A stretch of DNA of 49,681 nucleotides from Clostridia bacterium. GTDB lineage: Bacteria > Bacillota > Clostridia > Oscillospirales > Acutalibacteraceae. This document shows positions 1-49,681 of the stretch, piece by piece. Each line of letters begins with the position of its first letter. Within the stretch, counting starts at the first letter, position 1. The notes beneath the pieces are model-generated. The model saw nothing but the letters and a program-made list of their open reading frames with translations. It did no database searches and was not told where the DNA came from. The translations under genes were made by a program, and so were the position numbers. The stretch covers positions 1 through 49,681 of the forward strand of contig JAFQBE010000027.1 of assembly GCA_017416765.1 (NCBI GenBank), read 5' to 3'.

Positions 1-351
1 GTTCTGTGTAGCATCAATTTTATCGTAAATATCGCTTACTACATCCTTCTGGTCTGCAATTTCTTCCTTAACTTCGTTGAGTTTCTGTTCGTTTTCTTCT
101 TTTTCTTTTTCAAGCTCTTCGTACTGTTCCTGAAGCTCATCGTATTTTGCCGAATCTATTGTGGTTGCTTCCTCGGTTGAGCTTTCTTCAGCAGGCTTTG
201 TGGTTTCAGCCTTGGTTTCGGGCTGAGTTGTGGTTTCTGCCTCGGTATACTTGGGCATTTCCTGCTGAGCGCTTACGGAAACATTAAACAGCAAAACAAG
301 AGCCATGGTCAGGACAAAAAGCTTAAAGCAGCGTTTTTTACTCGCTGACAT
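1..351 (-). CDS. Secreted coiled-coil protein, N-terminal part (probable EnvC/PcsB-like FtsEX partner)
   Basis: The frame is open from an ATG at 351 to the window edge, so only the first 117 codons are present. It starts with a basic stretch and a hydrophobic segment typical of a signal peptide (residues about 5-27, ending near VSVSAQQ), then a Thr/Glu-rich linker, then from about residue 65 a Glu/Lys/Gln-rich heptad-like region that reads as a coiled coil. The ATG lies inside the end of ftsX, overlapping it by 14 bases, so translation is probably coupled. In Firmicutes the gene next to ftsEX often encodes a secreted coiled-coil peptidoglycan hydrolase or activator (PcsB, CwlO, EnvC types) driven by FtsEX. 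Position and coiled coil fit that role, but the catalytic or LytM domain would lie outside the window, so the assignment is inference. Confidence 0.75.
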   Translation of the reverse strand, partial: MSASKKRCFKLFVLTMALVLLFNVSVSAQQEMPKYTEAETTTQPETKAETTKPAEESSTEEATTIDSAKYDELQEQYEELEKEKEENEQKLNEVKEEIADQKDVVSDIYDKIDATQN

Positions 352-1279
352 TATCGCTGTCATAATCCTGCTCCTTCAGATATTTATTCATTGATACTAT
401 ACTGCCTATCGCGCCTGTTATAACACCGGTTGCAACAAAGGCAACAAGCATATTAAGCGCATAATCCGCAAAGGGTGCGGGCTTTGATGAAAGAATTGAA
501 AGCATATTGCCTACAGCCTTTATTCCGGCTTCGTAAATGCCGAAAACAATTGCAAGCGATACAACACCGGCAATTACGCCTAAAACTATGCCTTCAACAA
601 TAAAAGGCCAGCGTATAAACCATTTTGTTGCACCGACTGATTTCATAATTCTGATTTCAAGGCGGCGGTTATACATGGTAACGCGGACTGTGTTTGAAAT
701 AATGAAAAGGGAAACAACAAGCAGCATTGCAATAACAGCTATGCTGATATAGCCTGCCGTTGTGCGCAGCGTTGTAAGCTGCTGTGCAAAATCCCTGTTG
801 TGGCGAAGCTGAATGATGTTGTCAAGCTGTTCAAGGCTGCTGACGGTTTCATCGTAAAGCTCCATATCTTTAAGCGTTACTTCGTATGCATCGGGCAGAA
901 GGTCTGATTCCATGCCTTCAAAAAGGGCTGCCGCCGTACCGATGGATTCCATAACCTCGGGGAAGGCTTCTTCTTTTGGAATAAAGGTGCTTGTGGCAAC
1001 ATTGGATATACCCTGAATTTCAGCACCCATCTGCTCAATCTGCTCGTCAGTCGCATCGTCCTGAATGTAAACCATAATTACATTCTGCTGTGAAATATCG
1101 CCGAGCATAATATTGATGTTAACAAAAAGAAGTGATGCAACACCGATAAGCACAAGGCAGGACATAAGCACAGCAATTGATGCAAGCGACATCAGCTTAT
1201 TGGAGCGGATATTTCTGAAGCCTTCTTTTGTAAGGTAGGTAAGGCTTGCAGAGCCGCTCTTTTCGGTATTCTTACTCAT
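338..1279 (-). CDS. ftsX: Cell division protein FtsX
   Basis: This is the membrane subunit of the FtsEX ABC-type complex, which couples division to peptidoglycan hydrolysis outside the cell rather than transporting a substrate. The protein of 313 residues has the family layout: a first membrane helix near residues 30-55, an extracellular domain of about 100 residues, and three further helices toward the C-terminus, with the cytoplasmic segment containing EIRIMKSVGAT between helices 2 and 3. I chose the ATG at 1279 because a GGAGGT site sits 7 bases upstream; the in-frame GTG at 1288 would overlap that site. The start overlaps the end of ftsE by 8 bases and the end overlaps the next gene, so the three genes form a tightly coupled operon. 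Confidence 0.93.
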   Translation of the reverse strand: MSKNTEKSGSASLTYLTKEGFRNIRSNKLMSLASIAVLMSCLVLIGVASLLFVNINIMLGDISQQNVIMVYIQDDATDEQIEQMGAEIQGISNVATSTFIPKEEAFPEVMESIGTAAALFEGMESDLLPDAYEVTLKDMELYDETVSSLEQLDNIIQLRHNRDFAQQLTTLRTTAGYISIAVIAMLLVVSLFIISNTVRVTMYNRRLEIRIMKSVGATKWFIRWPFIVEGIVLGVIAGVVSLAIVFGIYEAGIKAVGNMLSILSSKPAPFADYALNMLVAFVATGVITGAIGSIVSMNKYLKEQDYDSDNVSE

Positions 1280-2081
1280 CGCTCTCACCTCCGCTTATTC
1301 TTTTTTCACCTTCGGGCTTATAGTTGCGTATAAATTCATCCGCTTCCCTTATAGCCCTGCGTGCGGAAAGGTTGAGATCGGGCGGCAAAGCAGAGCTTTC
1401 TGCAACAATGCCTGCCCTTGAAATATCGTCCGATTTGATTTTGCCGTCCTGAATTGTGATAACTCTGCGGCCGTACTGACGAACAAGGTCCTCCGAATGG
1501 GTAACCATAATGACGGTTGTCCCTGTTGCGTTGATTTTGTTGAGCATTTCAACAATTTCTCTTGAACGCTTTGCATCAACATTACCTGTAGGCTCGTCCG
1601 CAATAATAATATCCGCATTGTTTACAATTGCACGCGCTAAAGCGACCCTCTGCTGCTCACCGCCGGAAAGCTGGTTGGGCATGGCCTTGGACTTGTCCGC
1701 CAGACCTACCATTGAGAGAACATAGGGTACGCGTTTGCTTATTTTCTTTTCCTTTGAGCCTATGACGCGCATTGCAAAAGCAACGTTGTCATAAACCGTC
1801 ATATTGGGAATCAGACGGAAATCCTGGAAAACAATTCCGAGATGACGTCTGAAATAGGGAATATCCCTTTTCTTCATCGTGTTTAAAAGGCGGTTTTTGA
1901 TTACTACCGTGCCGTGGGTAGCAACCTCTTCACGCATCATGATTTTAAGCAGTGTACTTTTACCTGCGCCGGAATCACCGATTATAAACACGAATTCCCC
2001 CTGTTCTATTTTCAAACTTACGTTATCAAGAGCAAGGGTACCGTTTTCGTAGCTTTTAGATACGTTCTTAAATTCAATCAA
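1272..2081 (-). CDS. ftsE: Cell division ATP-binding protein FtsE
   Basis: This is the cytoplasmic ATPase of FtsEX. All nucleotide-binding motifs are present: Walker [10 protein letters not shown] (residues 35-43), the Q-loop VFQDF, signature LSGGEQQR (138-145), Walker [10 protein letters not shown] and the H-loop VTHS. The 269 residues exceed the usual 220-230 because of a C-terminal extension of about 40 residues (from about [10 protein letters not shown]) that I do not recognise. It overlaps ftsX by 8 bases. ATP hydrolysis by FtsE is expected to be relayed through FtsX to an extracellular hydrolase partner. No strong promoter is visible directly upstream, where a structured segment separates it from the PucR-type regulator gene. 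Confidence 0.95.
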
Positions 2082-2103
2082 TTACTTGTCCCATCCTTTT
2101 TGC

Positions 2104-2159
2104 GCCGTCGGCAATAGCTGTGTGCCGGCAAACCCGAAAGGGCTTACGCAAACGACGGC
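2104..2159 (-). other. Structured segment between the regulator gene and ftsE
   Basis: A perfect 7-bp outer stem (GCCGTCG at 2104-2110 with CGACGGC at 2153-2159) encloses 42 bases that include a CCC-GAAA-GGG hairpin on the plus strand (2133-2142). No T-run follows on the minus strand, so it is a poor intrinsic terminator. It lies just upstream of ftsE and could be a leader structure, an attenuator or a small repeat. Function unknown. Confidence 0.4.
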
Positions 2160-2162
2160 AGA

Positions 2163-3248
2163 TTAATACTTGACAGGGTTAGCGTCAAGATATTTCTTTA
2201 CCATCAGGGCAACTTTGAATACAATAGCATCGTCAAACTCACGCAGATCAAGACCTGTGAGCTTGTTAATCTTTTCAAGGCGGTATACCAGCGTATTTCT
2301 GTGAACAAACAGCTTGCGTGAGGTTTCGGAAACATTGAGGTTGTTCTCAAAGAATTTCTGAATTGTGAAAAGCGTTTCATGGTCAAGTGTATCAATTGAG
2401 CCGCGCTTGAATACCTCGCGCAGGAACATTTCGCAAAGGGTTGTGGGAAGCTGGTAAATAAGACGTGCTATACCGAGATTGTCGTAGCTGACAATTTCTT
2501 TTTCCGTATCGAATACCTTGCCTACTTCAAGGGCAACCTGTGCTTCCTTGAATGAACGCGCAAGCTCCTTGATACCTTCAACAACAGTACCTATACCGAT
2601 AAGGCAATGGATGAATGCTTCGCTGTTGAGTGAATCGGAAATTGAACGCGCAAGCTTTTCAAGGTCGCGTGTTTCGATGTTTGCACGGACCTCTTTGACA
2701 AGTGCGATATCTGTTTCATTGATGTTTATAACGAAATCCTTTGTTTTATCCGGGAAGAGATTCTGGATAATGTCATAAATAGAGATATCGTTGTGTTCGG
2801 GAATACGGATAAGAAGCACAACACGGGAGGTATCCGTTGTGAAACGGAGTTCCCTTGCCTTTAAATAGATATCACCGGGCAGTATATTGTCAAGCACGAC
2901 ATTCTTGATAAAGTTGCCTCTGTCGTACTTTTCGTCGTAAAGTGACTTCACACTGCCGAGTGAAACGGCAACGATTTCAGCATATTTGGGAGAAAGCTCA
3001 TCATCGCCGTCAACAAAAGCAGCATATTCCGGGTGCAAAACCGAACCGAAGGGGCGGAAGGTCTGCCCGTCCATACAGAAGGTTTCGCCCTTGATAAGAT
3101 GCTCATCAAGCGGGAAAGCACAAACCTCGCCTATACGGCCAAGCTCACTGCATGAAATAATGGTTCCTGTTTCATCTACTACGCCTACCGTTCTGCCGAT
3201 AGCTTCGCGCATTTGGTGGATAATACCTTGAAAAAGTCTGTTTGACAT
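2163..3248 (-). CDS. PucR/CdaR-family transcriptional regulator
   Basis: The C-terminal part carries the helix-turn-helix signature of the PucR/CdaR family: residues NLNVSETSRKLFVHRNTLVYR followed by RLEKINKLTGLDL. The N-terminal half would be the sensory region and the middle a GGDEF-like regulatory fold, as known for CdaR-type activators of sugar diacid or purine catabolism; the ligand cannot be told from sequence. I start it at the ATG at 3248 (361 residues) because GGAGG lies 8 bases upstream. The longer frame beginning at 3332 would put its first codons on top of a good promoter (3304-3332). No catabolic genes adjoin it, so the regulon is unknown. Confidence 0.85.
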   Translation of the reverse strand: MSNRLFQGIIHQMREAIGRTVGVVDETGTIISCSELGRIGEVCAFPLDEHLIKGETFCMDGQTFRPFGSVLHPEYAAFVDGDDELSPKYAEIVAVSLGSVKSLYDEKYDRGNFIKNVVLDNILPGDIYLKARELRFTTDTSRVVLLIRIPEHNDISIYDIIQNLFPDKTKDFVININETDIALVKEVRANIETRDLEKLARSISDSLNSEAFIHCLIGIGTVVEGIKELARSFKEAQVALEVGKVFDTEKEIVSYDNLGIARLIYQLPTTLCEMFLREVFKRGSIDTLDHETLFTIQKFFENNLNVSETSRKLFVHRNTLVYRLEKINKLTGLDLREFDDAIVFKVALMVKKYLDANPVKY

Positions 3249-3303
3249 CCGGAAAACCTCCATAAACGATGTTTTGGACAAAGTGCCTATAATGACAATA
3301 TGC

Positions 3304-3332
3304 ATTTTACACAATTTTTTCATATTTTGCAA
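3304..3332 (-). promoter_or_regulatory. Sigma-A type promoter for the PucR-family gene
   Basis: TTGCAA (3332-3327) and TAAAAT (3309-3304) on the minus strand are separated by 17 bases. It is correctly placed for a start at 3248 and argues against the longer upstream reading frame. Confidence 0.6.
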
Positions 3333-3522
3333 TAGGTTTTGACGATATTTTTATGAAAATTTGCAATTTGACTGCTTATTTTAGGGTTTATTTGTGTTTT
3401 TCAACAAATCATTTCCTGCACTTAAGGCAAAAAATCCTTGTCAAAATGCACAACCTGAACAGTTTTACTAATGGCAAACCACTGCTTAATTCCTTTTGGA
3501 TATTGTATAAATAATTTTTTGG

Positions 3523-3551
3523 TTGACTTTGGCTGATTTTCTTGGTATCAT
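3523..3551 (+). promoter_or_regulatory. Sigma-A type promoter for the Ig-like secreted protein
   Basis: TTGACT (3523-3528), 17-base spacer, TATCAT (3546-3551). This would start a leader of about 75 bases containing the folded segment 3568-3610. The rest of the divergent 3333-3520 stretch is AT-rich and I see no gene in it. Confidence 0.7.
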
Positions 3552-3567
3552 TTAGTCACCTTATAAT

Positions 3568-3610
3568 GCAGGTCAGGTGCGGAAATCTCCGCAAGCGGTG
3601 CTGGCCCTGC
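3568..3610 (+). promoter_or_regulatory. Folded 5' leader of the Ig-like protein gene
   Basis: GCAGG (3568-3572) pairs with CCTGC (3606-3610) and CAG with CTG just inside; an inner hairpin pairs GCGGA (3579-3583) with TCCGC (3588-3592). The structure ends 10 bases before the AGGAGG ribosome-binding site, so it could stabilise the mRNA or control translation. It matches no riboswitch class I recognise. Confidence 0.45.
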
Positions 3611-3634
3611 AAAATTTATCAGGAGGAAAAGAAA

Positions 3635-5059
3635 ATGAAAACTTTACGCAAATCCGTAGCTCTTATCATGGCACTCGTCCTTGCTATGAGCGCTCTTGCA
3701 GTTTCTGCAGCAGCTATCACAGTTCCCTACGCACACCCGGAAGATATTTACGAGCTTGCTGGCGGTACATCGTACGCAACAGCTGTAAAGGTTGCCCCCG
3801 GTGAAACAGTTTACTCATCAACAAAAGCAGCAGATGAAGTTGCTTACTACACAGTAAACACAGGCACAGCAACAAGACTCATGTTTGAGTTTGAAGCTTC
3901 CGCAGTTGCAAGCCTTACAATCATCCCCGAAGGCGGCACTTCTCTTACCGAGAGAAACTACCCCGCAGCAGATCAGCCTGCTAAGGAAAGCTACAAGGAT
4001 ACATTTGATGTAGCAGCAGGCAAGTACTACTACATCATTGTAAAGGCTACAGAAGCCTGTGACTTCACATTCACAACAGCTACAAACGCAATCATCGACC
4101 CCAAGACAAACGAAATCATCACACCATCCGTTGATATCAACAAGAAAACAGCTACAGTTTATGCTACGGAATCTATTGACCTTGACCTTACAAACGCAAA
4201 GCCCGCTCTTCTTAACTACTACTGGGAAGTACGCGACAACGAAAAAACACCCATGGTTGACGAAACAAAAATCATCACAGTCAACCAGAACGGTGTTGTT
4301 ACGGTAGCACGCAACAGCAAGGATTTCAATTCCGGCTCAATCACAGCAGAAGTCCGCGCATATGTATACTACAACAACGAAATTTACTGGAAGACCTGCA
4401 CCATCACAGCTCTTCCCGCAGACCTCAATATCAACCCCTACTTTGATTCTACTGCTGAAAACTGCCTTCTCCTCGGTATCGGCGGCAAGCAGACAATCAA
4501 GTACTCCACAAGCGTTAAGAACGCAAAGATTGTATGGACAAGCAAAGACGAATCCATTGCAAAGGTAAACGTATTCGGCACAGACGCTAACATTGTCGGC
4601 GTTGCAGAAGGCAGCACAGAAGTTTATGCAGATGTATGCATCAAGGACGCAAGCGGCAACTACACAGACAAGATTGCCCGCCGTACAATCCGCGTTGATG
4701 TTTCCAGCACCTACTCACAGGTAACAGGCGTTGAGCTTTCCGATGCAGCACTCTCAATGCGTGTAGGCAACTCAAAGACACTCGGCTACAAGGTTCTTCA
4801 CATGCCCGCAAACATTCTGCCCGACAACACAAAGGTTAAGTTCACATCTTCCAACCCCGCTGTTGCAAAGGTAAACGATGCAGGTGTTATTGAAGCTGTT
4901 GCAGAAGGTTCCGCTACAATCACAGTAACAACTGAAGAAGGCGGCTACACAGCAAAGTGTGAAGTTACAGTCAAGGCAGCTCTGCCCAACTGGCTTACAC
5001 TCCTCATTGCTCCCTTCGAAATTCTTTACAACCTCATCAGAATGCTTATCGGCAAATAA
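3635..5059 (+). CDS. Secreted protein with Ig-like (Big_2) domains
   Basis: The ATG at 3635 follows AGGAGG by a normal distance and opens a clear signal peptide (MKTLRKS, hydrophobic core, cleavage near AVSAAA). The mature part of the 474-residue protein begins with a beta-rich module resembling a pre-peptidase C-terminal domain (residues about 30-130), then bacterial Ig-like modules. The last (about 365-445) has the Big_2 pattern: GVELSDAALSMRVG, then SSNPAVAKVNDAGVIEAVAEGSATITV. The protein ends in a hydrophobic amphipathic tail (LLIAPFEILYNLIRMLIGK) with no sortase motif. A surface or secreted adhesive role is plausible but not shown. Codon use is strongly biased to C-ending codons, like the PEPCK gene, suggesting high expression; the strong promoter and terminator agree. 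Confidence 0.85.
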   Translation: MKTLRKSVALIMALVLAMSALAVSAAAITVPYAHPEDIYELAGGTSYATAVKVAPGETVYSSTKAADEVAYYTVNTGTATRLMFEFEASAVASLTIIPEGGTSLTERNYPAADQPAKESYKDTFDVAAGKYYYIIVKATEACDFTFTTATNAIIDPKTNEIITPSVDINKKTATVYATESIDLDLTNAKPALLNYYWEVRDNEKTPMVDETKIITVNQNGVVTVARNSKDFNSGSITAEVRAYVYYNNEIYWKTCTITALPADLNINPYFDSTAENCLLLGIGGKQTIKYSTSVKNAKIVWTSKDESIAKVNVFGTDANIVGVAEGSTEVYADVCIKDASGNYTDKIARRTIRVDVSSTYSQVTGVELSDAALSMRVGNSKTLGYKVLHMPANILPDNTKVKFTSSNPAVAKVNDAGVIEAVAEGSATITVTTEEGGYTAKCEVTVKAALPNWLTLLIAPFEILYNLIRMLIGK

Positions 5060-5076
5060 TAAAGCTTAAAACAGCC

Positions 5077-5109
5077 AAAGGCTTGTGAGTTCAACGCTCA
5101 CAAGCCTTT
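5077..5109. terminator. Bidirectional intrinsic terminator
   Basis: GGCTTGTGAG and CTCACAAGCC pair around a 7-base loop, with AAA before and TTTATTTTT after. It ends the Ig-like gene on the plus strand and overlaps the stop codon of yunB on the minus strand. Confidence 0.85.
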
Positions 5110-5749
5110 ATTTTTGCGTAACACCTGCATACATCATCGGCACTTTACCGACTATCACGGTTTCCGCGGCAAGCATTTCATATGTATATGCGGCTGATTT
5201 TGTGGAGGTCGGAAAAACTATAAGCATGGTTACAACAGTTTTTAAATATATGCGGTGACGAGTCTGATTCACGCCTGCAGAATCAAAGGTGCTGATAAGC
5301 GAAGTCTGCGCGCTGCCCGTTATGCTGACTATAACATTTATTTTCGGTCCTCTGCCGTTAAGGAGTGCAAGCCCCGTAAGCGAACCGAGCGGTATACCAA
5401 GTTCTTTACTGCCAAGTCCGCTCAGAGCAGAAGCAACAGACGAATTTATTGCAGATTTTATAAGGTTGAGCTGCATTGCATCAGTCTGAATGGATACAAT
5501 GTTTCCGTTTGAATCACGCTGTATATCAACAAGGCTTTCATAGTCGCTGCCTGTCTGCCGTAAAATCTGCGGTATGCTTTTACCTGCCGACACAGCAGCA
5601 TAGCTTTGTGCCTGAACAACTGCTATATTCCTAATCAGCGGGCGCACGCGTGCATCAAGCAGCAAAAACACAGTAAGTGCTGCAACAAGCACGCAGCTTA
5701 CACGAAACAGCAACGTTTTCAGGCGTGACGGTCTGCGGTATCTGCGCAA
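5108..5749 (-). CDS. yunB: Sporulation protein YunB
   Basis: The 213-residue protein matches the YunB family: a basic N-terminus, one membrane helix (about residues 15-33), a conserved region with QSYAAVSAGKSIPQIL, then the segment IVSIQTDAMQLNLIKSAI and IPLGSLTGLALLNGRGP, and a beta-rich C-terminal half. YunB is made in the mother cell of B. subtilis during sporulation; its molecular role is not defined. Translation starts at a TTG (5749) with GGAGG 7 bases upstream; no ATG alternative fits. A candidate mother-cell promoter lies at 5778-5805. Confidence 0.88.
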   Translation of the reverse strand: MRRYRRPSRLKTLLFRVSCVLVAALTVFLLLDARVRPLIRNIAVVQAQSYAAVSAGKSIPQILRQTGSDYESLVDIQRDSNGNIVSIQTDAMQLNLIKSAINSSVASALSGLGSKELGIPLGSLTGLALLNGRGPKINVIVSITGSAQTSLISTFDSAGVNQTRHRIYLKTVVTMLIVFPTSTKSAAYTYEMLAAETVIVGKVPMMYAGVTQK

Positions 5750-5777
5750 AACACCACCTCCACAAAGTTTGCTGTTT

Positions 5778-5805
5778 TATTTTATGCAGATTGTAATATA
5801 TTTGT
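5778..5805 (-). promoter_or_regulatory. Candidate sigma-K-like mother-cell promoter of yunB
   Basis: On the minus strand AC (5805-5804), 17 bases, then CATAAAATA (5786-5778) matches the AC-N16/17-CATAnnnTA pattern known for sigma-K promoters. The match is short, so chance is possible, but a mother-cell sigma factor fits a yunB gene. Confidence 0.4.
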
Positions 5806-5829
5806 AACTAAATTAAAATTTAGTTCTAC

Positions 5830-5858
5830 TTGACTATTTCAAAAAAGCAATGTAAAAT
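5830..5858 (+). promoter_or_regulatory. Sigma-A type promoter of the DUF1292 gene
   Basis: TTGACT (5830-5835), 17-base spacer, TAAAAT (5853-5858), giving a leader of about 33 bases before the start at 5899. Confidence 0.65.
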
Positions 5859-5898
5859 AATTAATGTATAAAGTTAAAAAGTTTAGGAGAAAACAAAA

Positions 5899-6204
5899 AT
5901 GAGCAAAGAATACAATCCCGATATAGTCAGCGTCATTGACGAGGAAGGCAAAGAACACGTTTTTGAAGAGCTTGACAGAATTGAAACTGACAACGGCAGA
6001 TATGTAGCACTTCTGCCCACATACGATGACCCGTCCGAAATGCTTGAGGACAGCGGCGAAATCATCATTCTCAAGGTCAGCGAGGAAGACGGAGAAACCT
6101 ACCTTTCCGCAATTGAAGATGAAGCAGAATTCAACGAAGTAGGCAAACTTTTCGAAGAAAGACTTGCAGACCTTTTTGAATTTGACGAAGAAGACGAGGA
6201 ATAA
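5899..6204 (+). CDS. DUF1292 / UPF0473 (YrzB-like) protein
   Basis: A small acidic protein of 101 residues with the DUF1292 pattern: DIVSVIDEEGKEHVFEELDRIE, then YVALLPTYD and EIIILKVSEEDGETYLSAIEDEAEFNEVGKLFEERL. The family is cytoplasmic, widespread in Firmicutes and without a defined function; it often sits near ruvX and alaS, which are not present here. The C-terminus (EFDEEDEE) is strongly acidic. It has its own promoter and is followed directly by the probable 6S RNA. Confidence 0.88.
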   Translation: MSKEYNPDIVSVIDEEGKEHVFEELDRIETDNGRYVALLPTYDDPSEMLEDSGEIIILKVSEEDGETYLSAIEDEAEFNEVGKLFEERLADLFEFDEEDEE

Positions 6205-6217
6205 TAAAAACAAAATA

Positions 6218-6408
6218 CACACCCTGCCTTGTGCGAGAAATTTGCGGCAATACTAACCCAACACTCTTTAATTAGGGAAGCTTGCTCCGACAGCGGATTG
6301 CAGACCTCCCGCTTTATGCGGACGAAGGGAGCGTGAACCTGTTGGGAAGCCACCCACCTGCTTTTATATGCAGGTTAATATTCGCCGTTTACGGCTTGGC
6401 GGGGTTCT
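6218..6408 (+). ncRNA. ssrS: Probable 6S RNA
   Basis: This stretch has no reading frame and folds as a long rod of about 190 bases, the usual size of 6S RNA. The ends close perfectly: ACCCTGCC (6221-6228) with GGCGGGGT (6398-6405). An inner helix pairs CCCAACA (6257-6263) with TGTTGGG (6340-6346), and an apical hairpin forms at CCGCTTTATGCGG. Between the closing and inner stems are unpaired stretches that would form the central bubble, which in 6S RNA mimics an open promoter and binds sigma-A RNA polymerase. A hairpin ACCTGC/GCAGGT on the 3' side of the bubble is also seen in some 6S RNAs. Identification is by shape, size and setting, not by a covariance search. Confidence 0.62.
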
Positions 6409-6430
6409 GTTTGATATTTAAGGTGATATT

Positions 6431-7102
6431 TTGAAAAAGATTATTGATTTTGAAATTTACGGTCTGCTTCCCGTTGAGGGAGGTTTTCTTTACATAAAGC
6501 CCGAAGTAATGCCCGACGGCAAAGTCAAGGGCGAATTTTTCGGCTGTGAAGCACAGAGCGGCCGCACAATGCCAATAACAAAATGGGCATACTTTCAGAG
6601 CAAGTTCGGCCCTGCATACAAGGAAATAAGCACACAGATTAAAGATTATATTTCCTGCGAAACAGGTACACTTGCCAACAACAATACGGTTCTTCTCTAC
6701 CCCGACGGCGACCTTGGCATTTTCAGCACAAAGGGCACAGCCGTATGGACCGGCGAACTCAAATACAACGATGAGCCTGTACGCGGAGTTGCCGTAGAGG
6801 GCAAAAATTTCTGGAGCGTTGTCCCCGAGCTCAATGCCGTAATCTGCTACGCTACGGATGAAAAGCGCGTTCAGATGAGAATAGGCGGCGGCAAATCAAC
6901 AGCATTTATTAAGCCCACCGCACTTGTAAGGTATAATGATAAGCTCTATATATGCAACGAAGGCTCAAACAAGGTGCGCACAATTTCGCTTGCGAACTAT
7001 GCTGTAAGTGACTATCTTGAATTTGATGAACCTGTCAAAAAGTACTTTATTGCAGGCGGCAAGGAATTTGTTATGCTTGAATCGGGTCTTTATGAGCTTT
7101 AA
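6431..7102 (+). CDS. Conserved hypothetical protein, propeller-like
   Basis: I do not recognise a named family. The 223-residue protein has no signal peptide or membrane segment. It is rich in short beta strands with recurring patterns such as GDLGIFSTKGTAVWTGEL, NFWSVVPELNAVICYATDE and DKLYICNEGSNKVRTISL, which look like blades of an NHL- or WD-type beta-propeller, though too few for a full ring. Translation starts at a TTG (6431) preceded by AAGGTGA; it begins only about 25 bases after the 6S-like RNA, so the two may share a transcript. Confidence 0.75.
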   Translation: MKKIIDFEIYGLLPVEGGFLYIKPEVMPDGKVKGEFFGCEAQSGRTMPITKWAYFQSKFGPAYKEISTQIKDYISCETGTLANNNTVLLYPDGDLGIFSTKGTAVWTGELKYNDEPVRGVAVEGKNFWSVVPELNAVICYATDEKRVQMRIGGGKSTAFIKPTALVRYNDKLYICNEGSNKVRTISLANYAVSDYLEFDEPVKKYFIAGGKEFVMLESGLYEL

Positions 7103-7122
7103 TTCCAAAGTGCAAAAAAAAT

Positions 7123-7153
7123 ACCGTCCGTGCCATAATCTGACGCGGACGGT
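7123..7153 (-). terminator. Intrinsic terminator of the lysozyme-fold gene
   Basis: ACCGTCCG and CGGACGGT form an 8-bp stem with a 15-base loop. On the minus strand it is followed by ATTTTTTTT, which fits termination of the gene ending at 7182. Confidence 0.75.
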
Positions 7154-7181
7154 TAGTAAGTTTAATTTTTAAAATCTCGGT

Positions 7182-8405
7182 TTATACAAAGCTGTATACA
7201 AAATTGAGAATAAGTTCAATAACCTTTGCTATGCCGCCAAGTATCGAGCGGAAGAAATTACCTATACCATCAAGGATTGAACCGCCGTTATTACCCGGCT
7301 GTTCTTCCGGTTCGGTTGAAGGTTGTGTTATCGGCTCGGTTGTTGTTTCTTCCTGACCCGAAGGTTTTGTAGTTGTGGGCGGAATCGGAATAAGTCCGTC
7401 ACCGGGTTCAACCGGAAGTGTAGTGCCCGGCTCAACCGGCTTTGTAGTTCCCGGTTCAACAGGTACGGTAGTTCCCGGTTCAACGGGTTTTGTGGTATCA
7501 GGGTCTGAAGGCAGAAGCGGATTATCACTCTTGTACTTTTCGTACATTTTCAGCGCATCGCTAAGCTCATTTACTGCAAGACGGCGATAGACCGAAACCT
7601 GAATATCCGATGAATTACGGCTGTAATAGTACAGATATTTACCGGTTACCGTTTTTGAATCCACACCGTATTTTTTTGCAGAGCTTTCTTCAATTTTTAC
7701 AGAATCGGCATACGGCGGTGTATCAACAAGCAGACTGCTTTGAGCATAGATTGCTTTAATCAGAACATCTTCCGCCTGATACTTGAAGCCGCCGAGATTT
7801 TCTATAGCCTTGAAAATAACATCGCTGTTCACACCCTGCTGAACAGCCCTTGACCAGATTACGTTTTTAAGTGCAACGGTATAATTATCCGCCTTGAAGC
7901 CGTGAACTTTGGCTTCCAATTTGGCAACCATAACATCATAAAACTTTGTTTTTGTGAAATTATGCTGTAAAATTAAAAATGCGGTTGCGTTTTCGTCTGC
8001 AATGCGCTTCCATTCGGCATTAAAAAACTCGCCGTATGTATTGCCGTCGAGCCGGTAGGCTAAAAGCAGGCGTTCACCTGTGTCAGCCCCTTCGCCCGAA
8101 GTAATACACCAATTTACGAACTCCATCGGAACACCGTAAACGCTTGAAAACTGATATGCGCCGTAAGAAACACCGCCGGTATCGTTACCCGCGGATATTG
8201 TTTCGGGCTTACCGTTAGATTCGTATTTGGCAGAAAGGCTGCCAAGCAGAAGCTCCTGAGAATCGGTATTAACAGAATTGAGCATTATATAATATTCAGG
8301 CTCCATTCCGTTAAGAATAAAATCGGGTTCCGCTCTGTTCGCCGCAACCGTCATACACGGCAATGCTGCGGCAAAAGCTAAAATAAACGGAACAATCTTT
8401 TTCAT
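7182..8405 (-). CDS. Secreted lysozyme-fold (muramidase-like) protein with PVEPGTT repeats
   Basis: A signal peptide (residues 1-21, cleavage near TVAA) leads into a domain with AKYESNGKPETISAGN followed by GGVSYGAYQFSS. This combination of a Glu in xxYESxGxP and GGVSYGxYQFSS is typical of lysozyme-fold domains found in phage tail and VgrG-related proteins, so a peptidoglycan-cleaving activity is likely but unproven. The domain runs to about residue 285. It is followed by a linker of 8-residue repeats (PVEPGTTx, about four copies), a second Thr/Glu/Pro-rich stretch, and a hydrophobic amphipathic tail (ILGGIAKVIELILNFVYSFV). The 407-residue protein has no sortase motif. GAGGTGA precedes the ATG. 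It is divergent from the metallophosphoesterase gene. Confidence 0.75.
   Translation of the reverse strand: MKKIVPFILAFAAALPCMTVAANRAEPDFILNGMEPEYYIMLNSVNTDSQELLLGSLSAKYESNGKPETISAGNDTGGVSYGAYQFSSVYGVPMEFVNWCITSGEGADTGERLLLAYRLDGNTYGEFFNAEWKRIADENATAFLILQHNFTKTKFYDVMVAKLEAKVHGFKADNYTVALKNVIWSRAVQQGVNSDVIFKAIENLGGFKYQAEDVLIKAIYAQSSLLVDTPPYADSVKIEESSAKKYGVDSKTVTGKYLYYYSRNSSDIQVSVYRRLAVNELSDALKMYEKYKSDNPLLPSDPDTTKPVEPGTTVPVEPGTTKPVEPGTTLPVEPGDGLIPIPPTTTKPSGQEETTTEPITQPSTEPEEQPGNNGGSILDGIGNFFRSILGGIAKVIELILNFVYSFV
7402..7494. repeat. 24-bp tandem repeats inside a coding region
   Basis: About four imperfect copies of a 24-bp unit encode the PVEPGTT(V/K/L) linker of the lysozyme-fold protein. Copies differ mainly at third positions, so the peptide is preserved by selection. 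Not a CRISPR array: there are no spacers. Confidence 0.85.
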
Positions 8406-8497
8406 TTAAATCACCTCGGATATATTTTACATTAGCAGTTAATTAATTGTCAATACCAAGTATTGGCGTAAAAATATTAAAGAAAAGGAAGGATAAC

Positions 8498-9592
8498 ATG
8501 GATTTTATCTTATCTCTCGCGGAAAAGCTGATATCAATCATACTTTCCATCATGACATTTTTTACAGGCGGCTTTTCCACGCAGGAACCCACCTATTCAC
8601 CCACAAATCCCGACCAGCTCAAGCTCAATGCCGCTGTCATATCAGACACGCACATTGCGCAGGACGAAATTGAATGCCGCAACTTATTGCGCAAAGGCAT
8701 TGCCGATATAAACAACAGTGCTGTGCCTACCGATGTGTTTGCAATTGTAGGCGACAACACCGACAACGGCAAGCCCGAAGAATTCAAACTGTTTTTCAAT
8801 GAGCTTTCCGCTTGTAAAAAAGCAATGCTCACCATTGTTGCAATGGGCAACCACGATTCCTGGAAGGCTGAAAACTCTTTCAATGCTTTCTATTCGGAAT
8901 ACTCCGCTTTCCTGCGTCAGCCCGTAACCACTACTTACCGTCACTTTACCAAAAACGACTACCACTTCTTTACTCTCGGCACAGAACAGAAAATGCAGAA
9001 TGAAGCATACCTTTCCGAGGCACAGCTCAACTGGATTAATTTAGAGCTTTCCGCTGTTTCATACACTGACAAGCCCGTATTTATTTTCCTTCACCAGCCC
9101 TTTAACGGTACAAACCGCGTAAATCAGGCATGGGCGCTCGGTATACTCGGCGAACAGAGTGACCAGCTTATGGCAATACTTAAGCACTACACAGACCAGG
9201 GTATGGTTATTGTTGTTTTCTCGGGTCACCTGCACAGCGGCTTCGGCTACAGCGGTGTTACCAATGACGGCAACCTTTATTTTGTAGACTGCCCGAGCTT
9301 CGGTCAGACACCTTCACGCGGTGAAGTAATAGAAACAGGTACAGGCTATGTTGTTGAAGGCTACATCGGTCAGCTTATTATCAGAGCAAGAAACTTTGTA
9401 ACAGGTCAGTTCTATGACAGATTTACTTATACAATCAAAACCAACGAAACACCCATACCGCAAGAACCCACAACCAATCCCGGCGAACCGCCTACGGAGC
9501 CGCCCACACAGCCGCCCGTTGACGAACCCACAACAGAAGAAAGAACAACTTCACCTGTTGAGCTGCCGGTTGAATTACCGCCCGTTGCATAA
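8498..9592 (+). CDS. Membrane-anchored or secreted calcineurin-like metallophosphoesterase
   Basis: All metal-binding motifs of the calcineurin-like phosphoesterase fold are present: ISDTHI, VGDNTDNG, MGNHDSW, FLHQPF and FSGHLHSG. The fold binds two metal ions and hydrolyses phosphate esters; the substrate here is unknown. The N-terminus (FILSLAEKLISIILSIMTFFTGGF) is a hydrophobic helix acting as a signal or anchor, so the enzyme should work outside the membrane. After the catalytic domain comes a Pro/Thr/Glu-rich tail of about 50 residues ending in PVELPPVA, similar in style to the linker of the divergent neighbour. The ATG at 8498 (364 residues) follows AAGGAAGG; a longer frame from 8447 lacks a site. 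copA follows after 11 bases. Confidence 0.88.
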   Translation: MDFILSLAEKLISIILSIMTFFTGGFSTQEPTYSPTNPDQLKLNAAVISDTHIAQDEIECRNLLRKGIADINNSAVPTDVFAIVGDNTDNGKPEEFKLFFNELSACKKAMLTIVAMGNHDSWKAENSFNAFYSEYSAFLRQPVTTTYRHFTKNDYHFFTLGTEQKMQNEAYLSEAQLNWINLELSAVSYTDKPVFIFLHQPFNGTNRVNQAWALGILGEQSDQLMAILKHYTDQGMVIVVFSGHLHSGFGYSGVTNDGNLYFVDCPSFGQTPSRGEVIETGTGYVVEGYIGQLIIRARNFVTGQFYDRFTYTIKTNETPIPQEPTTNPGEPPTEPPTQPPVDEPTTEERTTSPVELPVELPPVA

Positions 9593-9603
9593 AATAAAAT
9601 ACA

Positions 9604-11868
9604 ATGAAACAAAAATTTATTGTTGAAGGCATGATGTGCGCCGCCTGCTCTGCCGCAGTTGAAAGAGCCGTAGGCAAAATAGACGGCGTTGAATCAGCCA
9701 CAGTAAACCTGCTTGCAAAGCTGCTTACCGCAGAATATGACGAAAGCAAGGTAAACGAAGAAATAATCTGCAAGGCTGTTGAAAAGGCAGGCTTTACGGC
9801 AACCTTACAAGAAGAACCAAAGCCAGCTGAAACTCAGGCAAAAGCCGAAGCTCAAACCAAACTGCCAAAGGCAGAAGAAAAGTTTACTCCCGTTAAAACA
9901 AGGCTTGCCGTATCGATACCGCTGCTTGCGGTGCTGATGTATATTGCAATGGGTCACATGGTCGGCTTACCTCTGCCGCACTTTCTTCACGGTATAAGCA
10001 ACGGCGTTGCCTTTGCGTTTTCGCAATTTCTTATTACTCTGCCCATACTTTATGTGAACCGCAAGTTTTTCTTCCACGGCTTTGCCGCCATAAAAAGAAA
10101 AGCTCCGAATATGGATACACTTGTTGCAGTCGGTTCGGGTGCGGCTATGGTTTACGGCATATTTTCAATATTCATGATAGGCTACGGTCTTGGCAACGAA
10201 AGACCCGACATAGCCGAAAAGTATGTAACAAACCTCTATTTTGAATCTGCCGCAATGATACTTACCCTTGTAACAGTAGGCAAATTCCTTGAGGAGCGTT
10301 CAAAAAACAAAACAAATTCAGCCGTTGCAAAGCTGATTGATTTATCACCCAAAACCGCAACCGTAATCCGTAACGGAAAAGAAATAAAGATAAATACCGA
10401 AGAAATAGTTTCGGGCGACCTTATTCTTATCCGTCCGGGTGAAAAAATACCCGTTGACGGTGTAATTATTCAGGGTGCATCAAGTGTTGACCAATCGGCA
10501 CTTACGGGTGAAAGCATACCCATTGAAAAAAGTGAAGGCGACAGCGTTATGTCTGCAACCGTTAACCTTGAAGGTGCTTTTACAATGAAAGCCACCAAGG
10601 TAGGTAAAGATACAACGCTCGCAAAAATTATTGAGCTGGTTGAAAACGCCGGTGCAAGTAAAGCACCTGCTGCAAGGCTTGCGGACAAAATTGCGGGTGT
10701 GTTTGTGCCCATAGTTATGAGCATATCGCTTATTACATTTATTGCATGGCTTATTGCAGGGCAGAGCCTTGAATTTGCGCTTTCCTGCGCAATATGCGTG
10801 CTTGTTATTTCCTGCCCGTGTGCGTTGGGGCTTGCAACACCCGTTGCAATTACAGTTTCAACAGGAAAATGCGCTTCAAACGGAATACTGATAAAATCGG
10901 CTGAAGCACTTGAAACAATCTGCAAGGCAGATACCGTTATCCTCGATAAAACCGGTACGGTAACCACAGGTAAGCCCGCAGTTACCAATATAATTGCTAC
11001 CGAAATGGAAAACGGTGAGCTTTTAAGGCTTGCCGCAGCCCTCGAAGCAAAGAGTGAACACCTGATTGCAAAAGCAATCTGTGAAAAATACAGCGGTGAA
11101 CCTGTAAAGGCAGATAACTTTACTTATATATCGGGTAAAGGTGTATCGGCAATAATTGAAGGCAAAAAGGCAATCGGCGGTAACGCAAGGCTGATGCAGG
11201 ATAAAGGCATTGATGTTTCATCGCTTTTACCCATTGCCGAAGAACTTTCCTCACAAGGCAAAACCGCAGTTTACTTTGCTGTTGACGGCAAAGCCGCAGG
11301 CATTATAGCTGTTGCGGACGAAATAAAGCCAAGTAGCATTGAAGCCGTAAAAGCCTTGATACAGCGCGGAAAAGAAGTAATACTTTTAACAGGCGACAAC
11401 AAAAATACTGCTGAAGTTATCGGAAAACAGCTTGGTGTAACAAAGGTTATTGCCGAAGTTTTGCCCGCACAAAAGGCAGAACAGGTTGAAGCTGAACAGA
11501 ACAAAAACAGAAAAGTTATAATGGTCGGCGACGGTATAAACGATTCCCCTGCCCTTGCCAAAGCCGATGTAGGCATAGCAATAGGCGGCGGTACGGATAT
11601 AGCAATTGAATCCGCCGATGTTGTACTGATGAAAAACGAACTGACCGATGTTGTAAAGGCAATAACCTTTTCAGGCAAAACTCTGCGCAACATCAAGCAA
11701 AACCTTTTCTGGGCATTCTTTTATAATGTAATCGGCATTCCCGTTGCCGCCGGAATACTGTTTTTACCTTTAGGAATTACACTTTCGCCGATGATTGGTG
11801 CTGCAGCAATGAGTTTAAGCTCACTGTTTGTTGTTACAAATGCATTAAGGCTTTATAAAATGAAATAA
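9604..11868 (+). CDS. copA: Copper-translocating P1B-type ATPase CopA
   Basis: This is a heavy-metal exporting ATPase of 754 residues. One N-terminal HMA domain carries the metal-binding CAAC (Cys12, Cys15); a Lys/Glu-rich linker follows; then membrane helices, the TGES loop (301-304), the CPC metal site in helix 6 (404-406), the phosphorylated Asp in DKTGT (448) and the GDGIND hinge with SADVVLM. CPC with a GMxCxxC-type HMA domain indicates Cu(I). Two oddities: the normally near-invariant SEHP motif reads SEHL (484-487), and no Shine-Dalgarno site precedes the ATG, which is only 11 bases after the metallophosphoesterase stop in an A-rich spacer. Translation may depend on reinitiation. No CsoR or CopY regulator is nearby. 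Confidence 0.95.
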
Positions 11869-11875
11869 GCATCAG

Positions 11876-11904
11876 ACACCGCTGATTTCGCAATTCAGCG
11901 GTGT
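11876..11904 (+). terminator. Intrinsic terminator of copA
   Basis: ACACCGCTGA and TCAGCGGTGT form a 10-bp stem with a 9-base loop, followed by TTTT. It separates the metallophosphoesterase-copA unit from rmuC. Confidence 0.88.
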
Positions 11905-11940
11905 TTTTCATTTTTACGGTATAAATTAAAAGAAATGCAC

Positions 11941-11969
11941 TTGTGTAAATACAATTAGTTTGTTATAAT
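11941..11969 (+). promoter_or_regulatory. Sigma-A type promoter of rmuC-GH3
   Basis: TTGTGT (11941-11946), 17-base spacer, perfect TATAAT (11964-11969); rmuC starts at 12006. Confidence 0.7.
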
Positions 11970-12005
11970 TATTATGATTAGATTTTAGATAATGGGGGGG
12001 ATTTT

Positions 12006-13310
12006 GTGCCATCCAACGATATTATTGTTCTTTTGCTTGCTGTTGTTATTGCGCTGCTTACTGCTGCAATAATAATGATTTATTCACTCAATAAAAAGAA
12101 CAGCAGAAAGAATGAAGAAAGCGAAAAAATCAGCAGGCTTATGGCGGACGAATTTGAACGAAGCCGCCGCGAAATGAGCCACGGTCAAAACGATATGCGC
12201 GAGCAAACCGCTCAAAGCCTTAACGAAATGGCAAAAAAGCTTGACGAAATGACGAAAGCCAATTTTGAAAATCAGGCTAAAATGACTCAGACGCTCAATG
12301 ATTCACTCGGCTCAATCCGACAGAATAACATTGAACAGAATGAACGGCTTTCACGGGGCGTATCCGATGCAATAACAAAAATGCAGGAAAGCAACGAGAA
12401 AAAGCTCGACCAGATGCGCGAAACCGTTGATGAAAAGCTCAACGCCACCCTTGCCGCAAGGCTTGACAGTTCATTTAAAACTGTTTCAGACCAGCTGGAA
12501 AACGTAAACAAATCCCTCGGTGAAATGAAAGAGCTTTCAAACGGCGTTACAGCCAATGTTTCAACACTTAACAAAGTGCTGACAAATGTAAAAGCCAGAG
12601 GTACATGGGCTGAGGTTTACCTTGAAAACATACTTGACCAGACAATTCCCGGAATGTATGTCAAAAACTTTTCACCCATTGAAGGCAGCCGTGCCGTTGT
12701 TGAATTTGCGGTTAAAATTCCCGCAGGTGACGGCGCAGGTACGGTAACCTACCTGCCGATTGACTCCAAATTTCCGATGGAGGACTATGTCCGCCTTTGT
12801 GACGCAGCAGAAAATGCAGACGCAGCAGCGCTGGCACTTGCAAGAAAAGCCCTGTTTGCAAGAATAAAGGACGAGGCAAAACAGATAAGCAAATACATAG
12901 TTGTTCCGACCACCACACCCTATGCCATTATGTACCTTGCAACGGAAGGATTATATGCAGAGGTTGCAGCTTCACCTGAAGGCTTACCCGAACAGCTGAG
13001 AAGCCAATACAACATAATGATTGCAGGTCCTACTACAATAACTGCTCTGCTTTCTTCCCTTTCAATGGGCTTCAAGGCGGTTGCAATAAACGAAAAGGCA
13101 AACGAAGTGCGCAAGATGCTTGCCGTTGCCAAAACACAGTACGACAAATTCGGTGTGCTGCTTGACAAGGCACGCAGTAAAATTGACGATGCGGGCAAAG
13201 CACTTGATTTAGCTCAGGACAGAAACCGCATTATACAAAAGAAACTCAAGGGCGTTGAAGCCGTTGACGATATAGAAAAACTTGAAGAAAATTTCTTTGA
13301 AGGAGAATAA
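12006..13310 (+). CDS. rmuC: DNA recombination protein RmuC
   Basis: The 434-residue protein shows the RmuC layout: an N-terminal membrane helix (about residues 7-27), a long coiled coil rich in Glu, Lys, Met and Gln (about 30-185), and the conserved C-terminal domain with VKARGTWAEVYLENILDQ, YLPIDSKFPMEDY and GPTTITALLSSLSMGFK. RmuC limits inversions at short inverted repeats in E. coli and its C-terminal domain is related to restriction-like nucleases. Translation begins at a GTG with a run of seven Gs upstream. The stop codon is 3 bases from the GH3 gene, whose ribosome-binding site is inside rmuC, so the two are co-translated although functionally unrelated. Confidence 0.93.
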   Translation: MPSNDIIVLLLAVVIALLTAAIIMIYSLNKKNSRKNEESEKISRLMADEFERSRREMSHGQNDMREQTAQSLNEMAKKLDEMTKANFENQAKMTQTLNDSLGSIRQNNIEQNERLSRGVSDAITKMQESNEKKLDQMRETVDEKLNATLAARLDSSFKTVSDQLENVNKSLGEMKELSNGVTANVSTLNKVLTNVKARGTWAEVYLENILDQTIPGMYVKNFSPIEGSRAVVEFAVKIPAGDGAGTVTYLPIDSKFPMEDYVRLCDAAENADAAALALARKALFARIKDEAKQISKYIVVPTTTPYAIMYLATEGLYAEVAASPEGLPEQLRSQYNIMIAGPTTITALLSSLSMGFKAVAINEKANEVRKMLAVAKTQYDKFGVLLDKARSKIDDAGKALDLAQDRNRIIQKKLKGVEAVDDIEKLEENFFEGE

Positions 13311-13313
13311 CAT

Positions 13314-15731
13314 ATGAGTAAGTACAGCGACCTTATTTCAAAAATGACTCTTGAAGAAAAGGCGAGCCTTTGCGACGGCGCGGATTTCTGGCACCTCAAG
13401 GGCATGGAAAAGTACGGTATTCCCTCAATCATGGTCTGCGACGGACCTCACGGTCTGCGCAAAAAGGACTACAGCAAAACCGGCGACAGCCTGAGTAACT
13501 CCGTACCCGCAATCAGCTACCCCACAGCCGCAACAACAGCTGCATCATGGGACCCCGAGCTGCTTTATCAGATGGGTGTTGCACTCGGTAAAAAATGCCT
13601 GAAAGAAGAAGTCGGCGTACTTCTCGGACCCGGCGTAAATATGAAGCGTTCTCCCCTTTGCGGCAGAAACTTTGAATATTTCTCCGAAGATCCGATTCTT
13701 GCAGGTGAACTTGCTGCCGGCTTTATCAACGGCGTTCAGTCAATGGGTGTAGGCACATCACTCAAGCACTTCTGCGCAAACAGCCAGGAAACCCGCAGAA
13801 TGACCTGCGACAGCGTTGTTGACGAAAGAGCCTTGCGCGAAATCTATCTTACAGCGTTTGAAATAGCTGTCAAAAAGGCAAAGCCGTGGACGGTTATGAA
13901 CTCATACAACAAAATCAACGGTATGCACGGTTCGGAAAACAAGCACACACAGCTTGAAATCCTTCGCGATGAATGGGGCTACGACGGTGCTGTAGTAAGC
14001 GACTGGGGTGCATGTAACGACAGAGTACTCGGCCTTAAAAACGGTAACGATATCGAAATGCCCTCTTCCGCAGGAGCAGGCACAAAGAAAATTGTTGAAG
14101 CAGTAAAGAACGGCACACTCGACGAAGCCGTTGTAAATGAAAGAGCGCTCAATGTATTGAAGCTTATTGAAAAGGCTGCCGCAGGCGCAAAGAAGAACTA
14201 TCCATACAATGACCTTGACGACCAGGATTTTGCAAGACAGATTGCCGCAAATTCAATGGTTCTGCTCAAAAACAACGGTGTACTTCCGCTCAAAAAGGAA
14301 GGCAGAATTGCCGTTATCGGCGAGCTTGCAAGAACACCCCGTTACCAGGGCGCAGGTTCATCACACATTAACCCCACAAAGCTTGATAACGCACTTGAAG
14401 AGCTTAAAAAGGTTGGCTACAGCGTTGAATTTGCACAGGGCTATGAGCTTAAAAAGAGTAAGGCAAAGAATAATCCCGCACTTGCAAGCGAAGCTGCACA
14501 GCTTGCCGCAAAGTGCGAAACGGTTGTTCTTTTCGTAGGTCTTACAGACGAATATGAAGCAGAGGGCTACGACAGACAGCACATGAATCTGCCCGAAGCA
14601 CATGACAAGCTTGTAAATGAAATACTTAAAGTAAACAAGAATGTTATTGTTGTACTCGCAGGCGGTTCACCCGTTGAAATGCCATGGAATGACGGTGTTG
14701 CCGCTATACTCAATTCCTACCTCGGCGGTCAGGCAGGTGCAGGCGCAGTAGCAGACATTATCAGCGGCAAGGTAAACCCGAGCGGTAAGCTGCCCGAAAC
14801 CTATCCCATGGTTTATTCAGACACACCGGCTGTAAACAATTTCCCCGGCAACCCCGCTACGGTTGAATACCGCGAAAGCATTTATATCGGCTACAGATAC
14901 TACGAAAAGGCTGCGAAGGCTGTGCGTTATCCCTTCGGCTACGGTCTTTCCTACACAACCTTCGAATATTCCGACCTGAAGCTTGACAAAACAGAAATGA
15001 CCGAAAATGACACACTCAAAGTAACATTTACTGTTAAAAACACAGGTGCTGTTGCAGGCTATGAAATTGCTCAGCTTTATGTATCGGATAAGGTAAGCAC
15101 AATTTACAGACCCGTTAAAGAACTCAAGGGCTTCAAAAAGGTATGGCTTGAGCCCGGTGAAAGCAAAGAAATTGAAATAGAGCTTTGCAAACGCGCATTC
15201 GCTTTCTACAATGTAAACATAAACGATTGGTGCGTTGAAAGCGGTGAATTCGATATACTTGTCGGCGCATCAAGCGCAGATATAAAGCTCACCTCAGCGG
15301 TAACAGTTGAAGGCACAACGGAAAACATTCCCGATTATTCCGCCGTTGCCCCCGCCTACTACACAGCAGATGTTCAGTCCGTACCGACAGAGCAGTTCAA
15401 AGCGGTACTCGGCAGAGAACTCCCCCCTGCAAACTATGCCTCCAACAGAAAGCTCGGCATTCAGGATACATTTGAAAGCTGCGCACACACAAAGAACGGC
15501 GCACGCATGTACAAAATTATGACAACCGTTGTCCCTGCAGGCTTTGCACAGGCTATTGCACTGCAGACTCCGTTCCGCGATTTTATCAGTATGAGCGGCG
15601 GCGTATTCAGCGAGGAAATGGCTGACGGACTTGTAAAAGCACTCAGCGGCGAAAAGGGCGGTATTAGAAAAATACTCAAGGATATACCCAGAGCCATCAA
15701 GGGTATAGGTCCTCTGCTTAAACAGATATAA
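13314..15731 (+). CDS. GH3 family beta-glucosidase-type glycoside hydrolase
   Basis: The 805-residue protein has the N-terminal TIM barrel of GH3 with the KHF motif (151-153) and the catalytic nucleophile Asp230 in VVSDWGA. The second alpha/beta domain contains LLKNNGVLPL, VIGELARTPRYQGAGSS and GLTDEYEAEGYDR, and a fibronectin III-like domain starts near SYTTFEYSDLKL. It removes glucosyl or similar residues from the non-reducing ends of plant-type oligosaccharides; exact specificity cannot be read. A C-terminal extension of about 140 residues (after VTVEGTTENIPDY) is found in many clostridial relatives and has no known role. No signal peptide, so it acts on imported oligosaccharides. AAGGAG lies 9 bases before the ATG, within the end of rmuC. 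Confidence 0.93.
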   Translation: MSKYSDLISKMTLEEKASLCDGADFWHLKGMEKYGIPSIMVCDGPHGLRKKDYSKTGDSLSNSVPAISYPTAATTAASWDPELLYQMGVALGKKCLKEEVGVLLGPGVNMKRSPLCGRNFEYFSEDPILAGELAAGFINGVQSMGVGTSLKHFCANSQETRRMTCDSVVDERALREIYLTAFEIAVKKAKPWTVMNSYNKINGMHGSENKHTQLEILRDEWGYDGAVVSDWGACNDRVLGLKNGNDIEMPSSAGAGTKKIVEAVKNGTLDEAVVNERALNVLKLIEKAAAGAKKNYPYNDLDDQDFARQIAANSMVLLKNNGVLPLKKEGRIAVIGELARTPRYQGAGSSHINPTKLDNALEELKKVGYSVEFAQGYELKKSKAKNNPALASEAAQLAAKCETVVLFVGLTDEYEAEGYDRQHMNLPEAHDKLVNEILKVNKNVIVVLAGGSPVEMPWNDGVAAILNSYLGGQAGAGAVADIISGKVNPSGKLPETYPMVYSDTPAVNNFPGNPATVEYRESIYIGYRYYEKAAKAVRYPFGYGLSYTTFEYSDLKLDKTEMTENDTLKVTFTVKNTGAVAGYEIAQLYVSDKVSTIYRPVKELKGFKKVWLEPGESKEIEIELCKRAFAFYNVNINDWCVESGEFDILVGASSADIKLTSAVTVEGTTENIPDYSAVAPAYYTADVQSVPTEQFKAVLGRELPPANYASNRKLGIQDTFESCAHTKNGARMYKIMTTVVPAGFAQAIALQTPFRDFISMSGGVFSEEMADGLVKALSGEKGGIRKILKDIPRAIKGIGPLLKQI

Positions 15732-15766
15732 AATATTTAATTAAGCAAAATAAACCAAAATTTACC

Positions 15767-15827
15767 AAAATACAATTAAATGTTTGTTGTATTTTCGGTT
15801 GCAGTTTTGACTAAAATATTATATATT
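15767..15827 (+). promoter_or_regulatory. pckG promoter with adjacent AT-rich inverted repeat
   Basis: TTGCAG (15799-15804), 17-base spacer, TATATT (15822-15827). Just upstream, AAAATACAA (15767-15775) and TTGTATTTT (15787-15795) form a perfect 9-bp inverted repeat that could be an operator or the terminator of the GH3 gene. Confidence 0.5.
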
Positions 15828-15873
15828 AATAATTGTTGAAAAAGTATCTACTACCGAAAGGAGTCAACCAATA

Positions 15874-17655
15874 ATGAACTACACAGAAAACAAAAGTGTT
15901 CTCTCCTGGATTGAAGAAAAAGTTGAGCTTGTAAAGCCCGACAAGATTGTCTGGATTGACGGCTCACAGGAGCAGATTGAAGCACTCAGAGCAGAAGCAT
16001 GCTCAACAGGCGAAATGATTAAGCTCAACCAGGAGCTTCTTCCCGATTGCTACCTCCACCGCACCGCTGTAAATGACGTTGCGCGTGTTGAAGGCAGAAC
16101 ATTCATCTGCGCTCCCACAAAGGAGATGGCAGGCCCCACAAACAACTGGATGGATCCTGCAGAAGCTTATGAAATGCTCTACAGCATCGCAAAGGATTCC
16201 TACAAGGGCAGAACCATGTACGTTATCCCCTACTCAATGGGTCCCGTAGGCAGCCGTTTCTCCAAGATCGGTATTGAACTTACAGACTCTATCTATGTTG
16301 TTCTCAACATGGTTATCATGACAAGAGTAGGCACAAAGGTTCTTGAAGCACTCGGCGACAGCAACGATTGGGTTCGCGGTCTCCACTGCAAGTGCGAAAT
16401 TGATGAAGAAAAGAGATATATCTGCCAGTTCCCGCAGGATAACACAATTATCTCCGTTAACTCAGGTTACGGCGGAAATGTTCTCCTTGGTAAAAAGTGC
16501 TTTGCACTTCGTATTGCTTCCTACCAGGGCTGGAAGGAAGGCTGGCAGGCTGAGCACATGCTCATCCTCGGCGTTGAAAAGCCCGACGGCGATGTTAAAT
16601 ACATCTGCGCTGCATTCCCCTCAGCTTGCGGTAAGACAAACCTTGCTATGCTTATTCCGCCCAAGGCTTATCAGGAAAAGGGCTACAAGGTATGGTGCGT
16701 AGGCGACGATATTTCCTGGATTCGCAAGGGTGACGACGGCAGACTTTATGCTATCAACCCCGAAAACGGTTTCTTCGGTGTTGCACCCGGCACAAATGAA
16801 AAATCCAATCCCAACGCACTTGCTGCAACAAAGAAAGGCACAATCTTCACCAACGTTGCTCACAACCTTGACAACAACACAGTTTGGTGGGAAGGTCTTG
16901 ACAAGAATCCGCCCACAAACGCTAAAGAGTGGAAGGGCGGCGACTGGAACGGTCAGACAAGCGAAGAAAAGGGCGCACACCCCAACAGCCGTTTCACAGC
17001 TCCCGCTGTAAACTGCCCCTGCATCAGCCCCGAATTTGAAAACCCCGCAGGTGTTCCCATCTCTGCTATCGTATTCGGTGGCAGACGTGCTAAGCTTGCT
17101 CCCCTTGTATATCAGTCACGCGACTGGAACCACGGCGTATTCGTAGGCTCAATCATGGCTTCCGAAACTACAGCAGCTGCAGCAGGTGCTGTAGGCGTTG
17201 TCCGCCGTGACCCCATGGCTATGCTTCCCTTCTGCGGTTACAACATGGGCGACTACTGGCAGCACTGGATCAACATCGGTGAAACACTTGATGCTGACAA
17301 GGCTCCCAAAATCTTCAACGTTAACTGGTTCCGTAAGGATGATGAAGGCAACTTCATGTGGCCCGGCTTCGGCGATAACCTTCGTGTACTCGAATGGATT
17401 CTTGACCGCTGCGAAGGCAAGGTAGACGCTGACGAAGTTGCTATCGGCTACGTTCCCAAGGCAGAAGATATCAACCTTGAAGGCATTGAAGACGAAGTTT
17501 CCATCGACACTCTCAAGGCTATGCTTGATGTTGATAAGGAACTCTGGAACGCAGAAACAGCAGGCATCGAAGAATTCTACGGCAAGTTTGGCGACAAGCT
17601 TCCCAAGACTCTTGCAGATGAGCTTGCAACCCTCCGCGCAAACCTCAACAAATAA
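15874..17655 (+). CDS. pckG: Phosphoenolpyruvate carboxykinase (GTP)
   Basis: This enzyme interconverts oxaloacetate plus GTP with PEP, CO2 and GDP; in fermentative gut bacteria it often runs toward oxaloacetate. The length of 593 residues and motifs fit the GTP class rather than the ATP class: the P-loop FPSACGKTNLAML with reactive Cys252, NSGYGGN, GDDISWI and the C-terminal GRRAKLAPLVYQSRDWNHGV segment. AAAGGAG precedes the ATG. Codon use is strongly biased, suggesting high expression. Citrate synthase lies 2.4 kb away, so both draw on the oxaloacetate pool, though they are separate transcription units. Confidence 0.96.
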   Translation: MNYTENKSVLSWIEEKVELVKPDKIVWIDGSQEQIEALRAEACSTGEMIKLNQELLPDCYLHRTAVNDVARVEGRTFICAPTKEMAGPTNNWMDPAEAYEMLYSIAKDSYKGRTMYVIPYSMGPVGSRFSKIGIELTDSIYVVLNMVIMTRVGTKVLEALGDSNDWVRGLHCKCEIDEEKRYICQFPQDNTIISVNSGYGGNVLLGKKCFALRIASYQGWKEGWQAEHMLILGVEKPDGDVKYICAAFPSACGKTNLAMLIPPKAYQEKGYKVWCVGDDISWIRKGDDGRLYAINPENGFFGVAPGTNEKSNPNALAATKKGTIFTNVAHNLDNNTVWWEGLDKNPPTNAKEWKGGDWNGQTSEEKGAHPNSRFTAPAVNCPCISPEFENPAGVPISAIVFGGRRAKLAPLVYQSRDWNHGVFVGSIMASETTAAAAGAVGVVRRDPMAMLPFCGYNMGDYWQHWINIGETLDADKAPKIFNVNWFRKDDEGNFMWPGFGDNLRVLEWILDRCEGKVDADEVAIGYVPKAEDINLEGIEDEVSIDTLKAMLDVDKELWNAETAGIEEFYGKFGDKLPKTLADELATLRANLNK

Positions 17656-17674
17656 GCTTTTAAGCTATAACAAA

Positions 17675-17699
17675 CCCGCTGTCCGAATCGGACAGCGGG
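17675..17699. terminator. Intrinsic terminator between pckG and GNAT
   Basis: CCCGCTGTCCG and CGGACAGCGGG form an 11-bp stem with a 3-base loop, followed on the plus strand by TAAATTTTTT. It ends pckG and may also serve the convergent acetyltransferase gene. Confidence 0.88.
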
Positions 17700-17708
17700 G
17701 TAAATTTT

Positions 17709-18272
17709 TTATTTGATTTTATAACCCATAGCCCTGCCTACAGAAAATTTCATCAGGGTATTAAAGCCGAAGCGTTCATAAAACTTGATTCCCCTTGTAT
17801 TGGCTTCACTTACGCAAAGCTGAACACCGCTGATTCCTTTATTTTTAAGGTGTTCTGTAAGAATTTCAAGCATTTTTGTGCCTGTGCCGCCGCCACGGTA
17901 TTCCTTTAAAATATCAATATGCATGTGCGCCGGATAGCGTGAAGCAAAAAAATAATATGCTAAAACCTCGCCGAACACCATAAGCCTGCGTTTCTTTTCA
18001 AGCTTCGGAAAATACTCGTTCATGAATGCTTTTCTGTATTTCTTTACATTTTCCGCACAGATGATATAACCTACCGCTTCATCGTTTCCGTCAACCGTTA
18101 CAAAGCAGTTCTGCGGCTCTTTTTCAATATAGTAATTACAGTAAACCGTTAAAAAAAACGATGCATTTTCTCTGTTCAGACCTTCAAACTGAACATCGTC
18201 ATTAACGGTCTGCAGGCATATGCGCTGAACATTATATTTATCCGTTTCTCTGTACGGTCTGATGTTTGTCAT
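17709..18272 (-). CDS. GNAT family N-acetyltransferase
   Basis: The protein has the GNAT core: a beta-rich N-terminus (IRPYRETDKYNVQRICLQT), the acetyl-CoA binding motif A in LKEYRGGGTGTKMLEILTEHL, and motif B in VSEANTRGIKFYERFGF. It transfers an acetyl group to an amine; the substrate is unknown. I start it at the second ATG (18272, 187 residues), which has GGATGG 8 bases upstream; the first ATG (18284) abuts the AAGGG and would be badly spaced. It lies downstream of the tRNA-Val terminator and converges on pckG. Confidence 0.85.
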   Translation of the reverse strand: MTNIRPYRETDKYNVQRICLQTVNDDVQFEGLNRENASFFLTVYCNYYIEKEPQNCFVTVDGNDEAVGYIICAENVKKYRKAFMNEYFPKLEKKRRLMVFGEVLAYYFFASRYPAHMHIDILKEYRGGGTGTKMLEILTEHLKNKGISGVQLCVSEANTRGIKFYERFGFNTLMKFSVGRAMGYKIK

Positions 18273-18438
18273 TTTATTATCCATCCCTTATGTTACAGTA
18301 AAAAGATTATAACATACTAAAATTTAATTTTCAATCCGAAAAAAGCGAACGGAAATTTGCATATAGCCGTATGCCTGCGACAATCACATACTTGCTAAGG
18401 CAAAATCACCTACCAATCCTGCGGATTGGATAAAAAAA

Positions 18439-18462
18439 TAAGACAGCCTCAAAGCTGTCTTA
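18439..18462 (-). terminator. Terminator of tRNA-Val
   Basis: TAAGACAGC and GCTGTCTTA form a 9-bp stem with a 6-base loop; on the minus strand TTTTTTT follows. It starts only a few bases after the tRNA 3' end. Confidence 0.85.
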
Positions 18463-18466
18463 TTTT

Positions 18467-18542
18467 TGGTGGACGTTAACGGACTTGAACCGCTGACCAC
18501 TCGCACGTCAAGCGAGTGCTCTACCAACTGAGCTAAACGTCC
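18467..18542 (-). tRNA. tRNA-Val (anticodon GAC)
   Basis: On the minus strand the 76-base sequence folds as a complete cloverleaf. The acceptor stem pairs GGACGTT with AACGTCC, the D-arm reads AGCTCAGTTGGTAGAGC, the anticodon stem CTCGC/GCGAG carries the loop TTGACGT with anticodon GAC (valine, GUC codons), and the T-arm contains GGTTCAAGTCC. The 3' CCA is encoded (18469-18467). Confidence 0.95.
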
Positions 18543-18567
18543 ATATCCAATTGTCACAACATTTGGT

Positions 18568-18596
18568 ATTATAGACTATTACATCTCAGTTGTCAA
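18568..18596 (-). promoter_or_regulatory. Consensus promoter of tRNA-Val
   Basis: TTGACA (18596-18591), 17-base spacer and TATAAT (18573-18568) on the minus strand are a perfect sigma-A consensus, as expected for a stable RNA. Confidence 0.88.
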
Positions 18597-18637
18597 GGGG
18601 TATTTTAAAAAATTAAAATTACAGTTTATTTGTATAA

Positions 18638-18977
18638 GTGCAGAATGCAGAACGCAGAGTGCAGAACGAAGGGTCGCTTCGCTCCGATTTCAATATGCAA
18701 CCTTACAGAGTGTCATCCTGAACTTCGTTCAGGATCTTTTAAACCTTTAAGATTCTTCGCTTGCGCTCAGAATGACAGCGAATTCTACGTTCGGATTAGG
18801 GTATCCCGCCGGCAATCGCCGACAATTATTATCTACTATTTTTTATCTCTTATCTGTTATCTTAATTTTCAATTCAGAACATTTTTAACTTCTCGTCAGA
18901 TAATAAATAATATTTTCAAATGGGTGTGGGCGTAGCTCACCATCCGTTCTGCGTTCTGAACTCTGCACTCTGCACTC
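18638..18977. mobile_element. Non-coding terminal-inverted-repeat element, copy A (with nested insert)
   Basis: The left arm is built of GCAGA-type 7-8-mers (GTGCAGAATGCAGAACGCAGAG...) followed by GAAGGGTCGCTTCGCTCCGATTT. The right arm reads TGGGTGTGGGCGTAGCTCACC, then CCGTTCTGCGTTCTGAACTC and further TCTGCACTC units, which are the inverted form of the left terminal units. The same arms recur at 49551-49681 in a short form. Between the arms copy A carries about 230 extra bases, including a separate palindromic repeat (18711-18777). No transposase is encoded, so this is a MITE- or REP-like sequence moved in trans. It lies between tRNA-Val and spoIID, 14 bases after spoIID's stop. Confidence 0.75.
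18711..18777. repeat. Nested 67-bp palindromic repeat (TGTCATyCTGA ends)
   Basis: The ends TGTCATCCTGA and, inverted, TGTCATTCTGA match in 10 of 11 positions. Inside are ACTTCGTTCAGGATC and GATTCTTCGCTTGCGCTC. It resembles a dispersed intergenic palindrome (TGTCATTCTGAGCGAAGCGAAGAATC type) that I recall from many gut bacterial genomes. It sits inside copy A and is absent from copy B. Confidence 0.65.
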
Positions 18978-18991
18978 AAATAAACTACAAT

Positions 18992-19963
18992 TTATTCTAT
19001 CTCCACCCCTGTATAATAATGCTTAATTATCTCCTCCCATGTGCTGCCCTGGCGCGCCATATAGTCTGCGCCGTATTGGCTCATACCCACGCAATGGCCG
19101 TAACCTGAAGTGGTAAACATAAAATTATCATCTTTATATTCATATGTAAAAACAGCACTTCGCAATCCGAGTGCATCACGCGCTTCAAGTCCCGTAAGTT
19201 CAGCCGAGCCTATTTCAACTGTTTTCACATAGCCGTCTGAATTTGTTTTTACATTCCCTATCCAGTTTTCAGCTTCTCCGTTAAGGCTGCAGCCGTCGAT
19301 ATTACCTGCCATATTTGCAAGTTCACCTGCACTTATTGCAACCGTTTTAACGCAATCGGGCGACAGCTTATCACCAGGGCTGTTTACACTTTTAAGGTAC
19401 GGCACTTCGCCGCCCCATACGGCTTGTGCGCTTTGAGTTACGCCGCTGTTTATTGCATGAAAAGCCGCTATAATAGGCTCGCCCTCGTACACTATTACTT
19501 TTCCGCTGACTTCTTTGACCGCCTTATTCAGCTTTTTTTCATAGGCTTCGGTTTTGTCACCCCATTTTTCATTGCGCCCGGCGGCATTAAGATAGCCCTG
19601 ATGTGTTGCTGAATTATCCGACAAATCGGCACCGTTAAGAGCCTTATCGGGATTTTTTCTTTTGTTTAGAAGATATGTATATGCCGCTGCAGCCTGCGCT
19701 TTCAGCGCTTCTTCATGGTATGTTGCAGGCATTTCCGCAGCAAGCACGCCGAGCAGATATTCTTCAAGCTCAATTTCGACGGTTTCCTGCGCTTTTTTCA
19801 TATATACTTTTACTGTCTGCGGCTTTTCGGGTACAGTTGGCTCATCGGTCTTTGTGTTGTTTTTCGTCGGATTTTCCTGCACAGGCTCTTTTTTCAAGGA
19901 TGTAAGAGGTACAAGCAGCACCGACAGCGAAATCAGAAATGCCAACAGCTTATAAATTCTCAT
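18992..19963 (-). CDS. spoIID: Stage II sporulation protein D
   Basis: SpoIID is a lytic transglycosylase that, with SpoIIP and SpoIIM, degrades septal peptidoglycan so that the mother-cell membrane can engulf the forespore. The 323-residue protein has an N-terminal membrane anchor, a Thr/Pro/Lys-rich linker, and the SpoIID domain: LEEYLLGVLAAEMPATYHEEALKAQAAAAYTY, where Glu of AAEMP is the catalytic residue in known family members, HQGYLNAAGR, FHAINSGVT and the C-terminal YGHCVGMSQYGADYMA. I chose the ATG at 19963 because AAGGAG lies about 10 bases upstream; the longer frame from 19990 has none. SpoIIP and SpoIIM are not in this window. Confidence 0.93.
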   Translation of the reverse strand: MRIYKLLAFLISLSVLLVPLTSLKKEPVQENPTKNNTKTDEPTVPEKPQTVKVYMKKAQETVEIELEEYLLGVLAAEMPATYHEEALKAQAAAAYTYLLNKRKNPDKALNGADLSDNSATHQGYLNAAGRNEKWGDKTEAYEKKLNKAVKEVSGKVIVYEGEPIIAAFHAINSGVTQSAQAVWGGEVPYLKSVNSPGDKLSPDCVKTVAISAGELANMAGNIDGCSLNGEAENWIGNVKTNSDGYVKTVEIGSAELTGLEARDALGLRSAVFTYEYKDDNFMFTTSGYGHCVGMSQYGADYMARQGSTWEEIIKHYYTGVEIE

Positions 19964-19989
19964 TTTTTTACAGCTCCTTATGTTTTTCA

Positions 19990-20019
19990 TTGACTTTTTT
20001 GATACATTTATAGTATAAT
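19990..20019 (+). promoter_or_regulatory. Promoter of the citrate synthase unit
   Basis: TTGACT (19990-19995), 18-base spacer, TATAAT (20014-20019), giving a leader of about 95 bases. It lies close to the divergent spoIID start. Confidence 0.65.
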
Positions 20020-20121
20020 ATAAAATCTGATAATATAATTATATGTGGAAGTGTACTTTTTAAAATGTCAATTGATACGGCTGTTTTAAAAAGTATGGAT
20101 TCCGAAGGAGAAACAAAGCTG

Positions 20122-21546
20122 ATGTCCAAGTACATATCCCCTATTACAAGCGAATCCCTTACAAATTTATGCACGGAGATTCAGATTAATGATAAAATTG
20201 ACACCAAGGATTACAGCCGTTTCGGTGTCAAGCGCGGTTTGCGTAACGCTGACGGTACAGGCGTTATGGCAGGTCTTACAAAAATATGCAGCGTTGACGG
20301 TTACTATATGGACGACGGTGAGCGTGTACCCCGTCACGGTAAGCTGCGTTTCCGCGGACTTGATGTAAACGAAATTGTTGCAGGCTGCAGAAAGGAAGAC
20401 CGCTTCGGCTTTGAAGAAGTTGCATGGCTGCTTATTTTCGGTTCACTCCCCACCCCTGAACAGCTCAACAAATTCCGCGATGTTCTTGCGGAATGCCGCG
20501 AGCTGCCCGAGGATTTCATTGAAGACATGATAATGAAAGCTCCTTCGCCGAACATTATGAACAAAATGGCGCGTTCGGTAATGGCGCTGTATTCCTACGA
20601 TGAAAACCCTGACGATATTTCAATTGAGAATGTACTGCGCCAGTGTATTCAGCTTATTGCACAGCTTCCTTCAATAATGAGCTATGCTTACCAGGTAAAG
20701 CGCCGCCATTACTACAAAAAGAGCATGTATATCCATCAGCCCAAGCCCGAGCTTTGCACCGCACAGACAATACTGCGTACGCTCCGTTCGGACAGACATT
20801 TCACCGATGAAGAAGCAAAGCTGCTTGACCTTTGCCTTATTCTTCATTCCGAACACGGCGGCGGTAACAACTCCACCTTTGCAACACGCGTTCTCACCTC
20901 ATCGGGTACAGATACATATTCGGCTACAGCCGCATCAATAGGCGCGCTCAAAGGTCCGCGTCACGGCGGTGCCAATATAAAGGTTAAGGAAATGACCACG
21001 CTCATGGCGCAGGAAATCGACGATATAACCGACGAAAAGCAGGTTGCCGCTTATATTGAAAAGCTCATCAGAAAACAGGCAGGTGACCGTACAGGCCTTG
21101 TTTACGGCATGGGGCACGCAATTTACACAATGTCCGACCCGAGAGCAGTACTGCTTAAAGATGCTGCAAAGAAGTTCTTATCGGGCGAAGAATTTGAAAG
21201 ACGCTTCCGTCAGCTTGAGCTTATTGAGGACCTGACTCCCGATATTTTCCGCTCAATCAAAGGTGATATAAAGCCCATTTGTGCAAATGTAGACCTTTAT
21301 TCAGGTCTTATCTACGATATGCTTGGTATACCCGAAGACCTGTTTACTCCCCTGTTTACCGTTTCGCGTATGGCAGGCTGGGCAGCACACAGAATTGAAG
21401 AGCTCAGCACAGGCAATCGCATTATCCGCCCCGCATACAAGAATGTAACCCTTCCCTACGGTTACATTCCGCTTGAAGAGCGTACAAACGAAAATGTTAT
21501 GCATCCTGACGAGTATATTCCCAGAGAAGCACTCGCCGTTTTATAA
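20122..21546 (+). CDS. gltA: Citrate synthase
   Basis: The enzyme condenses acetyl-CoA and oxaloacetate to citrate. The 474-residue protein contains LRFRGLDVNEIVAG, the substrate-binding LILHSEHGGGNNSTFATRV, LKGPRHGGAN and the catalytic GMGHAIYTMSDPRA segment with the active-site His. The N-terminal extension of about 60 residues before the core is common in clostridial citrate synthases. GAAGGAG lies 11 bases before the ATG at 20122; the longer frame beginning at 20065 runs through the 5' leader and is rejected. In a fermentative Clostridium this usually feeds the oxidative branch to 2-oxoglutarate and glutamate. Three membrane-related genes follow on the same strand. Confidence 0.95.
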   Translation: MSKYISPITSESLTNLCTEIQINDKIDTKDYSRFGVKRGLRNADGTGVMAGLTKICSVDGYYMDDGERVPRHGKLRFRGLDVNEIVAGCRKEDRFGFEEVAWLLIFGSLPTPEQLNKFRDVLAECRELPEDFIEDMIMKAPSPNIMNKMARSVMALYSYDENPDDISIENVLRQCIQLIAQLPSIMSYAYQVKRRHYYKKSMYIHQPKPELCTAQTILRTLRSDRHFTDEEAKLLDLCLILHSEHGGGNNSTFATRVLTSSGTDTYSATAASIGALKGPRHGGANIKVKEMTTLMAQEIDDITDEKQVAAYIEKLIRKQAGDRTGLVYGMGHAIYTMSDPRAVLLKDAAKKFLSGEEFERRFRQLELIEDLTPDIFRSIKGDIKPICANVDLYSGLIYDMLGIPEDLFTPLFTVSRMAGWAAHRIEELSTGNRIIRPAYKNVTLPYGYIPLEERTNENVMHPDEYIPREALAVL

Positions 21547-21565
21547 AAAAAGAGGTGTAAATGAT

Positions 21566-22453
21566 ATGAAGAAAATCAAGGGCAGCCTTTCAAAGCCCGA
21601 GCCGACCTCAATCATTGCTGCAGCGGCAATCAGCCTTTGCGTACTGCTCCCGCTGCGCGTTTATCAGGTTACGGCACTTATTGACCCCGAAACGGGATTT
21701 TTTAAAGAAAGCAATTTTACAATTCCGCTTTTCTATATTCTCTGCGCAGTTGTTGTTGCAGCAGTTGCCGCACTCAGCTTTCTCAACGATAAAGCTAACC
21801 GCACAAGAGATATAAAAAACAAAAGCGTACCGCTCGGTATTCTATCCGTGCTTACGGCACTTACAATTATATTTGATTCAATTAACCAGCTTGCAGGCTT
21901 TTTCAGAATCAACGCGGAATACAACCCTTTTTCAGAGCTTTCGCAGGTTCAGTACCTGTCTAAATCAGGTGCTATGATGATGCTTGCTCAAAGCGTTTTC
22001 GGAATTTTTGCCGCCTTTGTTTTTTGCATTTATACCTTCTTCTGCTTTGGCAAGAAGGCAAAATTCCGCGGCTTCAGCGTGCTTTCCGTTGCACCCGTAG
22101 TTTGGGCAATATGCCGTATTATCGTAAGATTTGTGCGCAAAATAAGCTTTGTAAATGTATCCGATTTACTGCTTGAATTATTCATGCTTGTATTCCTGAT
22201 TATGTTTTTACTCAGCTTTGCACAAGTTGTTGCAAAGGTCACACCCGAAATTACAGCATGGCGTCTTTACGGCTGCGGAATTCCTGCGGCTATGCTCTGC
22301 TTCCTTGTCGCAGTACCCAGACTTTTCCTTATTGCAATCGGTCATTCCGATTCACTTGTTGCAGATTACGGCTTTGCTCCCTGCGACCTTATGCTCGCGC
22401 TGTTTATTCCCGTTTTTCTTTACAACACCGCAACTGCAAAAAAGACAAACTAA
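21566..22453 (+). CDS. Polytopic membrane protein of unknown function
   Basis: I do not recognise the family. The 295-residue protein has about seven or eight hydrophobic segments: near residues 16-35, 50-70, 90-110, 135-160, 172-195, 200-225, 232-255 and 265-285, with a short basic N-terminus (MKKIKG). No ATP-binding, sensor or enzyme motif is visible. The start at 21566 follows AGAGGTG; it begins 20 bases after the citrate synthase stop, so it is probably co-transcribed with it. Confidence 0.72.
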   Translation: MKKIKGSLSKPEPTSIIAAAAISLCVLLPLRVYQVTALIDPETGFFKESNFTIPLFYILCAVVVAAVAALSFLNDKANRTRDIKNKSVPLGILSVLTALTIIFDSINQLAGFFRINAEYNPFSELSQVQYLSKSGAMMMLAQSVFGIFAAFVFCIYTFFCFGKKAKFRGFSVLSVAPVVWAICRIIVRFVRKISFVNVSDLLLELFMLVFLIMFLLSFAQVVAKVTPEITAWRLYGCGIPAAMLCFLVAVPRLFLIAIGHSDSLVADYGFAPCDLMLALFIPVFLYNTATAKKTN

Positions 22454-22467
22454 AGGTGGCTTGAACT

Positions 22468-23394
22468 TTGTTTCTTGAAAATTTGCTTGCTACGGCACAA
22501 CAGGTTATTATACTCTATATTTTAATTGCCGTCGGCTTTTTTGCAGACAAGGCAGGACTTTATACAGAAAAGGCTTCAAAGCTTAACACCAACCTGCTGT
22601 TTTACATTATTACCCCGCTTGTAATTGTAGACAGCTTTATGTCAATTGACAAATCCCCCGAAAACCTGAAAAGCTTCGGTCTTGCCGCAGCCTGCGGAGT
22701 TGTAATTCATGTAATCGGCATGGTGCTGATTATTCCCTTTTTCAACAAAACAGACAAAGCACAAAAAGGCATTTACAAATATGCTTCCATGTACGGCAAC
22801 TGCGGCTATATGGCTTTGCCGCTTGCAAATGCGGTACTTGGTCCGCAGGGTGTTTTCTACTGTTCTGCGGTAATTATGGTGTTTAACATTTTCTGCTTTA
22901 CCCATGGCATATATATTATCGGAGCGCAAAAAGGCAAATTCAACTTCAAAAAGCTGCTTATCAACCCCGGCACTATCGGCGTTGCAATAGGCTTACCGCT
23001 ATACCTTTTAGGTGTTGATTTGCCGCACATTATTGCTTCACCCATTGAAAGCCTTGCCGTGCTGAACACACCGCTTGCAATGCTTATTTTCGGCACATAT
23101 ATTGCGCACACCGACCTTAAAACAATGCTTACCGACAAGAACAGTTACCTTGTATCACTTATTAAGCTTATTATTTTACCGCTTATAATGGTTGCAGGTT
23201 TCAGGCTTCTCAATATACCCAAAGAGCTTGCAATGGCTATGTCCATTTCGGCATCTGCCCCCAGCGCAAACAACACGGTAATTTTTGCAGGTAAGTATAA
23301 CCTTGACACAGGCACAGCCTCCAAAACTGTGGCACTTGTCAGCTTTATTTCAATTATAACAATGCCTGTAATGATTGCGCTTTCCGCAACATGA
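22468..23394 (+). CDS. AEC family transporter (auxin efflux carrier type)
   Basis: The 308-residue protein has ten predicted membrane segments in the two five-helix repeats typical of the AEC family. Motifs include IAVGFFADKAGLYTE in the first repeat, MYGNCGYMALPLANAVLGPQG, and near the end SASAPSANNTVIFAGKY. Bacterial members export or exchange organic anions such as malate or malonate; the substrate is unknown. Translation starts at a TTG (22468) with AGGTGG 8 bases upstream. Being next to citrate synthase, a di- or tricarboxylate is a reasonable guess. Confidence 0.88.
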   Translation: MFLENLLATAQQVIILYILIAVGFFADKAGLYTEKASKLNTNLLFYIITPLVIVDSFMSIDKSPENLKSFGLAAACGVVIHVIGMVLIIPFFNKTDKAQKGIYKYASMYGNCGYMALPLANAVLGPQGVFYCSAVIMVFNIFCFTHGIYIIGAQKGKFNFKKLLINPGTIGVAIGLPLYLLGVDLPHIIASPIESLAVLNTPLAMLIFGTYIAHTDLKTMLTDKNSYLVSLIKLIILPLIMVAGFRLLNIPKELAMAMSISASAPSANNTVIFAGKYNLDTGTASKTVALVSFISIITMPVMIALSAT

Positions 23395-23414
23395 AAATAA
23401 AGGAGAAAAACGAT

Positions 23415-24161
23415 ATGTCAGAAAACAAAAAAAGAAAGGGTCAGAGCAAGCTTGCTTTCCCCCTTGGTCTGCTTGTTATTATTTTTGCGGTTGTCGGCGT
23501 AATCTTTGCCGTAGGTGCAGGAATTGACACAGTAAAGGACCTTACCGATAACTCGGGCAAAAAGCTTGAATATGAAAAGCTTCTTGTTCCCGTAGTAATG
23601 TATGACCCTGACATGTTTGACGATATTTCAGCCGCAAACATTGAACAGCTTACCGTCAGCGCCGTATGGGCAATAATAAAGGACGAAGGCATTTATCCCG
23701 GTAAATATGTAACAGATGACCAGGGTAATGTTGTTATTCCCGCAGCAGATGTCAGCGCAAAATTTGCCGAGCTTTACGGCACAGACATTGCACCTACACA
23801 CATAGGCGTCAAAGGCTATTCCGGTGAATTCACCTTCAACGAACAAAATCAGAGCTACCTTGTAACCTCGGCAGGTGCTGTTGCAATTTACACACCTGTT
23901 GTTACGGATATTGACAAAAGCTCAAATACGGTTGTACTCAATGTCGGATATATCGCTGCCGAAGCATGGGCGCAGGACGCTTACGGCAACTACATTCAGC
24001 CAGAGCCCAGCAAATTCGTAAAGGTAACACTCCGCGAAAACGAAAGCGGCTATTACATAAGCGCCATTCAGGCAACGGATGCGCCGGAAAATGCCGCACC
24101 CGGAGTTATAGTTGAAACCGTAGCACACACCACCGCAGCTGAAAGCACAACGGAAGAATAA
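23415..24161 (+). CDS. Membrane-anchored protein of unknown function
   Basis: After a basic cytoplasmic N-terminus (MSENKKRKGQSK) comes one membrane helix (about residues 15-38), then an extracellular domain of about 200 residues with alternating beta strands, including YGTDIAPTHIGVKGYSGEFTF and VTDIDKSSNTVVLNVGY. The Thr/Glu-rich C-terminus has no anchor motif. The pattern hints at an NTF2-like or lipoprotein-like fold, but I do not recognise a family. GGAGA precedes the ATG at 23415, and the gap to the AEC gene is about 20 bases, so it is probably the last gene of the citrate synthase unit. Confidence 0.75.
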   Translation: MSENKKRKGQSKLAFPLGLLVIIFAVVGVIFAVGAGIDTVKDLTDNSGKKLEYEKLLVPVVMYDPDMFDDISAANIEQLTVSAVWAIIKDEGIYPGKYVTDDQGNVVIPAADVSAKFAELYGTDIAPTHIGVKGYSGEFTFNEQNQSYLVTSAGAVAIYTPVVTDIDKSSNTVVLNVGYIAAEAWAQDAYGNYIQPEPSKFVKVTLRENESGYYISAIQATDAPENAAPGVIVETVAHTTAAESTTEE

Positions 24162-24167
24162 AAAATC

Positions 24168-24198
24168 AAGGCAGTTCACGTTTGGTGTGAACTGCCTT
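24168..24198. terminator. Bidirectional intrinsic terminator
   Basis: AAGGCAGTTCAC and GTGAACTGCCTT form a 12-bp stem with a 7-base loop, A-rich before and T-rich after. It serves the plus-strand unit and the convergent deoC-deoD-lipoprotein unit. Confidence 0.88.
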
Positions 24199-24213
24199 CT
24201 TTATTTTAATATG

Positions 24214-24627
24214 TTATTCTGTTTTACCGAGATAGTAAACAGGCTGACCTGATGACAAATCTATGTTTGTGAAGTCCTGATATGTACCATCTTCAAAAAC
24301 AAGCCTTAAATCGTAAACATTGTTTTCGCCTGCGTTATAGCTGAGTTCAACAGCCATATCTGCGTGCAGATAATCCTGTGAAAGCACATTGTCAGACCAT
24401 TCTGATGTGCCGCTTTTGCGGGCAAGAAGTGAAACCGCATCCTTACCGCTTACATTGGCAACGGTTGCCTTAGCCTTGACGATTTCTATATCTTCGCCAT
24501 CTTCCAGACCGAGTGTACTGCTTTCATCATCGGAATCAACTGCGGGTTGGTTGTTGTCACCGCATGCCGCAAAAGAGAAGATGCATACAATGGCAAGCAT
24601 GAGTGCCAGAATTTTTTTGATTTTCAT
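24214..24627 (-). CDS. Small lipoprotein of unknown function
   Basis: The 137-residue protein has a lipoprotein signal peptide: MKIKKILALM, hydrophobic core, lipobox SFAAC with the lipidated Cys at about 22. An acidic Ser/Asp/Glu linker follows, then a beta-rich domain of about 90 residues with two similar halves (VSLLARKSGTSEWSDNVL and YDLRLVFEDGTYQDFTN). AGGAGG precedes the ATG. It starts 14 bases after deoD and is probably co-transcribed with deoC-deoD, but nothing in it points to nucleoside binding. Confidence 0.8.
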   Translation of the reverse strand: MKIKKILALMLAIVCIFSFAACGDNNQPAVDSDDESSTLGLEDGEDIEIVKAKATVANVSGKDAVSLLARKSGTSEWSDNVLSQDYLHADMAVELSYNAGENNVYDLRLVFEDGTYQDFTNIDLSSGQPVYYLGKTE

Positions 24628-24641
24628 TTTTATTCCTCCTG

Positions 24642-25379
24642 TTATACTGAAATTGCCGTTTCAAGGGCAAGCTTCATCATATCTGTAAATGAGTTCTGCC
24701 GTTCTTCGGCGGTGGTTTTTTCGCCCGTTATAAGGTGGTCGGAAACAGTAAATATACCAAGCGCATTTTTGCCTGCGCGTGCTGCATTCATATAAAGTGC
24801 CGCACTTTCCATTTCAACGGCAAGAACACCCATTTTAGCCCACAGCGGTGTTGTGCGTAAGGCTATGGGTAAATCGGCATCATCGCCGTAGAAAACATCG
24901 GTTGAAAGAACATTGCCGACCTTGAAATTAAGCTGCATTTCCTTAGCCTTGTTTACACAGGGTTCAAGCAGGCTGTAGCTTGCAATCGGTGCAAAATCGC
25001 CCGGCAGATTAAACTGCTTTGCAAAGCTTGAATCGGTGCATGCACCCATGCCTATAACAACATCGCGAACCTTTACATTATCGCACATACCGCCTGCAGT
25101 ACCGACGCGGATAATATTTTCAACCCCGAAAAAGTTAAAAAGCTCATACGAGTAAATTCCGATAGAAGGCATACCCATACCGCTGCCCATAACAGAAACC
25201 GGAACGCCCTTATATTCACCTGTAAACCCAAGCATATTGCGTACTGAATTGACCTGCTTTATATTTTCAAGATAGGTTTCAGCAATGTACTTTGCACGCA
25301 AGGGGTCACCCGGCATAAGCACAGTTTTTGCAAAATCGGCAGGTACAGCATTTATATGCGGTGTCGGACAGTTTGCCAT
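24642..25379 (-). CDS. deoD: Purine-nucleoside phosphorylase DeoD
   Basis: The hexameric DeoD type is recognised by HINAVPADFAKTVLMPGDPLRAKYIA, with the phosphate-binding GDPLRA, then RVGTAGGM, the base and ribose contact AVEMESAALY, and the catalytic Asp in FTVSDHL. It cleaves purine (deoxy)nucleosides with phosphate to free base and (deoxy)ribose-1-phosphate. The start at 25379 has GGGGGAT about 8 bases upstream, within the end of deoC; the deoC stop and this ATG are one base apart, so translation is coupled. Length 245 residues, normal for DeoD (about 235). Confidence 0.95.
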   Translation of the reverse strand: MANCPTPHINAVPADFAKTVLMPGDPLRAKYIAETYLENIKQVNSVRNMLGFTGEYKGVPVSVMGSGMGMPSIGIYSYELFNFFGVENIIRVGTAGGMCDNVKVRDVVIGMGACTDSSFAKQFNLPGDFAPIASYSLLEPCVNKAKEMQLNFKVGNVLSTDVFYGDDADLPIALRTTPLWAKMGVLAVEMESAALYMNAARAGKNALGIFTVSDHLITGEKTTAEERQNSFTDMMKLALETAISV

Positions 25380-25380
25380 A

Positions 25381-26049
25381 TCAGTATCCCCCTTCAAATT
25401 TTCCTTCTTTAACTATTTTAACAATAGCGCTTGTACCAAGACGGTCAGCACCTAATTTTATAAAATCTTCTGCATCGGCAAGTGAGCGTATGCCGCCCGC
25501 AGCCTTTATTTTTTTACCGTTCGATACATTAGCAGCAAAAAGTGCAATATCCTCTTTTGTAGCACCACCTGTTGAAAAGCCCGTTGAGGTTTTGATAAAA
25601 TCGGCTTCCGATTCGCTGACAATACGGCACATGGCAACCTTTTCTTCATCGGTAAGCAGGCAGGTTTCAATAATAACCTTGAGCGTTCTTCCTGCACAGG
25701 CAACCTTTATTGCATTAATTTCATCAAGTATTTCTTCGTATCTTTTCTCTTTAAGCCAACCGACATTTATTACCATATCAATTTCATCAGCACCGTTTTT
25801 AACAGCATCTGCCGTTTCAAAAACCTTTGCAGCCGTTGTGCTGTAGCCCAAAGGGAAACCGATTACGGTACATATTTTTACTCTGCCTGCGGCATATTCA
25901 CTTGCCTGTTTTACAAAACCTGCAGGTATGCATACGCTTGCAGTTGAGTAAATTATACCGTCATCAATAATCTGCTTTATCTGCTCCCAGGTCGAATCCT
26001 GCTTTAAAAGAGTATGGTCAACCTTTGAAAGTATATCCTTTATTTCCAA
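25381..26049 (-). CDS. deoC: Deoxyribose-phosphate aldolase
   Basis: DeoC cleaves 2-deoxyribose-5-phosphate to glyceraldehyde-3-phosphate and acetaldehyde. The 222-residue protein has VDHTLLK at the N-terminus, the Schiff-base Lys in [10 protein letters not shown], and the second active-site Lys in KIKAAGGI. It precedes deoD, giving a short nucleoside salvage pathway in one operon; a mutase linking deoxyribose-1-phosphate to 5-phosphate is not in the window. Translation starts at a TTG (26049) with AAGGCGG 8 bases upstream. Confidence 0.95.
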
Positions 26050-26117
26050 AAACGAAACCGCCTTTCAACTGATATATTATTATATTACCATTATATACGG
26101 TAAAAATCAATAAAATT

Positions 26118-26148
26118 AACTGCAAATGCCGCTGTGACATTTGCAGTT
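26118..26148 (-). terminator. Terminator of the XRE-lipase gene
   Basis: AACTGCAAATG and CATTTGCAGTT form an 11-bp stem with a 9-base loop just after the stop at 26155; on the minus strand AATTTTATT follows. The plus-strand side is also followed by TTTTTT. Confidence 0.75.
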
Positions 26149-26154
26149 AGTTTT

Positions 26155-27774
26155 TTACGGTCTTTCTACCGAATCAACCAGTTTTATTAAATTGATGTAA
26201 AAATCGTGTGTCATCTGTTTGTTACCGTTCATGCCGATTACCGTGCCGTGGTCGCCTGTAAGGGTAGGCATAACATACCACTGACCGCGCTGGATTTCTT
26301 CACCACTTACATATTCGTGCGGTGTTTCATCGCTCGGGCAACGCGCGGAAACAACATTTACAAGCCCGTCATTCGGCAGCCAGCTTTCATCAATTTTAAC
26401 TGTTGCGCTGTCGCTTGTATCAGTGTAGCTGCCTATAAGCGTTGCAAGCGGCATTAATACGGGCATTGTTGCAAGTATGGGCACTTGATTGTGTGTAAGG
26501 GCTGATTTCTGTGTTGTGCTGTAGGCATAGGATATGTAACAGACCTCGTCAACCGTTTTAATTTTTTCATTGAGCTTTAAAGCACCGTCAGGCGATAAAT
26601 CGTAAAATGCATTATCCGTACCGCTGCTGAATTCGTGGTTGAGCAAATCAAGTGTGTTATTCTGACCTGAGGCTATGCCGAAATGGTCAAGCTGAAAATC
26701 AATCAGCCCACCCTGAATTGCATCGGTAACACCGCCCGCAATTTTAAGCACACCAAGCGCAGTCTGAACAAGGTTACCGTGGTCTACAACATAATAAAGC
26801 GTTGACCCGTTGTGCGGTGAACAGAGCGTAACCACGCTGTTTATATATTCGCCTTTGCCACCTGTAAAAAGCTCTGATACATCGTCGGGTGAAGCCTTGA
26901 CTTCCTCCTTGGCACCGTATTCCATAAGGCTTGCAAGCAGACGGATTGTATTGCCGCCAAAGGAATGACCGACAAGATTTATTTTGCGAAGCTGACCACC
27001 TTCGGTCTCGCTGCCCCAGCCTTCGACAATAGCTTTAGTATAGGTTCTGCCGAAGCGATCATGACCGTGCGCTTTGCTGTGCGCCGCACCGTAATCAACA
27101 GTAGTGCCGTTAAGCTGTGCGTAAAGTTCACACGCTCTGTCCCATGCGCTTGAAAACGGACCTACATTTGCTTCTGCTACCTCATAATCAAGCGACCTGA
27201 GATAAGCAGAAAGGCTGCCCGTAAAAGAACCCCAATAGGGTGAAATATCGTTTATGCCGGCGCCTTCACCCCAGCCGCCCATACCGTGTACAAGTACATA
27301 AGTATAGCCCACTGGGTCTTCCGTAAGCATAGCCCACAGCTTTTTGTAACCACCCAAGGGGATGGGAAGAATCGCTCCGAATACAAGAACAATTGCAAGT
27401 ATTGCGGCTATGGCTTTAAAATAAGCAGGCTTTTCGGTTTTTTCGTCTTGAGCCTTTTGAGGTTGCTCGATGTTTTCGGTTTCTTCTTCGGTTATATTGT
27501 TTTCTTGTGATTGTGCCGTTTCATCGCCTATAATTATTTCTTCTATTTCACTTTCTGTTTTTGCATCAGCTTCAACAGTTCTTCCCGTAAGCAGATAATC
27601 CGTACTCACTCCGAAAAGCTCGCACATTGCGACTGCCTTGTCAATATCGGGCATTACATTGCCGCTTTCCCACTTGGAAACCGACTGTCGGGAAACGCCT
27701 AACTTTTCCGCAAGCTCCTCCTGCGACATACCGCTTGCTTTGCGAAGTTCAAATATTCTTTCACCAATGTTCAT
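26155..27774 (-). CDS. XRE DNA-binding domain / membrane helix / family I.5-type lipase fusion
   Basis: The 539-residue protein joins three parts. Residues 3-61 are an XRE (HTH_3) domain with SQEELAEKLGVSRQSVSKWESG. After an acidic Gln/Glu linker (68-115), a single membrane helix spans 118-140. Residues 155-535 are a lipase domain close to the thermoalkaliphilic Geobacillus-type family I.5: oxyanion LVHGMGGWG, nucleophile Ser271 in GHSFGG, Asp469 in LPNDG, His509 in GDHG. The zinc site of that family is also complete: Asp212 (SAWDRA), His232 and His238 (AAHSKAHGH), Asp363 (QLDHFG). The predicted topology is cytoplasmic DNA-binding and extracellular lipase. I chose the ATG at 27774, 6 bases after GGGGTG. 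Known family members are secreted enzymes; here the signal peptide is replaced by the HTH and helix. Confidence 0.93.
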   Translation of the reverse strand: MNIGERIFELRKASGMSQEELAEKLGVSRQSVSKWESGNVMPDIDKAVAMCELFGVSTDYLLTGRTVEADAKTESEIEEIIIGDETAQSQENNITEEETENIEQPQKAQDEKTEKPAYFKAIAAILAIVLVFGAILPIPLGGYKKLWAMLTEDPVGYTYVLVHGMGGWGEGAGINDISPYWGSFTGSLSAYLRSLDYEVAEANVGPFSSAWDRACELYAQLNGTTVDYGAAHSKAHGHDRFGRTYTKAIVEGWGSETEGGQLRKINLVGHSFGGNTIRLLASLMEYGAKEEVKASPDDVSELFTGGKGEYINSVVTLCSPHNGSTLYYVVDHGNLVQTALGVLKIAGGVTDAIQGGLIDFQLDHFGIASGQNNTLDLLNHEFSSGTDNAFYDLSPDGALKLNEKIKTVDEVCYISYAYSTTQKSALTHNQVPILATMPVLMPLATLIGSYTDTSDSATVKIDESWLPNDGLVNVVSARCPSDETPHEYVSGEEIQRGQWYVMPTLTGDHGTVIGMNGNKQMTHDFYINLIKLVDSVERP

Positions 27775-27899
27775 AAGAACACCCCGTTCAAAGTTTTCTG
27801 TTACCATTTTACAACAGGCTTAATAAAAAGTCCAGCAAGTCGGGTTGGAATTTTAATAAAAAGCAAAAAACAAGGGTGTAAACCTGAGTTTACATATAA

Positions 27900-27933
27900 A
27901 AAAGCCTTGAAACAGCGCGGTTTCAAGGCTTTT
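27900..27933 (-). terminator. Terminator of the guaB-vanY-DUF2238 unit
   Basis: AAAAGCCTTGAAAC and GTTTCAAGGCTTTT form a 14-bp stem with a 6-base loop, with TTTTTTAT following on the minus strand. Confidence 0.9.
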
Positions 27934-27937
27934 AAGT

Positions 27938-28579
27938 TTATTTGATTTGTTGTTTACGCTTCTTTGCGTCGGCAAAGGCAAAGCAGAACATACCCGTAAG
28001 TGCGCCACCTGCACCGAGAATAAAATCCCACATTGTGTCGATAAGACCGCTGTTGTCAAACGGACTTGACACCTGAAGGTTGAAGCCGTAAATCTTGTCC
28101 ATGGTGAATTCATAGAATTCCCAACCGACAAGTATTGCCACAGCCATTGCAAAGCCCGCCATTGCGGCAATTGAAGGAGCAAGAGGAATTTTCTTTTTTT
28201 CCTGCATGATTATGAGTAATCTTGCACTCCAACCGGAAGCAATAAAGCCCGCAAAAAAGTGGGTAACAATATCGGAATAGGAAAAATCTGTGCGGTTGTT
28301 AAGCGTTGAACCGATACATACACCAAGAGTTATAAACAAAGTCAGGTGAGTCTGAAACTGCCAGGGCAGCTGCGTAATGAAGGATTTACCGCCGAGAAGC
28401 TGAAACAAATCCCACAGGTGCGTAAAGGCTATTGCAAACAGACCCTGTAAGAATTCAGATGTATATCCTCTGAATAAACCATTGATACCCCAGATAAGCA
28501 AAGCCGCTCTGCACACCCACCACAAAACTATTGTTTTTGTGGGCATTGGTGTAATGGGGTTGAGTGTTTTTTTCTTCAT
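27938..28579 (-). CDS. DUF2238-like integral membrane protein
   Basis: The 213-residue protein has about six hydrophobic segments. The C-terminal half carries the pattern of DUF2238/YjdF-like membrane proteins: an intramembrane VGWEFYEFTMDKIYG, then DTMWDFILGAGGALTG. No function is established for the family. Its ATG at 28579 follows AAAGGA by 10 bases; an in-frame TTG one codon earlier is less likely. It starts 34 bases after vanY and is probably the last gene of the guaB unit. Confidence 0.75.
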   Translation of the reverse strand: MKKKTLNPITPMPTKTIVLWWVCRAALLIWGINGLFRGYTSEFLQGLFAIAFTHLWDLFQLLGGKSFITQLPWQFQTHLTLFITLGVCIGSTLNNRTDFSYSDIVTHFFAGFIASGWSARLLIIMQEKKKIPLAPSIAAMAGFAMAVAILVGWEFYEFTMDKIYGFNLQVSSPFDNSGLIDTMWDFILGAGGALTGMFCFAFADAKKRKQQIK

Positions 28580-28613
28580 CAAATAAAATTCCTTTTATAT
28601 CGGAAAAACAAAA

Positions 28614-29486
28614 TTATGCCATTCCGAGATATTCTTCAAGCGTAACACCCTGAGCCACAATTTCCTTTGCGGCATCAACACCAACATAGCGCCAGTGCCA
28701 CGGCTCATAGGTTACCTTTGTTATATCCTGCGTTTCTTTTTCGTAGCGGAGAATGAAGCCGTAATCTGCGGCATTTTCGCTCAGCCACTTAAAAGCATCG
28801 GTATTGGCAAATGTTTCGGTAAGGGAAGTATTTCCGTCCGTGCCGAAATCCATTGCAAGACCCGCGTTATGCTCACTTGTACCGGGCATGAGGATAATTT
28901 TGGAAGCAAGCTGAGTTGCCTGCGCCTTTGAATAACCGAGAGTTTCGTAATAATCAATCTTACGCTCAAAGTTGCCCTTCTGACGCTCAACCGTTCTGTA
29001 ACCGGAAATAGGAATAAGGCTGATACCGTCTGCCTTTGCCGCGGCAACCATATCGTTATAATGCGGCACTACACGGTAATCCATAGTCTGGCTGCTGCCG
29101 GAAACTTCGGCAGTTTTTACGGTAAAACCGTCAGGCAGAATGTATGCCTGATTGACAAGCAGAAGATTCCACTTTTCACTGTCTACTACTGCGACAGAAG
29201 GATTAAAGCCGGCATATGCGTATTCGTAATTATTTCCCATAGTTACAGGCTGTGCGGTTGTCTGTGCAACCGTCGTCTGAGCTGTTGTATTTTCAGCCGT
29301 TGTTTCTTCGGCGGTAGATGATTCTGCCGTTGAGTTTTCTGCCGCCGTTGAAGTTTCGGGCTGTTGTGTTGTGGTTTCGGTTTCTTCGGGCTGCTTTTCA
29401 TCCATACCAACGGTAACATAACCTATGCTGAGTATGGCAATAAAAATACAAAGCCCTAAAAGAAGTATAAGGCGTATTTTATTCAT
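28614..29486 (-). CDS. D-alanyl-D-alanine carboxypeptidase, VanY type (M15B)
   Basis: This membrane-anchored zinc peptidase trims the terminal D-Ala from peptidoglycan stem peptides. An N-terminal helix (about residues 6-25) is followed by a Thr/Glu/Ser linker of about 50 residues rich in TTAEN- and TTAQT-like units. The catalytic domain carries the M15B motifs: SGYRTVERQ, the zinc ligands His and Asp in GTSEHNAGLAMDFG, and the catalytic Glu/His in YEPWHWRYVG. All are intact. No vanHAX genes are present, so this is a housekeeping-type enzyme rather than a resistance cluster. GAAGGGCGG precedes the ATG, 25 bases after guaB. Confidence 0.92.
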   Translation of the reverse strand: MNKIRLILLLGLCIFIAILSIGYVTVGMDEKQPEETETTTQQPETSTAAENSTAESSTAEETTAENTTAQTTVAQTTAQPVTMGNNYEYAYAGFNPSVAVVDSEKWNLLLVNQAYILPDGFTVKTAEVSGSSQTMDYRVVPHYNDMVAAAKADGISLIPISGYRTVERQKGNFERKIDYYETLGYSKAQATQLASKIILMPGTSEHNAGLAMDFGTDGNTSLTETFANTDAFKWLSENAADYGFILRYEKETQDITKVTYEPWHWRYVGVDAAKEIVAQGVTLEEYLGMA

Positions 29487-29511
29487 GATATATCCGCCCT
29501 TCGTTTTTTAT

Positions 29512-31051
<1,540 letters not shown>

Positions 31052-31114
31052 TATAAAAATATAACAATTACATTAAAAAATTATTGCACAAATGCACACA
31101 AGATTTGTATAAAA

Positions 31115-31705
31115 TCAATAGTAACGGTGCAAAGCAACAACCTTGCCGAGAACTGCAACTTCTTCTACTATAATGGGCTCATATGCATCGTTCTCGGGCT
31201 GAAGGCGGAAATGACCCGCCTCTTTATAAAAAGTTTTAACAGTTGCCTCATCGTCAACAAGTGCAACAATAATTTCGCCGTTGCGCGCAACAGGTGTACG
31301 CTCAACAACCACGATATCGCCATCATGTATACCGGCATTGAGCATACTTTCGCCCCTGACACGAAGGGCAAACAGCGATTTATCCCCCGCGCAGTAGCCC
31401 GCATAGGGAAGATAACCTTCAATTTGCTCAACGGCAAGTATGGGCGCACCGGCTGTAACCGTACCTAAAATGGGCACCTGCTTAATGTTTGCCGCTTCGG
31501 TCTGACCGACAATGCGGATTGAACGCTTGAGCAGCGGGTCACGCGAAATAAAACCCTCGTTTTCAAGCGCATCAAGACATGCCTGAACAGAGGATGTGGA
31601 CTTCAAGCCAACATACGCACCGATTTCGCGCACGCTGGGGGGGACACCGTCCTGCAACCGCTCAAGCAAAAATTCATATATTTTTCTTTGAGTTTCGTTT
31701 AACAT
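31115..31705 (-). CDS. lexA: LexA repressor (SOS regulator)
   Basis: LexA represses DNA-damage genes until RecA filaments trigger its self-cleavage. The 196-residue protein has the N-terminal winged HTH (VPPSVREIGAYVGLKSTSSVQ), the Ala85-Gly86 cleavage site in GTVTAGAP, nucleophile Ser120 in RGESM and general-base Lys157 in ATVKTFY. AAGGAG precedes the ATG. Two LexA-box-like palindromes lie in its promoter, suggesting autoregulation. Confidence 0.95.
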   Translation of the reverse strand: MLNETQRKIYEFLLERLQDGVPPSVREIGAYVGLKSTSSVQACLDALENEGFISRDPLLKRSIRIVGQTEAANIKQVPILGTVTAGAPILAVEQIEGYLPYAGYCAGDKSLFALRVRGESMLNAGIHDGDIVVVERTPVARNGEIIVALVDDEATVKTFYKEAGHFRLQPENDAYEPIIVEEVAVLGKVVALHRYY

Positions 31706-31734
31706 AAACTAACGCTCCTTAAAAAAACTCGAAC

Positions 31735-31748
31735 AGTACATATGTTCT
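31735..31748. promoter_or_regulatory. LexA box-like palindrome 1
   Basis: AGTACATATGTTCT differs by one position from a perfect palindrome of the Gram-positive SOS box (CGAACATATGTTYG type). It lies just downstream of the predicted lexA transcription start. Confidence 0.55.
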
Positions 31749-31757
31749 GTCAAACAG

Positions 31758-31797
31758 ATTATAACACATTAATTTCAAAAAAGCAAACATTTGTTTG
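31758..31797 (-). promoter_or_regulatory. lexA promoter with LexA box-like palindrome 2
   Basis: TTGCTT (31786-31781), 17-base spacer, TATAAT (31763-31758) on the minus strand. The perfect palindrome CAAACATTTGTTTG (31784-31797) overlaps the -35 element, where LexA binding would block polymerase. Confidence 0.5.
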
Positions 31798-31934
31798 TAT
31801 TTTTTGAAAAAATTTTTAAAAACAATTTGAAAAGGTGTAATTTGCCTATACCAAGCTGGAAAGGCAGTTGTTAACACTTTATTAATATTCTGTTCAAGAA
31901 CTATTAATTCAGTTACCAAATACGGCTGATATTA

Positions 31935-32044
31935 TAAAAATGCACTTGAGATAAGCGAAGCCGCATCGCTCATCTCGTTCAAAGTGCTTTTTACCCCCTC
32001 AAATTTGTGAAAAGAGCGTTTGATGTTATATCAGGCGCTCTTTT
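31935..32044 (+). ncRNA. Two-hairpin segment, candidate small RNA
   Basis: The stretch 31806-32103 has no plausible gene. It holds two strong hairpins. The first pairs GCACTT with AAAGTGC and GAGAT-AGCGA with TCGCT-ATCTC (about 31943-31988), followed by TTTTTA. The second pairs AAAAGAGCGTTTGAT (32010-32024) with ATCAGGCGCTCTTTT (32030-32044), 15 pairs with G-U pairs, followed by a T-rich stretch. As no gene on the plus strand needs a terminator here, a small RNA ending at one of them is possible. The promoter is not clear. Confidence 0.35.
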
Positions 32045-32103
32045 CATTTTATTTCCGTATAATTTTTCTTCCGCCTGTCAAAAATAACAGCGGAGGGATA
32101 AAA

Positions 32104-32799
32104 ATGGACTACGAATTTAAAAAAACAAGTAAAACTTCTTTAGGCAAGCTTGGACTTTACACGCTGCTTTTGCTTGGTATTACAGCAATCGGCATAGGCT
32201 CATACGCTGCAATGAAAAGTGAAAGCCCCGCGCCGCAGCTGCCCACCGAAATTGACTGGGATAACCAGGGCGGTACTGTCGGCGCGGAAAAAATTGAAAC
32301 AAAAATTACCGTTATGCCTACAGAAAATGTGACTGAATCAGAGCCTATAGCTGAAACAACGCAAGCCACGGACAATCTGCCGTATACGGGCAGCTTTACT
32401 CTGCCGCTCGGCACAGAAATACTGAAAGATTATTCAGACGGCGAAATGGTAAGCTCCAAAACAATGGGCGACTGGCGCATACACAACGGCATTGATTTTA
32501 CAGGCAAAGACGGCAGCGAAATATTTGCAATTCAGCACGGTACAGTAACCGATGTTTATGAAGATGAAATGTGGGGCACAGTTATTGTAATTGACCACGG
32601 CAATGATATTGTCGCAAAATATTGCGGAATGAAAAAAGACAGCACCGTACAAAAAGGCGATGCTGTCAGCAAAGGTCAGACCGTGGGTAAGCTCGGCACA
32701 ATTCCCATTGAGCAGGCGGACGGAGCACACCTGCACCTTGAAATTACCGTAAACGGCAAAAATGTTGACCCGCTTGCGGCAATGAACAGAGCCGATTAA
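32104..32799 (+). CDS. spoIIQ: M23 family peptidase, SpoIIQ-like
   Basis: The 231-residue protein has a basic cytoplasmic N-terminus, one membrane helix (about residues 18-38), a linker, and a C-terminal LytM/M23 domain. The zinc-binding His and Asp are in HNGIDF and the second pair in HLHLEI, so the metal site is intact. In Clostridia SpoIIQ keeps this site, whereas in B. subtilis it is degenerate. SpoIIQ in the forespore membrane binds SpoIIIAH of the mother cell to hold the two together during engulfment. The location beside spoIIAA-spoIIAB-sigF supports the assignment, but a generic M23 protein is possible. GGAGGG precedes the ATG at 32104. It converges on sigF. Confidence 0.7.
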   Translation: MDYEFKKTSKTSLGKLGLYTLLLLGITAIGIGSYAAMKSESPAPQLPTEIDWDNQGGTVGAEKIETKITVMPTENVTESEPIAETTQATDNLPYTGSFTLPLGTEILKDYSDGEMVSSKTMGDWRIHNGIDFTGKDGSEIFAIQHGTVTDVYEDEMWGTVIVIDHGNDIVAKYCGMKKDSTVQKGDAVSKGQTVGKLGTIPIEQADGAHLHLEITVNGKNVDPLAAMNRAD

Positions 32800-32810
32800 G
32801 TTGAATTTTA

Positions 32811-33479
32811 TTAAATCAGGTTCCGTCGCAGCTCTGTCAGAATTATCTTTTCCCTGCGTGAAACCTGAACCTGTGACATTCCGAGTTCATCGGCAGTTTT
32901 GCTCTGGGTAAGCCCCTTAAAATAGCGCAGTTCTATAAGCCTTCTGTCGCGTTCGGGCAAGGCAAGCATAACCTGATGCAAGGCTATTTTATCGGCTATT
33001 TCATTATCCTGCGAATCTATGGGAATATCAAACTGTGAGGACTTACTGCCCTCCTCCTGTGCGGTAAGTGACAGGGCAGGCATGGCGGCATTGAGTATAT
33101 GCGCCGTTTCCTGCACATCGGTTCCCAATGCTTTTGCAAGCTCCTGCAAGGTGGGTTCGCGGTCGTAAAGCCTTGCCAACCTTTCACGCTCTGCTATTGC
33201 GGAGCGTGATTTTTCTTTTAACATACGGCTTACCTTTACCGTGCCGCCATCCCTGAAAATGCGTCGGATTTCGCCGAGAATAACAGGCACTGCATAGGTT
33301 GAAAAAGCAAAGCCGCGGCTTGAATCATATCCGTCAGCCGCCTTTACAAGTCCGACACAGCCCGCCTGAAAAAGGTCATCATATTCCACACCCTTTCCTT
33401 TGAATCTGCCTGCACACGAGTGAACCAAACCCATATTTTCCGTTATAAGCTTTTCGCGCTCGTCGGCTTTAACCGGCAA
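32811..33479 (-). CDS. sigF: RNA polymerase sigma-F factor
   Basis: Sigma-F directs the first forespore-specific transcription. The 222-residue protein has region 2 (ENMGLVHSCAGRFKGKGVEYDDLFQAGCVGLVKAADGYDSSRGFAFSTYA in order), region 3 (VSRMLKEK, EREPTLQELAKALG-like) and region 4 (LPERDRRLIELRYFKGLTQSKTADELGMSQVQVSRRE). Translation starts at a TTG (33479) with AAGGGG 7 bases upstream, inside spoIIAB. The gene overlaps spoIIAB by 11 bases, which fits the known co-translation of the three spoIIA genes. It is also called spoIIAC. Confidence 0.95.
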   Translation of the reverse strand: MPVKADEREKLITENMGLVHSCAGRFKGKGVEYDDLFQAGCVGLVKAADGYDSSRGFAFSTYAVPVILGEIRRIFRDGGTVKVSRMLKEKSRSAIAERERLARLYDREPTLQELAKALGTDVQETAHILNAAMPALSLTAQEEGSKSSQFDIPIDSQDNEIADKIALHQVMLALPERDRRLIELRYFKGLTQSKTADELGMSQVQVSRREKIILTELRRNLI

Positions 33480-33909
33480 GGTCTTTCCCCTTTATGTATT
33501 TATCGAGCGTTACCGAAGTACCCTTTCCTACAGCGGAACGCACAGAAATTTTATCGCAAAAGCTTTCCATAACCGCAAAGCCAAGCCCTGCTCTTTCACC
33601 GCCAAGGCTTGAATAAAGCGGCTCCATAGCCCTTTTCACATCTGCAATACCGCAGCCCTTATCGCGTATTTTTATACGCACAAGACCGCCCGCATATATC
33701 CACGCAGATATGTAAATATTGCCTACCCCGTCAGGATAAGCATGAACAATACAGTTTGTAACAGCTTCGCTGACCGCTGTTTTTATATCGCAGAGCTCTT
33801 CCACCGTCGGGTCAAGCTGTGCGGCAAAGCCCGAAGCTACAAGCCGTGCAAAGCCTTCGTTTGCAGAGCGGCTGTCCATAGTCATTGAAAATTTATTAAG
33901 TGCTGTCAT
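33469..33909 (-). CDS. spoIIAB: Anti-sigma-F factor SpoIIAB
   Basis: SpoIIAB is a GHKL-fold kinase that holds sigma-F inactive and phosphorylates SpoIIAA. The 146 residues contain the N box (VSEAVTNCIVHAYPD), the G1 box (IRDKGCGIADV), and the G2 box (GLGFAVMESF), all needed for ATP binding. It overlaps spoIIAA by 4 bases (ATGA) and sigF by 11 bases. Confidence 0.95.
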   Translation of the reverse strand: MTALNKFSMTMDSRSANEGFARLVASGFAAQLDPTVEELCDIKTAVSEAVTNCIVHAYPDGVGNIYISAWIYAGGLVRIKIRDKGCGIADVKRAMEPLYSSLGGERAGLGFAVMESFCDKISVRSAVGKGTSVTLDKYIKGKDLAG

Positions 33910-34226
33910 CGCTGCACCCCCGTCATCTGAATTTTGGCAATTTTATCAAGCCCGGATAATTTCATAATTTTATAACACCACGGCGACAGATTGACCGCCT
34001 CAAGCCGTCCCCCATGTGCGCTGACATTGCGGTAACGCCCCATAACAAGCCCGACACCGGAGCTGTCCATAAATGTAACACCGCCGAAATCCAGCACAAG
34101 CAGCTGCGGCAGAAGCCTGTCCGTCTGAGCATCTATTTCCTTGCGTATACCTGCGGCAGAGTGATGGTCTATTTCGCCGCTGAGAAAAACGGTCATGCAC
34201 TTGCCCGAGGTTGAAATTTCAAGCAT
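33906..34226 (-). CDS. spoIIAA: Anti-sigma-F factor antagonist SpoIIAA
   Basis: A STAS-domain protein of 106 residues. The phosphorylated Ser is in FMDSSGVGLVMGRY; when dephosphorylated by SpoIIE it binds SpoIIAB and frees sigma-F. AAAGG precedes the ATG. It is the first gene of the spoIIA operon, 105 bases after folC on the same strand; a folC terminator lies in between, so a separate promoter is expected. I could not find a convincing sigma-H consensus. Confidence 0.95.
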   Translation of the reverse strand: MLEISTSGKCMTVFLSGEIDHHSAAGIRKEIDAQTDRLLPQLLVLDFGGVTFMDSSGVGLVMGRYRNVSAHGGRLEAVNLSPWCYKIMKLSGLDKIAKIQMTGVQR

Positions 34227-34259
34227 TTTTTCTTTTCCTTTCTTTTACAAATAAAAATA

Positions 34260-34297
34260 AACATATATCCTTACCTTGCAGAATAAGGATATATGTT
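34260..34297 (-). terminator. Terminator of folC
   Basis: AACATATATCCTTA and TAAGGATATATGTT form a perfect 14-bp stem with a 10-base loop; on the minus strand TATTTTTATTTG follows. It separates folC from the spoIIA operon. Confidence 0.8.
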
Positions 34298-34331
34298 CAT
34301 CTTTAAAAACTATGTCGGTTCAGGGCGAGAG

Positions 34332-35600
34332 TTAAAAAATATTTTGAAGTATTCCCCTGACTTCGCCCGCAAGGTAAAGCGAACCGCAGACGAGCAGGCA
34401 ATCGTAATCAGCTATATTTGCTTTTGCAAATTCAACCGCAACACAGGCTTTATCAAAGCAATTGGTTTTTGCGCAGTATTTTTGCGCTATGCTTTCAAGC
34501 TCCGCGGCAGACATTGCGCGCGGATTGCCGCTGACGGTTGTTGCAACAACCGTTTCGCATAAAGGCGCTACGCAGGAAAGATATGCTTCAACATTTTTAT
34601 CCGCCATCATACCCATTACAGCAATGATTTTTTTGTTTTTCAGTAAACCTTCAAGGCTTTTGGCAACAGCCCTGCCGCCGTCATCATTGTGTCCGCCGTC
34701 GAGAAGCACAAGCGGCTGTTTACACATAACCTCCATGCGGGCAGGAACTTTTGCAGACTCAATTCCCGCTTTTATTAATTCATCGTTTATATTCAGTAAA
34801 CGGCAGACCTCAATAGCGGTAACCGCATTATAAACCTGGTATTCGCCGCTCATGGAAAGCCTGTATTCCTTGCTGTTGTATACAAAGCGTACACCGTCAA
34901 TACTGTTTTCAACCGCAGCAATTCCGCGTACATTGGGAATAACAAGGCGGTTATTCATTCTTTCGCAGGTATCATGTATTACATCAAACGCAGCCTGCTC
35001 CTGCCAAGGATAGCAGACGGTTACACCGTTTTGCTTTATGATTCCGCATTTTTCCCTTGCAATCTCCCCTACCGTATCGCCCAATACAGCCGTATGGTCA
35101 AGCGAAATTGAAGCAATTACGCTGACCATGGGGGCAGGAATAATATTGGTTGAATCAAGCCTGCCGCCAAGACCGACTTCAAGCACGCAGACTTCACAGC
35201 CTGCCTTTTCAAAGACCATAAATGCCGCCGCAGTTATAACTTCAAATTCTGTAGGCTGCATATCTTTTTGCGCAAGTGAAGCCGCAACCGGTTCAAGTGC
35301 CGTAACACAGTCGGCAAAAAGCTGTTTGTCGCATGGCTTACCGTCAATGCAAATTCTTTCAAGGAATTCCGAAACATAGGGCGAAGTAAAAAGCCCCGTT
35401 TTTTTACCGCTTGCCTGCAAAGCACCCGCTATCATCGTAGAGGTTGAGCCTTTGCCGTTTGTACCCGCAACATGGACAAACTTCAACCTTTCCTGTGGGT
35501 TGCCTACAGCCTCGCAAAGCGCGGCAATGCGCTCCATACCGGGCTTTATACCGAAACGGTTTAACGAATGGATATATTCAATACTCTGTTCATAATTCAT
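34332..35600 (-). CDS. folC: Folylpolyglutamate synthase / dihydrofolate synthase
   Basis: FolC joins glutamate to dihydropteroate and extends the polyglutamate tail of folates, using ATP. The 422-residue protein has the Mur-ligase fold: P-loop HVAGTNGKGSTSTMIAGAL, the LFTSPYVSEFLERI segment, VGLGGRLDSTN and the C-terminal LLDGGHNDDGG. AGGTGA precedes the ATG. It is convergent with nothing but reads toward spoIIA on the same strand. Confidence 0.94.
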   Translation of the reverse strand: MNYEQSIEYIHSLNRFGIKPGMERIAALCEAVGNPQERLKFVHVAGTNGKGSTSTMIAGALQASGKKTGLFTSPYVSEFLERICIDGKPCDKQLFADCVTALEPVAASLAQKDMQPTEFEVITAAAFMVFEKAGCEVCVLEVGLGGRLDSTNIIPAPMVSVIASISLDHTAVLGDTVGEIAREKCGIIKQNGVTVCYPWQEQAAFDVIHDTCERMNNRLVIPNVRGIAAVENSIDGVRFVYNSKEYRLSMSGEYQVYNAVTAIEVCRLLNINDELIKAGIESAKVPARMEVMCKQPLVLLDGGHNDDGGRAVAKSLEGLLKNKKIIAVMGMMADKNVEAYLSCVAPLCETVVATTVSGNPRAMSAAELESIAQKYCAKTNCFDKACVAVEFAKANIADYDCLLVCGSLYLAGEVRGILQNIF

Positions 35601-35689
35601 TTCAAATCACCTGCTTACAAAAACTGATTATAACACAGCGGCAGAAAATCGCAACGGCTTTGTCGAATTTTGTTACCAATATTTGTGCG

Positions 35690-35719
35690 TTGACCTGACA
35701 CCGCCGCAAGTGTTAGTAT
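35690..35719 (+). promoter_or_regulatory. Promoter of the sortase-type surface protein
   Basis: TTGACC (35690-35695), 18-base spacer, TAGTAT (35714-35719), with the start codon at 35778. Confidence 0.5.
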
Positions 35720-35777
35720 TGCCTTGTCGAACAAAACAGTTTCGCAAAAAAAAACAAAAAGGAAAGGATTTTGGCAA

Positions 35778-36521
35778 ATGAAACAAAAAATTCTTGCGGC
35801 TGCACTTGCCGCAGTAATGTGCGTATCAATGGCTGCAACTGCCTTTGCTACAGGCGAGGATGAATCTACCACCGAAGCTGTAACAAACGAACAGTCCACC
35901 GTTGAAAACACAACTGAAGAAGTTTCAGGCGAAGAAAACTCATCACAGGAAGCTACAACAGCTCCTGAGGTTTCAGAAGAAAACTCTTCAGAAGAAAATT
36001 CAACCGAAGCACCTTCAGTTGAAGAAGAAAGCAGCAAAGAAGAGGAAAGCTCTTCAGAGGAAGCATCAACCGAAGAACCTACAGAGGATGACGTTATTGC
36101 GCTCATCATCAAGCTCCTCGGTCAGATTGACTTCGCAGAAGTAAAGGACACACTTAACGACATTAACGAGGCACTTGGTCTGCCCAGAGTTGAAACCTTT
36201 ACGGATATCCCTGCCTATGCAGACGCTATCTACGAAAAGCTTGACGAGCTCGGACTCGGCTATGCCGATATTATCAACGGCCTTGCTTCAAGCGACCTGC
36301 TCGACTGGCTCAATAACCTGCTCTTCGGCGGCGGTAACAAGCCCGGCAGCACAACAACCACAACAGCTGTATCCGGCGGCAACTCCTCCGGTTCAGACAG
36401 CGGCGAAAGCACACCCGACACAGGTATAGCGCTTGGCACAACCCTTGCAGCAGTATCAACAATGGGTATATCTTCCGCGCTTGCATTTGTCCTTCGTAAA
36501 CGCAGCAAGGACGAAGAATAA
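35778..36521 (+). CDS. Acidic surface protein with TPDTG sorting signal
   Basis: The 247-residue protein has a signal peptide (MKQKILAAALAAVMCVSMAATAFA), then about 85 residues consisting almost entirely of Glu, Ser, Thr and Ala (strings like TEEVSGEENSS). A helical domain of about 75 residues follows, containing two similar halves (DVIALIIKLLGQIDFAEVKD and ADAIYEKLDELGLGYADII). A Gly/Ser/Thr linker leads to TPDTG, a hydrophobic segment and RKRSKDEE, the order of a sortase sorting signal (xPxTG). It is therefore probably attached to the cell wall, with the acidic stretch as a stalk. The helical domain is of unknown function. AAAGGA precedes the ATG; no sortase gene is in the window. Confidence 0.85.
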   Translation: MKQKILAAALAAVMCVSMAATAFATGEDESTTEAVTNEQSTVENTTEEVSGEENSSQEATTAPEVSEENSSEENSTEAPSVEEESSKEEESSSEEASTEEPTEDDVIALIIKLLGQIDFAEVKDTLNDINEALGLPRVETFTDIPAYADAIYEKLDELGLGYADIINGLASSDLLDWLNNLLFGGGNKPGSTTTTTAVSGGNSSGSDSGESTPDTGIALGTTLAAVSTMGISSALAFVLRKRSKDEE

Positions 36522-36573
36522 AAAGCTACCCTTTTGAACGTTTAAAAAAATCATAATGTTTTAACCCTCCTTA

Positions 36574-36601
36574 TGCCGCAGCTGTCAAAACAGTTGCGGC
36601 A
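36574..36601 (+). terminator. Terminator of the surface protein gene
   Basis: TGCCGCAGCTGT and ACAGTTGCGGCA pair (one G-U) around a 4-base loop, followed by GTTTTTATT. Confidence 0.88.
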
Positions 36602-36615
36602 GTTTTTATTCGCCT

Positions 36616-36698
36616 CAATCAGTGGACGGTTCTGTGATTGACCCCGACAAACACTAAATCAAAGGATAGCTCCCATTAATTCGGGAGTTATTTTTATG
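36616..36698 (+). repeat. Left boundary direct repeat of the island
   Basis: Begins with a copy of the 25-bp repeat (CAATCAGTGGACGGTTCTGTGATTG), continues ACCCCGACAA, then GGATAGCTCCCATTAATTCGG and GAGTTAT. The end can fold as a small terminator-like hairpin (CTCCC/GGGAG). Its partner is at 39397-39479. Confidence 0.85.
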
Positions 36699-36708
36699 CA
36701 ATAATTTA

Positions 36709-36737
36709 TTGATAGATATAATTTTTTATGTTAAAAT
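36709..36737 (+). promoter_or_regulatory. Candidate promoter into the island
   Basis: TTGATA (36709-36714), 17-base spacer, TAAAAT (36732-36737), lying just inside the left repeat and reading toward the island genes. The remaining non-coding part of 36522-36856 holds only the terminator and repeats. Confidence 0.5.
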
Positions 36738-36795
36738 AATAAACAACAAATTACATAACCAATCATGAACGGCTTTTGTGTTTTTAAAAATTAGC

Positions 36796-36818
36796 CAATC
36801 ACAGAACCGTCCCCTGAT
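36796..36818 (-). repeat. 25-bp island repeat, inverted copy
   Basis: CAATCACAGAACCGTCCCCTGAT is the reverse complement of the repeat core; it is followed by AGATAAAATATT, which is nearly repeated at 37391-37410. Confidence 0.85.
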
Positions 36819-36856
36819 AGATAAAATATTAAGGTTATTAAACAAAAGGTGTTTTT

Positions 36857-37261
36857 ATGAGAAAAATTAAATTGTTGCATTTAGTTGCAAGTCTTTTTGC
36901 TTTCAAAGTTATTAAAGATATCAACGGCAATGAGTATGTTGTTTATAACGATAGCCATATAAACAAGATCGAAAGTACTGTTGAAGATAAGACTGCTTTT
37001 GAAGCAGTAGAAAATCATGTCCACATTTTTGGAAATATAAAGAAATCTGATTTTGAAGATGCGTGTTTTATTGGAGAAAAAATAGGAGAAGCCTTATTTT
37101 CATCGCTTAAGCAAGCATTTCCTGAAAGAAACTTTATTGTTTTTGTTAGCGTAAGTGATGAAATAATTATCAGATTTCATCAAAAATGGGAAAACGAACC
37201 TGTTTATTATGATGTAAATGCTAACTATGGAAAAGGACATATGCTGTTTGCATTCGAGTAA
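36857..37261 (+). CDS. Island gene 1, hypothetical protein
   Basis: A 134-residue protein with no recognised family. It starts with a short hydrophobic stretch (KLLHLVASLFAFKVI) that could be a buried strand or weak anchor, then an alpha/beta pattern: FEAVENHVHIFGNI, SDFEDACFIGEKIGEALFSSLKQAF, RNFIVFVSVSDEIIIRFHQKWENEPVYY. The size, single domain and setting resemble small immunity-type proteins of polymorphic toxin loci, but no motif proves it. AAAGGTG lies 7 bases before the ATG. AT-rich, with codons such as TTT, ATT and AAA unlike neighbouring genes. Confidence 0.72.
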   Translation: MRKIKLLHLVASLFAFKVIKDINGNEYVVYNDSHINKIESTVEDKTAFEAVENHVHIFGNIKKSDFEDACFIGEKIGEALFSSLKQAFPERNFIVFVSVSDEIIIRFHQKWENEPVYYDVNANYGKGHMLFAFE

Positions 37262-37283
37262 CCAATCTAAACCCAATCAAAAC

Positions 37284-37410
37284 CAATCAGGGGACATTGT
37301 CAATCAGGCAGATTTGCCGATTAACAGGGCTCGGTTATTATGTGGTGCAGAAAGCATAATCTATCACAGAACCGTCCCCTGATAGATAATTCCCCTGATA
37401 GATAAATATT
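37284..37410. repeat. Island repeat cluster 1
   Basis: Contains a degenerate direct copy (CAATCAGGGGACATTGTCAAT), a 50-bp module (AATCAGGCAGATTTGCCGATT, then AACAGGGCTCGGTTATTATGTG), an inverted copy (TATCACAGAACCGTCCCCTGAT, 37362-37383) and a partial copy TCCCCTGATAGATAAATATT (37391-37410). The 50-bp module recurs at 38202-38252. Confidence 0.85.
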
Positions 37411-37426
37411 TAGAGGAGCTTAATTC

Positions 37427-38227
37427 ATGAAAAAGCATATTTTCACTTTTCTTAAAATATTTACGATTATTTTAATTATTATCATTCATGCATATTCTTT
37501 ATTTAGGTGGTACAACAGTTATGATATGAAATATTTTATTCCCCCCTCTTTCCAAAACAATTTAGAGTACACACTAATTGTTGTATTTGCTGTTACATTA
37601 TGTATGATTATGTTTTTATTTCAAAAAAAGTTGCGAAGAAAATGGATGAAAATATTCTTTAATGTTGTTTGTTTGATGTTGGTTTTATCAAGTTTCTTTG
37701 TTGAGGGATTTATTTTATCAACATGGGTTCACAAATCTCAATCGTGTAATCCGCAGGATTATTTACAGTTTGATTATTCCATCATGCAAGATGACGATTA
37801 CATTATGCTATTGCCTACTGTCATTCCGCCACAAGCTCAAAACATAGAGTATGACTATCAATGGCGAATAGCAAGCTTTTTGGGAAATGGAAGTTATGTT
37901 TATGCATCTTGGTCTTTGCCAAAAGCGGAATACATTTGTGAAAAACAGCGTGTTGCAAATATAGCTGCTGTCAGTGATTTCTTGTCATCTTCAACTGGCA
38001 ATAAGCAAATATATTATTACCCATTTGACTATATTTTGCCTGAAAAAACTAACGATGCTTTTGAAATTACATTTAATGATGTTGATTATACGGTTAGTTA
38101 CTTTCGTGCAATAAACTGTTATTGGAATAATAACTACAGGAACCACAGAAACCAATTAGAGGACGGTTCTGCACCAATCACTAATCAGGGGACGGTTCTA
38201 TATCAATCAGGCAGATTTGCCGATTAA
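37427..38227 (+). CDS. Island gene 2, membrane protein of unknown function
   Basis: The 266-residue protein has three membrane helices (about residues 7-26, 46-66 and 75-98) followed by a domain of about 145 residues predicted outside the membrane, rich in Tyr, Asp and Asn (DYIMLLPTVIPPQAQNIEYDY, WRIASFLGNGSYVYASW). No family is recognised. GAGGAG lies 9 bases before the ATG. From codon 243 (38153) the reading frame runs into the repeat cluster, so the last 24 residues (QLEDGSAPITNQGTVLYQSG...) are encoded by repeat DNA; the original C-terminus was probably different. Strongly AT-rich. Confidence 0.7.
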   Translation: MKKHIFTFLKIFTIILIIIIHAYSLFRWYNSYDMKYFIPPSFQNNLEYTLIVVFAVTLCMIMFLFQKKLRRKWMKIFFNVVCLMLVLSSFFVEGFILSTWVHKSQSCNPQDYLQFDYSIMQDDDYIMLLPTVIPPQAQNIEYDYQWRIASFLGNGSYVYASWSLPKAEYICEKQRVANIAAVSDFLSSSTGNKQIYYYPFDYILPEKTNDAFEITFNDVDYTVSYFRAINCYWNNNYRNHRNQLEDGSAPITNQGTVLYQSGRFAD

Positions 38228-38280
38228 CAGGGCTCGGTTATTCTGTGGTGCACACCAATCAGGGGACGGTTCTGTGATTG
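38153..38280. repeat. Island repeat cluster 2
   Basis: Holds a partial copy (CAATTAGAGGACGGTTCTG), a fuller copy (TAATCAGGGGACGGTTCT, from 38182), the second 50-bp module (38202-38252), and a complete 25-bp copy CAATCAGGGGACGGTTCTGTG then ATTG (38256-38280). The ends CAATCA and TGATTG of the unit are inverted, so each copy can fold as a hairpin. Confidence 0.9.
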
Positions 38281-38281
38281 A

Positions 38282-38407
38282 CACGGTTATATTGATGCAG
38301 TAAACGCAATTGTAGATAAAGCATATAAAAAGGCAAAAAAACAAGGTGTATTAGCAGCGGTAGGAATGATAAGAAGTTTACTTACTATGCTTTCAAATTC
38401 ACTTTAA
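38282..38407 (+). pseudogene. 3' remnant of a gene truncated by a repeat
   Basis: Directly after the repeat copy ending at 38280 a frame is open for 41 codons (HGYIDAVNAIVDKAYKKAKK, then QGVLAAVGMIRSLLTMLSNSL and a stop), with no start codon or ribosome-binding site at its head. The residues look like a normal protein end (helical, Lys/Ala-rich), so this is most likely the tail of a gene whose 5' part was lost when the repeat arrived. Confidence 0.55.
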
Positions 38408-38424
38408 TAAATCGGAAAGATATT

Positions 38425-39438
38425 ATGAACAAATTAACAGATAAAAGCGCATATAATATTTCATTTTGTTGCGGCAATAAGTTTATTGTCAATTTTACAA
38501 ATAATTTTGCAATAATGGACATTAATACCCCAAAGAATACTTTTGACTTTATTTATCCGCAGTTAAAAAATTGCAATAACTTGTTTCGTTCCTATGACAA
38601 TTCAAAGTCTTTGCTATTGAACACAACCGGACAAGGATTTTTGTTTGATGAAGATAGCCAAGAAATCATAAAAAGCAGAATAAGTTTCGGCAAAGAGTTT
38701 TACAGACAGCATTTTGTTTCTCATAAAAACGGGTATTATTTTGTTGATAAAAACGATAAAATTGAATGGTTTGATATTGCAACACAAAAGATAACAAAAA
38801 CTGATTTTTTCGGAAACTACTTTGCTTTATTTGAAGATCAAAACAAAAACAGGGCTTTTTTTATCTCAATAGACGATTACGGAACAGAACAAAATGAATA
38901 TGGTAAATATCTTCCTGTTGGATATTCATTGAGCATAAAATCCTTCTCCAAAAAGAATGAGAAATTTGAAGATTGGTCTTTTGCCTTACCAAAAGGCACA
39001 TTGGAATATTTTCGACATATTTTTGGTGCTCTCTATATGGTAGTTTTGCAAGAAGAAAAGAAAAATGCTCAAGCACTTATCCACACAAGAGTTTATCTGT
39101 TTGATTTAGAAACTAAAAATTTAACTTTTTTATTTGATGTTGATGATTTTTATACTTTGGATAATGAAGGATATTTTGTTAATCTTGAAATTGACTTAAA
39201 TCACAAAAGAGCATATATTTTATATTCAAATGTTTTGAAAATTATCAACCTGGAAAACTTAGAAATAACATCATCGGTAGAACTGAAATACGCATCAGGC
39301 TTGAAAATTATTTCCGATACTCTTGTAATAGCAACTTGGAAAGGTGTGTTTACTTTTAAACTATCGGAATTTGAAACCGCTAAAGAAACAGTCCAGCAAT
39401 CAGTGGCCGGTTCTGTGATTGCCCCCGACAAGCATTAA
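38425..39438 (+). CDS. Island gene 3, propeller-like hypothetical protein
   Basis: The 337-residue protein has no signal peptide or membrane helix. It shows recurring four-strand-like units with aromatic-rich turns (GQGFLFDEDSQEIIKSRI, DKIEWFDIATQKITKTDF, VYLFDLETKNLTFLFDVDDF, KIINLENLEITSSVEL), typical of a beta-propeller; the family is not recognised. GGAAAG precedes the ATG. The last 14 codons (39397-39438; QSVAGSVIAPDKH) lie inside the right boundary repeat, so the present C-terminus is repeat-encoded. AT-rich like the rest of the island. Confidence 0.7.
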   Translation: MNKLTDKSAYNISFCCGNKFIVNFTNNFAIMDINTPKNTFDFIYPQLKNCNNLFRSYDNSKSLLLNTTGQGFLFDEDSQEIIKSRISFGKEFYRQHFVSHKNGYYFVDKNDKIEWFDIATQKITKTDFFGNYFALFEDQNKNRAFFISIDDYGTEQNEYGKYLPVGYSLSIKSFSKKNEKFEDWSFALPKGTLEYFRHIFGALYMVVLQEEKKNAQALIHTRVYLFDLETKNLTFLFDVDDFYTLDNEGYFVNLEIDLNHKRAYILYSNVLKIINLENLEITSSVELKYASGLKIISDTLVIATWKGVFTFKLSEFETAKETVQQSVAGSVIAPDKH

Positions 39439-39479
39439 AATAAGCAGGATAGCTCCCGTTAACTCGGGAGTTATTCTTA
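39397..39479 (+). repeat. Right boundary direct repeat of the island
   Basis: CAATCAGTGGCCGGTTCTGTG then ATTG, CCCCCGACAAGCATTAAAA, GGATAGCTCCCGTTAACTCGG and GAGTTATTC. It aligns with 36616-36698 over its whole length with about ten differences. The hairpin (CTCCCG/CGGGAG) acts as a terminator-like end for island gene 3. After it, 39480-39625 is AT-rich with no gene. Confidence 0.85.
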
Positions 39480-39625
39480 TTCGGAAATAAAATTTTGTAT
39501 TTTTAAACGAAAAATTATTATTTACAGCGCTGATTTTTTTCATAAAAACTATATACATATCGACAAAATTGTGATAAATTATTTATGTTATTTTTTATTC
39601 TACCTTATTAAGGGAGTGTTCACAA

Positions 39626-40309
39626 ATGAAAAAAATTTACGAAGGCAAAACAAAGGACGTTTTTGAGCTTGACAACGGCAACGTAATGCTCAAATTCAAG
39701 GACGACTGCACCGGCAAAGACGGCGTTTTTGATCCCGGCGAAAACAGCGTTGGTCTTACAATCGAAGGTATCGGCAAGGCTAACCTTGAAACATCAATTC
39801 ACTACTTTGAGCTTCTCAAGGCTGCGGGCATCAAAACACACTATGTCAGCGCAAACCTTGATGACGCTACAATGGAAGTTCTTCCCGCTACAGTATTCGG
39901 CAAGGGTCTTGAAGTTATCTGCCGCCTTGTTGCTACAGGCAGCTTCATCCGCAGATACGGCGAATACATCGAAGACGGTACAGTCCTTGAAGGCGGCTAT
40001 GTTGAATGCACCTTTAAAAACGATGCTAAGGGTGACCCGCTTGTTACAGGCGAAGGCCTTGCAGCACTCGGTGTTATGACTCCCGCTATGTTCGAAAGCA
40101 TGAAGGAACAGACACTCAAAATCACAAAGATTGTTGCTGACGACCTCAAGTCAATCGGCCTTGACCTTTGGGATATCAAGTTCGAATTCGGCTACAACAA
40201 CGACGAAGTTATCCTTATCGACGAAATTGCTTCCGGCAATATGCGCGTATACAAGGACGGCAAGATTGTTGAACCCGTAGAGCTTACAAAGCTTATTCTC
40301 AACAGATAA
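39626..40309 (+). CDS. purC: SAICAR synthase (phosphoribosylaminoimidazole-succinocarboxamide synthase)
   Basis: PurC joins CAIR and aspartate with ATP to give SAICAR, a late step in making IMP. The 227-residue protein begins [14 protein letters not shown] with the Gly-rich nucleotide loop, and has [28 protein letters not shown] and the metal-binding [25 protein letters not shown]. The length is normal for the short bacterial form. GGGAGTG precedes the ATG. It stands alone, without other pur genes, and ends at a good terminator. Confidence 0.95.
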
Positions 40310-40324
40310 GTAAATATTCATATT

Positions 40325-40352
40325 AAGGAGCTTCCTTTGCGGGGAGCTTCTT
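40325..40352 (+). terminator. Terminator of purC
   Basis: AAGGAGCTTCC pairs with GGGAGCTTCTT (11 pairs including G-U) around a 6-base loop, followed by TTATTT. Confidence 0.7.
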
Positions 40353-40460
40353 TTATTTCTCTCTAAAGCATTTATAACAAGTTTATATAATGTTTATAGT
40401 GTGTTCATATTTCTGAATAACAATTATAAATATATTTATACTGTTATAAGGGGACGCAAT

Positions 40461-41018
40461 ATGAAAAAAGCTGTTTCAATGCTGCTTGCGGTTATTATGC
40501 TTTGCGGAATGTTCGCTGTACCGGCATATGCGCAAAGCGAAGATACAACACAAACCCAGACCAAAGGCAAGCTTGCCGACTACATATTCAAAAAATACAC
40601 CGTGGAAGAAGCTGAAGCCATAGCCGATGCCATTGTTGCAAGCTGTCCTGAGCATTGGGTAATGCTTACGGAAACCGGCGATATTACATACTGCGTTTCA
40701 ATATGCATAGATCAGAATCCCGAAATCGGCAATATTGTAATACTGAAAAAAACATCAGAAAAGCTGATTGATAAAACGGTTGAAATGTGCATTGTTCAGG
40801 GCATAGACCCCGCCCTGCTCGACCGCAACCACTTCACGGGCGAGCTTTCACTTCATGTGCTTGCAATGTTAGTTATGGAATCACTTCACCAATCCCTGTG
40901 GCCGAACTTTGCAAGATATTACGAAATGTTCAGCCGCGCTGATATGAACCCCGAAGAAAACCGAATACCACCCGCAATTATAAGATTTATTGGACTAATT
41001 ATTACCGGCTTGTTTTAA
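40461..41018 (+). CDS. Small secreted protein of unknown function
   Basis: A signal peptide (MKKAVSMLLAVIMLCGMFAVPAYA) precedes a mature protein of about 160 residues that is mostly helical: KGKLADYIFKKYTVEEAEAIADAIV, then two Cys residues, then DKTVEMCIVQGIDPALLDRNHFTGELSLHVLAMLVMESLH. The C-terminus is a short hydrophobic tail (IIRFIGLIITGLF), like the tails of two other secreted proteins in the window. No family recognised. I chose the ATG at 40461, preceded by AAGGGGA; an upstream frame from 40401 has no site. Confidence 0.78.
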   Translation: MKKAVSMLLAVIMLCGMFAVPAYAQSEDTTQTQTKGKLADYIFKKYTVEEAEAIADAIVASCPEHWVMLTETGDITYCVSICIDQNPEIGNIVILKKTSEKLIDKTVEMCIVQGIDPALLDRNHFTGELSLHVLAMLVMESLHQSLWPNFARYYEMFSRADMNPEENRIPPAIIRFIGLIITGLF

Positions 41019-41033
41019 AGCTGAAAACAAAAA

Positions 41034-41070
41034 AACGGCTGTTGCGTAAAACCAAAACGCAACAGCCGTT
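41034..41070. terminator. Bidirectional intrinsic terminator
   Basis: AACGGCTGTTGCGT and ACGCAACAGCCGTT form a 14-bp stem with a 9-base loop, with A-runs before and T-rich sequence after. It serves the small secreted protein gene and the convergent rlmD gene. Confidence 0.9.
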
Positions 41071-41089
41071 AATTATTATAACAATATAT

Positions 41090-42244
41090 TCATTGCTCTT
41101 TTTTTATTAATTTTACGATGCATTCTGTATGCAAGGTAAAAGGAAACATATCAACAGGGCGAATTTTTTTTACCTCGTAGCCGTTATTTGTAAGATATCG
41201 CAAATCGCGTTCAAGGGTTTCGGGGTTGCAGGAGATATAAACTATTTTTTCGGGGCTGAGTGTTACAACGCTTGAAAGGAAGCGTTTATCGCTGCCTGAA
41301 CGGGGCGGGTCCATAAACACTACATCTGCCTTTTCTCCTTCAGCCGCCATATCGCGCATAAACTGACCCGCATCCGCACAGATAAAGCGGATATTTTTTG
41401 CGTTATTCAGCATTGCATTAGCCTTCGCATCGCACACCGCAGCAGCATTCAGCTCCGCACCGATAACTTCACCTGCAGCTTTTGACGCAATTATGCCTAT
41501 AGTACCTGTGCCGCAGTATGCATCTATTACGCGTTCCTTACCTGTAAGGTCGGCATATTCAACCGCAAGCGAATACAGCCTTTCGGTCTGCGCAGGATTG
41601 ACCTGATAAAACGATTGCGGAGAAATGCGGAAGGTACAGCCGCAGAGGCTGTCCTCAATATATCCGTTGCCGAACACCACTTTATTGATATCGCCAAGCA
41701 CCAAATTAGTGTGCTTTGAATTTATATTCTGTACAACAGTTGTAATTTCGGGGTGCGCTTTAAGAAGCGCGCCAACAAAATTGTTTTTTGAAGGAAAAAC
41801 AGAACTTGCGGTAACAAGCACAACAAGAATCTGACCGCTGTTATAGCCCTTGCGTATGAGCACATGACGCAGGAAACCGCTGCCTGTATCCTCATTATAC
41901 GGGCGCAGCTTGAATTTCGGTAAAAGATTGCGGATTGTAACAATAATCTCATCCGCTTTTTCATCCTCAATCATGCAGCTGTCAACATTTACTATACGGT
42001 GGCTGCTGCTCTGATAAACGCCGGAGATAATTTTACCGCCCCTTGTTGTGCCGAAAGCTGCCTGCACCTTACAGCGATAATGATACGGATTGTCCATACC
42101 GACAATTTTGCCGATTCTGCCGTATCTGCCAAGCAGCTTTTCAATTTTTGCCTGCTTGAATTTAAGCTGACGCGGATAATCCATATTCTGCAATTGGCAG
42201 CCGCCGCATTTTTTGGCAAGCGGACAAGGCTTAACCTGAGCCAC
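41090..42244 (-). CDS. 23S rRNA (uracil-5-)-methyltransferase, RumA/RlmD family
   Basis: SAM-dependent methylation of a uracil in 23S rRNA is the family function. The 384-residue protein has an N-terminal 4Fe-4S cluster motif CPLAKKCGGCQLQ with a fourth Cys in the loop near VDSC, the SAM-binding DAYCGTGTIGI, MDPPRSG, and the catalytic Cys in ISCNPETLERDL. The TRAM domain present in E. coli RlmD is missing, so the protein starts directly at the cluster, as in the shorter Firmicutes paralogues. I start it at GTG 42244 with AGGAGG 8 bases upstream; an earlier GTG at 42253 overlaps that site. The gap to the amidohydrolase gene is 27 bases. Confidence 0.9.
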   Translation of the reverse strand: MAQVKPCPLAKKCGGCQLQNMDYPRQLKFKQAKIEKLLGRYGRIGKIVGMDNPYHYRCKVQAAFGTTRGGKIISGVYQSSSHRIVNVDSCMIEDEKADEIIVTIRNLLPKFKLRPYNEDTGSGFLRHVLIRKGYNSGQILVVLVTASSVFPSKNNFVGALLKAHPEITTVVQNINSKHTNLVLGDINKVVFGNGYIEDSLCGCTFRISPQSFYQVNPAQTERLYSLAVEYADLTGKERVIDAYCGTGTIGIIASKAAGEVIGAELNAAAVCDAKANAMLNNAKNIRFICADAGQFMRDMAAEGEKADVVFMDPPRSGSDKRFLSSVVTLSPEKIVYISCNPETLERDLRYLTNNGYEVKKIRPVDMFPFTLHTECIVKLIKKEQ

Positions 42245-42271
42245 GGTAAACACCTCCTTGTTTTCTTAAAC

Positions 42272-43075
42272 TTATAAATTAAGCAACTTTTTTGCGTTAT
42301 CGCAGAGTATAAGCTGCTTTTCTGCTGCAGTTAACGGCAACGAATTTAAAATTGCAAGCTCCTTTGAAGCATTGCTCCACGGAGAATCCGAGCCGAATAA
42401 TATTTTATCCGCACCGTGATTTTTGACTATGCGCAAAAACTGTTCGCTCGGATAGCACTCAAAACCCATTGATGTATCAAAATATACATCTTTACCTACA
42501 AGATATTTTTCAACATCGTCCCACATTTCCTGACTGCCGAGATGAGCCAGCACAAAAGTACCGCCCGAAAAGTTCTCCAACATTTTTGCAAAGCGTTCGG
42601 GGTTGGAATGGAACGGTTCGGGCATACCGGGGTCAAAGCCGGCATGGTGCAGAACAATAAGCCCCTTTGAAAAAGCGTAATCATAAATGCGCAGCATTCG
42701 CTCCTCCTCAGGATAAAAACGCTGGTATTCCGTATGCAGCTTGATACCCTTCAGACCAAGCGAAGCGACTAAATCAAGGTCGCGCTTATAATCGTCCGTA
42801 TCAGGGTGAATACCGCCGAAGGCAATAATTCTGTCACATTGTGCTTCGGCCGCCCAAGTGTTGGTTGTAACCGTCTGTGAGGGCTTTGTAACTACAGGCT
42901 GAATTACACTTATATCTACACCCCACATATTCATATGTTCAAGCAGACTTGCGCGTGTCATTTCGGTCAGCGCCGTGTACGGATGTCCGAAATGAACCGT
43001 GCTGTCTTCCAGCGATTTTCTTGCTCTGGGAGCAAGAGAATCCGGAAATATGTGGGTATGAAAATCTATAACCAT
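42272..43075 (-). CDS. Amidohydrolase (metal-dependent TIM-barrel hydrolase, PF04909 type)
   Basis: The 267-residue protein carries the metal ligands of the amidohydrolase_2 family in order: DFHTHIF at the N-terminus, HTEYQRF, LHHAGFDPG, FVLAHLGS, and the catalytic Asp in LFGSDSPW. Members hydrolyse or decarboxylate small organic acids and aromatic compounds; the substrate is not evident. GAGGAA precedes the ATG. It lies between lacZ and rlmD in one probable operon, 12 bases after lacZ. Confidence 0.88.
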   Translation of the reverse strand: MVIDFHTHIFPDSLAPRARKSLEDSTVHFGHPYTALTEMTRASLLEHMNMWGVDISVIQPVVTKPSQTVTTNTWAAEAQCDRIIAFGGIHPDTDDYKRDLDLVASLGLKGIKLHTEYQRFYPEEERMLRIYDYAFSKGLIVLHHAGFDPGMPEPFHSNPERFAKMLENFSGGTFVLAHLGSQEMWDDVEKYLVGKDVYFDTSMGFECYPSEQFLRIVKNHGADKILFGSDSPWSNASKELAILNSLPLTAAEKQLILCDNAKKLLNL

Positions 43076-43087
43076 TTATTTTTCCTC

Positions 43088-46228
<3,141 letters not shown>

Positions 46229-46251
46229 TTATTTATTGCTTTAACTAAAAT

Positions 46252-46281
46252 ATTATAATATACACATCTTAAACCCGTCAA
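46252..46281 (-). promoter_or_regulatory. Promoter of the lacZ unit
   Basis: TTGACG (46281-46276), 18-base spacer, TATAAT (46257-46252) on the minus strand, starting only a few bases after the stop of the DUF4434 gene. Confidence 0.75.
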
Positions 46282-46284
46282 GAG

Positions 46285-47631
46285 TTATTTTGCTGTTATG
46301 CAATCAGACGCATTGCCTGCTGCATCATATGCAACAACGGTGTACTCGTCGGAAAGTGCACCTGCTGCATCGGTAAATACAAGGTCATAATCCCACTTGT
46401 AATTTTCAAAACGCGTTAAAAATTTGCCGTTTTTGCAGACCCTGTAATAAGCTATGCCGAAATTATCTGTTGCCGCTTCAAAATTCAGGACAATGCCTGC
46501 ATCGGTCTGCGTTTTTGTAAAGCTGTCGGGTAAAACAGGCTTTTGAGTTTCAAGCACATAGCCGTTTTTAACATAATCGCGGTAGGTTTCAATATAGTGC
46601 GGCTTTACCTCATTCGGGCTGAAATAGTGCGAATAGGAAAAGGTAATAATATTTTCACAGTAACGCGAAGCAATATCAAGCTGCCTTGTAAAGCGGTCAA
46701 GGCAGGCTGTGACGGATTCAATATTTTCTGTCTGCGGACGGAGTACTGTTCCGCTCAGTATGCTCGGACCTGTTGCAATATCAAAATTTTCACAATTGCC
46801 CCAGAGCTTTACATCAGCATCAGCCTTTTCAAGTGCTTTGCTGTATGCTTCCCATATGCCGATAAGGTCTTCCTCTTCAATCCAATCCGCACCGAGCGCA
46901 TCCTGCGGCGCGACTATATCACCGTTGCGGAAATTGACAAGCTCAAAAAATGTGAGCCACTGTGCGTATGTACTTATTTCGCCTGCGGCAAGATATTTTG
47001 CAGTAAAGGGGCTTATCATAAGCGGCATACCGGGCGATACTTCACTTGCCTTCTGAAGCACGGTATTAAGTCCCTGTGCCATGCTTTCCATAAGAAGTGT
47101 GCCGCAGTTAATCTGATTATTTATTTCAAGCGTAAAATACCAGCCGTAAAGATTTTCTGAAGTATAATTTGCTGCTATATCCCCTACCATATCGGCTGTA
47201 ACGGCACAGACCTTTTTATAGTCGCCCGTAAAATTGCCGATACCCCAGAATGAATCAAACATTGTAAGCCCTGCAAAAACCTTTATATCTGTACCTTTGA
47301 CAGCTTCGAGTGCGGCAGAAAGCACATCGCCGCCGTTTACCGCAGAAGCAAACTGCGGTATTGTGCTGTTATAGTAAACTGTCCAGCTGCCGGCTGAATC
47401 CATGTTAGCCAAATCCTGCAAAATAAGGTATTCCACGCCGTCCTGCTGCATGGCTTCAACCTCGTCAGCCCAACGCTCATCATCCCATGTGCTGCTAAGC
47501 CATGACTGTAAAAATGTACCGTTGAATTCGGGTGCACATTTTCTTTCGGGTAGTGCTGTATTGCCGAAAGGTGCGGCTGCGGTAATAAAAGCAATAAGTG
47601 CAATGAAAAAGTTTTTTATAAGTGTAAACAT
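46285..47631 (-). CDS. Secreted or anchored DUF4434-type TIM-barrel protein
   Basis: After an N-terminal hydrophobic segment (MFTLIKNFFIALIAFITAAAPFG) the 448-residue protein has the DUF4434 pattern: FNGTFLQSWLSSTWDDERW, MQQDGVEYLILQDLA, FAGLTMFDSFWGIGNF, GWYFTLEINNQ, LMISPF and WIEEEDLIGIWEAYSKALEKADADVKLWGNCENF. The family is a TIM-barrel related to glycoside hydrolases of uncharacterised activity. A C-terminal domain from about residue 370 is Ig/Fn3-like (FTKTQTDAGIVLNFEAATDNFGIAYYRVCKNG). GGAGG precedes the ATG at 47631 by 11 bases; the longer frame from 47721 runs through a terminator. Near lacZ it may act on host or plant glycans. Confidence 0.85.
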   Translation of the reverse strand: MFTLIKNFFIALIAFITAAAPFGNTALPERKCAPEFNGTFLQSWLSSTWDDERWADEVEAMQQDGVEYLILQDLANMDSAGSWTVYYNSTIPQFASAVNGGDVLSAALEAVKGTDIKVFAGLTMFDSFWGIGNFTGDYKKVCAVTADMVGDIAANYTSENLYGWYFTLEINNQINCGTLLMESMAQGLNTVLQKASEVSPGMPLMISPFTAKYLAAGEISTYAQWLTFFELVNFRNGDIVAPQDALGADWIEEEDLIGIWEAYSKALEKADADVKLWGNCENFDIATGPSILSGTVLRPQTENIESVTACLDRFTRQLDIASRYCENIITFSYSHYFSPNEVKPHYIETYRDYVKNGYVLETQKPVLPDSFTKTQTDAGIVLNFEAATDNFGIAYYRVCKNGKFLTRFENYKWDYDLVFTDAAGALSDEYTVVAYDAAGNASDCITAK

Positions 47632-47681
47632 AGATAAAATCGCCTCCAAATTTAATTGTAACATATAATTATAAAACAGTA

Positions 47682-47711
47682 AAGGCAAGATGACAAAAAT
47701 CATCTTGCCTT
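47682..47711 (-). terminator. Terminator of the aminotransferase gene
   Basis: AAGGCAAGATGA and TCATCTTGCCTT form a 12-bp stem with a 6-base loop downstream of the stop at 47729; the tail on the minus strand is T-rich but interrupted. Confidence 0.8.
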
Positions 47712-47728
47712 CAGATAACATAAATTAA

Positions 47729-49003
47729 TTATTCGTCCATCAGCTTTTCGAGTGCGGCAAGCTTTACGGCTATACACACAAGGTTCATTGCTTCGCGCAA
47801 TTCATCAAGCGACGGGAAAGACGGAGCAATACGGATATTTGTATCCTTAGGGTCGCGTCCGTAGGGGTAGGTTGCGCCTGCATTTGTAAGCACAACACCT
47901 GCAAGCCTGCAAAGCTCAACAACGCGCTTTGCACAACCGGGCATAACATCAAGGCTGATAAAATAACCGCCGTTGGGGTGAGTCCATTCGGCAATACCGT
48001 GACCCATAAGGTCGCGGTCAAGCGTGCGCAGAACAATATCAAACTTGGGCTTGAGTATTGCGGCATGGCGCTTCATGTATTCACGCAGACCGTTAACATC
48101 TTTAAGCACGCGTGCATGGCGGAGCTGGTTAATTTTATCGTGACCGATAATCTGTGCGTTCATTCGCTGCTTAATCATGCGTACATTGTTTTCGCTTGCG
48201 GAAACAACTGCGATACCTGCACCGGGGAAGCTGATTTTGGAGGTTGAAGCAACCTCGATTATCATATCCTCCGTACCGTTCTTTTCAGCTTCGGGGAAGA
48301 TGTTGAGAAGTGAATCGCCGTCCTCTGTAATATCGTGAACAAAATATGCATTGTCCCAGATAATTCTGAAATCGGGTGCGGCAGGCTTGAGTGCAGCAAT
48401 ACGGCGCACCGTTTCGTCGGAGAAGGTATAGCCCTGCGGGTTGGAATACTTGGGAACACAGAACATACCCTTGACTGTGCTGTCCTTTACAAGCTCTTCA
48501 AGCACATCCATATCGGGACCTGTTTCAAGCATGGGAATATTTACCATTTCAATGCCGAAATATTCGAGAATTGAAAAGTGTCTGTCATAACCGGGTACGG
48601 GACAGGCAAACTTGATTTTGCCCTGACGCATCCAGGGTTCTGCACCTGCACCGTGGGTCATGCACTGCGAAATATAGTCGAACATTATATTAAGGCTGGA
48701 GTTACCGCAGACTATGATATTATCATTCTGTACGCCCAGAGCCTGAGCAAAAATTGTTTTGCACTCATCAAGGCCTGTAAGGTTGCCGTAGTTACGGCAG
48801 TCCGTTCCGTCCTGTGCTTTATATCCGTTGAGAGCGTTAACGCTGTCGAAAATATCCAGCGACATATCAAGCTGTGCCGGGCTGGGCTTACCTCTTGCCA
48901 TGTTAAGTTCAAGACCTCTTGCCTTGAAATCGTCATATGCTTGCTTTACCTCGTCATATTCAGCGCGAAGCTGTTCGGCTGAAAGGCTGCTGTATAAAGA
49001 CAT
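47729..49003 (-). CDS. Aminotransferase, type Ic aspartate aminotransferase family
   Basis: A PLP-dependent fold I aminotransferase of 424 residues. It has the features of the Ic group: the N-terminal ELNMARGKPSPAQLDMS, NYGNLTGLDECK, the cofactor contacts CGNSSLNIMFDY and WDNAYFVHD, and the PLP-binding Lys in ASTSKISFPGAGIA. The C-terminal HPNGGYFISLDVMPGCAKR is also typical. It most likely interconverts aspartate and 2-oxoglutarate with oxaloacetate and glutamate, though other substrates are possible. AAAGGTGAT precedes the ATG. Its own promoter is at 49049-49077 and its terminator at 47682-47711, so it is monocistronic. Confidence 0.93.
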   Translation of the reverse strand: MSLYSSLSAEQLRAEYDEVKQAYDDFKARGLELNMARGKPSPAQLDMSLDIFDSVNALNGYKAQDGTDCRNYGNLTGLDECKTIFAQALGVQNDNIIVCGNSSLNIMFDYISQCMTHGAGAEPWMRQGKIKFACPVPGYDRHFSILEYFGIEMVNIPMLETGPDMDVLEELVKDSTVKGMFCVPKYSNPQGYTFSDETVRRIAALKPAAPDFRIIWDNAYFVHDITEDGDSLLNIFPEAEKNGTEDMIIEVASTSKISFPGAGIAVVSASENNVRMIKQRMNAQIIGHDKINQLRHARVLKDVNGLREYMKRHAAILKPKFDIVLRTLDRDLMGHGIAEWTHPNGGYFISLDVMPGCAKRVVELCRLAGVVLTNAGATYPYGRDPKDTNIRIAPSFPSLDELREAMNLVCIAVKLAALEKLMDE

Positions 49004-49048
49004 TTTATCACCTTTGGTTAATACTTTTATTTTAAACTATTGCTGTAT

Positions 49049-49077
49049 ATGATACTATATCGTTTTCATTTTTGCAA
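49049..49077 (-). promoter_or_regulatory. Promoter of the aminotransferase gene
   Basis: TTGCAA (49077-49072), 17-base spacer, TATCAT (49054-49049) on the minus strand. Confidence 0.6.
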
Positions 49078-49146
49078 GTTTATTATTACCTTTATTGCAA
49101 AATTCGGCTTTGTGTGCTATTTTTATTAAGGGTTCGCGCAAAATTT

Positions 49147-49530
49147 ATGCAAGACGGACAAACAAACTATTCATTTTGGGGTGTTTACGCTTTGAAACAC
49201 AGCCTTAAAACACAAGAAAGCCTGCGGAAAGATTTGGCACATTGGCTGCTCCGCCACGATATCAGCCTTATATGCTGCGAAGGTAATGAGCTTGGCAGCA
49301 GATTTATTGACGAATTCGAACTGCCTGTGCTTAAAGAATCAACCTTTGATACCCTTGTAAATGACAGGGAAGAAATAACCCTTATTCTTCAAAGCAAAAT
49401 TCACCTGCCCGCACACAAATCAGTAAGCGGCAAGGCAGTATCGTTTATTATTCTGCGCTATGTGCGCGTGCTTTATGACGATTACGGAAATATTTATAAG
49501 GAGATTACATTGGGATACAGTTACATGTAA
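49147..49530 (+). CDS. Small hypothetical protein
   Basis: A 127-residue protein from the ATG at 49147, or up to 152 residues if translation starts at 49072; there is no convincing ribosome-binding site for either. The sequence runs as a helical N-terminus (HSLKTQESLRKDLAHWLLRHD), then a beta-rich part (ISLICCEGNELGSRFIDEFEL, EEITLILQSKIHLP, VSFIILRYVRVLYDDYG, YKEITLGYSYM). This weakly recalls a UTRA-type ligand-binding domain of GntR regulators, but the DNA-binding part is absent, so I do not assign it. It ends 20 bases before the repeat element at the window edge. Confidence 0.55.
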   Translation: MQDGQTNYSFWGVYALKHSLKTQESLRKDLAHWLLRHDISLICCEGNELGSRFIDEFELPVLKESTFDTLVNDREEITLILQSKIHLPAHKSVSGKAVSFIILRYVRVLYDDYGNIYKEITLGYSYM

Positions 49531-49550
49531 TTACAGTTTCTCTGATTGAA

Positions 49551-49681
49551 TGCAGAACGCAGAGTGCAGAGTGCAGAACGAAGGGTCGCTTCGCTCCGAT
49601 TTTATAAAATGTTGATTTAAAGCGATTATTATAATGGGTGAGGGCGTAGCCCTCCCACCGTTCTGCGTTCTGCGTTCTGAA
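49551..49681. mobile_element. Terminal-inverted-repeat element, copy B (short form)
   Basis: TGCAGAACGCAGAGTGCAGAG then TGCAGAACGAAGGGTCGCTTC and GCTCCGATTTT at the left, and TGGGTGAGGGCGTAGCCCTCC then CACCGTTCTGCGTTCTGCG and TTCTGA at the right, match the arms of copy A at 18638-18977. The middle is only about 40 bases, without the nested insert of copy A. The element reaches the window edge and may continue. Confidence 0.8.

Follow-up and report, generated by a model that had tools for sequence, protein, structure and literature searches.

We report that a single open reading frame of a clostridial genome encodes a protein in which an XRE-type DNA-binding domain, an acidic linker, one membrane helix and a domain resembling the family I.5 zinc lipases are joined, and that the upstream region of this gene carries an operator-like pair of sites. 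From the sequence comparisons described below, this protein appears to be a membrane-integrated one-component regulator carrying a family-I.5-like lipase domain, and we think it rather probable that it is a surface lipase repressing its own gene, with the enzyme as the external domain of the regulator and a two-site operator of its own. The gene is located in a stretch of 49,681 nucleotides (the window; contig JAFQBE010000027.1 of the Clostridia bacterium assembly GCA_017416765.1). The features relevant for the following analysis are, in window coordinates:

26155..27774, minus strand: fusion gene, 539 amino acids plus stop codon (XRE HTH, acidic linker, transmembrane helix, lipase); open frame, with 45 distinct relatives in the same order, its own protein included
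27577..27774, minus strand: XRE/HTH_3 domain, residues 1-66 (Pfam HTH_3 at residues 9-61)
27421..27576, minus strand: acidic, fast-changing linker, residues 67-118 (composition; family identity)
27352..27420, minus strand: single membrane helix, approximately residues 119-141, predicted N-in (hydropathy; K/R bias)
26176..27306, minus strand: lipase domain, residues 157-533 (Lip_C, PF24708; kin of PDB entries 5ah0 and 1ku0)
27877..27894, minus strand: putative operator element A, TGTAAAC-TCAG-GTTTACA, a perfect 7-4-7 palindrome (inverted repeat; genome-unique strict motif; family conservation)
27832..27850, minus strand: putative operator element B, TTCCAACCCGACTTGCTGG, an imperfect copy of A sharing the three bases at its 3′ end with the −35 hexamer (conserved block in genus alignment)
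27806..27834, minus strand: promoter-like site TGGACT-17-TAAAAT (consensus scan, 9/12)
26117..26149, minus strand: terminator-like stem after the fusion gene, 14-bp stem with a modest T tail (terminator scan)
27900..27933, no strand assigned: terminator-like stem that belongs to the upstream gene, immediately past element A (terminator scan)

Pfam searches with the 539-residue protein detected HTH_3 at residues 9-61 (E = 6.6e-19; 68.1 bits at a cut-off of 23) and Lip_C (PF24708) at residues 158-517 (184 bits at a cut-off of 27). The recognition-helix stretch of the HTH is SRQSVSKWE (residues 28-36). Among the best 25 of 29 Pfam families, neither the winged-helix profile of ToxR/CadC nor the N-terminal sigma-binding domain of RsgI proteins was present, the N terminus being occupied by HTH_3 instead. 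The solved structures nearest to the protein were lipases, with 5ah0 in first place (E = 4.6e-71, residues 157-530), followed by 1ku0, 1ji3 and their kin. Hydropathy analysis showed one strong hydrophobic segment (residues 122-140, mean 2.76) between the HTH and the lipase, and lysine and arginine residues were more abundant on the N-terminal side of the membrane helix in 42 of 45 distinct fusion proteins and equally distributed in the remaining three. This positive-inside bias predicts a topology in which the HTH is cytoplasmic and the lipase external, the two being connected by one transmembrane helix in the same chain. The linker contained 16 acidic and 2 basic residues among the 45 residues counted, and its mean pairwise identity across the 45 fusions was 10%, compared to 63% for the HTH and 55% for the lipase. 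The distance between the membrane helix and the lipase is only about 15 residues.

A preliminary description of this DNA had proposed a single uninterrupted frame of 539 residues with this architecture, and the ORF, Pfam and hydropathy analyses as well as the relatives confirm it. The same description had suggested a search for the same domain order in related genomes and had named, as the result that would speak against a fusion, relatives in which the HTH and the lipase are always separate. The search yielded 45 distinct proteins in which they are fused. The window originates from a draft assembly of 47 contigs, which in itself might raise the suspicion that two genes had been joined by an assembly or frameshift artefact, but 45 distinct open fusions from many assemblies refute this explanation, to which we attach practically no probability. 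The fusion is thus real. The gene had also been credited with a terminator of its own, and the 14-bp stem at 26117-26149 matches this claim; the scan found 6 terminator-like sites in the window compared to 2.7 in shuffled sequences. Flanked by this stem and by that of the upstream gene (27900-27933), the fusion gene looks monocistronic.

The active site of the lipase domain is conserved. Ser271 (26962-26964), Asp469 (26368-26370) and His509 (26248-26250) align with the catalytic triad of the L1 and T1 lipases and were invariant in 45 of 45 fusions, in agreement with their previous assignment. In T1 lipase, the zinc ligands are Asp61, His81, His87 and Asp238 according to PMC6566366. The corresponding residues in the window protein are Asp212, His232, His238 and Asp387 (26614-26616), likewise invariant in all 45 fusions; the numbering was transferred from T1 by hand from the alignment, with an offset of two in the chain numbering. 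Three of the four zinc ligands proposed previously are therefore retained, whereas the fourth, Asp363, has to be replaced by Asp387, which is the residue aligned with Asp238 of T1 (D in 45/45) and differs from position 363, where 32 fusions have D and 13 have E. An active enzyme, as assumed in the preliminary description, is probable in view of the invariant triad and zinc site.

In several respects the lipase domain deviates from its known counterparts. The family I.5 lipases, such as PfL1 (5ah0) and the Geobacillus enzymes L1 and T1, share with it the Lip_C profile, the Ser/Asp/His triad and a zinc site of two Asp and two His residues (PMC12616515, PMC6566366); the structure 5ah0 is that of the Pelosinus fermentans enzyme of this family (PMC5526573). 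In contrast to these enzymes, the fusion protein is predicted to be membrane-anchored, and an N-terminal HTH takes the place of a signal peptide, the HTH and the linker preceding the membrane helix at approximately residues 119-141. The calcium ligands Glu360, Asp365 and Pro366 of T1 are not kept and correspond to T511, N516 and G517 in the window protein, although these ligands are perhaps not defining for the family. The nucleophile pentapeptide is GHSFG in 45 of 45 fusions, as opposed to Ala-x-Ser-x-Gly, which the majority of secreted Bacillus lipases have; GHSMG is known from LipJ, an enzyme assigned to family I.5 (PMC5526573).

Element A is situated approximately 100 bp before the start codon of the fusion gene, and the offset between A and B is 44 bp in the window. 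An alignment of the upstream regions of seven orthologues from the genus revealed A and B as two conserved blocks despite differing upstream genes, and both elements recur before most fusion genes across the family. The associated promoter scan gave 8 promoter-like sites compared to 3.6 in shuffled sequences. The genome to which the window belongs (2,771,420 bases) has a single match to TGTAAAN6TTTACA, located at the fusion promoter, and no match to the reversed control; this uniqueness applies to the strict motif only. Sites with one mismatch were found 28 times compared to 21 in the reversed control, which corresponds to background, and a wider regulon in this genome was therefore rejected; the nearest candidate (C2:97999) is located inside a gene.

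Within the genus, the strict motif was present no more than 290 bp before the fusion gene in 7 of 8 fusion genomes. The 11 genomes of the genus contain 20 such sites, of which 7 are in fusion promoters, 3 inside the fusion gene, 2 within roughly a kilobase upstream of it, 4 in promoters of the companion gene described below and 4 elsewhere. In loci L009, L010 and L011 a third copy lies in codons of the linker, about 314 bp inside the fusion gene, and may reflect either shared descent or a downstream operator. When the 250-bp upstream regions of 44 distinct fusion genes were scored (all 45 except L099, whose upstream sequence was too short), element A reached at least 12/14 in 29 cases, compared to 0.2% of 4,400 Markov shuffles, 1 of 78 upstream regions of HTH-less lipases and 4 of 291 other genes of 150 or more amino acids in the same loci. 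Three of these four matches (L079, L080, L111) correspond to the intergenic region of the fusion gene itself, read from the divergent gene: in L079 and L080 element A is shared with that gene, and in L111 it is located between the divergent gene and the fusion, slightly beyond the 250 bp scored, at −264. The fourth (L081) belongs to a gene adjoining the fusion. This gene, L081:4749-5624, directly precedes the fusion, carries a separate copy of element A and codes for a secreted-looking protein of 292 residues with a DUF5104 domain (E = 5.5e-10).

In a survey of 300 genomes of the family, the 14-base palindrome was found in 7 of the 11 known fusion genomes and in 6 of the 289 others (reversed control 2/300; Fisher p = 1.3e-8 with kinship ignored). 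The 16 sites comprise 4 fusion promoters, 4 positions before companion genes and 8 elsewhere; in the genomes G003, G004 and G321, the sites were at companion or other genes and not at the fusion. In 38 promoters (33 fusion and 5 companion genes) with scores of at least 11/14 for A and 10/14 for B, the A-B offsets fell into three clusters of 32-36 bp (16 promoters), 41-46 bp (16) and 52-57 bp (6), which differ by about one DNA turn, the spacing that contact between two bound dimers would produce; the sequences are related, so that this spacing test as well as the Fisher values given here overstate independence.

The presence of the operator-like sites follows that of the HTH. In three lineages with HTH-less lipases (L083; L059 and L061; L063, L017, L068 and L132), the best score for A was only 8-10/14, even when 550 bp were searched; these lineages lost HTH and operator but kept the membrane lipase. 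L083 is 68% identical to the window protein and has the same upstream gene as L082. In L017, L068 and L132, a different low-complexity stretch forms the cytoplasmic N terminus, and the motif [YF]APYG is common to all three. No operator was found in 500 bp upstream of L087 (SVQSVSEWE) and L015 (SCRTVSDWE), whose recognition helices are damaged or divergent. In 5 of 5 fusions with the helix SRQAVSKWE, which form one clade on the tree, the palindrome GCAAC-N5-GTTGC was present at about the place of A, compared to 0 of the 40 others, and both fusions with the helix SRQTVSKWE have a palindrome of the GGAAAC type. The correspondence has exceptions: 6 of 33 fusions with the standard helix (L013, L060, L064, L082, L102, L109) scored below 12 for A within 250 bp, L064/L111 having a 12/14 site at −264, and L088 and L091 kept TGTAAA-type sites despite a changed recognition helix. 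The comparative evidence speaks for an operator, which the XRE domain would recognize. It had been suggested before that the enzyme might be tied to its own promoter, and strong support for this comes from an operator-like pair that is conserved in the family, has no second strict copy in the genome and tracks both the presence of the HTH and its recognition helix, making autoregulation well supported at the level of sequence.

In several relatives a companion gene is associated with the same sites. It encodes an envelope protein of about 240 amino acids with a hydrophobic start and was recognized from four operator sites of the genus that precede such a gene. The protein matched no Pfam family above the cut-off; a PLAT/C2-like profile (PLCC) gave an E value of 0.031, which is below the cut-off. 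The companion gene was present in 5 of 11 genomes of the genus, all five bearing the fusion. In the survey of 300 family genomes it was found in 6, all of them belonging to the 11 fusion genomes (Fisher 4.8e-10, with just three genera represented). Among the 13 companion genes that were scored, 7 have a clean A+B promoter, 2 (L216, L252) a partial one and that of G321 has A+B about 450 bp upstream, while no operator was found at the remaining L247, L248 and L253. In G317 the companions L247 and L251, the latter outside the 13 scored, follow the fusion gene, and a position downstream of the fusion also holds true for L101 (about 15 bp), L108 (about 300 bp) and L095 (about 850 bp). The companion gene is absent from the genome that harbors the window, leaving the fusion gene itself as the only clear target there.

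Within the genus, 8 of 11 genomes contain the fusion as an open frame, the one studied here included, with the other seven proteins 47-73% identical to that of the window, and at least 11 of the 300 family genomes contain it (G000, G003, G004, G005, G177, G193, G208, G253, G283, G317 and G321). All loci together gave 55 fusions, 45 of which were distinct. No fusion outside the family turned up among 394 genomes sampled from the order and 398 from the phylum; as 3 or 4 candidates per genome were scored at strict E-values, the counts of fusion genomes are lower bounds. Six matches from the phylum had signal-peptide-like starts and no HTH, and the long frames G274:C56 and G197:C36 likewise lacked an HTH. 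Among the best 80 matches, the named records were metagenome-assembled Clostridia, Oscillospiraceae and Ruminococcaceae, and many of their titles mention gut samples taken from sheep, goat, deer, cattle, buffalo or horse. As far as sampled, the fusions therefore appear to be confined to one family of gut Clostridia. HTH-less lipase paralogues are common, with three in the genome studied here; judged by eye, many of them begin with a signal-peptide-like or membrane segment, and some, such as L002, do not. A tree of 123 lipase domains was built by a quick search, with SH-aLRT as the only measure of support. On this tree, four changes account for the distribution of the fusion label, compared to a mean of 36.8 after shuffling, and one gain and three losses would give this number. 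No conserved operon partner accompanies all fusions, since no other gene family occurred in more than 8 of 41 loci; the greedy gene caller recovered the fusion in 39 of these and lost those of L112 and L116 to overlapping reverse frames.

These observations can be combined in the following model. The fusion would be a type II membrane protein with the XRE domain in the cytoplasm, connected via the flexible acidic linker and one helix to a family-I.5-like zinc lipase outside. The HTH would recognize the two-site operator of its own promoter, composed of the strong palindrome A and the weaker B at −35, and as both are on approximately the same face of the helix, two dimers may bind together. The expected effect is repression of the fusion gene and, in several relatives, also control of the companion gene, which has the same two-site promoter or lies downstream of the fusion. 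Repression is the likely outcome, since B reaches the −35 box, an arrangement that, judged by eye, is found in relatives too, although in the window B extends by only three bases into a promoter-like site that is itself a weak match. A site at −35 can also serve an activator, as in the case of lambda CI at PRM, and activation from A is possible. The lipase would be the natural entry point for a signal, be it a substrate, a lipid surface or a protein partner, and this signal may change the dimerization or the membrane clustering of the DNA-binding part such that repression is relieved. The HTH of 66 residues has no recognized dimerization domain of its own, for which reason the membrane helix or the lipase may set its dimer state, and we infer that this is a natural route for the signal. 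Lipid sensing by the predicted external lipase, the other option raised in the preliminary description, is plausible, and nothing in these comparisons contradicts it. A more specific version assumes that the lipase is its own sensor, i.e., that engagement or turnover of the substrate outside changes the dimer state of the XRE domain inside and thereby adjusts transcription of the protein itself and of its envelope partner independently of a kinase, a protease or a diffusible messenger; we put this version forward tentatively and consider it rather unlikely.

Several other explanations compete with a surface lipase that transmits a signal to its own promoter. The HTH could simply cap the amount of the anchored lipase by autorepression, with the lipase never signaling. 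Such plain homeostasis fits the fact that the only clear operator in the genome is that of the gene itself and that three lineages lost HTH and operator and kept the membrane lipase, but a cytoplasmic repressor would achieve the same more simply and, in other genomes, the operator is also present at the companion gene, so that we regard it as a serious candidate of rather low probability. The lipase might instead act as a receptor only, binding lipid without turning it over, by analogy to the GH10 domain of RsgI6, which is described in PMC4711584 as having kept binding with very low activity. As a mere binder need not keep the triad and the zinc ligands, their invariance in 45 of 45 fusions makes this improbable. 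We assign a similarly small chance to regulated proteolysis, in which an outside signal would lead to cleavage near the membrane helix and release of the HTH into the cytoplasm. RsgI proteins use such a cascade according to PMC12203970, and the fast-changing linker would tolerate cleavage; however, the short segment between helix and lipase leaves no room for an RsgI-like autocleavage domain, and CadC finds its DNA site while still in the membrane (PMC7888679). The existence of HTH-less relatives might finally suggest that the HTH is vestigial and serves as an anchor or start segment of a surface lipase. This was rejected as very improbable, because the HTH is more conserved than the lipase in mean pairwise identity and the operator tracks the HTH.

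Both the parts of the protein and the principle are known from other systems. PutA is a cytosolic trigger enzyme with a DNA-binding domain and is autoregulated. It resembles the fusion, for which autoregulation is predicted, in combining enzyme and DNA-binding domain in one chain, but it lacks the single-pass architecture with an external catalytic part. CadC and ToxR share with the fusion a single polypeptide composed of a cytoplasmic DNA-binding domain, one membrane helix and an external domain (PMC7888679, PMC6320335), and CadC was described as a membrane-anchored regulator that reaches its DNA site by diffusion and capture (PMC7888679). The fusion differs from them by having an XRE/HTH_3 domain rather than a ToxR-type winged helix, by an external enzyme domain that has kept its active site and by the predicted operator in its own promoter. 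RsgI6, an anti-sigma factor of Clostridium thermocellum with an external GH10 domain, is likewise a single-pass regulator with an outer sensor from a hydrolase family (PMC4711584). RsgI proteins, however, bind a sigma factor and signal by proteolysis (PMC12203970), whereas the fusion has its own DNA-binding domain and an intact lipase active site. No paper on an XRE-lipase membrane fusion was found in the open-licence literature searched, and the papers found there describe neither this combination of parts nor the predicted operator system or the companion gene.

The fusion represents a compact case in which an outer enzyme with its active site is joined to an inner DNA-binding domain, with a predicted operator sharp enough for a laboratory test; the covariation of operator and recognition helix and the companion gene provide concrete predictions. 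If the model is true, it would illustrate a way in which anaerobic bacteria of the gut may couple lipolysis at the cell surface to the control of genes, and it would provide a lipid counterpart to the RsgI carbohydrate sensors as well as a ready design for a lipid biosensor. The fusion may also be a well-marked member of a neglected class, as membrane-bound XRE regulators seem to be common in the lineage. In the genome studied here (G000, L159-L188), membrane segments past the HTH were predicted for 10 of the 32 other XRE frames examined, and in an eleventh (L167) such a segment was predicted only inside the HTH. L160 and L171 are single-pass frames in which the helix is followed by about 130 and 190 residues, respectively. 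The XRE paralogue encoded by the frame at 1160 of L159 has five predicted transmembrane segments and the helix SRQAVSKWE, and its upstream promoter region contains TGCAACCGTTGGTTGACA and CTACAGTTGGTAGACGG, which are reminiscent of the GCAAC sites of the SRQAVSKWE fusions.

In the neighborhood of the fusion genes, some further observations were made, in which genes were named by reading their sequences. Nucleoside salvage genes adjoin the fusion in two arrangements. Downstream of the fusion in the window, deoC-like and phosphorylase-like genes are located at 24642-26049, and in L085, L086, L088 and L091 a phosphorylase-like gene precedes and an amidohydrolase-like gene follows the fusion. The segment 37001-39500 of the window, which contains three unassigned frames of 134, 266 and 337 amino acids, has a GC content of 32-36% compared to about 42-45% in its flanks and was possibly acquired.
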